Source: Owenia fusiformis | Lineage: Eukaryota > Annelida > Polychaeta > Sabellida > Oweniidae | Direction of reading: 5' to 3' | Length of the DNA stretch: 64,000 bases | Assembly: GCA_903813345.2 (NCBI GenBank) | Contig: CAIIXF020000008.1 | Span: forward strand, 34,744,867-34,808,866 | Part shown: positions 1 through 64,000 of the stretch, piece by piece | Position numbering within the stretch: the stretch's first letter is position 1 | Layout: each line of letters opens with the position of its first letter | Notes under the pieces: model-generated | The model's input: only the letters and a program-made list of their open reading frames with translations | Told to the model about the DNA's origin: nothing | The model's database searches: none | Translations under genes and position numbers: made by a program

Positions 1-732
1 TCATTACCCCTGGGGTCATTTTTCCAAGAACCCAATGGTTTTCCTTTAAATTTGACTAGTTTTTCATTTACATCATGAAATCCACTGCCTGATGGTGACA
101 TTTTTCAGTATCGTGTCAAGAAATTGAGTATTTTATTGCATATTGCAATTTTTAGCCAAAATCACTGAACCGTGAACCAGAAAATTGGACAAATTTGGCC
201 CACTTTTTGGCAAAATCTTACTAAAATCATCACTTTTTCATACTTTATTCCATTCAACAACCTCCTGATTTGAAAAATGATGACAAATTTGATCAGTTTT
301 GACTCTGGCCTAGAGAATTGGGACTTTTGAGATATTTTTAGCTCGAATGTAGTCATTCAGAGTGAACAAATACATCAAAATTGACACTTAACTCACCAAT
401 TTCTGACTGCACCCCCGATATGTACCTTCTTTCTATACTGGAAACCATAAGATGGAAATTCAATCTTTATGATGAATAGCAACTCGTTGGCTTCCCCATT
501 TACGACAACAAATGACATTTAGGGGTCACTAAGGACAAAATTGTAGCCAAATATCGTCAAAATCAGTGGTTTTTGGGGTAAAAAGCGAAAACTGCTGATT
601 CAGCAAAAACATTAAATTTGTTCATGAAAATTCCCCTTTTTGCCTCCGTCCAAAATATGTTTCACACTAATAAACCTCAATTCTGGTCGATTCTGAGTAG
701 TTTTAAAAATTTTGGTCACTTTCACATGTGAC

Positions 733-737
733 TAATA
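733..737 (+). other. Empty MITE site in short unit 1
   Basis: The core end GTGACTAATA joins directly to GCCACATGG with a single TAATA and no insert. The unit is about 853 bp. Its flank carries the class B variants CCTCAATTCTGGTCG before and TTCATCACCCC after the joint. Confidence 0.9.
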
Positions 738-1585
738 GCCACATGGTTGGATGATTTCTGGCTTTAATTGCGTTTTTCCAATTTACTAGAGTTTTCAAGT
801 AGTTTTGTGCAGTTTAAGAATATTCTGACAGCAATTATGAAAAATATGGCTACTTCATCACCCCTGGGGTCATTTTTCCAAGAACCCAATGGTTTTCCTT
901 TAAATTTGACTAGTTTTTCATTTACATCATGAAATCCACTGCCTGATGGTGACATTTTTCAGTATCGTGTCAAGAATTGAGTATTTTATTGCATATTGCA
1001 ATTTTTAGCCAAAATCACTGAACCGTGAACCAGAAAATTGGACAAATTTGGCCCACTTTTTGGCAAAATCTTACTAAAATCATCACTTTTTCATACTTTA
1101 TTCCATTCAACAACCTCCTGATTTGAAAAATGATGACAAATTTGATCAGTTTTGACTCTGGCCTAGAGAATTGGGACTTTTGAGATATTTTTAGCTCGAA
1201 TGTAGTCATTCAGAGTGAACAAATACATCAAAATTGACACTTAACTCACCAATTTCTGACTGCACCCCCGATATGTACCTTCTTTCTATACTGGAAACCA
1301 TAAGATGGAAATTCAATCTTTATGATGAATAGCAACTCGTTGGCTTCCCATTTACGACAACAAATGACATTTAGGGGTCACTAAGGACAAAATTGTAGCC
1401 AAATATCGTCAAAATCAGTGGTTTTTGGGGTAAAAAGCGAAAACTGCTGATTCAGCAAAAACATTAAATTTGTTCATGAAAATTCCCCTTTTTGCCTCCG
1501 TCCAAAATATGTTTCACACTAATAAACTTCAATTCTGGGCGATTCTGAGTAGTTTTAAAAAATTTTGGTCACTTTCACATGTGAC

Positions 1586-1590
1586 TAATA
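1586..1590. repeat. TAATA target-site duplication, left copy
   Basis: TAATA immediately precedes the left TIR and recurs at 2056-2060 after the right TIR. In short units the same flanks meet across one TAATA, supporting an insertion that duplicated 5 bp (up to 7 bp if C and G on either side are included). Confidence 0.75.
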
Positions 1591-1616
1591 GGCAAAACTG
1601 CCCTAATTCACGTCAC
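1591..1616 (+). repeat. Left terminal inverted repeat of the MITE
   Basis: 26 bp, pairing imperfectly with 2032-2055. The shared blocks in order are GGC, AAAA, TGCCCTAAT and ACGTCAC. The blocks are separated by single-base or two-base gaps between the two ends. Confidence 0.85.
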
Positions 1617-1792
1617 CATACTAGTCAATGGGCAAAAGGGCAAACGCCTGACTTTTTATCTCGAGTTATGGATTTATGTGGCCTCACTGGCCTATCTGAG
1701 GTTCTAAAGCTATGTCTAAGCTACATCTTGACACTAAACTCAATAGGGGCCAATCATCTACTTTTTGAAATAATTGGTCAATTGTGACACTA

Positions 1793-1808
1793 CCCCCTCT
1801 CTCTGCAG
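1793..1808 (+). promoter_or_regulatory. Splice-acceptor-like tract in the MITE
   Basis: CCCCCTCTCTCTGCAG is a pyrimidine run ending in CAG. A second similar motif, TTTTTTCTATTCAG, lies at about 2013-2026. Both recur in nearly all MITE copies in the same orientation. This is a resemblance to 3' splice sites only; nothing in the window shows transcription. Confidence 0.25.
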
Positions 1809-2025
1809 ACACAAATTGAAATTCACAAAAATGAAGGCAAAATTAATACGCCACTTGACTCGAAATTTTCCTTCAGATAACCCAAATAAACGCATTTTCA
1901 GAAGAAATGGCATGTTGCCATTGCAAAAAGATTACAACTGTGCCTACATACTAGCTTACTGACTCGTCATGATCACAATTGTGTTGGGACTACATTTATT
2001 TTTGAATACTACTTTTTTCTATTCA

Positions 2026-2039
2026 GCGGAAGTGACGTA
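2026..2039 (+). promoter_or_regulatory. ETS/CRE-like motif at the MITE right end
   Basis: GCGGAAGTGACGTA joins an ETS-like core (GGAAGT) to a CRE-like half (TGACGT) and overlaps the start of the right TIR. ETS-CRE composites of this layout are known in animal promoters. The motif is present in all 43 MITE copies I can see. Function is inferred from the motif alone. Confidence 0.25.
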
Positions 2040-2055
2040 TTAGGGCATTTTGGCC
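2032..2055 (-). repeat. Right terminal inverted repeat of the MITE
   Basis: 24 bp ending TTTTGGCC. This is the end that forms both sides of the palindrome centre at 59465-59472. The opposite (left) TIR forms the outer edge of the whole array at 61266. Confidence 0.85.
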
Positions 2056-2918
2056 TAATAGCCACATGGTTGGATGATTTCTGGCTTTAAATTGCGTTTT
2101 TTCCAATTTACTAGAGTTTTTCAAGTAGTTTTGTGCAGTTTAAGAATATTCTGACAGCAATTATGAAAAATATGGCTACTTCATTACCCCTGGGGTCATT
2201 TTTCCAAGAACCCAATGGTTTTCCTTTAAATTTGACTAGTTTTTCATTTACATCATGAAATCCACTGCCTGATGGTGACATTTTTCAGTATCGTGTCAAG
2301 AAATTGAGTATTTTATTGCATATTGCGATTTTTAGCCAAAATCACTGAACCGTGAACCAGAAAATTGGACAAATTTGGCCCACTTTTTGGCAAAATCTTA
2401 CTAAAATCATCACTTTTTCATACTTTATTCCATTCAACAACCTCCTGATTTGAAAAATGATGACAAATTTGATCAGTTTTGACTCTGGCCTAGAGAATTG
2501 GGACTTTTGAGATATTTTTAGCTCGAATGTAGTCATTCAGAGTGAACAAATACATCAAAATTGACACTTAACTCACCAATTTCTGACTGCACCCCCGATA
2601 TGTACCTTCTTTCTATACTGGAAACCATAAGATGGAAATTCAATCTTTATGATGAATAGCAACTCGTTGGCTTCCCCATTTACGACAACAAATGACATTT
2701 AGGGGTCACTAAGGACAAAATTGTAGCCAAATATCGTCAAAATCAGTGGTTTTTGGGGTAAAAAGCGAAAACTGCTGATTCAGCAAAAACATTAAATTTG
2801 TTCATGAAAATTCCCCTTTTTGCCTCCGTCCAAAATATGTTTCACACTAATAAACTTCAATTCTGGTCGATTCTGAGTAGTTTTAAAAAATTTTGGTCAC
2901 TTTCACATGTGACTAATA
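2056..2918 (+). repeat. Representative satellite core (863 bp, without MITE)
   Basis: The stretch between two successive MITEs, shared by every unit, full or short. It begins TAATAGCCACATGG and ends TCACATGTGACTAATA. The two ends form a short imperfect inverted repeat (TAGCCACATG against TAGTCACATG), so the core may itself derive from an element with inverted ends; this is inference. It contains a 13-nt inverted repeat TGCTGATTCAGCA. A 64-codon minus-strand frame recurs in most class A copies but is cut by an in-frame stop in most or all class B copies, and I recognise no domain in it. I see no promoter, RNA gene or known transposon family in the core. Confidence 0.85.
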
Positions 2919-4239
2919 GGCAAAACTGCCCTAATTCACGTCACCATACTAGTCAATGGGCAAAAGGGCAAACGCCTGACTTTTTATCTCGAGTTATGGA
3001 TTTATGTGGCCTCACTGGCCTATCTGAGGTTCTAAAGCTATGTCTAAGCTACATCTTGACACTAAACTCGATAGGGGCCAATCATCTACTTTTTGAAATA
3101 ATTGGTCAATTGTGACACTACCCCCTCTCTCTGCAGACACAAATTGAAATTCACAAAAATGAAGGCAAAATTAATACGCCACTTGACTCGAAATTTTCCT
3201 TCAGATAACCCAAATAAACGCATTTTCAGAAGAAATGGCATGTTGCCATTGCAAAAAGATTACAACTGTGCCTACATACTAGCTTACTGACTCGTCATGA
3301 TCACAATTGTGTTGGGACTACATTTATTTTTGAATACTACTTTTTTCTATTCAGCGGAAGTGACGTATTAGGGCATTTTGGCCTAATAGCCACATGGTTG
3401 GATGATTTCTGGCTTTAAATTGCGTTTTTCCAATTTACTAGAGTTTTTCAAGTAGTTTTGTGCAGTTTAAGAATATTCTGACAGCAATTATGAAAAATAT
3501 GGCTACTTCATTACCCCTGGGGTCATTTTTCCAAGAACCCAATGGTTTTCCTTTAAATTTGACTAGTTTTTCATTTACATCATGAAATCCACTGCCTGAT
3601 GGTGACATTTTTCAGTATCGTGTCAAGAAATTGAGTATTTTATTGCATATTGCGATTTTTAGCCAAAATCACTGAACCGTGAACCAGAAAATTGGACAAA
3701 TTTGGCCCACTTTTTGGCAAAATCTTACTAAAATCATCACTTTTTCATACTTTATTCCATTCAACAACCTCCTGATTTGAAAAATGATGACAAATTTGAT
3801 CAGTTTTGACTCTGGCCTAGAGAATTGGGACTTTTGAGATATTTTTAGCTCGAATGTAGTCATTCAGAGTGAACAAATACATCAAAATTGACACTTAACT
3901 CACCAATTTCTGACTGCACCCCCGATATGTACCTTCTTTCTATACTGGAAACCATAAGATGGAAATTCAATCTTTATGATGAATAGCAACTCGTTGGCTT
4001 CCCCATTTACGACAACAAATGACATTTAGGGGTCACTAAGGACAAAATTGTAGCCAAATATCGTCAAAATCAGTGGTTTTTGGGTAAAAAGCGAAAACTG
4101 CTGATTCAGCAAAAACATTAAATTTGTTCATGAAAATTCCCCTTTTTGCCTCCGTCCAAAATATGTTTCACACTAATAAACCTCAATTCTGGTCGATTCT
4201 GAGTAGTTTTAAAAAATTTTGGTCACTTTCACATGTGAC

Positions 4240-4244
4240 TAATA
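4240..4244 (+). other. Empty MITE site in short unit 2
   Basis: Single TAATA between core end and core start. The flanking variants are class B on both sides. Several one-base losses occur within a few hundred bases (for example near 4083, 4375 and 4505). Confidence 0.9.
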
Positions 4245-7200
4245 GCCACATGGTTGGATGATTTCTGGCTTTAAATTGCGTTTTTCCAATTTACTAGAGT
4301 TTTTCAAGTAGTTTTGTGCAGTTTAAGAATATTCTGACAGCAATTATGAAAAATATGGCTACTTCATCACCCCTGGGTCATTTTTCCAAGAACCCAATGG
4401 TTTTCCTTTAAATTTGACTAGTTTTTCATTTACATCATGAAATCCACTGCCTGATGGTGACATTTTCAGTATCGTGTCAAGAAATTGAGTATTTTATTGC
4501 ATATTGCATTTTTAGCCAAAATCACTGAACCGTGAACCAGAAAATTGGACAAATTTGACCCACTTTTTGGCAAAATCTTACTAAAATCATCACTTTTTCA
4601 TACTTTATTCCATTCAACAACCTCCTGATTTGAAAAATGATGACAAATTTGATCAGTTTTGACTCTGGCCTAGAGAATTGGGACTTTTGAGATATTTTTA
4701 GCTCGAATGTAGTCATTCAGAGTGAACAAATACATCAAAATTGACACTTAACTCACCAATTTCTGACTGCACCCCCGATATGTACCTTCTTTCTATACTG
4801 GAAACCATAAGATGGGAAATTCAATCTTTATGATGAATAGCAACTCGTTGGCTTCCCCATTTACGACAACAAATGACATTTAGGGGTCACTAAGGACAAA
4901 ATTGTAGCCAAATATCGTCAAAATCAGTGGTTTTTGGGGTAAAAAGCGAAAACTGCTGATTCAGCAAAAACATTAAATTTGTTCATGAAAATTCCCCTTT
5001 TTGCCTCCGTCCAAATATGTTTCACACTAATAAACTCAATTCTGGGCGATTCTGAGTAGTTTTAAAAAATTTTGGTCACTTTCACATGTGACTAATAGGC
5101 AAAACTGCCCTAATTCACGTCACCATACTAGTCAATGGGCAAAAGGGCAAACGCCTGACTTTTTATCTCGAGTTATGGATTTATGTGGCCTCACTGGCCT
5201 ATCTGAGGTTCTAAAGCTATGTCTAAGCTACATCTTGACACTAAACTCAATAGGGGCCAATCATCTACTTTTTGAAATAATTGGTCAATTGTGACACTAC
5301 CCCCTCTCTCTGCAGACACAAATTGAAATTCACAAAAATGAAGGCAAAATTAATACGCCACTTGACTCGAAATTTTCCTTCAGATAACCCAAATAAACGC
5401 ATTTTCAGAAGAAATGGCATGTTGCCATTGCAAAAAGATTACAACTGTGCCTACATACTAGCTTACTGACTCGTCATGATCACAATTGTGTTGGGACTAC
5501 ATTTATTTTTGAATACTACTTTTTTCTATTCAGCGGAAGTGACGTATTAGGGCATTTTGGCCTAATAGCCACATGGTTGGATGATTTCTGGCTTTAAATT
5601 GCGTTTTTCCAATTTACTAGAGTTTTTCAAGTAGTTTTGTGCAGTTTAAGAATATTCTGACAGCAATTATGAAAAATATGGCTACTTCATTACCCCTGGG
5701 GTCATTTTTCCAAGAACCCAATGGTTTTCCTTTAAATTTGACTAGTTTTTCATTTACATCATGAAATCCACTGCCTGATGGTGACATTTTTCAGTATCGT
5801 GTCAAGAAATTGAGTATTTTATTGCATATTGCGATTTTTAGCCAAAATCACTGAACCGTGAACCAGAAAATTGGACAAATTTGACCCACTTTTTGGCAAA
5901 ATCTTACTAAAATCATCACTTTTTCATACTTTATTCCATTCAACAACCTCCTGATTTGAAAAATGATGACAAATTTGATCAGTTTTGACTCTGGCCTAGA
6001 GAATTGGGACTTTTGAGATATTTTTAGCTCGAATGTAGTCATTCAGAGTGAACAAATACATCAAAAATTGACACTTAACTCACCAATTTCTGACTGCACC
6101 CCCGATATGTACCTTCTTTCTATACTGGAAACCATAAGATGGAAAATTCAATCTTTATGATGAATAGCAACTCGTTGGCTTCCCCATTTACGACAACAAA
6201 TGACATTTAGGGGTCACTAAGGACAAAATTGTAGCCAAATATCGTCAAAATCAGTGGTTTTTGGGGTAAAAAGCGAAAACTGCTGATTCAGCAAAAACAT
6301 TAAATTTGTTCATGAAAATTCCCCTTTTTGCCTCCGTCCAAAATATGTTTCACACTAATAAACTTCAATTCTGGGCGATTCTGAGTAGTTTTAAAAAATT
6401 TTGGTCACTTTCACATGTGACTAATAGGCAAAACTGCCCTAATTCACGTCACCATACTAGTCAATGGGCAAAAGGGCAAACGCCTGACTTTTTATCTCGA
6501 GTTATGGATTTATGTGGCCTCACTGGCCTATCTGAGGTTCTAAAGCTATGTCTAAGCTACATCTTGACACTAAACTCAATAGGGGCCAATCATCTACTTT
6601 TTGAAATAATTGGTCAATTGTGACACTACCCCCTCTCTCTGCAGACACAAATTGAAATTCACAAAAATGAAGGCAAAATTAATACGCCACTTGACTCGAA
6701 ATTTTCCTTCAGATAACCCAAATAAACGCATTTTCAGAAGAAATGGCATGTTGCCATTGCAAAAAGATTACAACTGTGCCTACATACTAGCTTACTGACT
6801 CGTCATGATCACAATTGTGTTGGGACTACATTTATTTTTGAATACTACTTTTTTCTATTCAGCGGAAGTGACGTATTAGGGCATTTTGGCCTAATAGCCA
6901 CATGGTTGGATGATTTCTGGCTTTAAATTGCGTTTTTCCAATTTACTAGAGTTTTTCAAGTAGTTTTGTGCAGTTTAAGAATATTCTGACAGCAATTATG
7001 AAAAATATGGCTACTTCATTACCCCTGGGGTCATTTTTCCAAGAACCCAATGGTTTTCCTTTAAATTTGACTAGTTTTTCATTTACATCATGAAATCCAC
7101 TGCCTGATGGTGACATTTTTCAGTATCGTGTCAAGAAATTGAGTATTTTATTGCATATTGCGATTTTTAGCCAAAATCACTGAACCGTGAACCAGAAAAT

Positions 7201-10200
7201 TGGACAAATTTGGCCCACTTTTTGGCAAAATCTTACTAAAATCATCACTTTTTCATACTTTATTCCATTCAACAACCTCCTGATTTGAAAAATGATGACA
7301 AATTTGATCAGTTTTGACTCTGGCCTAGAGAATTGGGACTTTTGAGATATTTTTAGCTCGAATGTAGTCATTCAGAGTGAACAAATACATCAAAAATTGA
7401 CACTTAACTCACCAATTTCTGACTGCACCCCCGATATGTACCTTCTTTCTATACTGGAAACCATAAGATGGAAAATTCAATCTTTATGATGAATAGCAAC
7501 TCGTTGGCTTCCCCATTTACGACAACAAATGACATTTAGGGGTCACTAAGGACAAAATTGTAGCCAAATATCGTCAAAATCAGTGGTTTTTGGGGTAAAA
7601 AGCGAAAACTGCTGATTCAGCAAAAACATTAAATTTGTTCATGAAAATTCCCCTTTTTGCCTCCGTCCAAAATATGTTTCACACTAATAAACTTCAATTC
7701 TGGTCGATTCTGAGTAGTTTTAAAAATTTTGGTCACTTTCACATGTGACTAATAGGCAAAACTGCCCTAATTCACGTCACCATACTAGTCAATGGGCAAA
7801 AGGGCAAACGCCTGACTTTTTATCTCGAGTTATGGATTTATGTGGCCTCACTGGCCTATCTGAGGTTCTAAAGCTATGTCTAAGCTACATCTTGACACTA
7901 AACTCAATAGGGGCCAATCATCTACTTTTTGAAATAATTGGTCAATTGTGACACTACCCCCTCTCTCTGCAGACACAAATTGAAATTCACAAAAATGAAG
8001 GCAAAATTAATACGCCACTTGACTCGAAATTTTCCTTCAGATAACCCAAATAAACGCATTTTCAGAAGAAATGGCATGTTGCCATTGCAAAAAGATTACA
8101 ACTGTGCCTACATACTAGCTTACTGACTCGTCATGATCACAATTGTGTTGGGACTACATTTATTTTTGAATACTACTTTTTTCTATTCAGCGGAAGTGAC
8201 GTATTAGGGCATTTTGGCCTAATAGCCACATGGTTGGATGATTTCTGGCTTTAAATTGCGTTTTTCCAATTTACTAGAGTTTTTCAAGTAGTTTTGTGCA
8301 GTTTAAGAATATTCTGACAGCAATTATGAAAAATATGGCTACTTCATTACCCCTGGGGTCATTTTTCCAAGAACCCAATGGTTTTCCTTTAAATTTGACT
8401 AGTTTTTCATTTACATCATGAAATCCACTGCCTGATGGTGACATTTTTCAGTATCGTGTCAAGAAATTGAGTATTTTATTGCATATTGCGATTTTTAGCC
8501 AAAATCACTGAACCGTGAACCAGAAAATTGGACAAATTTGGCCCACTTTTTGGCAAAATCTTACTAAAATCATCACTTTTTCATACTTTATTCCATTCAA
8601 CAACCTCCTGATTTGAAAAATGATGACAAATTTGATCAGTTTTGACTCTGGCCTAGAGAATTGGGACTTTTGAGATATTTTTAGCTCGAATGTAGTCATT
8701 CAGAGTGAACAAATACATCAAAATTGACACTTAACTCACCAATTTCTGACTGCACCCCCGATATGTACCTTCTTTCTATACTGGAAACCATAAGATGGGA
8801 AATTCAATCTTTATGATGAATAGCAACTCGTTGGCTTCCCCATTTACGACAACAAATGACATTTAGGGGTCACTAAGGACAAAATTGTAGCCAAATATCG
8901 TCAAAATCAGTGGTTTTTGGGGTAAAAAGCGAAAACTGCTGATTCAGCAAAAACATTAAATTTGTTCATGAAAATTCCCCTTTTTGCCTCCGTCCAAAAT
9001 ATGTTTCACACTAATAAACCTCAATTCTGGGCGATTCTGAGTAGTTTTAAAAAATTTTGGTCACTTTCACATGTGACTAATAGGCAAAACTGCCCTAATT
9101 CACGTCACCATACTAGTCAATGGGCAAAAGGGCAAACGCCTGACTTTTTATCTCGAGTTATGGATTTATGTGGCCTCACTGGCCTATCTGAGGTTCTAAA
9201 GCTATGTCTAAGCTACATCTTGACACTAAACTCAATAGGGGCCAATCATCTACTTTTTGAAATAATTGGTCAATTGTGACACTACCCCCTCTCTCTGCAG
9301 ACACAAATTGAAATTCACAAAAATGAAGGCAAAATTAATACGCCACTTGACTCGAAATTTTCCTTCAGATAACCCAAATAAACGCATTTTCAGAAGAAAT
9401 GGCATGTTGCCATTGCAAAAAGATTACAACTGTGCCTACATACTAGCTTACTGACTCGTCATGATCACAATTGTGTTGGGACTACATTTATTTTTGAATA
9501 CTACTTTTTTCTATTCAGCGGAAGTGACGTATTAGGGCATTTTGGCCTAATAGCCACATGGTTGGATGATTTCTGGCTTTAAATTGCGTTTTTCCAATTT
9601 ACTAGAGTTTTTCAAGTAGTTTTGTGCAGTTTAAGAATATTCTGACAGCAATTATGAAAAATATGGCTACTTCATTACCCCTGGGGTCATTTTTCCAAGA
9701 ACCCAATGGTTTTCCTTTAAATTTGACTAGTTTTTCATTTACATCATGAAATCCACTGCCTGATGGTGACATTTTTCAGTATCGTGTCAAGAAATTGAGT
9801 ATTTTATTGCATATTGCGATTTTTAGCCAAAATCACTGAACCGTGAACCAGAAAATTGGACAAATTTGGCCCACTTTTTGGCAAAATCTTACTAAAATCA
9901 TCACTTTTTCATACTTTATTCCATTCAACAACCTCCTGATTTGAAAAATGATGACAAATTTGATCAGTTTTGACTCTGGCCTAGAGAATTGGGACTTTTG
10001 AGATATTTTTAGCTCGAATGTAGTCATTCAGAGTGAACAAATACATCAAAATTGACACTTAACTCACCAATTTCTGACTGCACCCCCGATATGTACCTTC
10101 TTTCTATACTGGAAACCATAAGATGGGAAATTCAATCTTTATGATGAATAGCAACTCGTTGGCTTCCCCATTTACGACAACAAATGACATTTAGGGGTCA

Positions 10201-13200
10201 CTAAGGACAAAATTGTAGCCAAATATCGTCAAAATCAGTGGTTTTTGGGGTAAAAAGCGAAAACTGCTGATTCAGCAAAAACATTAAATTTGTTCATGAA
10301 AATTCCCCTTTTTGCCTCCGTCCAAAATATGTTTCACACTAATAAACTCAATTCTGGGCGATTCTGAGTAGTTTTAAAAAATTTTGGTCACTTTCACATG
10401 TGACTAATAGGCAAAACTGCCCTAATTCACGTCACCATACTAGTCAATGGGCAAAAGGGCAAACGCCTGACTTTTTATCTCGAGTTATGGATTTATGTGG
10501 CCTCACTGGCCTATCTGAGGTTCTAAAGCTATGTCTAAGCTACATCTTGACACTAAACTCAATAGGGGCCAATCATCTACTTTTTGAAATAATTGGTCAA
10601 TTGTGACACTACCCCCTCTCTCTGCAGACACAAATTGAAATTCACAAAAATGAAGGCAAAATTAATACGCCACTTGACTCGAAATTTTCCTTCAGATAAC
10701 CCAAATAAACGCATTTTCAGAAGAAATGGCATGTTGCCATTGCAAAAAGATTACAACTGTGCCTACATACTAGCTTACTGACTCGTCATGATCACAATTG
10801 TGTTGGGACTACATTTATTTTTGAATACTACTTTTTTCTATTCAGCGGAAGTGACGTATTAGGGCATTTTGGCCTAATAGCCACATGGTTGGATGATTTC
10901 TGGCTTTAAATTGCGTTTTTCCAATTTACTAGAGTTTTTCAAGTAGTTTTGTGCAGTTTAAGAATATTCTGACAGCAATTATGAAAAATATGGCTACTTC
11001 ATTACCCCTGGGGTCATTTTTCCAAGAACCCAATGGTTTTCCTTTAAATTTGACTAGTTTTTCATTTACATCATGAAATCCACTGCCTGATGGTGACATT
11101 TTTCAGTATCGTGTCAAGAAATTGAGTATTTTATTGCATATTGCGATTTTTAGCCAAAATCACTGAACCGTGAACCAGAAAATTGGACAAATTTGGCCCA
11201 CTTTTTGGCAAAATCTTACTAAAATCATCACTTTTTCATACTTTATTCCATTCAACAACCTCCTGATTTGAAAAATGATGACAAATTTGATCAGTTTTGA
11301 CTCTGGCCTAGAGAATTGGGACTTTTGAGATATTTTTAGCTCGAATGTAGTCATTCAGAGTGAACAAATACATCAAAAATTGACACTTAACTCACCAATT
11401 TCTGACTGCACCCCCGATATGTACCTTCTTTCTATACTGGAAACCATAAGATGGAAATTCAATCTTTATGATGAATAGCAACTCGTTGGCTTCCCCATTT
11501 ACGACAACAAATGACATTTAGGGGTCACTAAGGACAAAATTGTAGCCAAATATCGTCAAAATCAGTGGTTTTTGGGGTAAAAAGCGAAAACTGCTGATTC
11601 AGCAAAAACATTAAATTTGTTCATGAAAATTCCCCTTTTTGCCTCCGTCCAAAATATGTTTCACACTAATAAACTTCAATTCTGGGCGATTCTGAGTAGT
11701 TTTAAAAAATTTTGGTCACTTTCACATGTGACTAATAGGCAAAACTGCCCTAATTCACGTCACCATACTAGTCAATGGGCAAAAGGGCAAACGCCTGACT
11801 TTTTATCTCGAGTTATGGATTTATGTGGCCTCACTGGCCTATCTGAGGTTCTAAAGCTATGTCTAAGCTACATCTTGACACTAAACTCAATAGGGGCCAA
11901 TCATCTACTTTTTGAAATAATTGGTCAATTGTGACACTACCCCCTCTCTCTGCAGACACAAATTGAAATTCACAAAAATGAAGGCAAAATTAATACGCCA
12001 CTTGACTCGAAATTTTCCTTCAGATAACCCAAATAAACGCATTTTCAGAAGAAATGGCATGTTGCCATTGCAAAAAGATTACAACTGTGCCTACATACTA
12101 GCTTACTGACTCGTCATGATCACAATTGTGTTGGGACTACATTTATTTTTGAATACTACTTTTTTCTATTCAGCGGAAGTGACGTATTAGGGCATTTTGG
12201 CCTAATAGCCACATGGTTGGATGATTTCTGGCTTTAAATTGCGTTTTTCCAATTTACTAGAGTTTTTCAAGTAGTTTTGTGCAGTTTAAGAATATTCTGA
12301 CAGCAATTATGAAAAATATGGCTACTTCATTACCCCTGGGGTCATTTTTCCAAGAACCCAATGGTTTTCCTTTAAATTTGACTAGTTTTTCATTTACATC
12401 ATGAAATCCACTGCCTGATGGTGACATTTTTCAGTATCGTGTCAAGAAATTGAGTATTTTATTGCATATTGCGATTTTTAGCCAAAATCACTGAACCGTG
12501 AACCAGAAAATTGGACAAATTTGGCCCACTTTTTGGCAAAATCTTACTAAAATCATCACTTTTTCATACTTTATTCCATTCAACAACCTCCTGATTTGAA
12601 AAATGATGACAAATTTGATCAGTTTTGACTCTGGCCTAGAGAATTGGGACTTTTGAGATATTTTTAGCTCGAATGTAGTCATTCAGAGTGAACAAATACA
12701 TCAAAAATTGACACTTAACTCACCAATTTCTGACTGCACCCCCGATATGTACCTTCTTTCTATACTGGAAACCATAAGATGGAAATTCAATCTTTATGAT
12801 GAATAGCAACTCGTTGGCTTCCCCATTTACGACAACAAATGACATTTAGGGGTCACTAAGGACAAAATTGTAGCCAAATATCGTCAAAATCAGTGGTTTT
12901 TGGGGTAAAAAGCGAAAACTGCTGATTCAGCAAAAACATTAAATTTGTTCATGAAAATTCCCCTTTTTGCCTCCGTCCAAAATATGTTTCACACTAATAA
13001 ACCTCAATTCTGGTCGATTCTGAGTAGTTTTAAAAAATTTTGGTCACTTTCACATGTGACTAATAGGCAAAACTGCCCTAATTCACGTCACCATACTAGT
13101 CAATGGGCAAAAGGGCAAACGCCTGACTTTTTATCTCGAGTTATGGATTTATGTGGCCTCACTGGCCTATCTGAGGTTCTAAAGCTATGTCTAAGCTACA

Positions 13201-14388
13201 TCTTGACACTAAACTCGATAGGGGCCAATCATCTACTTTTTGAAATAATTGGTCAATTGTGACACTACCCCCTCTCTCTGCAGACACAAATTGAAATTCA
13301 CAAAAATGAAGGCAAAATTAATACGCCACTTGACTCGAAATTTTCCTTCAGATAACCCAAATAAACGCATTTTCAGAAGAAATGGCATGTTGCCATTGCA
13401 AAAAGATTACAACTGTGCCTACATACTAGCTTACTGACTCGTCATGATCACAATTGTGTTGGGACTACATTTATTTTTGAATACTACTTTTTTCTATTCA
13501 GCGGAAGTGACGTATTAGGGCATTTTGGCCTAATAGCCACATGGTTGGATGATTTCTGGCTTTAAATTGCGTTTTTCCAATTTACTAGAGTTTTTCAAGT
13601 AGTTTTGTGCAGTTTAAGAATATTCTGACAGCAATTATGAAAAATATGGCTACTTCATTACCCCTGGGGTCATTTTTCCAAGAACCCAATGGTTTTCCTT
13701 TAAATTTGACTAGTTTTTCATTTACATCATGAAATCCACTGCCTGATGGTGACATTTTTCAGTATCGTGTCAAGAAATTGAGTATTTTATTGCATATTGC
13801 GATTTTTAGCCAAAATCACTGAACCGTGAACCAGAAAATTGGACAAATTTGGCCCACTTTTTGGCAAAATCTTACTAAAATCATCACTTTTTCATACTTT
13901 ATTCCATTCAACAACCTCCTGATTTGAAAAATGATGACAAATTTGATCAGTTTTGACTCTGGCCTAGAGAATTGGGACTTTTGAGATATTTTTAGCTCGA
14001 ATGTAGTCATTCAGAGTGAACAAATACATCAAAAATTGACACTTAACTCACCAATTTCTGACTGCACCCCCGATATGTACCTTCTTTCTATACTGGAAAC
14101 CATAAGATGGAAATTCAATCTTTATGATGAATAGCAACTCGTTGGCTTCCCCATTTACGACAACAAATGACATTTAGGGGTCACTAAGGACAAAATTGTA
14201 GCCAAATATCGTCAAAATCAGTGGTTTTTGGGGTAAAAAGCGAAAACTGCTGATTCAGCAAAAACATTAAATTTGTTCATGAAAATTCCCCTTTTTGCCT
14301 CCGTCCAAAATATGTTTCACACTAATAAACCTCAATTCTGGTCGATTCTGAGTAGTTTTAAAAAATTTTGGTCACTTTCACATGTGAC

Positions 14389-14393
14389 TAATA
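14389..14393 (+). other. Empty MITE site in short unit 3
   Basis: Single TAATA with no insert, and class B variants on both sides of the joint. The preceding full unit (MITE at 13066) also carries class B markers, so this may be one converted patch. Confidence 0.9.
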
Positions 14394-17300
14394 GCCACAT
14401 GGTTGGATGATTTCTGGCTTTAAATTGCGTTTTTCCAATTTACTAGAGTTTTTCAAGTAGTTTTGTGCAGTTTAAGAATATTCTGACAGCAATTATGAAA
14501 AATATGGCTACTTCATCACCCCTGGGGTCATTTTTCCAAGAACCCAATGGTTTTCCTTTAAATTTGACTAGTTTTTCATTTACATCATGAAATCCACTGC
14601 CTGATGGTGACATTTTTCAGTATCGTGTCAAGAAATTGAGTATTTTATTGCATATTGCGATTTTTAGCCAAAATCACTGAACCGTGAACCAGAAAATTGG
14701 ACAAATTTGGCCCACTTTTTGGCAAAATCTTACTAAAATCATCACTTTTTCATACTTTATTCCATTCAACAACCTCCTGATTTGAAAAATGATGACAAAT
14801 TTGATCAGTTTTGACTCTGGCCTAGAGAATTGGGACTTTTGAGATATTTTTAGCTCGAATGTAGTCATTCAGAGTGAACAAATACATCAAAAATTGACAC
14901 TTAACTCACCAATTTCTGACTGCACCCCCGATATGTACCTTCTTTCTATACTGGAAACCATAAGATGGAAAATTCAATCTTTATGATGAATAGCAACTCG
15001 TTGGCTTCCCCATTTACGACAACAAATGACATTTAGGGGTCACTAAGGACAAAATTGTAGCCAAATATCGTCAAAATCAGTGGTTTTTGGGGTAAAAAGC
15101 GAAAACTGCTGATTCAGCAAAAACATTAAATTTGTTCATGAAAATTCCCCTTTTTGCCTCCGTCCAAAATATGTTTCACACTAATAAACTTCAATTCTGG
15201 GCGATTCTGAGTAGTTTTAAAAAATTTTGGTCACTTTCACATGTGACTAATAGGCAAAACTGCCCTAATTCACGTCACCATACTAGTCAATGGGCAAAAG
15301 GGCAAACGCCTGACTTTTTATCTCGAGTTATGGATTTATGTGGCCTCACTGGCCTATCTGAGGTTCTAAAGCTATGTCTAAGCTACATCTTGACACTAAA
15401 CTCAATAGGGGCCAATCATCTACTTTTTGAAATAATTGGTCAATTGTGACACTACCCCCTCTCTCTGCAGACACAAATTGAAATTCACAAAAATGAAGGC
15501 AAAATTAATACGCCACTTGACTCGAAATTTTCCTTCAGATAACCCAAATAAACGCATTTTCAGAAGAAATGGCATGTTGCCATTGCAAAAAGATTACAAC
15601 TGTGCCTACATACTAGCTTACTGACTCGTCATGATCACAATTGTGTTGGGACTACATTTATTTTTGAATACTACTTTTTTCTATTCAGCGGAAGTGACGT
15701 ATTAGGGCATTTTGGCCTAATAGCCACATGGTTGGATGATTTCTGGCTTTAAATTGCGTTTTTCCAATTTACTAGAGTTTTTCAAGTAGTTTTGTGCAGT
15801 TTAAGAATATTCTGACAGCAATTATGAAAAATATGGCTACTTCATTACCCCTGGGGTCATTTTTCCAAGAACCCAATGGTTTTCCTTTAAATTTGACTAG
15901 TTTTTCATTTACATCATGAAATCCACTGCCTGATGGTGACATTTTTCAGTATCGTGTCAAGAAATTGAGTATTTTATTGCATATTGCGATTTTTAGCCAA
16001 AATCACTGAACCGTGAACCAGAAAATTGGACAAATTTGGCCCACTTTTTGGCAAAATCTTACTAAAATCATCACTTTTTCATACTTTATTCCATTCAACA
16101 ACCTCCTGATTTGAAAAATGATGACAAATTTGATCAGTTTTGACTCTGGCCTAGAGAATTGGGACTTTTGAGATATTTTTAGCTCGAATGTAGTCATTCA
16201 GAGTGAACAAATACATCAAAATTGACACTTAACTCACCAATTTCTGACTGCACCCCCGATATGTACCTTCTTTCTATACTGGAAACCATAAGATGGAAAA
16301 TTCAATCTTTATGATGAATAGCAACTCGTTGGCTTCCCCATTTACGACAACAAATGACATTTAGGGGTCACTAAGGACAAAATTGTAGCCAAATATCGTC
16401 AAAATCAGTGGTTTTTGGGGTAAAAAGCGAAAACTGCTGATTCAGCAAAAACATTAAATTTGTTCATGAAAATTCCCCTTTTTGCCTCCGTCCAAAATAT
16501 GTTTCACACTAATAAACTCAATTCTGGGCGATTCTGAGTAGTTTTAAAAAATTTTGGTCACTTTCACATGTGACTAATAGGCAAAACTGCCCTAATTCAC
16601 GTCACCATACTAGTCAATGGGCAAAAGGGCAAACGCCTGACTTTTTATCTCGAGTTATGGATTTATGTGGCCTCACTGGCCTATCTGAGGTTCTAAAGCT
16701 ATGTCTAAGCTACATCTTGACACTAAACTCAATAGGGGCCAATCATCTACTTTTTGAAATAATTGGTCAATTGTGACACTACCCCCTCTCTCTGCAGACA
16801 CAAATTGAAATTCACAAAAATGAAGGCAAAATTAATACGCCACTTGACTCGAAATTTTCCTTCAGATAACCCAAATAAACGCATTTTCAGAAGAAATGGC
16901 ATGTTGCCATTGCAAAAAGATTACAACTGTGCCTACATACTAGCTTACTGACTCGTCATGATCACAATTGTGTTGGGACTACATTTATTTTTGAATACTA
17001 CTTTTTTCTATTCAGCGGAAGTGACGTATTAGGGCATTTTGGCCTAATAGCCACATGGTTGGATGATTTCTGGCTTTAAATTGCGTTTTTCCAATTTACT
17101 AGAGTTTTTCAAGTAGTTTTGTGCAGTTTAAGAATATTCTGACAGCAATTATGAAAAATATGGCTACTTCATTACCCCTGGGGTCATTTTTCCAAGAACC
17201 CAATGGTTTTCCTTTAAATTTGACTAGTTTTTCATTTACATCATGAAATCCACTGCCTGATGGTGACATTTTTCAGTATCGTGTCAAGAAATTGAGTATT

Positions 17301-19226
17301 TTATTGCATATTGCGATTTTTAGCCAAAATCACTGAACCGTGAACCAGAAAATTGGACAAATTTGGCCCACTTTTTGGCAAAATCTTACTAAAATCATCA
17401 CTTTTTCATACTTTATTCCATTCAACAACCTCCTGATTTGAAAAATGATGACAAATTTGATCAGTTTTGACTCTGGCCTAGAGAATTGGGACTTTTGAGA
17501 TATTTTTAGCTCGAATGTAGTCATTCAGAGTGAACAAATACATCAAAATTGACACTTAACTCACCAATTTCTGACTGCACCCCCGATATGTACCTTCTTT
17601 CTATACTGGAAACCATAAGATGGAAATTCAATCTTTATGATGAATAGCAACTCGTTGGCTTCCCCATTTACGACAACAAATGACATTTAGGGGTCACTAA
17701 GGACAAAATTGTAGCCAAATATCGTCAAAATCAGTGGTTTTTGGGGTAAAAAGCGAAAACTGCTGATTCAGCAAAAACATTAAATTTGTTCATGAAAATT
17801 CCCCTTTTTGCCTCCGTCCAAAATATGTTTCACACTAATAAACTCAATTCTGGGCGATTCTGAGTAGTTTTAAAAAATTTTGGTCACTTTCACATGTGAC
17901 TAATAGGCAAAACTGCCCTAATTCACGTCACCATACTAGTCAATGGGCAAAAGGGCAAACGCCTGACTTTTTATCTCGAGTTATGGATTTATGTGGCCTC
18001 ACTGGCCTATCTGAGGTTCTAAAGCTATGTCTAAGCTACATCTTGACACTAAACTCAATAGGGGCCAATCATCTACTTTTTGAAATAATTGGTCAATTGT
18101 GACACTACCCCCTCTCTCTGCAGACACAAATTGAAATTCACAAAAATGAAGGCAAAATTAATACGCCACTTGACTCGAAATTTTCCTTCAGATAACCCAA
18201 ATAAACGCATTTTCAGAAGAAATGGCATGTTGCCATTGCAAAAAGATTACAACTGTGCCTACATACTAGCTTACTGACTCGTCATGATCACAATTGTGTT
18301 GGGACTACATTTATTTTTGAATACTACTTTTTTCTATTCAGCGGAAGTGACGTATTAGGGCATTTTGGCCTAATAGCCACATGGTTGGATGATTTCTGGC
18401 TTTAAATTGCGTTTTTCCAATTTACTAGAGTTTTTCAAGTAGTTTTGTGCAGTTTAAGAATATTCTGACAGCAATTATGAAAAATATGGCTACTTCATTA
18501 CCCCTGGGGTCATTTTTCCAAGAACCCAATGGTTTTCCTTTAAATTTGACTAGTTTTTCATTTACATCATGAAATCCACTGCCTGATGGTGACATTTTTC
18601 AGTATCGTGTCAAGAAATTGAGTATTTTATTGCATATTGCGATTTTTAGCCAAAATCACTGAACCGTGAACCAGAAAATTGGACAAATTTGGCCCACTTT
18701 TTGGCAAAATCTTACTAAAATCATCACTTTTTCATACTTTATTCCATTCAACAACCTCCTGATTTGAAAAATGATGACAAATTTGATCAGTTTTGACTCT
18801 GGCCTAGAGAATTGGGACTTTTGAGATATTTTTAGCTCGAATGTAGTCATTCAGAGTGAACAAATACATCAAAAATTGACACTTAACTCACCAATTTCTG
18901 ACTGCACCCCCGATATGTACCTTCTTTCTATACTGGAAACCATAAGATGGAAATTCAATCTTTATGATGAATAGCAACTCGTTGGCTTCCCCATTTACGA
19001 CAACAAATGACATTTAGGGGTCACTAAGGACAAAATTGTAGCCAAATATCGTCAAAATCAGTGGTTTTGGGTAAAAAGCGAAAACTGCTGATTCAGCAAA
19101 AACATTAAATTTGTTCATGAAAATTCCCCTTTTTGCCTCCGTCCAAAATATGTTTCACACTAATAAACCTCAATTCTGGTCGATTCTGAGTAGTTTTAAA
19201 AAATTTTGGTCACTTTCACATGTGAC

Positions 19227-19231
19227 TAATA
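19227..19231 (+). other. Empty MITE site in short unit 4
   Basis: Single TAATA. The left flank carries class B variants (CCTCAATTCTGGTCG), but the right flank carries the class A form TTCATTACCCC, so this short unit is a mosaic. Confidence 0.9.
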
Positions 19232-21413
19232 GCCACATGGTTGGATGATTTCTGGCTTTAAATTGCGTTTTTTCCAATTTACTAGAGTTTTTCAAGTAGT
19301 TTTGTGCAGTTTAAGAATATTCTGACAGCAATTATGAAAAATATGGCTACTTCATTACCCCTGGGGTCATTTTTCCAAGAACCCAATGGTTTTCCTTTAA
19401 ATTTGACTAGTTTTTCATTTACATCATGAAATCCACTGCCTGATGGTGACATTTTTCAGTATCGTGTCAAGAAATTGAGTATTTTATTGCATATTGCGAT
19501 TTTTAGCCAAAATCACTGAACCGTGAACCAGAAAATTGGACAAATTTGGCCCACTTTTTGGCAAAATCTTACTAAAATCATCACTTTTTCATACTTTATT
19601 CCATTCAACAACCTCCTGATTTGAAAAATGATGACAAATTTGATCAGTTTTGACTCTGGCCTAGAGAATTGGGACTTTTGAGATATTTTTAGCTCGAATG
19701 TAGTCATTCAGAGTGAACAAATACATCAAAAATTGACACTTAACTCACCAATTTCTGACTGCACCCCCGATATGTACCTTCTTTCTATACTGGAAACCAT
19801 AAGATGGGAAATTCAATCTTTATGATGAATAGCAACTCGTTGGCTTCCCCATTTACGACAACAAATGACATTTAGGGGTCACTAAGGACAAAATTGTAGC
19901 CAAATATCGTCAAAATCAGTGGTTTTTGGGGTAAAAAGCGAAAACTGCTGATTCAGCAAAAACATTAAATTTGTTCATGAAAATTCCCCTTTTTGCCTCC
20001 GTCCAAAATATGTTTCACACTAATAAACTCAATTCTGGGCGATTCTGAGTAGTTTTAAAAAATTTTGGTCACTTTCACATGTGACTAATAGGCAAAACTG
20101 CCCTAATTCACGTCACCATACTAGTCAATGGGCAAAAGGGCAAACGCCTGACTTTTTATCTCGAGTTATGGATTTATGTGGCCTCACTGGCCTATCTGAG
20201 GTTCTAAAGCTATGTCTAAGCTACATCTTGACACTAAACTCAATAGGGGCCAATCATCTACTTTTTGAAATAATTGGTCAATTGTGACACTACCCCCTCT
20301 CTCTGCAGACACAAATTGAAATTCACAAAAATGAAGGCAAAATTAATACGCCACTTGACTCGAAATTTTCCTTCAGATAACCCAAATAAACGCATTTTCA
20401 GAAGAAATGGCATGTTGCCATTGCAAAAAGATTACAACTGTGCCTACATACTAGCTTACTGACTCGTCATGATCACAATTGTGTTGGGACTACATTTATT
20501 TTTGAATACTACTTTTTTCTATTCAGCGGAAGTGACGTATTAGGGCATTTTGGCCTAATAGCCACATGGTTGGATGATTTCTGGCTTTAAATTGCGTTTT
20601 TCCAATTTACTAGAGTTTTTCAAGTAGTTTTGTGCAGTTTAAGAATATTCTGACAGCAATTATGAAAAATATGGCTACTTCATTACCCCTGGGGTCATTT
20701 TTCCAAGAACCCAATGGTTTTCCTTTAAATTTGACTAGTTTTTCATTTACATCATGAAATCCACTGCCTGATGGTGACATTTTTCAGTATCGTGTCAAGA
20801 AATTGAGTATTTTATTGCATATTGCGATTTTTAGCCAAAATCACTGAACCGTGAACCAGAAAATTGGACAAATTTGGCCCACTTTTTGGCAAAATCTTAC
20901 TAAAATCATCACTTTTTCATACTTTATTCCATTCAACAACCTCCTGATTTGAAAAATGATGACAAATTTGATCAGTTTTGACTCTGGCCTAGAGAATTGG
21001 GACTTTTGAGATATTTTTAGCTCGAATGTAGTCATTCAGAGTGAACAAATACATCAAAAATTGACACTTAACTCACCAATTTCTGACTGCACCCCCGATA
21101 TGTACCTTCTTTCTATACTGGAAACCATAAGATGGAAATTCAATCTTTATGATGAATAGCAACTCGTTGGCTTCCCCATTTACGACAACAAATGACATTT
21201 AGGGGTCACTAAGGACAAAATTGTAGCCAAATATCGTCAAAATCAGTGGTTTTTGGGGTAAAAAGCGAAAACTGCTGATTCAGCAAAAACATTAAATTTG
21301 TTCATGAAAATTCCCCTTTTTGCCTCCGTCCAAAATATGTTTCACACTAATAAACTTCAATTCTGGGCGATTCTGAGTAGTTTTAAAAAATTTTGGTCAC
21401 TTTCACATGTGAC

Positions 21414-21418
21414 TAATA
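21414..21418 (+). other. Empty MITE site in short unit 5
   Basis: Single TAATA. The left flank is class A (CTTCAATTCTGGGCG) and the right flank is class B (TTCATCACCCC). This is the reciprocal mosaic of short unit 4. Confidence 0.9.
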
Positions 21419-24400
21419 GCCACATGGTTGGATGATTTCTGGCTTTAAATTGCGTTTTTTCCAATTTACTAGAGTTTTTCAAGTAGTTTTGTGCAGTTTA
21501 AGAATATTCTGACAGCAATTATGAAAAATATGGCTACTTCATCACCCCTGGGGTCATTTTTCCAAGAACCCAATGGTTTTCCTTTAAATTTGACTAGTTT
21601 TTCATTTACATCATGAAATCCACTGCCTGATGGTGACATTTTTCAGTATCGTGTCAAGAAATTGAGTATTTTATTGCATATTGCGATTTTTAGCCAAAAT
21701 CACTGAACCGTGAACCAGAAAATTGGACAAATTTGGCCCACTTTTTGGCAAAATCTTACTAAAATCATCACTTTTTCATACTTTATTCCATTCAACAACC
21801 TCCTGATTTGAAAAATGATGACAAATTTGATCAGTTTTGACTCTGGCCTAGAGAATTGGGACTTTTGAGATATTTTTAGCTCGAATGTAGTCATTCAGAG
21901 TGAACAAATACATCAAAATTGACACTTAACTCACCAATTTCTGACTGCACCCCCGATATGTACCTTCTTTCTATACTGGAAACCATAAGATGGAAAATTC
22001 AATCTTTATGATGAATAGCAACTCGTTGGCTTCCCCATTTACGACAACAAATGACATTTAGGGGTCACTAAGGACAAAATTGTAGCCAAATATCGTCAAA
22101 ATCAGTGGTTTTTGGGGTAAAAAGCGAAAACTGCTGATTCAGCAAAAACATTAAATTTGTTCATGAAAATTCCCCTTTTTGCCTCCGTCCAAAATATGTT
22201 TCACACTAATAAACTTCAATTCTGGGCGATTCTGAGTAGTTTTAAAAATTTTGGTCACTTTCACATGTGACTAATAGGCAAAACTGCCCTAATTCACGTC
22301 ACCATACTAGTCAATGGGCAAAAGGGCAAACGCCTGACTTTTTATCTCGAGTTATGGATTTATGTGGCCTCACTGGCCTATCTGAGGTTCTAAAGCTATG
22401 TCTAAGCTACATCTTGACACTAAACTCAATAGGGGCCAATCATCTACTTTTTGAAATAATTGGTCAATTGTGACACTACCCCCTCTCTCTGCAGACACAA
22501 ATTGAAATTCACAAAAATGAAGGCAAAATTAATACGCCACTTGACTCGAAATTTTCCTTCAGATAACCCAAATAAACGCATTTTCAGAAGAAATGGCATG
22601 TTGCCATTGCAAAAAGATTACAACTGTGCCTACATACTAGCTTACTGACTCGTCATGATCACAATTGTGTTGGGACTACATTTATTTTTGAATACTACTT
22701 TTTTCTATTCAGCGGAAGTGACGTATTAGGGCATTTTGGCCTAATAGCCACATGGTTGGATGATTTCTGGCTTTAAATTGCGTTTTTCCAATTTACTAGA
22801 GTTTTTCAAGTAGTTTTGTGCAGTTTAAGAATATTCTGACAGCAATTATGAAAAATATGGCTACTTCATTACCCCTGGGGTCATTTTTCCAAGAACCCAA
22901 TGGTTTTCCTTTAAATTTGACTAGTTTTTCATTTACATCATGAAATCCACTGCCTGATGGTGACATTTTTCAGTATCGTGTCAAGAAATTGAGTATTTTA
23001 TTGCATATTGCGATTTTTAGCCAAAATCACTGAACCGTGAACCAGAAAATTGGACAAATTTGGCCCACTTTTTGGCAAAATCTTACTAAAATCATCACTT
23101 TTTCATACTTTATTCCATTCAACAACCTCCTGATTTGAAAAATGATGACAAATTTGATCAGTTTTGACTCTGGCCTAGAGAATTGGGACTTTTGAGATAT
23201 TTTTAGCTCGAATGTAGTCATTCAGAGTGAACAAATACATCAAAAATTGACACTTAACTCACCAATTTCTGACTGCACCCCCGATATGTACCTTCTTTCT
23301 ATACTGGAAACCATAAGATGGAAATTCAATCTTTATGATGAATAGCAACTCGTTGGCTTCCCCATTTACGACAACAAATGACATTTAGGGGTCACTAAGG
23401 ACAAAATTGTAGCCAAATATCGTCAAAATCAGTGGTTTTTGGGGTAAAAAGCGAAAACTGCTGATTCAGCAAAAACATTAAATTTGTTCATGAAAATTCC
23501 CCTTTTTGCCTCCGTCCAAAATATGTTTCACACTAATAAACTTCAATTCTGGGCGATTCTGAGTAGTTTTAAAAAATTTTGGTCACTTTCACATGTGACT
23601 AATAGGCAAAACTGCCCTAATTCACGTCACCATACTAGTCAATGGGCAAAAGGGCAAACGCCTGACTTTTTATCTCGAGTTATGGATTTATGTGGCCTCA
23701 CTGGCCTATCTGAGGTTCTAAAGCTATGTCTAAGCTACATCTTGACACTAAACTCGATAGGGGCCAATCATCTACTTTTTGAAATAATTGGTCAATTGTG
23801 ACACTACCCCCTCTCTCTGCAGACACAAATTGAAATTCACAAAAATGAAGGCAAAATTAATACGCCACTTGACTCGAAATTTTCCTTCAGATAACCCAAA
23901 TAAACGCATTTTCAGAAGAAATGGCATGTTGCCATTGCAAAAAGATTACAACTGTGCCTACATACTAGCTTACTGACTCGTCATGATCACAATTGTGTTG
24001 GGACTACATTTATTTTTGAATACTACTTTTTTCTATTCAGCGGAAGTGACGTATTAGGGCATTTTGGCCTAATAGCCACATGGTTGGATGATTTCTGGCT
24101 TTAAATTGCGTTTTTCCAATTTACTAGAGTTTTTCAAGTAGTTTTGTGCAGTTTAAGAATATTCTGACAGCAATTATGAAAAATATGGCTACTTCATTAC
24201 CCCTGGGGTCATTTTTCCAAGAACCCAATGGTTTTCCTTTAAATTTGACTAGTTTTTCATTTACATCATGAAATCCACTGCCTGATGGTGACATTTTTCA
24301 GTATCGTGTCAAGAAATTGAGTATTTTATTGCATATTGCGATTTTTAGCCAAAATCACTGAACCGTGAACCAGAAAATTGGACAAATTTGGCCCACTTTT

Positions 24401-27400
24401 TGGCAAAATCTTACTAAAATCATCACTTTTTCATACTTTATTCCATTCAACAACCTCCTGATTTGAAAAATGATGACAAATTTGATCAGTTTTGACTCTG
24501 GCCTAGAGAATTGGGACTTTTGAGATATTTTTTAGCTCGAATGTAGTCATTCAGAGTGAACAAATACATCAAAAATTGACACTTAACTCACCAATTTCTG
24601 ACTGCACCCCCGATATGTACCTTCTTTCTATACTGGAAACCATAAGATGGAAAATTCAATCTTTATGATGAATAGCAACTCGTTGGCTTCCCCATTTACG
24701 ACAACAAATGACATTTAGGGGTCACTAAGGACAAAATTGTAGCCAAATATCGTCAAAATCAGTGGTTTTTGGGGTAAAAAGCGAAAACTGCTGATTCAGC
24801 AAAAACATTAAATTTGTTCATGAAAATTCCCCTTTTTGCCTCCGTCCAAAATATGTTTCACACTAATAAACTTCAATTCTGGGCGATTCTGAGTAGTTTT
24901 AAAAAATTTTGGTCACTTTCACATGTGACTAATAGGCAAAACTGCCCTAATTCACGTCACCATACTAGTCAATGGGCAAAAGGGCAAACGCCTGACTTTT
25001 TATCTCGAGTTATGGATTTATGTGGCCTCACTGGCCTATCTGAGGTTCTAAAGCTATGTCTAAGCTACATCTTGACACTAAACTCAATAGGGGCCAATCA
25101 TCTACTTTTTGAAATAATTGGTCAATTGTGACACTACCCCCTCTCTCTGCAGACACAAATTGAAATTCACAAAAATGAAGGCAAAATTAATACGCCACTT
25201 GACTCGAAATTTTCCTTCAGATAACCCAAATAAACGCATTTTCAGAAGAAATGGCATGTTGCCATTGCAAAAAGATTACAACTGTGCCTACATACTAGCT
25301 TACTGACTCGTCATGATCACAATTGTGTTGGGACTACATTTATTTTTGAATACTACTTTTTTCTATTCAGCGGAAGTGACGTATTAGGGCATTTTGGCCT
25401 AATAGCCACATGGTTGGATGATTTCTGGCTTTAAATTGCGTTTTTCCAATTTACTAGAGTTTTTCAAGTAGTTTTGTGCAGTTTAAGAATATTCTGACAG
25501 CAATTATGAAAAATATGGCTACTTCATTACCCCTGGGGTCATTTTTCCAAGAACCCAATGGTTTTCCTTTAAATTTGACTAGTTTTTCATTTACATCATG
25601 AAATCCACTGCCTGATGGTGACATTTTTCAGTATCGTGTCAAGAAATTGAGTATTTTATTGCATATTGCGATTTTTAGCCAAAATCACTGAACCGTGAAC
25701 CAGAAAATTGGACAAATTTGGCCCACTTTTTGGCAAAATCTTACTAAAATCATCACTTTTTCATACTTTATTCCATTCAACAACCTCCTGATTTGAAAAA
25801 TGATGACAAATTTGATCAGTTTTGACTCTGGCCTAGAGAATTGGGACTTTTGAGATATTTTTAGCTCGAATGTAGTCATTCAGAGTGAACAAATACATCA
25901 AAATTGACACTTAACTCACCAATTTCTGACTGCACCCCCGATATGTACCTTCTTTCTATACTGGAAACCATAAGATGGAAATTCAATCTTTATGATGAAT
26001 AGCAACTCGTTGGCTTCCCCATTTACGACAACAAATGACATTTAGGGGTCACTAAGGACAAAATTGTAGCCAAATATCGTCAAAATCAGTGGTTTTTGGG
26101 GTAAAAAGCGAAAACTGCTGATTCAGCAAAAACATTAAATTTGTTCATGAAAATTCCCCTTTTTGCCTCCGTCCAAAATATGTTTCACACTAATAAACTT
26201 CAATTCTGGGCGATTCTGAGTAGTTTTAAAAAATTTTGGTCACTTTCACATGTGACTAATAGGCAAAACTGCCCTAATTCACGTCACCATACTAGTCAAT
26301 GGGCAAAAGGGCAAACGCCTGACTTTTTATCTCGAGTTATGGATTTATGTGGCCTCACTGGCCTATCTGAGGTTCTAAAGCTATGTCTAAGCTACATCTT
26401 GACACTAAACTCAATAGGGGCCAATCATCTACTTTTTGAAATAATTGGTCAATTGTGACACTACCCCCTCTCTCTGCAGACACAAATTGAAATTCACAAA
26501 AATGAAGGCAAAATTAATACGCCACTTGACTCGAAATTTTCCTTCAGATAACCCAAATAAACGCATTTTCAGAAGAAATGGCATGTTGCCATTGCAAAAA
26601 GATTACAACTGTGCCTACATACTAGCTTACTGACTCGTCATGATCACAATTGTGTTGGGACTACATTTATTTTTGAATACTACTTTTTTCTATTCAGCGG
26701 AAGTGACGTATTAGGGCATTTTGGCCTAATAGCCACATGGTTGGATGATTTCTGGCTTTAAATTGCGTTTTTCCAATTTACTAGAGTTTTTCAAGTAGTT
26801 TTGTGCAGTTTAAGAATATTCTGACAGCAATTATGAAAAATATGGCTACTTCATTACCCCTGGGGTCATTTTTCCAAGAACCCAATGGTTTTCCTTTAAA
26901 TTTGACTAGTTTTTCATTTACATCATGAAATCCACTGCCTGATGGTGACATTTTTCAGTATCGTGTCAAGAAATTGAGTATTTTATTGCATATTGCGATT
27001 TTTAGCCAAAATCACTGAACCGTGAACCAGAAAATTGGACAAATTTGGCCCACTTTTTGGCAAAATCTTACTAAAATCATCACTTTTTCATACTTTATTC
27101 CATTCAACAACCTCCTGATTTGAAAAATGATGACAAATTTGATCAGTTTTGACTCTGGCCTAGAGAATTGGGACTTTTGAGATATTTTTAGCTCGAATGT
27201 AGTCATTCAGAGTGAACAAATACATCAAAAATTGACACTTAACTCACCAATTTCTGACTGCACCCCCGATATGTACCTTCTTTCTATACTGGAAACCATA
27301 AGATGGAAATTCAATCTTTATGATGAATAGCAACTCGTTGGCTTCCCCATTTACGACAACAAATGACATTTAGGGGTCACTAAGGACAAAATTGTAGCCA

Positions 27401-30400
27401 AATATCGTCAAAATCAGTGGTTTTTGGGGTAAAAAGCGAAAACTGCTGATTCAGCAAAAACATTAAATTTGTTCATGAAAATTCCCCTTTTTGCCTCCGT
27501 CCAAAATATGTTTCACACTAATAAACTTCAATTCTGGGCGATTCTGAGTAGTTTTAAAAAATTTTGGTCACTTTCACATGTGACTAATAGGCAAAACTGC
27601 CCTAATTCACGTCACCATACTAGTCAATGGGCAAAAGGGCAAACGCCTGACTTTTTATCTCGAGTTATGGATTTATGTGGCCTCACTGGCCTATCTGAGG
27701 TTCTAAAGCTATGTCTAAGCTACATCTTGACACTAAACTCAATAGGGGCCAATCATCTACTTTTTGAAATAATTGGTCAATTGTGACACTACCCCCTCTC
27801 TCTGCAGACACAAATTGAAATTCACAAAAATGAAGGCAAAATTAATACGCCACTTGACTCGAAATTTTCCTTCAGATAACCCAAATAAACGCATTTTCAG
27901 AAGAAATGGCATGTTGCCATTGCAAAAAGATTACAACTGTGCCTACATACTAGCTTACTGACTCGTCATGATCACAATTGTGTTGGGACTACATTTATTT
28001 TTGAATACTACTTTTTTCTATTCAGCGGAAGTGACGTATTAGGGCATTTTGGCCTAATAGCCACATGGTTGGATGATTTCTGGCTTTAAATTGCGTTTTT
28101 CCAATTTACTAGAGTTTTTCAAGTAGTTTTGTGCAGTTTAAGAATATTCTGACAGCAATTATGAAAAATATGGCTACTTCATTACCCCTGGGGTCATTTT
28201 TCCAAGAACCCAATGGTTTTCCTTTAAATTTGACTAGTTTTTCATTTACATCATGAAATCCACTGCCTGATGGTGACATTTTTCAGTATCGTGTCAAGAA
28301 ATTGAGTATTTTATTGCATATTGCGATTTTTAGCCAAAATCACTGAACCGTGAACCAGAAAATTGGACAAATTTGGCCCACTTTTTGGCAAAATCTTACT
28401 AAAATCATCACTTTTTCATACTTTATTCCATTCAACAACCTCCTGATTTGAAAAATGATGACAAATTTGATCAGTTTTGACTCTGGCCTAGAGAATTGGG
28501 ACTTTTGAGATATTTTTAGCTCGAATGTAGTCATTCAGAGTGAACAAATACATCAAAAATTGACACTTAACTCACCAATTTCTGACTGCACCCCCGATAT
28601 GTACCTTCTTTCTATACTGGAAACCATAAGATGGAAATTCAATCTTTATGATGAATAGCAACTCGTTGGCTTCCCCATTTACGACAACAAATGACATTTA
28701 GGGGTCACTAAGGACAAAATTGTAGCCAAATATCGTCAAAATCAGTGGTTTTTGGGGTAAAAAGCGAAAACTGCTGATTCAGCAAAAACATTAAATTTGT
28801 TCATGAAAATTCCCCTTTTTGCCTCCGTCCAAAATATGTTTCACACTAATAAACTTCAATTCTGGGCGATTCTGAGTAGTTTTAAAAAATTTTGGTCACT
28901 TTCACATGTGACTAATAGGCAAAACTGCCCTAATTCACGTCACCATACTAGTCAATGGGCAAAAGGGCAAACGCCTGACTTTTTATCTCGAGTTATGGAT
29001 TTATGTGGCCTCACTGGCCTATCTGAGGTTCTAAAGCTATGTCTAAGCTACATCTTGACACTAAACTCAATAGGGGCCAATCATCTACTTTTTGAAATAA
29101 TTGGTCAATTGTGACACTACCCCCTCTCTCTGCAGACACAAATTGAAATTCACAAAAATGAAGGCAAAATTAATACGCCACTTGACTCGAAATTTTCCTT
29201 CAGATAACCCAAATAAACGCATTTTCAGAAGAAATGGCATGTTGCCATTGCAAAAAGATTACAACTGTGCCTACATACTAGCTTACTGACTCGTCATGAT
29301 CACAATTGTGTTGGGACTACATTTATTTTTGAATACTACTTTTTTCTATTCAGCGGAAGTGACGTATTAGGGCATTTTGGCCTAATAGCCACATGGTTGG
29401 ATGATTTCTGGCTTTAAATTGCGTTTTTCCAATTTACTAGAGTTTTTCAAGTAGTTTTGTGCAGTTTAAGAATATTCTGACAGCAATTATGAAAAATATG
29501 GCTACTTCATTACCCCTGGGGTCATTTTTCCAAGAACCCAATGGTTTTCCTTTAAATTTGACTAGTTTTTCATTTACATCATGAAATCCACTGCCTGATG
29601 GTGACATTTTTCAGTATCGTGTCAAGAAATTGAGTATTTTATTGCATATTGCGATTTTTAGCCAAAATCACTGAACCGTGAACCAGAAAATTGGACAAAT
29701 TTGGCCCACTTTTTGGCAAAATCTTACTAAAATCATCACTTTTTCATACTTTATTCCATTCAACAACCTCCTGATTTGAAAAATGATGACAAATTTGATC
29801 AGTTTTGACTCTGGCCTAGAGAATTGGGACTTTTGAGATATTTTTAGCTCGAATGTAGTCATTCAGAGTGAACAAATACATCAAAAATTGACACTTAACT
29901 CACCAATTTCTGACTGCACCCCCGATATGTACCTTCTTTCTATACTGGAAACCATAAGATGGAAAATTCAATCTTTATGATGAATAGCAACTCGTTGGCT
30001 TCCCCATTTACGACAACAAATGACATTTAGGGGTCACTAAGGACAAAATTGTAGCCAAATATCGTCAAAATCAGTGGTTTTTGGGGTAAAAAGCGAAAAC
30101 TGCTGATTCAGCAAAAACATTAAATTTGTTCATGAAAATTCCCCTTTTTGCCTCCGTCCAAAATATGTTTCACACTAATAAACTTCAATTCTGGGCGATT
30201 CTGAGTAGTTTTAAAAAATTTTGGTCACTTTCACATGTGACTAATAGGCAAAACTGCCCTAATTCACGTCACCATACTAGTCAATGGGCAAAAGGGCAAA
30301 CGCCTGACTTTTTATCTCGAGTTATGGATTTATGTGGCCTCACTGGCCTATCTGAGGTTCTAAAGCTATGTCTAAGCTACATCTTGACACTAAACTCAAT

Positions 30401-33400
30401 AGGGGCCAATCATCTACTTTTTGAAATAATTGGTCAATTGTGACACTACCCCCTCTCTCTGCAGACACAAATTGAAATTCACAAAAATGAAGGCAAAATT
30501 AATACGCCACTTGACTCGAAATTTTCCTTCAGATAACCCAAATAAACGCATTTTCAGAAGAAATGGCATGTTGCCATTGCAAAAAGATTACAACTGTGCC
30601 TACATACTAGCTTACTGACTCGTCATGATCACAATTGTGTTGGGACTACATTTATTTTTGAATACTACTTTTTTCTATTCAGCGGAAGTGACGTATTAGG
30701 GCATTTTGGCCTAATAGCCACATGGTTGGATGATTTCTGGCTTTAAATTGCGTTTTTCCAATTTACTAGAGTTTTTCAAGTAGTTTTGTGCAGTTTAAGA
30801 ATATTCTGACAGCAATTATGAAAAATATGGCTACTTCATTACCCCTGGGGTCATTTTTCCAAGAACCCAATGGTTTTCCTTTAAATTTGACTAGTTTTTC
30901 ATTTACATCATGAAATCCACTGCCTGATGGTGACATTTTTCAGTATCGTGTCAAGAAATTGAGTATTTTATTGCATATTGCGATTTTTAGCCAAAATCAC
31001 TGAACCGTGAACCAGAAAATTGGACAAATTTGGCCCACTTTTTGGCAAAATCTTACTAAAATCATCACTTTTTCATACTTTATTCCATTCAACAACCTCC
31101 TGATTTGAAAAATGATGACAAATTTGATCAGTTTTGACTCTGGCCTAGAGAATTGGGACTTTTGAGATATTTTTAGCTCGAATGTAGTCATTCAGAGTGA
31201 ACAAATACATCAAAAATTGACACTTAACTCACCAATTTCTGACTGCACCCCCGATATGTACCTTCTTTCTATACTGGAAACCATAAGATGGGAAATTCAA
31301 TCTTTATGATGAATAGCAACTCGTTGGCTTCCCCATTTACGACAACAAATGACATTTAGGGGTCACTAAGGACAAAATTGTAGCCAAATATCGTCAAAAT
31401 CAGTGGTTTTTGGGGTAAAAAGCGAAAACTGCTGATTCAGCAAAAACATTAAATTTGTTCATGAAAATTCCCCTTTTTGCCTCCGTCCAAAATATGTTTC
31501 ACACTAATAAACTTCAATTCTGGGCGATTCTGAGTAGTTTTAAAAAATTTTGGTCACTTTCACATGTGACTAATAGGCAAAACTGCCCTAATTCACGTCA
31601 CCATACTAGTCAATGGGCAAAAGGGCAAACGCCTGACTTTTTATCTCGAGTTATGGATTTATGTGGCCTCACTGGCCTATCTGAGGTTCTAAAGCTATGT
31701 CTAAGCTACATCTTGACACTAAACTCAATAGGGGCCAATCATCTACTTTTTGAAATAATTGGTCAATTGTGACACTACCCCCTCTCTCTGCAGACACAAA
31801 TTGAAATTCACAAAAATGAAGGCAAAATTAATACGCCACTTGACTCGAAATTTTCCTTCAGATAACCCAAATAAACGCATTTTCAGAAGAAATGGCATGT
31901 TGCCATTGCAAAAAGATTACAACTGTGCCTACATACTAGCTTACTGACTCGTCATGATCACAATTGTGTTGGGACTACATTTATTTTTGAATACTACTTT
32001 TTTCTATTCAGCGGAAGTGACGTATTAGGGCATTTTGGCCTAATAGCCACATGGTTGGATGATTTCTGGCTTTAAATTGCGTTTTTCCAATTTACTAGAG
32101 TTTTTCAAGTAGTTTTGTGCAGTTTAAGAATATTCTGACAGCAATTATGAAAAATATGGCTACTTCATTACCCCTGGGGTCATTTTTCCAAGAACCCAAT
32201 GGTTTTCCTTTAAATTTGACTAGTTTTTCATTTACATCATGAAATCCACTGCCTGATGGTGACATTTTTCAGTATCGTGTCAAGAAATTGAGTATTTTAT
32301 TGCATATTGCGATTTTTAGCCAAAATCACTGAACCGTGAACCAGAAAATTGGACAAATTTGGCCCACTTTTTGGCAAAATCTTACTAAAATCATCACTTT
32401 TTCATACTTTATTCCATTCAACAACCTCCTGATTTGAAAAATGATGACAAATTTGATCAGTTTTGACTCTGGCCTAGAGAATTGGGACTTTTGAGATATT
32501 TTTAGCTCGAATGTAGTCATTCAGAGTGAACAAATACATCAAAAATTGACACTTAACTCACCAATTTCTGACTGCACCCCCGATATGTACCTTCTTTCTA
32601 TACTGGAAACCATAAGATGGGAAATTCAATCTTTATGATGAATAGCAACTCGTTGGCTTCCCCATTTACGACAACAAATGACATTTAGGGGTCACTAAGG
32701 ACAAAATTGTAGCCAAATATCGTCAAAATCAGTGGTTTTTGGGGTAAAAAGCGAAAACTGCTGATTCAGCAAAAACATTAAATTTGTTCATGAAAATTCC
32801 CCTTTTTGCCTCCGTCCAAAATATGTTTCACACTAATAAACTTCAATTCTGGGCGATTCTGAGTAGTTTTAAAAAATTTTGGTCACTTTCACATGTGACT
32901 AATAGGCAAAACTGCCCTAATTCACGTCACCATACTAGTCAATGGGCAAAAGGGCAAACGCCTGACTTTTTATCTCGAGTTATGGATTTATGTGGCCTCA
33001 CTGGCCTATCTGAGGTTCTAAAGCTATGTCTAAGCTACATCTTGACACTAAACTCAATAGGGGCCAATCATCTACTTTTTGAAATAATTGGTCAATTGTG
33101 ACACTACCCCCTCTCTCTGCAGACACAAATTGAAATTCACAAAAATGAAGGCAAAATTAATACGCCACTTGACTCGAAATTTTCCTTCAGATAACCCAAA
33201 TAAACGCATTTTCAGAAGAAATGGCATGTTGCCATTGCAAAAAGATTACAACTGTGCCTACATACTAGCTTACTGACTCGTCATGATCACAATTGTGTTG
33301 GGACTACATTTATTTTTGAATACTACTTTTTTCTATTCAGCGGAAGTGACGTATTAGGGCATTTTGGCCTAATAGCCACATGGTTGGATGATTTCTGGCT

Positions 33401-36400
33401 TTAAATTGCGTTTTTCCAATTTACTAGAGTTTTTCAAGTAGTTTTGTGCAGTTTAAGAATATTCTGACAGCAATTATGAAAAATATGGCTACTTCATTAC
33501 CCCTGGGGTCATTTTTCCAAGAACCCAATGGTTTTCCTTTAAATTTGACTAGTTTTTCATTTACATCATGAAATCCACTGCCTGATGGTGACATTTTTCA
33601 GTATCGTGTCAAGAAATTGAGTATTTTATTGCATATTGCGATTTTTAGCCAAAATCACTGAACCGTGAACCAGAAAATTGGACAAATTTGGCCCACTTTT
33701 TGGCAAAATCTTACTAAAATCATCACTTTTTCATACTTTATTCCATTCAACAACCTCCTGATTTGAAAAATGATGACAAATTTGATCAGTTTTGACTCTG
33801 GCCTAGAGAATTGGGACTTTTGAGATATTTTTAGCTCGAATGTAGTCATTCAGAGTGAACAAATACATCAAAAATTGACACTTAACTCACCAATTTCTGA
33901 CTGCACCCCCGATATGTACCTTCTTTCTATACTGGAAACCATAAGATGGAAAATTCAATCTTTATGATGAATAGCAACTCGTTGGCTTCCCCATTTACGA
34001 CAACAAATGACATTTAGGGGTCACTAAGGACAAAATTGTAGCCAAATATCGTCAAAATCAGTGGTTTTTGGGGTAAAAAGCGAAAACTGCTGATTCAGCA
34101 AAAACATTAAATTTGTTCATGAAAATTCCCCTTTTTGCCTCCGTCCAAAATATGTTTCACACTAATAAACTTCAATTCTGGGCGATTCTGAGTAGTTTTA
34201 AAAAATTTTGGTCACTTTCACATGTGACTAATAGGCAAAACTGCCCTAATTCACGTCACCATACTAGTCAATGGGCAAAAGGGCAAACGCCTGACTTTTT
34301 ATCTCGAGTTATGGATTTATGTGGCCTCACTGGCCTATCTGAGGTTCTAAAGCTATGTCTAAGCTACATCTTGACACTAAACTCGATAGGGGCCAATCAT
34401 CTACTTTTTGAAATAATTGGTCAATTGTGACACTACCCCCTCTCTCTGCAGACACAAATTGAAATTCACAAAAATGAAGGCAAAATTAATACGCCACTTG
34501 ACTCGAAATTTTCCTTCAGATAACCCAAATAAACGCATTTTCAGAAGAAATGGCATGTTGCCATTGCAAAAAGATTACAACTGTGCCTACATACTAGCTT
34601 ACTGACTCGTCATGATCACAATTGTGTTGGGACTACATTTATTTTTGAATACTACTTTTTTCTATTCAGCGGAAGTGACGTATTAGGGCATTTTGGCCTA
34701 ATAGCCACATGGTTGGATGATTTCTGGCTTTAAATTGCGTTTTTCCAATTTACTAGAGTTTTTCAAGTAGTTTTGTGCAGTTTAAGAATATTCTGACAGC
34801 AATTATGAAAAATATGGCTACTTCATTACCCCTGGGGTCATTTTTCCAAGAACCCAATGGTTTTCCTTTAAATTTGACTAGTTTTTCATTTACATCATGA
34901 AATCCACTGCCTGATGGTGACATTTTTCAGTATCGTGTCAAGAAATTGAGTATTTTATTGCATATTGCGATTTTTAGCCAAAATCACTGAACCGTGAACC
35001 AGAAAATTGGACAAATTTGGCCCACTTTTTGGCAAAATCTTACTAAAATCATCACTTTTTCATACTTTATTCCATTCAACAACCTCCTGATTTGAAAAAT
35101 GATGACAAATTTGATCAGTTTTGACTCTGGCCTAGAGAATTGGGACTTTTGAGATATTTTTAGCTCGAATGTAGTCATTCAGAGTGAACAAATACATCAA
35201 AAATTGACACTTAACTCACCAATTTCTGACTGCACCCCCGATATGTACCTTCTTTCTATACTGGAAACCATAAGATGGAAATTCAATCTTTATGATGAAT
35301 AGCAACTCGTTGGCTTCCCCATTTACGACAACAAATGACATTTAGGGGTCACTAAGGACAAAATTGTAGCCAAATATCGTCAAAATCAGTGGTTTTTGGG
35401 GTAAAAAGCGAAAACTGCTGATTCAGCAAAAACATTAAATTTGTTCATGAAAATTCCCCTTTTTGCCTCCGTCCAAAATATGTTTCACACTAATAAACTT
35501 CAATTCTGGGCGATTCTGAGTAGTTTTAAAAAATTTTGGTCACTTTCACATGTGACTAATAGGCAAAACTGCCCTAATTCACGTCACCATACTAGTCAAT
35601 GGGCAAAAGGGCAAACGCCTGACTTTTTATCTCGAGTTATGGATTTATGTGGCCTCACTGGCCTATCTGAGGTTCTAAAGCTATGTCTAAGCTACATCTT
35701 GACACTAAACTCAATAGGGGCCAATCATCTACTTTTTGAAATAATTGGTCAATTGTGACACTACCCCCTCTCTCTGCAGACACAAATTGAAATTCACAAA
35801 AATGAAGGCAAAATTAATACGCCACTTGACTCGAAATTTTCCTTCAGATAACCCAAATAAACGCATTTTCAGAAGAAATGGCATGTTGCCATTGCAAAAA
35901 GATTACAACTGTGCCTACATACTAGCTTACTGACTCGTCATGATCACAATTGTGTTGGGACTACATTTATTTTTGAATACTACTTTTTTCTATTCAGCGG
36001 AAGTGACGTATTAGGGCATTTTGGCCTAATAGCCACATGGTTGGATGATTTCTGGCTTTAAATTGCGTTTTTCCAATTTACTAGAGTTTTTCAAGTAGTT
36101 TTGTGCAGTTTAAGAATATTCTGACAGCAATTATGAAAAATATGGCTACTTCATTACCCCTGGGGTCATTTTTCCAAGAACCCAATGGTTTTCCTTTAAA
36201 TTTGACTAGTTTTTCATTTACATCATGAAATCCACTGCCTGATGGTGACATTTTTCAGTATCGTGTCAAGAAATTGAGTATTTTATTGCATATTGCGATT
36301 TTTAGCCAAAATCACTGAACCGTGAACCAGAAAATTGGACAAATTTGACCCACTTTTTGGCAAAATCTTACTAAAATCATCACTTTTTCATACTTTATTC

Positions 36401-39400
36401 CATTCAACAACCTCCTGATTTGAAAAATGATGACAAATTTGATCAGTTTTGACTCTGGCCTAGAGAATTGGGACTTTTGAGATATTTTTAGCTCGAATGT
36501 AGTCATTCAGAGTGAACAAATACATCAAAAATGACACTTAACTCACCAATTTCTGACTGCACCCCCGATATGTACCTTCTTTCTATACTGGAAACCATAA
36601 GATGGAAATTCAATCTTTATGATGAATAGCAACTCGTTGGCTTCCCCATTTACGACAACAAATGACATTTAGGGGTCACTAAGGACAAAATTGTAGCCAA
36701 ATATCGTCAAAATCAGTGGTTTTTGGGGTAAAAAGCGAAAACTGCTGATTCAGCAAAAACATTAAATTTGTTCATGAAAATTCCCCTTTTTGCCTCCGTC
36801 CAAAATATGTTTCACACTAATAAACTCAATTCTGGGCGATTCTGAGTAGTTTTAAAAAATTTTGGTCACTTTCACATGTGACTAATAGGCAAAACTGCCC
36901 TAATTCACGTCACCATACTAGTCAATGGGCAAAAGGGCAAACGCCTGACTTTTTATCTCGAGTTATGGATTTATGTGGCCTCACTGGCCTATCTGAGGTT
37001 CTAAAGCTATGTCTAAGCTACATCTTGACACTAAACTCGATAGGGGCCAATCATCTACTTTTTGAAATAATTGGTCAATTGTGACACTACCCCCTCTCTC
37101 TGCAGACACAAATTGAAATTCACAAAAATGAAGGCAAAATTAATACGCCACTTGACTCGAAATTTTCCTTCAGATAACCCAAATAAACGCATTTTCAGAA
37201 GAAATGGCATGTTGCCATTGCAAAAAGATTACAACTGTGCCTACATACTAGCTTACTGACTCGTCATGATCACAATTGTGTTGGGACTACATTTATTTTT
37301 GAATACTACTTTTTTCTATTCAGCGGAAGTGACGTATTAGGGCATTTTGGCCTAATAGCCACATGGTTGGATGATTTCTGGCTTTAAATTGCGTTTTTCC
37401 AATTTACTAGAGTTTTTCAAGTAGTTTTGTGCAGTTTAAGAATATTCTGACAGCAATTATGAAAAATATGGCTACTTCATTACCCCTGGGGTCATTTTTC
37501 CAAGAACCCAATGGTTTTCCTTTAAATTTGACTAGTTTTTCATTTACATCATGAAATCCACTGCCTGATGGTGACATTTTTCAGTATCGTGTCAAGAAAT
37601 TGAGTATTTTATTGCATATTGCAATTTTTAGCCAAAATCACTGAACCGTGAACCAGAAAATTGGACAAATTTGGCCCACTTTTTGGCAAAATCTTACTAA
37701 AATCATCACTTTTTCATACTTTATTCCATTCAACAACCTCCTGATTTGAAAAATGATGACAAATTTGATCAGTTTTGACTCTGGCCTAGAGAATTGGGAC
37801 TTTTGAGATATTTTTAGCTCGAATGTAGTCATTCAGAGTGAACAAATACATCAAAAATTGACACTTAACTCACCAATTTCTGACTGCACCCCCGATATGT
37901 ACCTTCTTTCTATACTGGAAACCATAAGATGGAAATTTCAATCTTTATGATGAATAGCAACTCGTTGGCTTCCCCATTTACGACAACAAATGACATTTAG
38001 GGGTCACTAAGGACAAAATTGTAGCCAAATATCGTCAAAATCAGTGGTTTTTGGGGTAAAAAGCGAAAACTGCTGATTCAGCAAAAACATTAAATTTGTT
38101 CATGAAAATTCCCCTTTTTGCCTCCGTCCAAAATATGTTTCACACTAATAAACTTCAATTCTGGGCGATTCTGAGTAGTTTTAAAAAATTTTGGTCACTT
38201 TCACATGTGACTAATAGGCAAAACTGCCCTAATTCACGTCACCATACTAGTCAATGGGCAAAAGGGCAAACGCCTGACTTTTTATCTCGAGTTATGGATT
38301 TATGTGGCCTCACTGGCCTATCTGAGGTTCTAAAGCTATGTCTAAGCTACATCTTGACACTAAACTCAATAGGGGCCAATCATCTACTTTTTGAAATAAT
38401 TGGTCAATTGTGACACTACCCCCTCTCTCTGCAGACACAAATTGAAATTCACAAAAATGAAGGCAAAATTAATACGCCACTTGACTCGAAATTTTCCTTC
38501 AGATAACCCAAATAAACGCATTTTCAGAAGAAATGGCATGTTGCCATTGCAAAAAGATTACAACTGTGCCTACATACTAGCTTACTGACTCGTCATGATC
38601 ACAATTGTGTTGGGACTACATTTATTTTTGAATACTACTTTTTTCTATTCAGCGGAAGTGACGTATTAGGGCATTTTGGCCTAATAGCCACATGGTTGGA
38701 TGATTTCTGGCTTTAAATTGCGTTTTTCCAATTTACTAGAGTTTTTCAAGTAGTTTTGTGCAGTTTAAGAATATTCTGACAGCAATTATGAAAAATATGG
38801 CTACTTCATTACCCCTGGGGTCATTTTTCCAAGAACCCAATGGTTTTCCTTTAAATTTGACTAGTTTTTCATTTACATCATGAAATCCACTGCCTGATGG
38901 TGACATTTTTCAGTATCGTGTCAAGAAATTGAGTATTTTATTGCATATTGCGATTTTTAGCCAAAATCACTGAACCGTGAACCAGAAAATTGGACAAATT
39001 TGGCCCACTTTTTGGCAAAATCTTACTAAAATCATCACTTTTTCATACTTTATTCCATTCAACAACCTCCTGATTTGAAAAATGATGACAAATTTGATCA
39101 GTTTTGACTCTGGCCTAGAGAATTGGGACTTTTGAGATATTTTTAGCTCGAATGTAGTCATTCAGAGTGAACAAATACATCAAAAATTGACACTTAACTC
39201 ACCAATTTCTGACTGCACCCCCGATATGTACCTTCTTTCTATACTGGAAACCATAAGATGGAAAATTCAATCTTTATGATGAATAGCAACTCGTTGGCTT
39301 CCCCATTTACGACAACAAATGACATTTAGGGGTCACTAAGGACAAAATTGTAGCCAAATATCGTCAAAATCAGTGGTTTTTGGGGTAAAAAGCGAAAACT

Positions 39401-42400
39401 GCTGATTCAGCAAAAACATTAAATTTGTTCATGAAAATTCCCCTTTTTGCCTCCGTCCAAAATATGTTTCACACTAATAAACTTCAATTCTGGGCGATTC
39501 TGAGTAGTTTTAAAAAATTTTGGTCACTTTCACATGTGACTAATAGGCAAAACTGCCCTAATTCACGTCACCATACTAGTCAATGGGCAAAAGGGCAAAC
39601 GCCTGACTTTTTATCTCGAGTTATGGATTTATGTGGCCTCACTGGCCTATCTGAGGTTCTAAAGCTATGTCTAAGCTACATCTTGACACTAAACTCAATA
39701 GGGGCCAATCATCTACTTTTTGAAATAATTGGTCAATTGTGACACTACCCCCTCTCTCTGCAGACACAAATTGAAATTCACAAAAATGAAGGCAAAATTA
39801 ATACGCCACTTGACTCGAAATTTTCCTTCAGATAACCCAAATAAACGCATTTTCAGAAGAAATGGCATGTTGCCATTGCAAAAAGATTACAACTGTGCCT
39901 ACATACTAGCTTACTGACTCGTCATGATCACAATTGTGTTGGGACTACATTTATTTTTGAATACTACTTTTTTCTATTCAGCGGAAGTGACGTATTAGGG
40001 CATTTTGGCCTAATAGCCACATGGTTGGATGATTTCTGGCTTTAAATTGCGTTTTTCCAATTTACTAGAGTTTTTCAAGTAGTTTTGTGCAGTTTAAGAA
40101 TATTCTGACAGCAATTATGAAAAATATGGCTACTTCATTACCCCTGGGGTCATTTTTCCAAGAACCCAATGGTTTTCCTTTAAATTTGACTAGTTTTTCA
40201 TTTACATCATGAAATCCACTGCCTGATGGTGACATTTTTCAGTATCGTGTCAAGAAATTGAGTATTTTATTGCATATTGCGATTTTTAGCCAAAATCACT
40301 GAACCGTGAACCAGAAAATTGGACAAATTTGGCCCACTTTTTGGCAAAATCTTACTAAAATCATCACTTTTTCATACTTTATTCCATTCAACAACCTCCT
40401 GATTTGAAAAATGATGACAAATTTGATCAGTTTTGACTCTGGCCTAGAGAATTGGGACTTTTGAGATATTTTTAGCTCGAATGTAGTCATTCAGAGTGAA
40501 CAAATACATCAAAATTGACACTTAACTCACCAATTTCTGACTGCACCCCCGATATGTACCTTCTTTCTATACTGGAAACCATAAGATGGGAAATTCAATC
40601 TTTATGATGAATAGCAACTCGTTGGCTTCCCCATTTACGACAACAAATGACATTTAGGGGTCACTAAGGACAAAATTGTAGCCAAATATCGTCAAAATCA
40701 GTGGTTTTTGGGGTAAAAAGCGAAAACTGCTGATTCAGCAAAAACATTAAATTTGTTCATGAAAATTCCCCTTTTTGCCTCCGTCCAAAATATGTTTCAC
40801 ACTAATAAACTCAATTCTGGGCGATTCTGAGTAGTTTTAAAAAATTTTGGTCACTTTCACATGTGACTAATAGGCAAAACTGCCCTAATTCACGTCACCA
40901 TACTAGTCAATGGGCAAAAGGGCAAACGCCTGACTTTTTATCTCGAGTTATGGATTTATGTGGCCTCACTGGCCTATCTGAGGTTCTAAAGCTATGTCTA
41001 AGCTACATCTTGACACTAAACTCAATAGGGGCCAATCATCTACTTTTTGAAATAATTGGTCAATTGTGACACTACCCCCTCTCTCTGCAGACACAAATTG
41101 AAATTCACAAAAATGAAGGCAAAATTAATACGCCACTTGACTCGAAATTTTCCTTCAGATAACCCAAATAAACGCATTTTCAGAAGAAATGGCATGTTGC
41201 CATTGCAAAAAGATTACAACTGTGCCTACATACTAGCTTACTGACTCGTCATGATCACAATTGTGTTGGGACTACATTTATTTTTGAATACTACTTTTTT
41301 CTATTCAGCGGAAGTGACGTATTAGGGCATTTTGGCCTAATAGCCACATGGTTGGATGATTTCTGGCTTTAAATTGCGTTTTTCCAATTTACTAGAGTTT
41401 TTCAAGTAGTTTTGTGCAGTTTAAGAATATTCTGACAGCAATTATGAAAAATATGGCTACTTCATTACCCCTGGGGTCATTTTTCCAAGAACCCAATGGT
41501 TTTCCTTTAAATTTGACTAGTTTTTCATTTACATCATGAAATCCACTGCCTGATGGTGACATTTTTCAGTATCGTGTCAAGAAATTGAGTATTTTATTGC
41601 ATATTGCGATTTTTAGCCAAAATCACTGAACCGTGAACCAGAAAATTGGACAAATTTGGCCCACTTTTTGGCAAAATCTTACTAAAATCATCACTTTTTC
41701 ATACTTTATTCCATTCAACAACCTCCTGATTTGAAAAATGATGACAAATTTGATCAGTTTTGACTCTGGCCTAGAGAATTGGGACTTTTGAGATATTTTT
41801 AGCTCGAATGTAGTCATTCAGAGTGAACAAATACATCAAAAATTGACACTTAACTCACCAATTTCTGACTGCACCCCCGATATGTACCTTCTTTCTATAC
41901 TGGAAACCATAAGATGGGAAATTCAATCTTTATGATGAATAGCAACTCGTTGGCTTCCCCATTTACGACAACAAATGACATTTAGGGGTCACTAAGGACA
42001 AAATTGTAGCCAAATATCGTCAAAATCAGTGGTTTTTGGGGTAAAAAGCGAAAACTGCTGATTCAGCAAAAACATTAAATTTGTTCATGAAAATTCCCCT
42101 TTTTGCCTCCGTCCAAAATATGTTTCACACTAATAAACTTCAATTCTGGGCGATTCTGAGTAGTTTTAAAAAATTTTGGTCACTTTCACATGTGACTAAT
42201 AGGCAAAACTGCCCTAATTCACGTCACCATACTAGTCAATGGGCAAAAGGGCAAACGCCTGACTTTTTATCTCGAGTTATGGATTTATGTGGCCTCACTG
42301 GCCTATCTGAGGTTCTAAAGCTATGTCTAAGCTACATCTTGACACTAAACTCAATAGGGGCCAATCATCTACTTTTTGAAATAATTGGTCAATTGTGACA

Positions 42401-45260
42401 CTACCCCCTCTCTCTGCAGACACAAATTGAAATTCACAAAAATGAAGGCAAAATTAATACGCCACTTGACTCGAAATTTTCCTTCAGATAACCCAAATAA
42501 ACGCATTTTCAGAAGAAATGGCATGTTGCCATTGCAAAAAGATTACAACTGTGCCTACATACTAGCTTACTGACTCGTCATGATCACAATTGTGTTGGGA
42601 CTACATTTATTTTTGAATACTACTTTTTTCTATTCAGCGGAAGTGACGTATTAGGGCATTTTGGCCTAATAGCCACATGGTTGGATGATTTCTGGCTTTA
42701 AATTGCGTTTTTCCAATTTACTAGAGTTTTTCAAGTAGTTTTGTGCAGTTTAAGAATATTCTGACAGCAATTATGAAAAATATGGCTACTTCATTACCCC
42801 TGGGGTCATTTTTCCAAGAACCCAATGGTTTTCCTTTAAATTTGACTAGTTTTTCATTTACATCATGAAATCCACTGCCTGATGGTGACATTTTTCAGTA
42901 TCGTGTCAAGAAATTGAGTATTTTATTGCATATTGCGATTTTTAGCCAAAATCACTGAACCGTGAACCAGAAAATTGGACAAATTTGGCCCACTTTTTGG
43001 CAAAATCTTACTAAAATCATCACTTTTTCATACTTTATTCCATTCAACAACCTCCTGATTTGAAAAATGATGACAAATTTGATCAGTTTTGACTCTGGCC
43101 TAGAGAATTGGGACTTTTGAGATATTTTTAGCTCGAATGTAGTCATTCAGAGTGAACAAATACATCAAAAATGACACTTAACTCACCAATTTCTGACTGC
43201 ACCCCCGATATGTACCTTCTTTCTATACTGGAAACCATAAGATGGGAAATTCAATCTTTATGATGAATAGCAACTCGTTGGCTTCCCCATTTACGACAAC
43301 AAATGACATTTAGGGGTCACTAAGGACAAAATTGTAGCCAAATATCGTCAAAATCAGTGGTTTTTGGGGTAAAAAGCGAAAACTGCTGATTCAGCAAAAA
43401 CATTAAATTTGTTCATGAAAATTCCCCTTTTTGCCTCCGTCCAAAATATGTTTCACACTAATAAACTTCAATTCTGGGCGATTCTGAGTAGTTTTAAAAA
43501 ATTTTGGTCACTTTCACATGTGACTAATAGGCAAAACTGCCCTAATTCACGTCACCATACTAGTCAATGGGCAAAAGGGCAAACGCCTGACTTTTTATCT
43601 CGAGTTATGGATTTATGTGGCCTCACTGGCCTATCTGAGGTTCTAAAGCTATGTCTAAGCTACATCTTGACACTAAACTCAATAGGGGCCAATCATCTAC
43701 TTTTTGAAATAATTGGTCAATTGTGACACTACCCCCTCTCTCTGCAGACACAAATTGAAATTCACAAAAATGAAGGCAAAATTAATACGCCACTTGACTC
43801 GAAATTTTCCTTCAGATAACCCAAATAAACGCATTTTCAGAAGAAATGGCATGTTGCCATTGCAAAAAGATTACAACTGTGCCTACATACTAGCTTACTG
43901 ACTCGTCATGATCACAATTGTGTTGGGACTACATTTATTTTTGAATACTACTTTTTTCTATTCAGCGGAAGTGACGTATTAGGGCATTTTGGCCTAATAG
44001 CCACATGGTTGGATGATTTCTGGCTTTAAATTGCGTTTTTCCAATTTACTAGAGTTTTTCAAGTAGTTTTGTGCAGTTTAAGAATATTCTGACAGCAATT
44101 ATGAAAAATATGGCTACTTCATTACCCCTGGGGTCATTTTTCCAAGAACCCAATGGTTTTCCTTTAAATTTGACTAGTTTTTCATTTACATCATGAAATC
44201 CACTGCCTGATGGTGACATTTTTCAGTATCGTGTCAAGAAATTGAGTATTTTATTGCATATTGCGATTTTTAGCCAAAATCACTGAACCGTGAACCAGAA
44301 AATTGGACAAATTTGGCCCACTTTTTGGCAAAATCTTACTAAAATCATCACTTTTTCATACTTTATTCCATTCAACAACCTCCTGATTTGAAAAATGATG
44401 ACAAATTTGATCAGTTTTGACTCTGGCCTAGAGAATTGGGACTTTTGAGATATTTTTAGCTCGAATGTAGTCATTCAGAGTGAACAAATACATCAAAAAT
44501 TGACACTTAACTCACCAATTTCTGACTGCACCCCCGATATGTACCTTCTTTCTATACTGGAAACCATAAGATGGGAAATTCAATCTTTATGATGAATAGC
44601 AACTCGTTGGCTTCCCCATTTACGACAACAAATGACATTTAGGGGTCACTAAGGACAAAATTGTAGCCAAATATCGTCAAAATCAGTGGTTTTTGGGGTA
44701 AAAAGCGAAAACTGCTGATTCAGCAAAAACATTAAATTTGTTCATGAAAATTCCCCTTTTTGCCTCCGTCCAAAATATGTTTCACACTAATAAACTTCAA
44801 TTCTGGGCGATTCTGAGTAGTTTTAAAAAATTTTGGTCACTTTCACATGTGACTAATAGGCAAAACTGCCCTAATTCACGTCACCATACTAGTCAATGGG
44901 CAAAAGGGCAAACGCCTGACTTTTTATCTCGAGTTATGGATTTATGTGGCCTCACTGGCCTATCTGAGGTTCTAAAGCTATGTCTAAGCTACATCTTGAC
45001 ACTAAACTCAATAGGGGCCAATCATCTACTTTTTGAAATAATTGGTCAATTGTGACACTACCCCCTCTCTCTGCAGACACAAATTGAAATTCACAAAAAT
45101 GAAGGCAAAATTAATACGCCACTTGACTCGAAATTTTCCTTCAGATAACCCAAATAAACGCATTTTCAGAAGAAATGGCATGTTGCCATTGCAAAAAGAT
45201 TACAACTGTGCCTACATACTAGCTTACTGACTCGTCATGATCACAATTGTGTTGGGACTA

Positions 45261-47750
45261 CATTTATTTTGAATACTACTTTTTTTCTATTCAGCGGAAG
45301 TGACGTATTAGGGCATTTTGGCCTAATAGCACATGGTTGGATGATTTCTGGCTTTAAATTGCGTTTTTCCAATTTACTAGAGTTTTTCAAGTAGTTTTGT
45401 GCAGTTTAAGAAATTCTGACAGCAATTATGAAAATATGGCTACTTCATCACCCCTGGGGTCATTTTCCAAGAACCAATGGTTTTCCTTTAAATTTGACTA
45501 GTTTTTCATTTACATCATGAAATCCACTGCCTGATGGTGACATTTTCAGTATCGTGTCAAGAAATTGAGTATTTTATTGCATATTGCAATTTTTAGCCAA
45601 ATCACTGAACCGTGAACTAGAAAATTGGACAAATTTGACCCACTTTTTGGCAAAAATCTTACTAAAATCATCACTTTTTCATACTTTATTCCATTCAACA
45701 ACCTCCTGATTTGAAAAATGATGACAAATTTGATCAGTTTTGACTCTGGCCTAGAGAATTGGGACTTTTGAGATATTTTTAGCTCGAATGTAGTCATTCA
45801 GAGTGAACAATACATCAAAAATTGACACTTAACTCACCAATTTCTGACTGCACCCCCGATATGTACCTTCTTTCTATACTGGAAACCATAAGATGGGAAA
45901 TTCAATCTTTATGATGAATAGCAACTCGTGGCTTCCCCATTTACGACAACAAATGACATTTAGGGGTCACTAAGGACAAAATTGTAGCCAAATATCGTCA
46001 AAATCAGTGGTTTTTGGGGTAAAAAGCGAAAACTGCTGATTCAGCAAAACATTAAATTTGTTCATGAAAATTCCCCTTTTTGCCTCCGTCCAAAATATGT
46101 TTCACACTAATAAACCTCAATTCTGGTCGATTCTGAGTAGTTTTAAAAAATTTTGGTCACTTTCACATGTGACTAATAGGCAAAACTGCCCTAATTCACG
46201 TCACCATACTAGTCAATGGGCAAAAGGGCAAACGCCTGACTTTTTATCTCGAGTTATGGATTTATGTGGCCTCACTGGCCTATCTGAGGTTCTAAAGCTA
46301 TGTCTAAGCTACATCTTGACACTAAACTCGATAGGGGCCAATCATCTACTTTTTGAAATAATTGGTCAATTGTGACACTACCCCCCTCTCTCTGCAGACA
46401 CAAATTGAAATTCACAAAAATGAAGGCAAAATTAATACGCCACTTGACTCGAAATTTTCCTTCAGATAACCCAAATAAACGCATTTTCAGAAGAAATGGC
46501 ATGTTGCCATTGCAAAAAGATTACAACTGTGCCTACATACTAGCTTACTGACTCGTCATGATCACAATTGTGTTGGGACTACATTTATTTTTGAATACTA
46601 CTTTTTTCTATTCAGCGGAAGTGACGTATTAGGGCATTTTGGCCTAATAGCCACATGGTTGGATGATTTCTGGCTTTAAATTGCGTTTTTTCCAATTTAC
46701 TAGAGTTTTTCAAGTAGTTTTGTGCAGTTTAAGAATATTCTGACAGCAATTATGAAAAATATGGCTACTTCATCACCCCTGGGGTCATTTTTCCAAGAAC
46801 CCAATGGTTTTCCTTTAAATTTGACTAGTTTTTTCATTACATCATGAAATCCACTGCCTGATGGTGACATTTTTCAGTATCGTGTCAAGAAATTGAGTAT
46901 TTTATTGCATATTGCAATTTTTAGCCAAAATCACTGAACCGTGAACTAGAAAATTGGACAAATTTGACCCACTTTTTGGCAAAATCTTACTAAATCATCA
47001 CTTTTTCATACTTTATTCCATTCAACAACCTCCTGATTTGAAAAATGATGACAAATTTGATCAGTTTTGACTCTGGCCTAGAGAATTGGGACTTTTGAGA
47101 TATTTTTAGCTCGAATGTAGTCATTCAGAGTGAACAAATACATCAAAAATTGACACTTAACTCACCAATTTCTGACTGCACCCCCGATATGTACCTTCTT
47201 TCTATACTGGAAACCATAAGATGGGAAATTCAATCTTTATGATGAATAGCAACTCGTTGGCTTCCCCATTTACGACAACAAATGACATTTAGGGGTCACT
47301 AAGGACAAAATTGTAGCCAAATATCGTCAAAATCAGTGGTTTTTGGGGTAAAAAGCGAAAACTGCTGATTCAGCAAAAACATTAAATTTGTTCATGAAAA
47401 TTCCCCTTTTTGCCTCCGTCCAAAATATGTTTCACACTAATAAACCTCAATTCTGGTCGATTCTGAGTAGTTTTAAAAAATTTTGGTCACTTTCACATGT
47501 GACTAATAGGCAAAACTGCCCTAATTCACGTCACCATACTAGTCAATGGGCAAAAGGGCAAACGCCTGACTTTTTATCTCGAGTTATGGATTTATGTGGC
47601 CTCACTGGCCTATCTGAGGTTCTAAAGCTATGTCTAAGCTACATCTTGACACTAAACTCGATAGGGGCCAATCATCTACTTTTTGAAATAATTGGTCAAT
47701 TGTGACACTACCCCCTCTCTCTGCAGACACAAATTGAAATTCACAAAATG
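45261..47750 (+). other. Indel-rich transition between class A and class B blocks
   Basis: Compared with neighbouring units, about fifteen or more single-base gains or losses occur here, nearly all in runs of A, T or C. Examples are TTATTTTGAA for TTATTTTTGAA near 45266, a lost C near 45331, a lost A near 45433, an extra A near 45655, a lost T near 45930, an extra C near 46386 and a lost A near 47748. Elsewhere a unit of this length normally shows none to three. The cluster sits exactly where the array changes class. This is the pattern left by unpolished long-read consensus, although real decay at a junction is not excluded. Confidence 0.75.
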
Positions 47751-50700
47751 AAGGCAAAATTAATACGCCACTTGACTCGAAATTTTCCTTCAGATAACCC
47801 AAATAAACGCATTTTCAGAAGAAATGGCATGTTGCCATTGCAAAAAGATTACAACTGTGCCTACATACTAGCTTACTGACTCGTCATGATCACAATTGTG
47901 TTGGGACTACATTTATTTTTGAATACTACTTTTTTCTATTCAGCGGAAGTGACGTATTAGGGCATTTTGGCCTAATAGCCACATGGTTGGATGATTTCTG
48001 GCTTTAAATTGCGTTTTTCCAATTTACTAGAGTTTTTCAAGTAGTTTTGTGCAGTTTAAGAATATTCTGACAGCAATTATGAAAAATATGGCTACTTCAT
48101 CACCCCTGGGGTCATTTTTCCAAGAACCCAATGGTTTTCCTTTAAATTTGACTAGTTTTTCATTTACATCATGAAATCCACTGCCTGATGGTGACATTTT
48201 TCAGTATCGTGTCAAGAAATTGAGTATTTTATTGCATATTGCAATTTTTAGCCAAAATCACTGAACCGTGAACTAGAAAATTGGACAAATTTGACCCACT
48301 TTTTGGCAAAATCTTACTAAAATCATCACTTTTTCATACTTTATTCCATTCAACAACCTCCTGATTTGAAAAATGATGACAAATTTGATCAGTTTTGACT
48401 CTGGCCTAGAGAATTGGGACTTTTGAGATATTTTTAGCTCGAATGTAGTCATTCAGAGTGAACAAATACATCAAAAATTGACACTTAACTCACCAATTTC
48501 TGACTGCACCCCCGATATGTACCTTCTTTCTATACTGGAAACCATAAGATGGGAAATTCAATCTTTATGATGAATAGCAACTCGTTGGCTTCCCCATTTA
48601 CGACAACAAATGACATTTAGGGGTCACTAAGGACAAAATTGTAGCCAAATATCGTCAAAATCAGTGGTTTTTGGGGTAAAAAGCGAAAACTGCTGATTCA
48701 GCAAAAACATTAAATTTGTTCATGAAAATTCCCCTTTTTGCCTCCGTCCAAAATATGTTTCACACTAATAAACCTCAATTCTGGTCGATTCTGAGTAGTT
48801 TTAAAAAATTTTGGTCACTTTCACATGTGACTAATAGGCAAAACTGCCCTAATTCACGTCACCATACTAGTCAATGGGCAAAAGGGCAAACGCCTGACTT
48901 TTTATCTCGAGTTATGGATTTATGTGGCCTCACTGGCCTATCTGAGGTTCTAAAGCTATGTCTAAGCTACATCTTGACACTAAACTCGATAGGGGCCAAT
49001 CATCTACTTTTTGAAATAATTGGTCAATTGTGACACTACCCCCTCTCTCTGCAGACACAAATTGAAATTCACAAAAATGAAGGCAAAATTAATACGCCAC
49101 TTGACTCGAAATTTTCCTTCAGATAACCCAAATAAACGCATTTTCAGAAGAAATGGCATGTTGCCATTGCAAAAAGATTACAACTGTGCCTACATACTAG
49201 CTTACTGACTCGTCATGATCACAATTGTGTTGGGACTACATTTATTTTTGAATACTACTTTTTTCTATTCAGCGGAAGTGACGTATTAGGGCATTTTGGC
49301 CTAATAGCCACATGGTTGGATGATTTCTGGCTTTAAATTGCGTTTTTCCAATTTACTAGAGTTTTTCAAGTAGTTTTGTGCAGTTTAAGAATATTCTGAC
49401 AGCAATTATGAAAAATATGGCTACTTCATCACCCCTGGGGTCATTTTTCCAAGAACCCAATGGTTTTCCTTTAAATTTGACTAGTTTTTCATTTACATCA
49501 TGAAATCCACTGCCTGATGGTGACATTTTTCAGTATCGTGTCAAGAAATTGAGTATTTTATTGCATATTGCAATTTTTAGCCAAAATCACTGAACCGTGA
49601 ACTAGAAAATTGGACAAATTTGACCCACTTTTTGGCAAAATCTTACTAAAATCATCACTTTTTCATACTTTATTCCATTCAACAACCTCCTGATTTGAAA
49701 AATGATGACAAATTTGATCAGTTTTGACTCTGGCCTAGAGAATTGGGACTTTTGAGATATTTTTAGCTCGAATGTAGTCATTCAGAGTGAACAAATACAT
49801 CAAAAATTGACACTTAACTCACCAATTTCTGACTGCACCCCCGATATGTACCTTCTTTCTATACTGGAAACCATAAGATGGGAAATTCAATCTTTATGAT
49901 GAATAGCAACTCGTTGGCTTCCCCATTTACGACAACAAATGACATTTAGGGGTCACTAAGGACAAAATTGTAGCCAAATATCGTCAAAATCAGTGGTTTT
50001 TGGGGTAAAAAGCGAAAACTGCTGATTCAGCAAAAACATTAAATTTGTTCATGAAAATTCCCCTTTTTGCCTCCGTCCAAAATATGTTTCACACTAATAA
50101 ACCTCAATTCTGGTCGATTCTGAGTAGTTTTAAAAAATTTTGGTCACTTTCACATGTGACTAATAGGCAAAACTGCCCTAATTCACGTCACCATACTAGT
50201 CAATGGGCAAAAGGGCAAACGCCTGACTTTTTATCTCGAGTTATGGATTTATGTGGCCTCACTGGCCTATCTGAGGTTCTAAAGCTATGTCTAAGCTACA
50301 TCTTGACACTAAACTCGATAGGGGCCAATCATCTACTTTTTGAAATAATTGGTCAATTGTGACACTACCCCCTCTCTCTGCAGACACAAATTGAAATTCA
50401 CAAAAATGAAGGCAAAATTAATACGCCACTTGACTCGAAATTTTCCTTCAGATAACCCAAATAAACGCATTTTCAGAAGAAATGGCATGTTGCCATTGCA
50501 AAAAGATTACAACTGTGCCTACATACTAGCTTACTGACTCGTCATGATCACAATTGTGTTGGGACTACATTTATTTTTGAATACTACTTTTTTCTATTCA
50601 GCGGAAGTGACGTATTAGGGCATTTTGGCCTAATAGCCACATGGTTGGATGATTTCTGGCTTTAAATTGCGTTTTTCCAATTTACTAGAGTTTTTCAAGT

Positions 50701-53700
50701 AGTTTTGTGCAGTTTAAGAATATTCTGACAGCAATTATGAAAAATATGGCTACTTCATCACCCCTGGGGTCATTTTTCCAAGAACCCAATGGTTTTCCTT
50801 TAAATTTGACTAGTTTTTCATTTACATCATGAAATCCACTGCCTGATGGTGACATTTTTCAGTATCGTGTCAAGAAATTGAGTATTTTATTGCATATTGC
50901 AATTTTTAGCCAAAATCACTGAACCGTGAACTAGAAAATTGGACAAATTTGACCCACTTTTTGGCAAAATCTTACTAAAATCATCACTTTTTCATACTTT
51001 ATTCCATTCAACAACCTCCTGATTTGAAAAATGATGACAAATTTGATCAGTTTTGACTCTGGCCTAGAGAATTGGGACTTTTGAGATATTTTTAGCTCGA
51101 ATGTAGTCATTCAGAGTGAACAAATACATCAAAAATTGACACTTAACTCACCAATTTCTGACTGCACCCCCGATATGTACCTTCTTTCTATACTGGAAAC
51201 CATAAGATGGGAAATTCAATCTTTATGATGAATAGCAACTCGTTGGCTTCCCCATTTACGACAACAAATGACATTTAGGGGTCACTAAGGACAAAATTGT
51301 AGCCAAATATCGTCAAAATCAGTGGTTTTTGGGGTAAAAAGCGAAAACTGCTGATTCAGCAAAAACATTAAATTTGTTCATGAAAATTCCCCTTTTTGCC
51401 TCCGTCCAAAATATGTTTCACACTAATAAACCTCAATTCTGGTCGATTCTGAGTAGTTTTAAAAAATTTTGGTCACTTTCACATGTGACTAATAGGCAAA
51501 ACTGCCCTAATTCACGTCACCATACTAGTCAATGGGCAAAAGGGCAAACGCCTGACTTTTTATCTCGAGTTATGGATTTATGTGGCCTCACTGGCCTATC
51601 TGAGGTTCTAAAGCTATGTCTAAGCTACATCTTGACACTAAACTCGATAGGGGCCAATCATCTACTTTTTGAAATAATTGGTCAATTGTGACACTACCCC
51701 CTCTCTCTGCAGACACAAATTGAAATTCACAAAAATGAAGGCAAAATTAATACGCCACTTGACTCGAAATTTTCCTTCAGATAACCCAAATAAACGCATT
51801 TTCAGAAGAAATGGCATGTTGCCATTGCAAAAAGATTACAACTGTGCCTACATACTAGCTTACTGACTCGTCATGATCACAATTGTGTTGGGACTACATT
51901 TATTTTTGAATACTACTTTTTTCTATTCAGCGGAAGTGACGTATTAGGGCATTTTGGCCTAATAGCCACATGGTTGGATGATTTCTGGCTTTAAATTGCG
52001 TTTTTCCAATTTACTAGAGTTTTTCAAGTAGTTTTGTGCAGTTTAAGAATATTCTGACAGCAATTATGAAAAATATGGCTACTTCATCACCCCTGGGGTC
52101 ATTTTTCCAAGAACCCAATGGTTTTCCTTTAAATTTGACTAGTTTTTCATTTACATCATGAAATCCACTGCCTGATGGTGACATTTTTCAGTATCGTGTC
52201 AAGAAATTGAGTATTTTATTGCATATTGCAATTTTTAGCCAAAATCACTGAACCGTGAACTAGAAAATTGGACAAATTTGACCCACTTTTTGGCAAAATC
52301 TTACTAAAATCATCACTTTTTCATACTTTATTCCATTCAACAACCTCCTGATTTGAAAAATGATGACAAATTTGATCAGTTTTGACTCTGGCCTAGAGAA
52401 TTGGGACTTTTGAGATATTTTTAGCTCGAATGTAGTCATTCAGAGTGAACAAATACATCAAAAATTGACACTTAACTCACCAATTTCTGACTGCACCCCC
52501 GATATGTACCTTCTTTCTATACTGGAAACCATAAGATGGGAAATTCAATCTTTATGATGAATAGCAACTCGTTGGCTTCCCCATTTACGACAACAAATGA
52601 CATTTAGGGGTCACTAAGGACAAAATTGTAGCCAAATATCGTCAAAATCAGTGGTTTTTGGGGTAAAAAGCGAAAACTGCTGATTCAGCAAAAACATTAA
52701 ATTTGTTCATGAAAATTCCCCTTTTTGCCTCCGTCCAAAATATGTTTCACACTAATAAACCTCAATTCTGGTCGATTCTGAGTAGTTTTAAAAAATTTTG
52801 GTCACTTTCACATGTGACTAATAGGCAAAACTGCCCTAATTCACGTCACCATACTAGTCAATGGGCAAAAGGGCAAACGCCTGACTTTTTATCTCGAGTT
52901 ATGGATTTATGTGGCCTCACTGGCCTATCTGAGGTTCTAAAGCTATGTCTAAGCTACATCTTGACACTAAACTCGATAGGGGCCAATCATCTACTTTTTG
53001 AAATAATTGGTCAATTGTGACACTACCCCCTCTCTCTGCAGACACAAATTGAAATTCACAAAAATGAAGGCAAAATTAATACGCCACTTGACTCGAAATT
53101 TTCCTTCAGATAACCCAAATAAACGCATTTTCAGAAGAAATGGCATGTTGCCATTGCAAAAAGATTACAACTGTGCCTACATACTAGCTTACTGACTCGT
53201 CATGATCACAATTGTGTTGGGACTACATTTATTTTTGAATACTACTTTTTTCTATTCAGCGGAAGTGACGTATTAGGGCATTTTGGCCTAATAGCCACAT
53301 GGTTGGATGATTTCTGGCTTTAAATTGCGTTTTTCCAATTTACTAGAGTTTTTCAAGTAGTTTTGTGCAGTTTAAGAATATTCTGACAGCAATTATGAAA
53401 AATATGGCTACTTCATCACCCCTGGGGTCATTTTTCCAAGAACCCAATGGTTTTCCTTTAAATTTGACTAGTTTTTCATTTACATCATGAAATCCACTGC
53501 CTGATGGTGACATTTTTCAGTATCGTGTCAAGAAATTGAGTATTTTATTGCATATTGCAATTTTTAGCCAAAATCACTGAACCGTGAACTAGAAAATTGG
53601 ACAAATTTGACCCACTTTTTGGCAAAATCTTACTAAAATCATCACTTTTTCATACTTTATTCCATTCAACAACCTCCTGATTTGAAAAATGATGACAAAT

Positions 53701-56700
53701 TTGATCAGTTTTGACTCTGGCCTAGAGAATTGGGACTTTTGAGATATTTTTAGCTCGAATGTAGTCATTCAGAGTGAACAAATACATCAAAAATTGACAC
53801 TTAACTCACCAATTTCTGACTGCACCCCCGATATGTACCTTCTTTCTATACTGGAAACCATAAGATGGGAAATTCAATCTTTATGATGAATAGCAACTCG
53901 TTGGCTTCCCCATTTACGACAACAAATGACATTTAGGGGTCACTAAGGACAAAATTGTAGCCAAATATCGTCAAAATCAGTGGTTTTTGGGGTAAAAAGC
54001 GAAAACTGCTGATTCAGCAAAAACATTAAATTTGTTCATGAAAATTCCCCTTTTTGCCTCCGTCCAAAATATGTTTCACACTAATAAACCTCAATTCTGG
54101 TCGATTCTGAGTAGTTTTAAAAAATTTTGGTCACTTTCACATGTGACTAATAGCCACATGGTTGGATGATTTCTGGCTTTAAATTGCGTTTTTCCAATTT
54201 ACTAGAGTTTTTCAAGTAGTTTTGTGCAGTTTAAGAATATTCTGACAGCAATTATGAAAAATATGGCTACTTCATCACCCCTGGGGTCATTTTTCCAAGA
54301 ACCCAATGGTTTTCCTTTAAATTTGACTAGTTTTTCATTTACATCATGAAATCCACTGCCTGATGGTGACATTTTTCAGTATCGTGTCAAGAAATTGAGT
54401 ATTTTATTGCATATTGCAATTTTTAGCCAAAATCACTGAACCGTGAACTAGAAAATTGGACAAATTTGACCCACTTTTTGGCAAAATCTTACTAAAATCA
54501 TCACTTTTTCATACTTTATTCCATTCAACAACCTCCTGATTTGAAAAATGATGACAAATTTGATCAGTTTTGACTCTGGCCTAGAGAATTGGGACTTTTG
54601 AGATATTTTTAGCTCGAATGTAGTCATTCAGAGTGAACAAATACATCAAAAATTGACACTTAACTCACCAATTTCTGACTGCACCCCCGATATGTACCTT
54701 CTTTCTATACTGGAAACCATAAGATGGGAAATTCAATCTTTATGATGAATAGCAACTCGTTGGCTTCCCCATTTACGACAACAAATGACATTTAGGGGTC
54801 ACTAAGGACAAAATTGTAGCCAAATATCGTCAAAATCAGTGGTTTTTGGGGTAAAAAGCGAAAACTGCTGATTCAGCAAAAACATTAAATTTGTTCATGA
54901 AAATTCCCCTTTTTGCCTCCGTCCAAAATATGTTTCACACTAATAAACCTCAATTCTGGTCGATTCTGAGTAGTTTTAAAAAATTTTGGTCACTTTCACA
55001 TGTGACTAATAGGCAAAACTGCCCTAATTCACGTCACCATACTAGTCAATGGGCAAAAGGGCAAACGCCTGACTTTTTATCTCGAGTTATGGATTTATGT
55101 GGCCTCACTGGCCTATCTGAGGTTCTAAAGCTATGTCTAAGCTACATCTTGACACTAAACTCGATAGGGGCCAATCATCTACTTTTTGAAATAATTGGTC
55201 AATTGTGACACTACCCCCTCTCTCTGCAGACACAAATTGAAATTCACAAAAATGAAGGCAAAATTAATACGCCACTTGACTCGAAATTTTCCTTCAGATA
55301 ACCCAAATAAACGCATTTTCAGAAGAAATGGCATGTTGCCATTGCAAAAAGATTACAACTGTGCCTACATACTAGCTTACTGACTCGTCATGATCACAAT
55401 TGTGTTGGGACTACATTTATTTTTGAATACTACTTTTTTCTATTCAGCGGAAGTGACGTATTAGGGCATTTTGGCCTAATAGCCACATGGTTGGATGATT
55501 TCTGGCTTTAAATTGCGTTTTTTCCAATTTACTAGAGTTTTTCAAGTAGTTTTGTGCAGTTTAAGAATATTCTGACAGCAATTATGAAAAATATGGCTAC
55601 TTCATCACCCCTGGGGTCATTTTTCCAAGAACCCAATGGTTTTCCTTTAAATTTGACTAGTTTTTCATTTACATCATGAAATCCACTGCCTGATGGTGAC
55701 ATTTTTCAGTATCGTGTCAAGAAATTGAGTATTTTATTGCATATTGCAATTTTTAGCCAAAATCACTGAACCGTGAACTAGAAAATTGGACAAATTTGAC
55801 CCACTTTTTGGCAAAATCTTACTAAAATCATCACTTTTTCATACTTTATTCCATTCAACAACCTCCTGATTTGAAAAATGATGACAAATTTGATCAGTTT
55901 TGACTCTGGCCTAGAGAATTGGGACTTTTGAGATATTTTTAGCTCGAATGTAGTCATTCAGAGTGAACAAATACATCAAAAATTGACACTTAACTCACCA
56001 ATTTCTGACTGCACCCCCGATATGTACCTTCTTTCTATACTGGAAACCATAAGATGGGAAATTCAATCTTTATGATGAATAGCAACTCGTTGGCTTCCCC
56101 ATTTACGACAACAAATGACATTTAGGGGTCACTAAGGACAAAATTGTAGCCAAATATCGTCAAAATCAGTGGTTTTTGGGGTAAAAAGCGAAAACTGCTG
56201 ATTCAGCAAAAACATTAAATTTGTTCATGAAAATTCCCCTTTTTGCCTCCGTCCAAAATATGTTTCACACTAATAAACCTCAATTCTGGTCGATTCTGAG
56301 TAGTTTTAAAAAATTTTGGTCACTTTCACATGTGACTAATAGGCAAAACTGCCCTAATTCACGTCACCATACTAGTCAATGGGCAAAAGGGCAAACGCCT
56401 GACTTTTTATCTCGAGTTATGGATTTATGTGGCCTCACTGGCCTATCTGAGGTTCTAAAGCTATGTCTAAGCTACATCTTGACACTAAACTCGATAGGGG
56501 CCAATCATCTACTTTTTGAAATAATTGGTCAATTGTGACACTACCCCCTCTCTCTGCAGACACAAATTGAAATTCACAAAAATGAAGGCAAAATTAATAC
56601 GCCACTTGACTCGAAATTTTCCTTCAGATAACCCAAATAAACGCATTTTCAGAAGAAATGGCATGTTGCCATTGCAAAAAGATTACAACTGTGCCTACAT

Positions 56701-59464
56701 ACTAGCTTACTGACTCGTCATGATCACAATTGTGTTGGGACTACATTTATTTTTGAATACTACTTTTTTCTATTCAGCGGAAGTGACGTATTAGGGCATT
56801 TTGGCCTAATAGCCACATGGTTGGATGATTTCTGGCTTTAAATTGCGTTTTTCCAATTTACTAGAGTTTTTCAAGTAGTTTTGTGCAGTTTAAGAATATT
56901 CTGACAGCAATTATGAAAAATATGGCTACTTCATCACCCCTGGGGTCATTTTTCCAAGAACCCAATGGTTTTCCTTTAAATTTGACTAGTTTTTCATTTA
57001 CATCATGAAATCCACTGCCTGATGGTGACATTTTTCAGTATCGTGTCAAGAAATTGAGTATTTTATTGCATATTGCAATTTTTAGCCAAAATCACTGAAC
57101 CGTGAACTAGAAAATTGGACAAATTTGACCCACTTTTTGGCAAAATCTTACTAAAATCATCACTTTTTCATACTTTATTCCATTCAACAACCTCCTGATT
57201 TGAAAAATGATGACAAATTTGATCAGTTTTGACTCTGGCCTAGAGAATTGGGACTTTTGAGATATTTTTAGCTCGAATGTAGTCATTCAGAGTGAACAAA
57301 TACATCAAAAATTGACACTTAACTCACCAATTTCTGACTGCACCCCCGATATGTACCTTCTTTCTATACTGGAAACCATAAGATGGGAAATTCAATCTTT
57401 ATGATGAATAGCAACTCGTTGGCTTCCCCATTTACGACAACAAATGACATTTAGGGGTCACTAAGGACAAAATTGTAGCCAAATATCGTCAAAATCAGTG
57501 GTTTTTGGGGTAAAAAGCGAAAACTGCTGATTCAGCAAAAACATTAAATTTGTTCATGAAAATTCCCCTTTTTGCCTCCGTCCAAAATATGTTTCACACT
57601 AATAAACCTCAATTCTGGTCGATTCTGAGTAGTTTTAAAAAATTTTGGTCACTTTCACATGTGACTAATAGGCAAAACTGCCCTAATTCACGTCACCATA
57701 CTAGTCAATGGGCAAAAGGGCAAACGCCTGACTTTTTATCTCGAGTTATGGATTTATGTGGCCTCACTGGCCTATCTGAGGTTCTAAAGCTATGTCTAAG
57801 CTACATCTTGACACTAAACTCGATAGGGGCCAATCATCTACTTTTTGAAATAATTGGTCAATTGTGACACTACCCCCTCTCTCTGCAGACACAAATTGAA
57901 ATTCACAAAAATGAAGGCAAAATTAATACGCCACTTGACTCGAAATTTTCCTTCAGATAACCCAAATAAACGCATTTTCAGAAGAAATGGCATGTTGCCA
58001 TTGCAAAAAGATTACAACTGTGCCTACATACTAGCTTACTGACTCGTCATGATCACAATTGTGTTGGGACTACATTTATTTTTGAATACTACTTTTTTCT
58101 ATTCAGCGGAAGTGACGTATTAGGGCATTTTGGCCTAATAGCCACATGGTTGGATGATTTCTGGCTTTAAATTGCGTTTTTCCAATTTACTAGAGTTTTT
58201 CAAGTAGTTTTGTGCAGTTTAAGAATATTCTGACAGCAATTATGAAAAATATGGCTACTTCATCACCCCTGGGGTCATTTTTCCAAGAACCCAATGGTTT
58301 TCCTTTAAATTTGACTAGTTTTTCATTTACATCATGAAATCCACTGCCTGATGGTGACATTTTTCAGTATCGTGTCAAGAAATTGAGTATTTTATTGCAT
58401 ATTGCAATTTTTAGCCAAAATCACTGAACCGTGAACTAGAAAATTGGACAAATTTGACCCACTTTTTGGCAAAATCTTACTAAAATCATCACTTTTTCAT
58501 ACTTTATTCCATTCAACAACCTCCTGATTTGAAAAATGATGACAAATTTGATCAGTTTTGACTCTGGCCTAGAGAATTGGGACTTTTGAGATATTTTTAG
58601 CTCGAATGTAGTCATTCAGAGTGAACAAATACATCAAAAATTGACACTTAACTCACCAATTTCTGACTGCACCCCCGATATGTACCTTCTTTCTATACTG
58701 GAAACCATAAGATGGGAAATTCAATCTTTATGATGAATAGCAACTCGTTGGCTTCCCCATTTACGACAACAAATGACATTTAGGGGTCACTAAGGACAAA
58801 ATTGTAGCCAAATATCGTCAAAATCAGTGGTTTTTGGGGTAAAAAGCGAAAACTGCTGATTCAGCAAAAACATTAAATTTGTTCATGAAAATTCCCCTTT
58901 TTGCCTCCGTCCAAAATATGTTTCACACTAATAAACCTCAATTCTGGTCGATTCTGAGTAGTTTTAAAAAATTTTGGTCACTTTCACATGTGACTAATAG
59001 GCAAAACTGCCCTAATTCACGTCACCATACTAGTCAATGGGCAAAAGGGCAAACGCCTGACTTTTTATCTCGAGTTATGGATTTATGTGGCCTCACTGGC
59101 CTATCTGAGGTTCTAAAGCTATGTCTAAGCTACATCTTGACACTAAACTCGATAGGGGCCAATCATCTACTTTTTGAAATAATTGGTCAATTGTGACACT
59201 ACCCCCTCTCTCTGCAGACACAAATTGAAATTCACAAAAATGAAGGCAAAATTAATACGCCACTTGACTCGAAATTTTCCTTCAGATAACCCAAATAAAC
59301 GCATTTTCAGAAGAAATGGCATGTTGCCATTGCAAAAAGATTACAACTGTGCCTACATACTAGCTTACTGACTCGTCATGATCACAATTGTGTTGGGACT
59401 ACATTTATTTTTGAATACTACTTTTTTCTATTCAGCGGAAGTGACGTATTAGGGCATTTTGGCC
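47751..59464 (+). repeat. Class B array block, nearly invariant
   Basis: Full units repeat at exactly 1329 bp (MITE starts 48837, 50166, 51495, 52824, then 56342 to 57671 to 59000); one unit is 1 bp longer in a T run. Every core carries GAACTAG, TTTGACCCAC, GCAATTTTT and TTCATCACCCC, and every MITE carries CTCGATAGG. Such uniformity over about 11.7 kb next to a variable block indicates recent amplification or conversion, or over-collapse or duplication during assembly. Confidence 0.85.
54148..54152 (+). other. Empty MITE site in short unit 6
   Basis: The only short unit inside the class B block, with class B variants on both sides. Apart from the missing insert it is like its neighbours. Confidence 0.9.
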
Positions 59465-59472
59465 AATACACG
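59465..59472. other. Palindrome centre between two facing right TIRs
   Basis: The 8-bp spacer AATACACG lies between TTTTGGCC (end of the forward MITE) and GGCCAAAA (start of the inverted MITE). No TAATA is present on either side, unlike every other MITE/core joint in the array. The orientation switch therefore happens exactly at the transposon end, not inside a core. Confidence 0.9.
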
Positions 59473-59937
59473 GGCCAAAATGCCCTAATACGTCACTTCC
59501 GCTGAATAGAAAAAAGTAGTATTCAAAAATAAATGTAGTCCCAACACAATTGTGATCATGACGAGTCAGTAAGCTAGTATGTAGGCACAGTTGTAATCTT
59601 TTTGCAATGGCAACATGCCATTTCTTCTGAAAATGCGTTTATTTGGGTTATCTGAAGGAAAATTTCGAGTCAAGTGGCGTATTAATTTTGCCTTCATTTT
59701 TGTGAATTTCAATTTGTGTCTGCAGAGAGAGGGGGTAGTGTCACAATTGACCAATTATTTCAAAAAGTAGATGATTGGCCCCTATTGAGTTTAGTGTCAA
59801 GATGTAGCTTAGACATAGCTTTAGAACCTCAGATAGGCCAGTGAGGCCACATAAATCCATAACTCGAGATAAAAAGTCAGGCGTTTGCCATTTTGCCCAT
59901 TGACTAGTATGGTGACGTGAATTAGGGCAGTTTTGCC
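59473..59937 (-). mobile_element. Inverted MITE copy, inner
   Basis: 465 bp on the minus strand. Its right TIR faces the palindrome centre, and its left TIR joins an inverted core through TATTA (reverse of TAATA) at 59938-59942. It shares with the outer inverted copy a substitution not seen in forward copies (TTTGCCATTTTGCCC where forward copies imply TTTGCCCTTTTGCCC). Confidence 0.9.
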
Positions 59938-60801
59938 TATTAGTCACATGTGAAAGTGACCAAAATTTTTTAAAACTACTCAGAATCGCCCAGAATTGAA
60001 GTTTATTAGTGTGAAACATATTTTGGACGGAGGCAAAAAGGGGAATTTCCATGAACAAATTTAATGTTTTTGCTGAATCAGCAGTTTTCGCTTTTTACCC
60101 CAAAAACCACTGATTTTGACGATATTTGGCTACAATTTTGTCCTTAATGACCCCTAAATGTCATTTGTTGTCGTAAATGGGGAAGCCAACGAGTTGCTAT
60201 TCATCATAAAGATTGAATTTTCCATCTCATGGTTTCCAGTATAGAAAGAAGGTACATATCGGGGGTGCAGTCAGAAATTGGTGAGTTAAGTGTCAATTTT
60301 TGATGTATTTGTTCACTCTGAATGACTACATTCGAGCTAAAAATATCTCAAAAGTCCCAATTCTCTAGGCCAGAGTCAAAACTGATCAAATTTGTCATCA
60401 TTTTTCAAATCAGGAGGTTGTTGAATGGAATAAAGTATAAAAAAGTGATGATTTTAGTAAGATTTTGCCAAAAAGTGGGCCAAATTTGTCCAATTTTCTG
60501 GTTCATGGTTCAGTGATTTTGGCTAAAAATCGCAATATGCAATAAAATACTCAATTTCTTGACACGATACTGAAAAATGTCACCATCAGGCAGTGGATTT
60601 CATGATGTAAATGAAAAACTAGTCACATTTAAAGGAAAACCATTAAGTTCTTGGAGAAATGACCCCAGGGGTAATGAAGTAGCCATATTTTTCATAATTG
60701 CTGTCAGAATATTCTTAAACTGCACAAAACTACTTGAAAAACTCTAGTAAATTGGAAAAACGCAATTTAAAGCCAGAAATCATCCAACCATGTGGCTATT
60801 A
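59938..60801 (-). repeat. Inverted satellite core
   Basis: About 864 bp including TATTA at both ends. It carries class A diagnostic bases (GAACCA rather than GAACTA, GCG in the GCGATTTTT position, CATTACCCC) plus private substitutions. This makes it the most diverged core in the window, as expected at a satellite array edge. Confidence 0.9.
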
Positions 60802-61266
60802 GGCCAAAATGCCCTAATACGTCACTTCCGCTGAATAGAAAAAAGTAGTATTCAAAAATAAATGTAGTCCCAACACAATTGTGATCATGACGAGTCAGTA
60901 AGCTAGTATGTAGGCACAGTTGTAATCTTTTTGCAATGGCAACATGCCATTTCTTCTGAAAATGCGTTTATTTGGGTTATCTGAAGGAAAATTTCGAGTC
61001 AAGTGGCGTATTAATTTTGCCTTCATTTTTGTGAATTTCAATTTGTGTCTGCAGAGAGAGGGGGTAGTGTCACAATTGACCAATTATTTCAAAAAGTAGA
61101 TGATTGGCCCCTATTGAGTTTAGTGTCAAGATGTAGCTTAGACATAGCTTTAGAACCTCAGATAGGCCAGTGAGGCCACATAAATCCATAACTCGAGATA
61201 AAAAGTCAGGCGTTTGCCATTTTGCCCATTGACTAGTATGGTGACGTGAATTAGGGCAGTTTTGCC
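60802..61266 (-). mobile_element. Inverted MITE copy at the array edge
   Basis: Complete 465-bp copy with both TIRs. The inner side has TATTA (60797-60801). The outer side ends GGCAGTTTTGCC and is followed at once by unrelated sequence ACGATGACCC, without the TAATA-type duplication. The array therefore stops at the base where the transposon stops. Confidence 0.9.
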
Positions 61267-61308
61267 ACGATGACCCACTTAATTTTCCTGCGCACATTTC
61301 TTGCGCAT

Positions 61309-61338
61309 GAGAGTAAAATCAACTTCCGGTTTACTCTC
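61309..61338. repeat. Perfect 9-bp hairpin just outside the array
   Basis: GAGAGTAAA (61309-61317) and TTTACTCTC (61330-61338) are exact reverse complements around a 12-nt loop. The hairpin lies 43 bp from the array edge. No T run follows that would suggest a Pol III terminator, and its role is unknown. Confidence 0.6.
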
Positions 61339-61765
61339 ACACAGGAAGTCAGTGTAAAATTGTTCAAAATAGGTCCCACAAATTCTTCTCATATGCCATA
61401 ACCATGCTGTTTTGTTGCTTATTTTACATTTCAATATTGATATAAGATCCCTATGTATCATTTCCCTTAAATTGGTGAAATTTACACCATTAATAAGTGA
61501 GAACATACCCCCTCATTGGAGCAGACGTTTTGTACGACTTTTCGTTGACATTGATAACTGGTCCCGGGCAACTGGCAGTGGTTCATCAACTCATAGTATC
61601 CCTATCATGTCATCATGTAGATAGTCTTTAAAAAACGATTATTTGAGCTAATGACACTTAAATATACAACATTTGGTAGCCCTGGATGTCTTGGCGCTGA
61701 GCTAGTTTGACACCCTTTGGAGGGAATTCCCTGGGAAACCCCTTGAGGTCATTGAGTGCATATGA
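61339..61765. other. Right flank, no gene seen
   Basis: Unique A+T-rich sequence with no convincing open frame, RNA gene or named repeat. The short open frames present are small and lack plausible composition or splice signals. Confidence 0.5.
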
Positions 61766-61786
61766 TTAAATAAATAATTTATTTAA
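61766..61786. repeat. A/T palindrome of 21 nt
   Basis: TTAAATAAAT and ATTTATTTAA are exact reverse complements around a single A. Its pure A/T composition makes chance or slippage plausible. Confidence 0.6.
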
Positions 61787-62427
61787 TAAATTTATCTGGT
61801 GTTTTCCAGTGGTTTATTTCATTTAAGCCAAAAGGACATCAAAACAATTAATAACCAGTCTTACCCTGTGATTCAAGCACTGCCAAGCACATCCAAGCAT
61901 CAATCAAGCACCATTGGGACTTTATTCCAGCACCATTTAAAGGCAGAAGCAGATCTAGCAAAATCCAGATGGTTACTCTTTACAAAAATTGTTTAGTTTC
62001 CAAATATTTTGGACTCATAGCATTCCTTGTCATGCCTATTTTCATGGGCTTTCAATATTCTATTTCAATATTCCAAAGTACATGTAGCTCAGCTGTATTA
62101 TTTGAGAAAAACTTAAGGATTTTTACAATAATACATTCTATTTTAATTTTATGGTTACCATTTTTATTTGGGAGAATTTAAACAATTTTCCCCATTTTGG
62201 CACATTGAATCCTAATTGATAATTTCACCAGTTAGGTATCATGGAGCTTTAGGGAGATATCATATTTTAATTTTAGCCCGAAGGAATATACATGTACATG
62301 TATTGGTAGGTCAACTGTACATGTCGCTTGCAATTTGTCTCTCCCAATAGATCTGATTCTCCCTTTAACTGTTCTTTAAATAATTTGAATGTTATACTAT
62401 GTAATTTTTAAATTAATATGTAATATG
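61787..62427. other. Right flank, no gene seen; contains a 16-nt palindrome
   Basis: No supported coding region. A 70-codon plus-strand frame at 61969-62181 is hydrophobic through T-rich codons but has no neighbours, splice context or recognisable domain, so I treat it as chance. ATACATGTACATGTAT at 62288-62303 is a perfect 16-nt palindrome. Confidence 0.5.
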
Positions 62428-62503
62428 CCGCACTGGGACCTAAGGACCCATGTGCCACTGCTGTACCGCACTGGGACCTAAGGACCCATGTGCCACTGCT
62501 GTA
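62428..62503 (+). repeat. Perfect 38-bp tandem duplication
   Basis: 62428-62465 and 62466-62503 are identical 38-bp copies starting CCGCACTGGGACC and ending CTGCTGTA. They are followed 13 bp later by an AATAAA-rich stretch. Short tandem units before an A-rich tail are typical of the 3' ends of some non-LTR retrotransposons, but no reverse transcriptase sequence is visible here. Confidence 0.85.
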
Positions 62504-62516
62504 AAAGTGTGTGAAA

Positions 62517-62534
62517 ATAAATAAAAAAATAAAC
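62517..62534 (+). promoter_or_regulatory. AATAAA-rich stretch, possible poly(A) signal or retroposon tail
   Basis: AATAAATAAAAAAATAAA contains overlapping AATAAA hexamers on the plus strand, directly after the 38-bp duplication. It could be a polyadenylation signal or the degraded A-rich tail of a retroposed copy. No upstream exon was identified. Confidence 0.3.
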
Positions 62535-62582
62535 ATTTTAGATGAAACTATGTTTATGCTTCTATAAAAAGCCAAAATAAAA

Positions 62583-62695
62583 GTGAAATGTGAATACTAT
62601 ATCAAGTTATTTGGGAATTGAACCCAATCCAAGGAATGATTAGTTCCATGGTGTAAGCCTACACAACTTGCAGGATATTTGTATAATCACATCAC
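62583..62695 (-). repeat. tRNA-like dispersed repeat, copy 1 (SINE-like)
   Basis: On the minus strand 62670-62603 folds as a 68-nt degenerate tRNA. The acceptor arms are CAAGTTG and TAACTTG (one G-T pair). There is a GGAA/TTCC anticodon stem around the 7-nt loop CTAATCA. The T arm is perfect, TTGGG around loop TTCAATT and CCCAA. The D region is short and abnormal, and base 37 is C, so this is not a functional tRNA. A second copy at about 63333 resembles it beyond the tRNA part, which suggests a tRNA-derived SINE family. Confidence 0.45.
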
Positions 62696-63075
62696 ATTAC
62701 TTTTGACTTTTCCTTGAAAATACTTTCCGGTTTCACAATGACATGGGACCTTCTAACAAAGATAAGTACATGATGTAGCATTATATGTTTGTTGGTGTAC
62801 ACTAAACTTCCAGCTTGGTGCATCAGAAATCAAAGTTGGGTGGAGTGTGCCAGGGTACCATCATTCTTTCTCATTGTCATGTTGCCTGGGATCACCAGAA
62901 ATCATAATCAGGTTGGGTGTGCCAGAGTTGAAAAAAATAAAACAATCCAAAATTTAAATTTTTCCCTTTGCATTTCTCAATAAATATTTTTTCAGAATAT
63001 TCTTCAATTTTATACTTAAAAGTTAAACATTGAGACAAATATAATCTAAATATGTATTTAAAATAATTATCTCAC
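62696..63075. other. Right flank with an imperfect internal direct repeat
   Basis: The stretches near 62820-62858 and 62890-62930 both hold CAGAAATCA followed by GTTGGGTG and GTGCCAG, indicating an old local duplication. No gene is supported. A 64-codon plus-strand frame across it (62789-62983) is low in complexity and unsupported. Confidence 0.4.
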
Positions 63076-63169
63076 CATAGGGGATGGTTGGGTAGTGCTT
63101 GGAGGACCACTGACGAATCTTCTGCTACTTGCAACAACTCTGCATCGGTCTCATAATCTTTAAAAACTG
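63076..63169 (-). CDS. Candidate internal coding exon of an unidentified host gene
   Basis: On the minus strand a continuous frame of about 31 codons reads VFKDYETDAELLQVAED and continues to ALPNHPL. It ends in CTATG followed by GTGAGA, a good 5' splice site at 63075. Two candidate acceptors precede it (CGCAG before 63169, or CAGCAG before 63166). The stronger-looking acceptor CTACAG at 63184 would include an in-frame stop. Composition is balanced and protein-like, unlike the surrounding A+T-rich DNA. I do not recognise the protein. The plus strand is also open for 27 codons after CACCATAG, so orientation is not certain. Any other exons are not recognised or lie beyond the right edge. Confidence 0.4.
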
Positions 63170-63332
63170 CTGCGTTTTTTTAACTGTAGATAAAAAAATA
63201 AAGATATTCATACAATATATTAAATTGACCCTTATTTTAATGTGGTTTAGTTAAAATTAGTGTACGCCTCGGAGTGTTCAGTAACCCTGGCCTGGATAGT
63301 TTATCCTTACATTTTATCAACTTCAAGATAAT

Positions 63333-63660
63333 TGAAATGTAGATACAAATATCAAGTTGTTTGAGAATCGAACCCAGTCCAAGGAATGTTTAGTTCCATG
63401 GTGTAAGCGCACTGGTGGATCCAGGGGATCCAAGGGGGGCCATGCCCCCTCCCCCCTTATGGGGGCCCAGAAAAAAAGTTAGGGTCCCAAAAATTTTTGT
63501 GCACATGACTTAGCATTTCTGGACTTTTTAGGTCAAATTATAAAAAAATAGGCCTAATTTTTGGTTTTAAATCTTTTTGCCGACATGTAATGTGCCCCCC
63601 TCTGTTGGCTTCTGGATCCGCAAGTGAAGCCTACATAACTTTGAATGATATTTGTATATT
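63333..63660 (-). repeat. tRNA-like dispersed repeat, copy 2, split by an insertion
   Basis: Matches copy 1 through ATCAAGTT, GAACCCA, TCCAAGGAATG and TTAGTTCCATGGTGTAAGC. It resumes after the insertion with AAGCCTACATAACTT and GATATTTGTATA. The minus-strand T arm GGGTTCGATTC fits the Pol III B-box pattern better than copy 1. Copy 1 serves as the uninterrupted reference showing where the 217-bp insertion entered. Confidence 0.5.
63410..63626 (+). mobile_element. Short non-autonomous hAT-like element (217 bp)
   Basis: The left end CACTGGTGGATCCAGG and right end CTGGATCCGCAAGTG form imperfect inverted repeats around the GGATCCAG block, a terminus known from many hAT-type non-autonomous elements in invertebrates. 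It carries the usual G-run/C-run stretch near the left end (about 63432-63468) and no coding capacity. It interrupts the tRNA-like repeat between GTGTAAGC and AAGCCTAC; AAGC is present on both sides, so at least 4 bp of the target look duplicated, short of the 8 bp typical for hAT. The ends are diverged, so it is probably old. Confidence 0.6.
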
Positions 63661-63881
63661 ATAAAGACATTGTGTTTTATTTCAAGCTCTCACATGAATT
63701 CCCAAATTAATAGGCTAATTAAAATAATCTACTCAAGAAAGCTAAATTTTTGCATGACACTCATGACTTGATGAGTAAAGTGGCAACAAGGCCTGTAGAG
63801 AGTAAATAGGAAAATTTCAACTTTTTCTGAGCTATCAAGGCAGCATTTGGCTTAATATCTTCTTTGACATACCTTTTTTCT
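63661..63881. other. Right flank end, no gene seen
   Basis: A+T-rich sequence with no supported open frame or RNA gene. Confidence 0.5.
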
Positions 63882-64000
63882 TAAAATGTAAGGATAAACT
63901 ATCAATTTCAGCATTAAGAAGTGTAAATTCAGTTCAAAGCTTCAAAAAGGGGAAATCCACTTTTATATAACAGTATATCAGCACATCTTGGATTGCTTTT

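Follow-up and report, generated by a model that had tools for sequence, protein, structure and literature searches.

A MITE-like element inside a satellite monomer of Owenia fusiformis, with filled and empty units in one array

Satellite DNA with transposons inside it is already known (PMC2581405; PMC12628747; PMC5139131). Among the closest known systems is the satellite DNA of Messor ants, which contains the MITE IRE-130 and the mariner element Mboumar (PMC2581405; the original work is that of Palomeque et al., 2006, as cited in PMC2581405, PMC5139131 and PMC12628747). As outlined there, five mariner copies occupy one identical TA site of the ant satellite, a laboratory test gave no strong preference for that target, and adjacent mariner copies were suggested to have co-transposed the satellite between them (PMC2581405). 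Transposons inserted in satellite arrays and MITE-satellite composites have also been reviewed (PMC12628747; PMC5139131), and the array junctions of one bivalve satellite lie within a palindrome according to the same literature (PMC5139131).

The locus described here is a tandem array within a window of 64,000 nt (the whole stretch of DNA that was analysed; Owenia fusiformis contig CAIIXF020000008.1, positions 34,744,867-34,808,866, forward strand). Like the Messor satellite (PMC2581405), it holds a MITE-like element inside satellite DNA, with repeated copies at an identical site. However, the Messor mariner makes a TA duplication and has copies with intact transposase, whereas the present 465-bp element has a 5-bp TAATA duplication and no long ORF; also unlike the ant case, the present array combines 43 copies at one site with empty sites alongside and with breaks exactly at element ends. 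Xstir and miDNA4 of Xenopus and the pearl family of bivalves are likewise MITE-satellite composites, but in these, as the reviews present them, the tandem repeats lie inside the MITE or derive from it, while here a MITE-like element lies inside a satellite monomer (PMC12628747; PMC5139131). None of the titles and abstract openings listed in searches of the open-access literature described filled monomers next to empty ones with linked alleles in their flanks. The history that we consider probable, with some assurance, is one insertion of a MITE-like element into a satellite monomer, followed by amplification of the filled monomer and survival of some empty units. Bovine satellite 1.711b offers a parallel, in that a monomer with a transposon-like insert was amplified as a new composite monomer, as proposed here; its insert is longer and retrovirus-like, unlike the present one.

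Organisation of the array and its insert

With one core and one insert as BLAST queries, a core of approximately 857 bp was found 48 times and an insert of 465 bp 43 times between positions 1 and 61266 of the window, which begins within the array, the first core being clipped by the window edge. The array is a satellite: 47 successive plus-strand cores lie head-to-tail and are 97.7-100% identical to the reference core. Its principal features are the following.

1-61266, no strand: tandem array of 48 cores (47 plus, 1 minus) and 43 inserts (41 plus, 2 minus)
1586-1590, plus strand: left TAATA of the target duplication
1591-2055, plus strand: focal insert, 465 bp, GGC...GGCC, bounded by terminal inverted repeats (TIRs), GGCAAAACTGCCC...GGGCATTTTGGCC
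1591-1616, plus strand: 5' TIR, 26 nt
2032-2055, minus strand: 3' TIR, 24 nt
2056-2060, plus strand: right TAATA of the target duplication
2061-2918, plus strand: example core with inserts on either side, closing TAATA included
61267-64000, no strand: non-array flank

The insert is a discrete, MITE-like and probably non-autonomous TIR element with a 5-bp TAATA duplication, situated inside a satellite monomer; a MITE in the strict sense has many solitary copies, each with a duplication of its own. Aligned from the first base, its TIR pair (GGCAAAACTGCCCTAATTCACGTCAC versus GGCCAAAATGCCCTAATACGTCAC) has an alignment score of 32, compared with a maximum of 22 across 5000 dinucleotide shuffles (0/5000 as high), and the original prediction of a 465-bp insert with TIRs and a TAATA duplication at 1586-2060 is borne out with exact coordinates. 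TAATA is found to the left of all 41 plus-strand inserts and to the right of 40, the exception being the last insert, which ends at 59464 (both sides in 40/41). The insert is without a long ORF of its own; one insert-core unit contains three ORFs of at least 60 aa (64, 105 and 62 aa), the longest of which, taken from an equivalent unit, had no Pfam match, and a Pfam search with four ORFs gave no match. Exact patterns of the TIRs, the insert interior and the core had no matches in viral_contigs and genome_contigs, which hold viruses and prokaryotes only, a result that says little.

Known target duplications are TWA for PIF/Harbinger, TA for Tc1/mariner and TTAA for piggyBac elements. The array breaks described below place the ends of the present element at GGC and GGCC, and with these ends its duplication is TAATA; the breaks, at GGCC, GGCC and GGC, support the 5-bp reading independently of the insertion site. 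A TA (2-bp) or TTAA duplication was rejected by inspection, as it does not reproduce the empty site, and so was a TWA (3-bp) duplication, for which asymmetric ends would be required. The position of TAATA at the centre of a 21-bp near-palindrome is new here: in the target CATGTGACTAATAGCCACATG, 9 of 10 pairs match about the middle base of the duplication. Such a palindrome occurs at about 1e-4 of the centres in shuffled cores, yet 7.75% of shuffled cores have one somewhere, and the target fits either a symmetric transposase complex or a cruciform-prone site, between which one site cannot discriminate. A 7-bp direct repeat, CTAATAG, is present at both insert junctions. At 1580-2066, the inverted repeats of the insert run on into the target palindrome, so that an inverted repeat of 28 nt (86%) spans the filled junction.

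These features bear on the alternative that no transposon is involved: insert and core would together form a single satellite unit of 1.33 kb, in which deletions between short direct repeats produced the empty junctions. This alternative can draw on the preponderance of filled junctions (40 of 46 on the plus strand), on the 7-bp repeat as a ready deletion substrate, and on four weak matches between insert and core (best E 0.009 at lenient settings). However, the insert-core similarity does not rise above that of shuffled sequence (29/300 shuffles reach the score), and the TIRs at the exact ends, the target duplication and the three array breaks on those same ends, next to non-core sequence, leave the alternative with next to no credibility.

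The cores fall into two blocks, block 1 comprising c00-c35 and block 2 c36-c46, and single-base gaps between units occur in 27 of 861 alignment columns. Between 44858 and 47508, where the two blocks meet, the units are irregular: one insert has a multi-base local change, the next two have single-base indels, and cores c36 and c37 show clustered differences. This may be an assembly join.

Beyond the array, the 2.7-kb flank (61267-64000) contains no solitary insert copy: at a BLAST threshold of E 0.5 the insert had no match and the core had three weak ones, no better than chance (E 0.16-0.49), and the TIRs matched at 11 of 17 bases at best. Neither Rfam on 58000-64000 nor ARAGORN over the whole window found anything. 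Two diverged repeat copies, at 62590-62700 and 63330-63410, share by eye the sequence GAAT(T/C)GAACCCA(A/G)TCCAAGGAATG, which we take to resemble a reversed tRNA-type B box, perhaps of a SINE or another MITE; a perfect 38-bp tandem repeat in two copies lies at 62428-62503.

Filled and empty junctions

Among the 46 plus-strand core junctions, 40 are filled and six are empty, which upholds the expectation that filled and unfilled monomers coexist in one array and that six units retain the intact single TAATA.

733-737, plus strand: empty site 1, a single TAATA in a core-core junction
4240-4244, plus strand: empty site 2
14389-14393, plus strand: empty site 3
19227-19231, plus strand: empty site 4, with mixed flanks (CT left, T right)
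21414-21418, plus strand: empty site 5, with mixed flanks (TG left, C right)
54148-54152, plus strand: empty site 6, in block 2, with the SNP haplotype of its filled neighbours

All six empty junctions have one TAATA and no extra base, the 19-bp motif of the empty junction starting at 728, 4235, 14384, 19222, 21409 and 54143. All 43 inserts, in turn, point the same way with respect to the core beside them, and every junction of insert and core is at the same base; this single orientation and position points to one insertion followed by co-amplification. Repeated independent insertions at the same target in many monomers, the palindrome acting as a hot spot, might be suspected from the near-palindromic target centred on the duplication (9/10 pairs) and from the A/G polymorphism of the insert at alignment column 152, the two alleles of which occur mainly on two core backgrounds. 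A palindromic target should, however, accept the element in both orientations, whereas 43/43 inserts have the same one, and identity of the inserts with the focal copy ranges from 99.6 to 100%, such that we regard this explanation as highly improbable.

The history of the empty sites was approached through flanking alleles, those on the left being core alignment columns 798 and 809 and that on the right column 123. The 31 filled junctions that follow block-1 cores carry, by hand count, TG (20), a gap plus G (7), TT (2), CG (1) and CT (1) on the left. In the main contrast, which comprises the 35 junctions flanked on either side by block-1 cores (5 empty, 30 filled), CT on the left is found at 4/5 empty versus 1/30 filled junctions, C on the right at 4/5 versus 0/30, and one or both at 5/5 versus 1/30 (p=1.8e-5). 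Adding the junction that borders block 2 weakens this to 5/5 versus 2/31 (p=5.6e-5), and all 46 junctions give 6/6 versus 11/40 (p=0.0013); since the units are related by duplication, these p values are indicative only. In block 2, CT and C are present at all nine filled junctions and at the one empty junction, and the empty site at 54148 is therefore uninformative. Given the 5/5 versus 1/30 contrast, the block-1 empty junctions appear to share one lineage, two of them with mixed flanks. The insert at 13065, in block 1, has CT on its left, T on its right and allele G itself, and its junction looks like an intermediate; of the five block-1 inserts with allele G, one has CT on the left, one has TT and three have neither.

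The original prediction had left two histories side by side, namely one insertion with amplification of the filled monomer, or precise loss of the insert from a filled unit. The linkage of flanking SNPs at the block-1 empty junctions favours the first, in which the empty units would be survivors. Repeated independent losses are disfavoured, as the block-1 empty junctions have a common, non-local haplotype; had the insert been excised recently and separately from five typical filled neighbours, the junctions would have other flanks. A single loss, in which the filled monomer is ancestral, one unit lost its insert exactly and the resulting empty unit spread, keeps a place because the alleles cannot be rooted, the allele network being unrooted. 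The loss could proceed by slippage across the CTAATAG direct repeats, aided by the inverted repeats, or by footprint-free excision, and the 7-bp direct repeat together with the 28-nt, 86% inverted repeat is a plausible deletion substrate. The empty junction at 54148 carries the haplotype of its filled neighbours, as loss would allow, and the edge unit is filled and has alleles in common with block 1: its core (c47, 59938-60795) has 9 private substitutions (~1%) and block-1 alleles, and its two adjoining inserts have one private change, common to both. If this core is taken as outgroup, the CT|C alleles of the empty sites are derived, as the loss model predicts. On the other hand, cut-and-paste excision usually leaves a footprint and 6/6 empty sites are without one, and the model requires an extra rare event; we consider a single precise loss unlikely.

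The preferred account, one insertion followed by amplification, would run as follows; its sequence of steps, the way in which amplification occurred and the part of a transposase acting in trans are inferred. A 465-bp non-autonomous TIR transposon would have entered one ~857-bp monomer of an existing satellite array, presumably by means of transposase supplied in trans, at the centre of the 21-bp near-palindrome and with duplication of TAATA. The 1.33-kb filled monomer would then have multiplied through processes usual in tandem arrays, namely unequal exchange, conversion and possibly circles, and have nearly displaced the 857-bp unfilled monomer, left as six scattered core-core junctions. In the simplest history, the recipient core would have had CT|C and the incoming insert allele G, a state to which block 2 would have stayed close; TG, T and allele A of the insert would later have appeared among the filled units that came to dominate block 1. 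Contrary to this account are the block-2 empty site, which is the same as its filled neighbours, the three block-1 allele-G inserts with neither CT nor TT on the left, and the absence of a solitary insert copy from the 2.7-kb flank.

A comparison of diversity lends weak support to the view that some of the core variation predates the insert, in which case lower insert polymorphism would be expected. Besides single-copy differences, only two sites vary in the insert (alignment columns 48 and 152). When shared SNPs away from homopolymer runs are taken together with the private changes of the edge core, there are 15 changes in 857 bp of core versus 2 in 465 bp of insert (one-sided p=0.03); this count excludes core columns 502 and 577, which are at homopolymer runs and with which it becomes 17 versus 2 (one-sided p=0.016). 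For shared SNPs alone the difference is not significant, at 6 versus 2 (p=0.42), or 8 versus 2 (p=0.26) with two further homopolymer sites. A contrast of 25 versus 3 (p=0.003) was discarded, as the private differences of c36 and c37 all fall close together, within 3-9 columns, and have the appearance of misalignment.

Array breaks and the inverted block

Beyond what had originally been noted, the right end of the array contains an inverted insert-core-insert block, with which the array stops.

59000-59464, plus strand: final insert of the plus strand, after which AATACACG stands in place of TAATAGCC
59465-59472, no strand: AATACACG, an 8-bp spacer that separates the 3' ends of two oppositely oriented inserts
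59473-61266, minus strand: inverted insert-core-insert block (inserts 59473-59937 and 60802-61266, core 59938-60795)

Three array breaks, at 59464, 59473 and 61266, the last being the end of the inverted block, fall exactly on insert ends (GGCC, GGCC and GGC), beside non-core sequence. The chance that two independent random breaks would both fall on an insert end in a 1322-bp unit is about 2e-6. The exact position of the three breaks suggests that transposase acted on inserts already in the array, and a transposase using the ends of different inserts could account for all three. In the fuller form of this idea, the ends of the element, once carried by the array, would have become the points at which the array is cut: a transposase supplied from another part of the genome would have cleaved insert ends in pairs and joined them anew, producing both the inverted block and a right array edge on an insert end. 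The idea is put forward tentatively in either form, as possible although on balance doubtful. A precedent is the alternative (reversed-ends) transposition of maize Ac/Ds, in which rearrangements use the termini of two nearby elements (PMC3744419). The present breaks are similar in involving such termini, but in maize 8-bp junction duplications confirm the reaction (PMC3744419), while the outer flanks of the present block have only 3 bp (ACG) in common.

Both outer ends of the block, at 59473 and 61266, are TIR ends, as composite transposition would have it. No 5-bp duplication flanks the block (ACACG versus ACGAT), its outer flanks AATACACG and ACGATGACCC sharing only ACG, and a plain composite insertion with such a duplication is hence unsupported. 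The right edge would also follow, with no need of transposase, from homologous recombination of an array insert with a solitary one; however, the 8-bp spacer between two 3' ends is not easily explained in this way. A sequencing fold-back was rejected, because a distant unit matches the block better (11/1794 mismatches for the best unit elsewhere) than does its mirrored neighbour (20/1794).

The same comparison bears on the more general alternative of an assembly artefact, in which breaks, blocks or empty sites would derive from mis-joined reads, and which may be partly true beside the main account. The many single-base gap columns between units (27/861) and the irregular units at 44.9-47.5 kb, the meeting point of blocks 1 and 2, are in its favour. 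Against it, the inverted block matches distant units better than its mirror image, and the empty junctions recur six times, with a linked haplotype in block 1, making an artefact very unlikely as an explanation.

Implications for satellite turnover

Coexisting filled and unfilled monomers mark how a satellite unit is replaced, with the insert tagging one lineage, and the linked SNPs reveal exchange among the units of the array. Transposon-driven movement of satellite DNA in Messor ants is raised in PMC2581405 as a prediction still awaiting test. If the edges of the present array are transposase-made, the locus would be a direct test of whether satellite arrays are moved or cut by the DNA transposons they contain. 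The satellite would then be a mobile composite, the size, orientation and position of which are set partly by transposition and not by unequal crossing-over alone.
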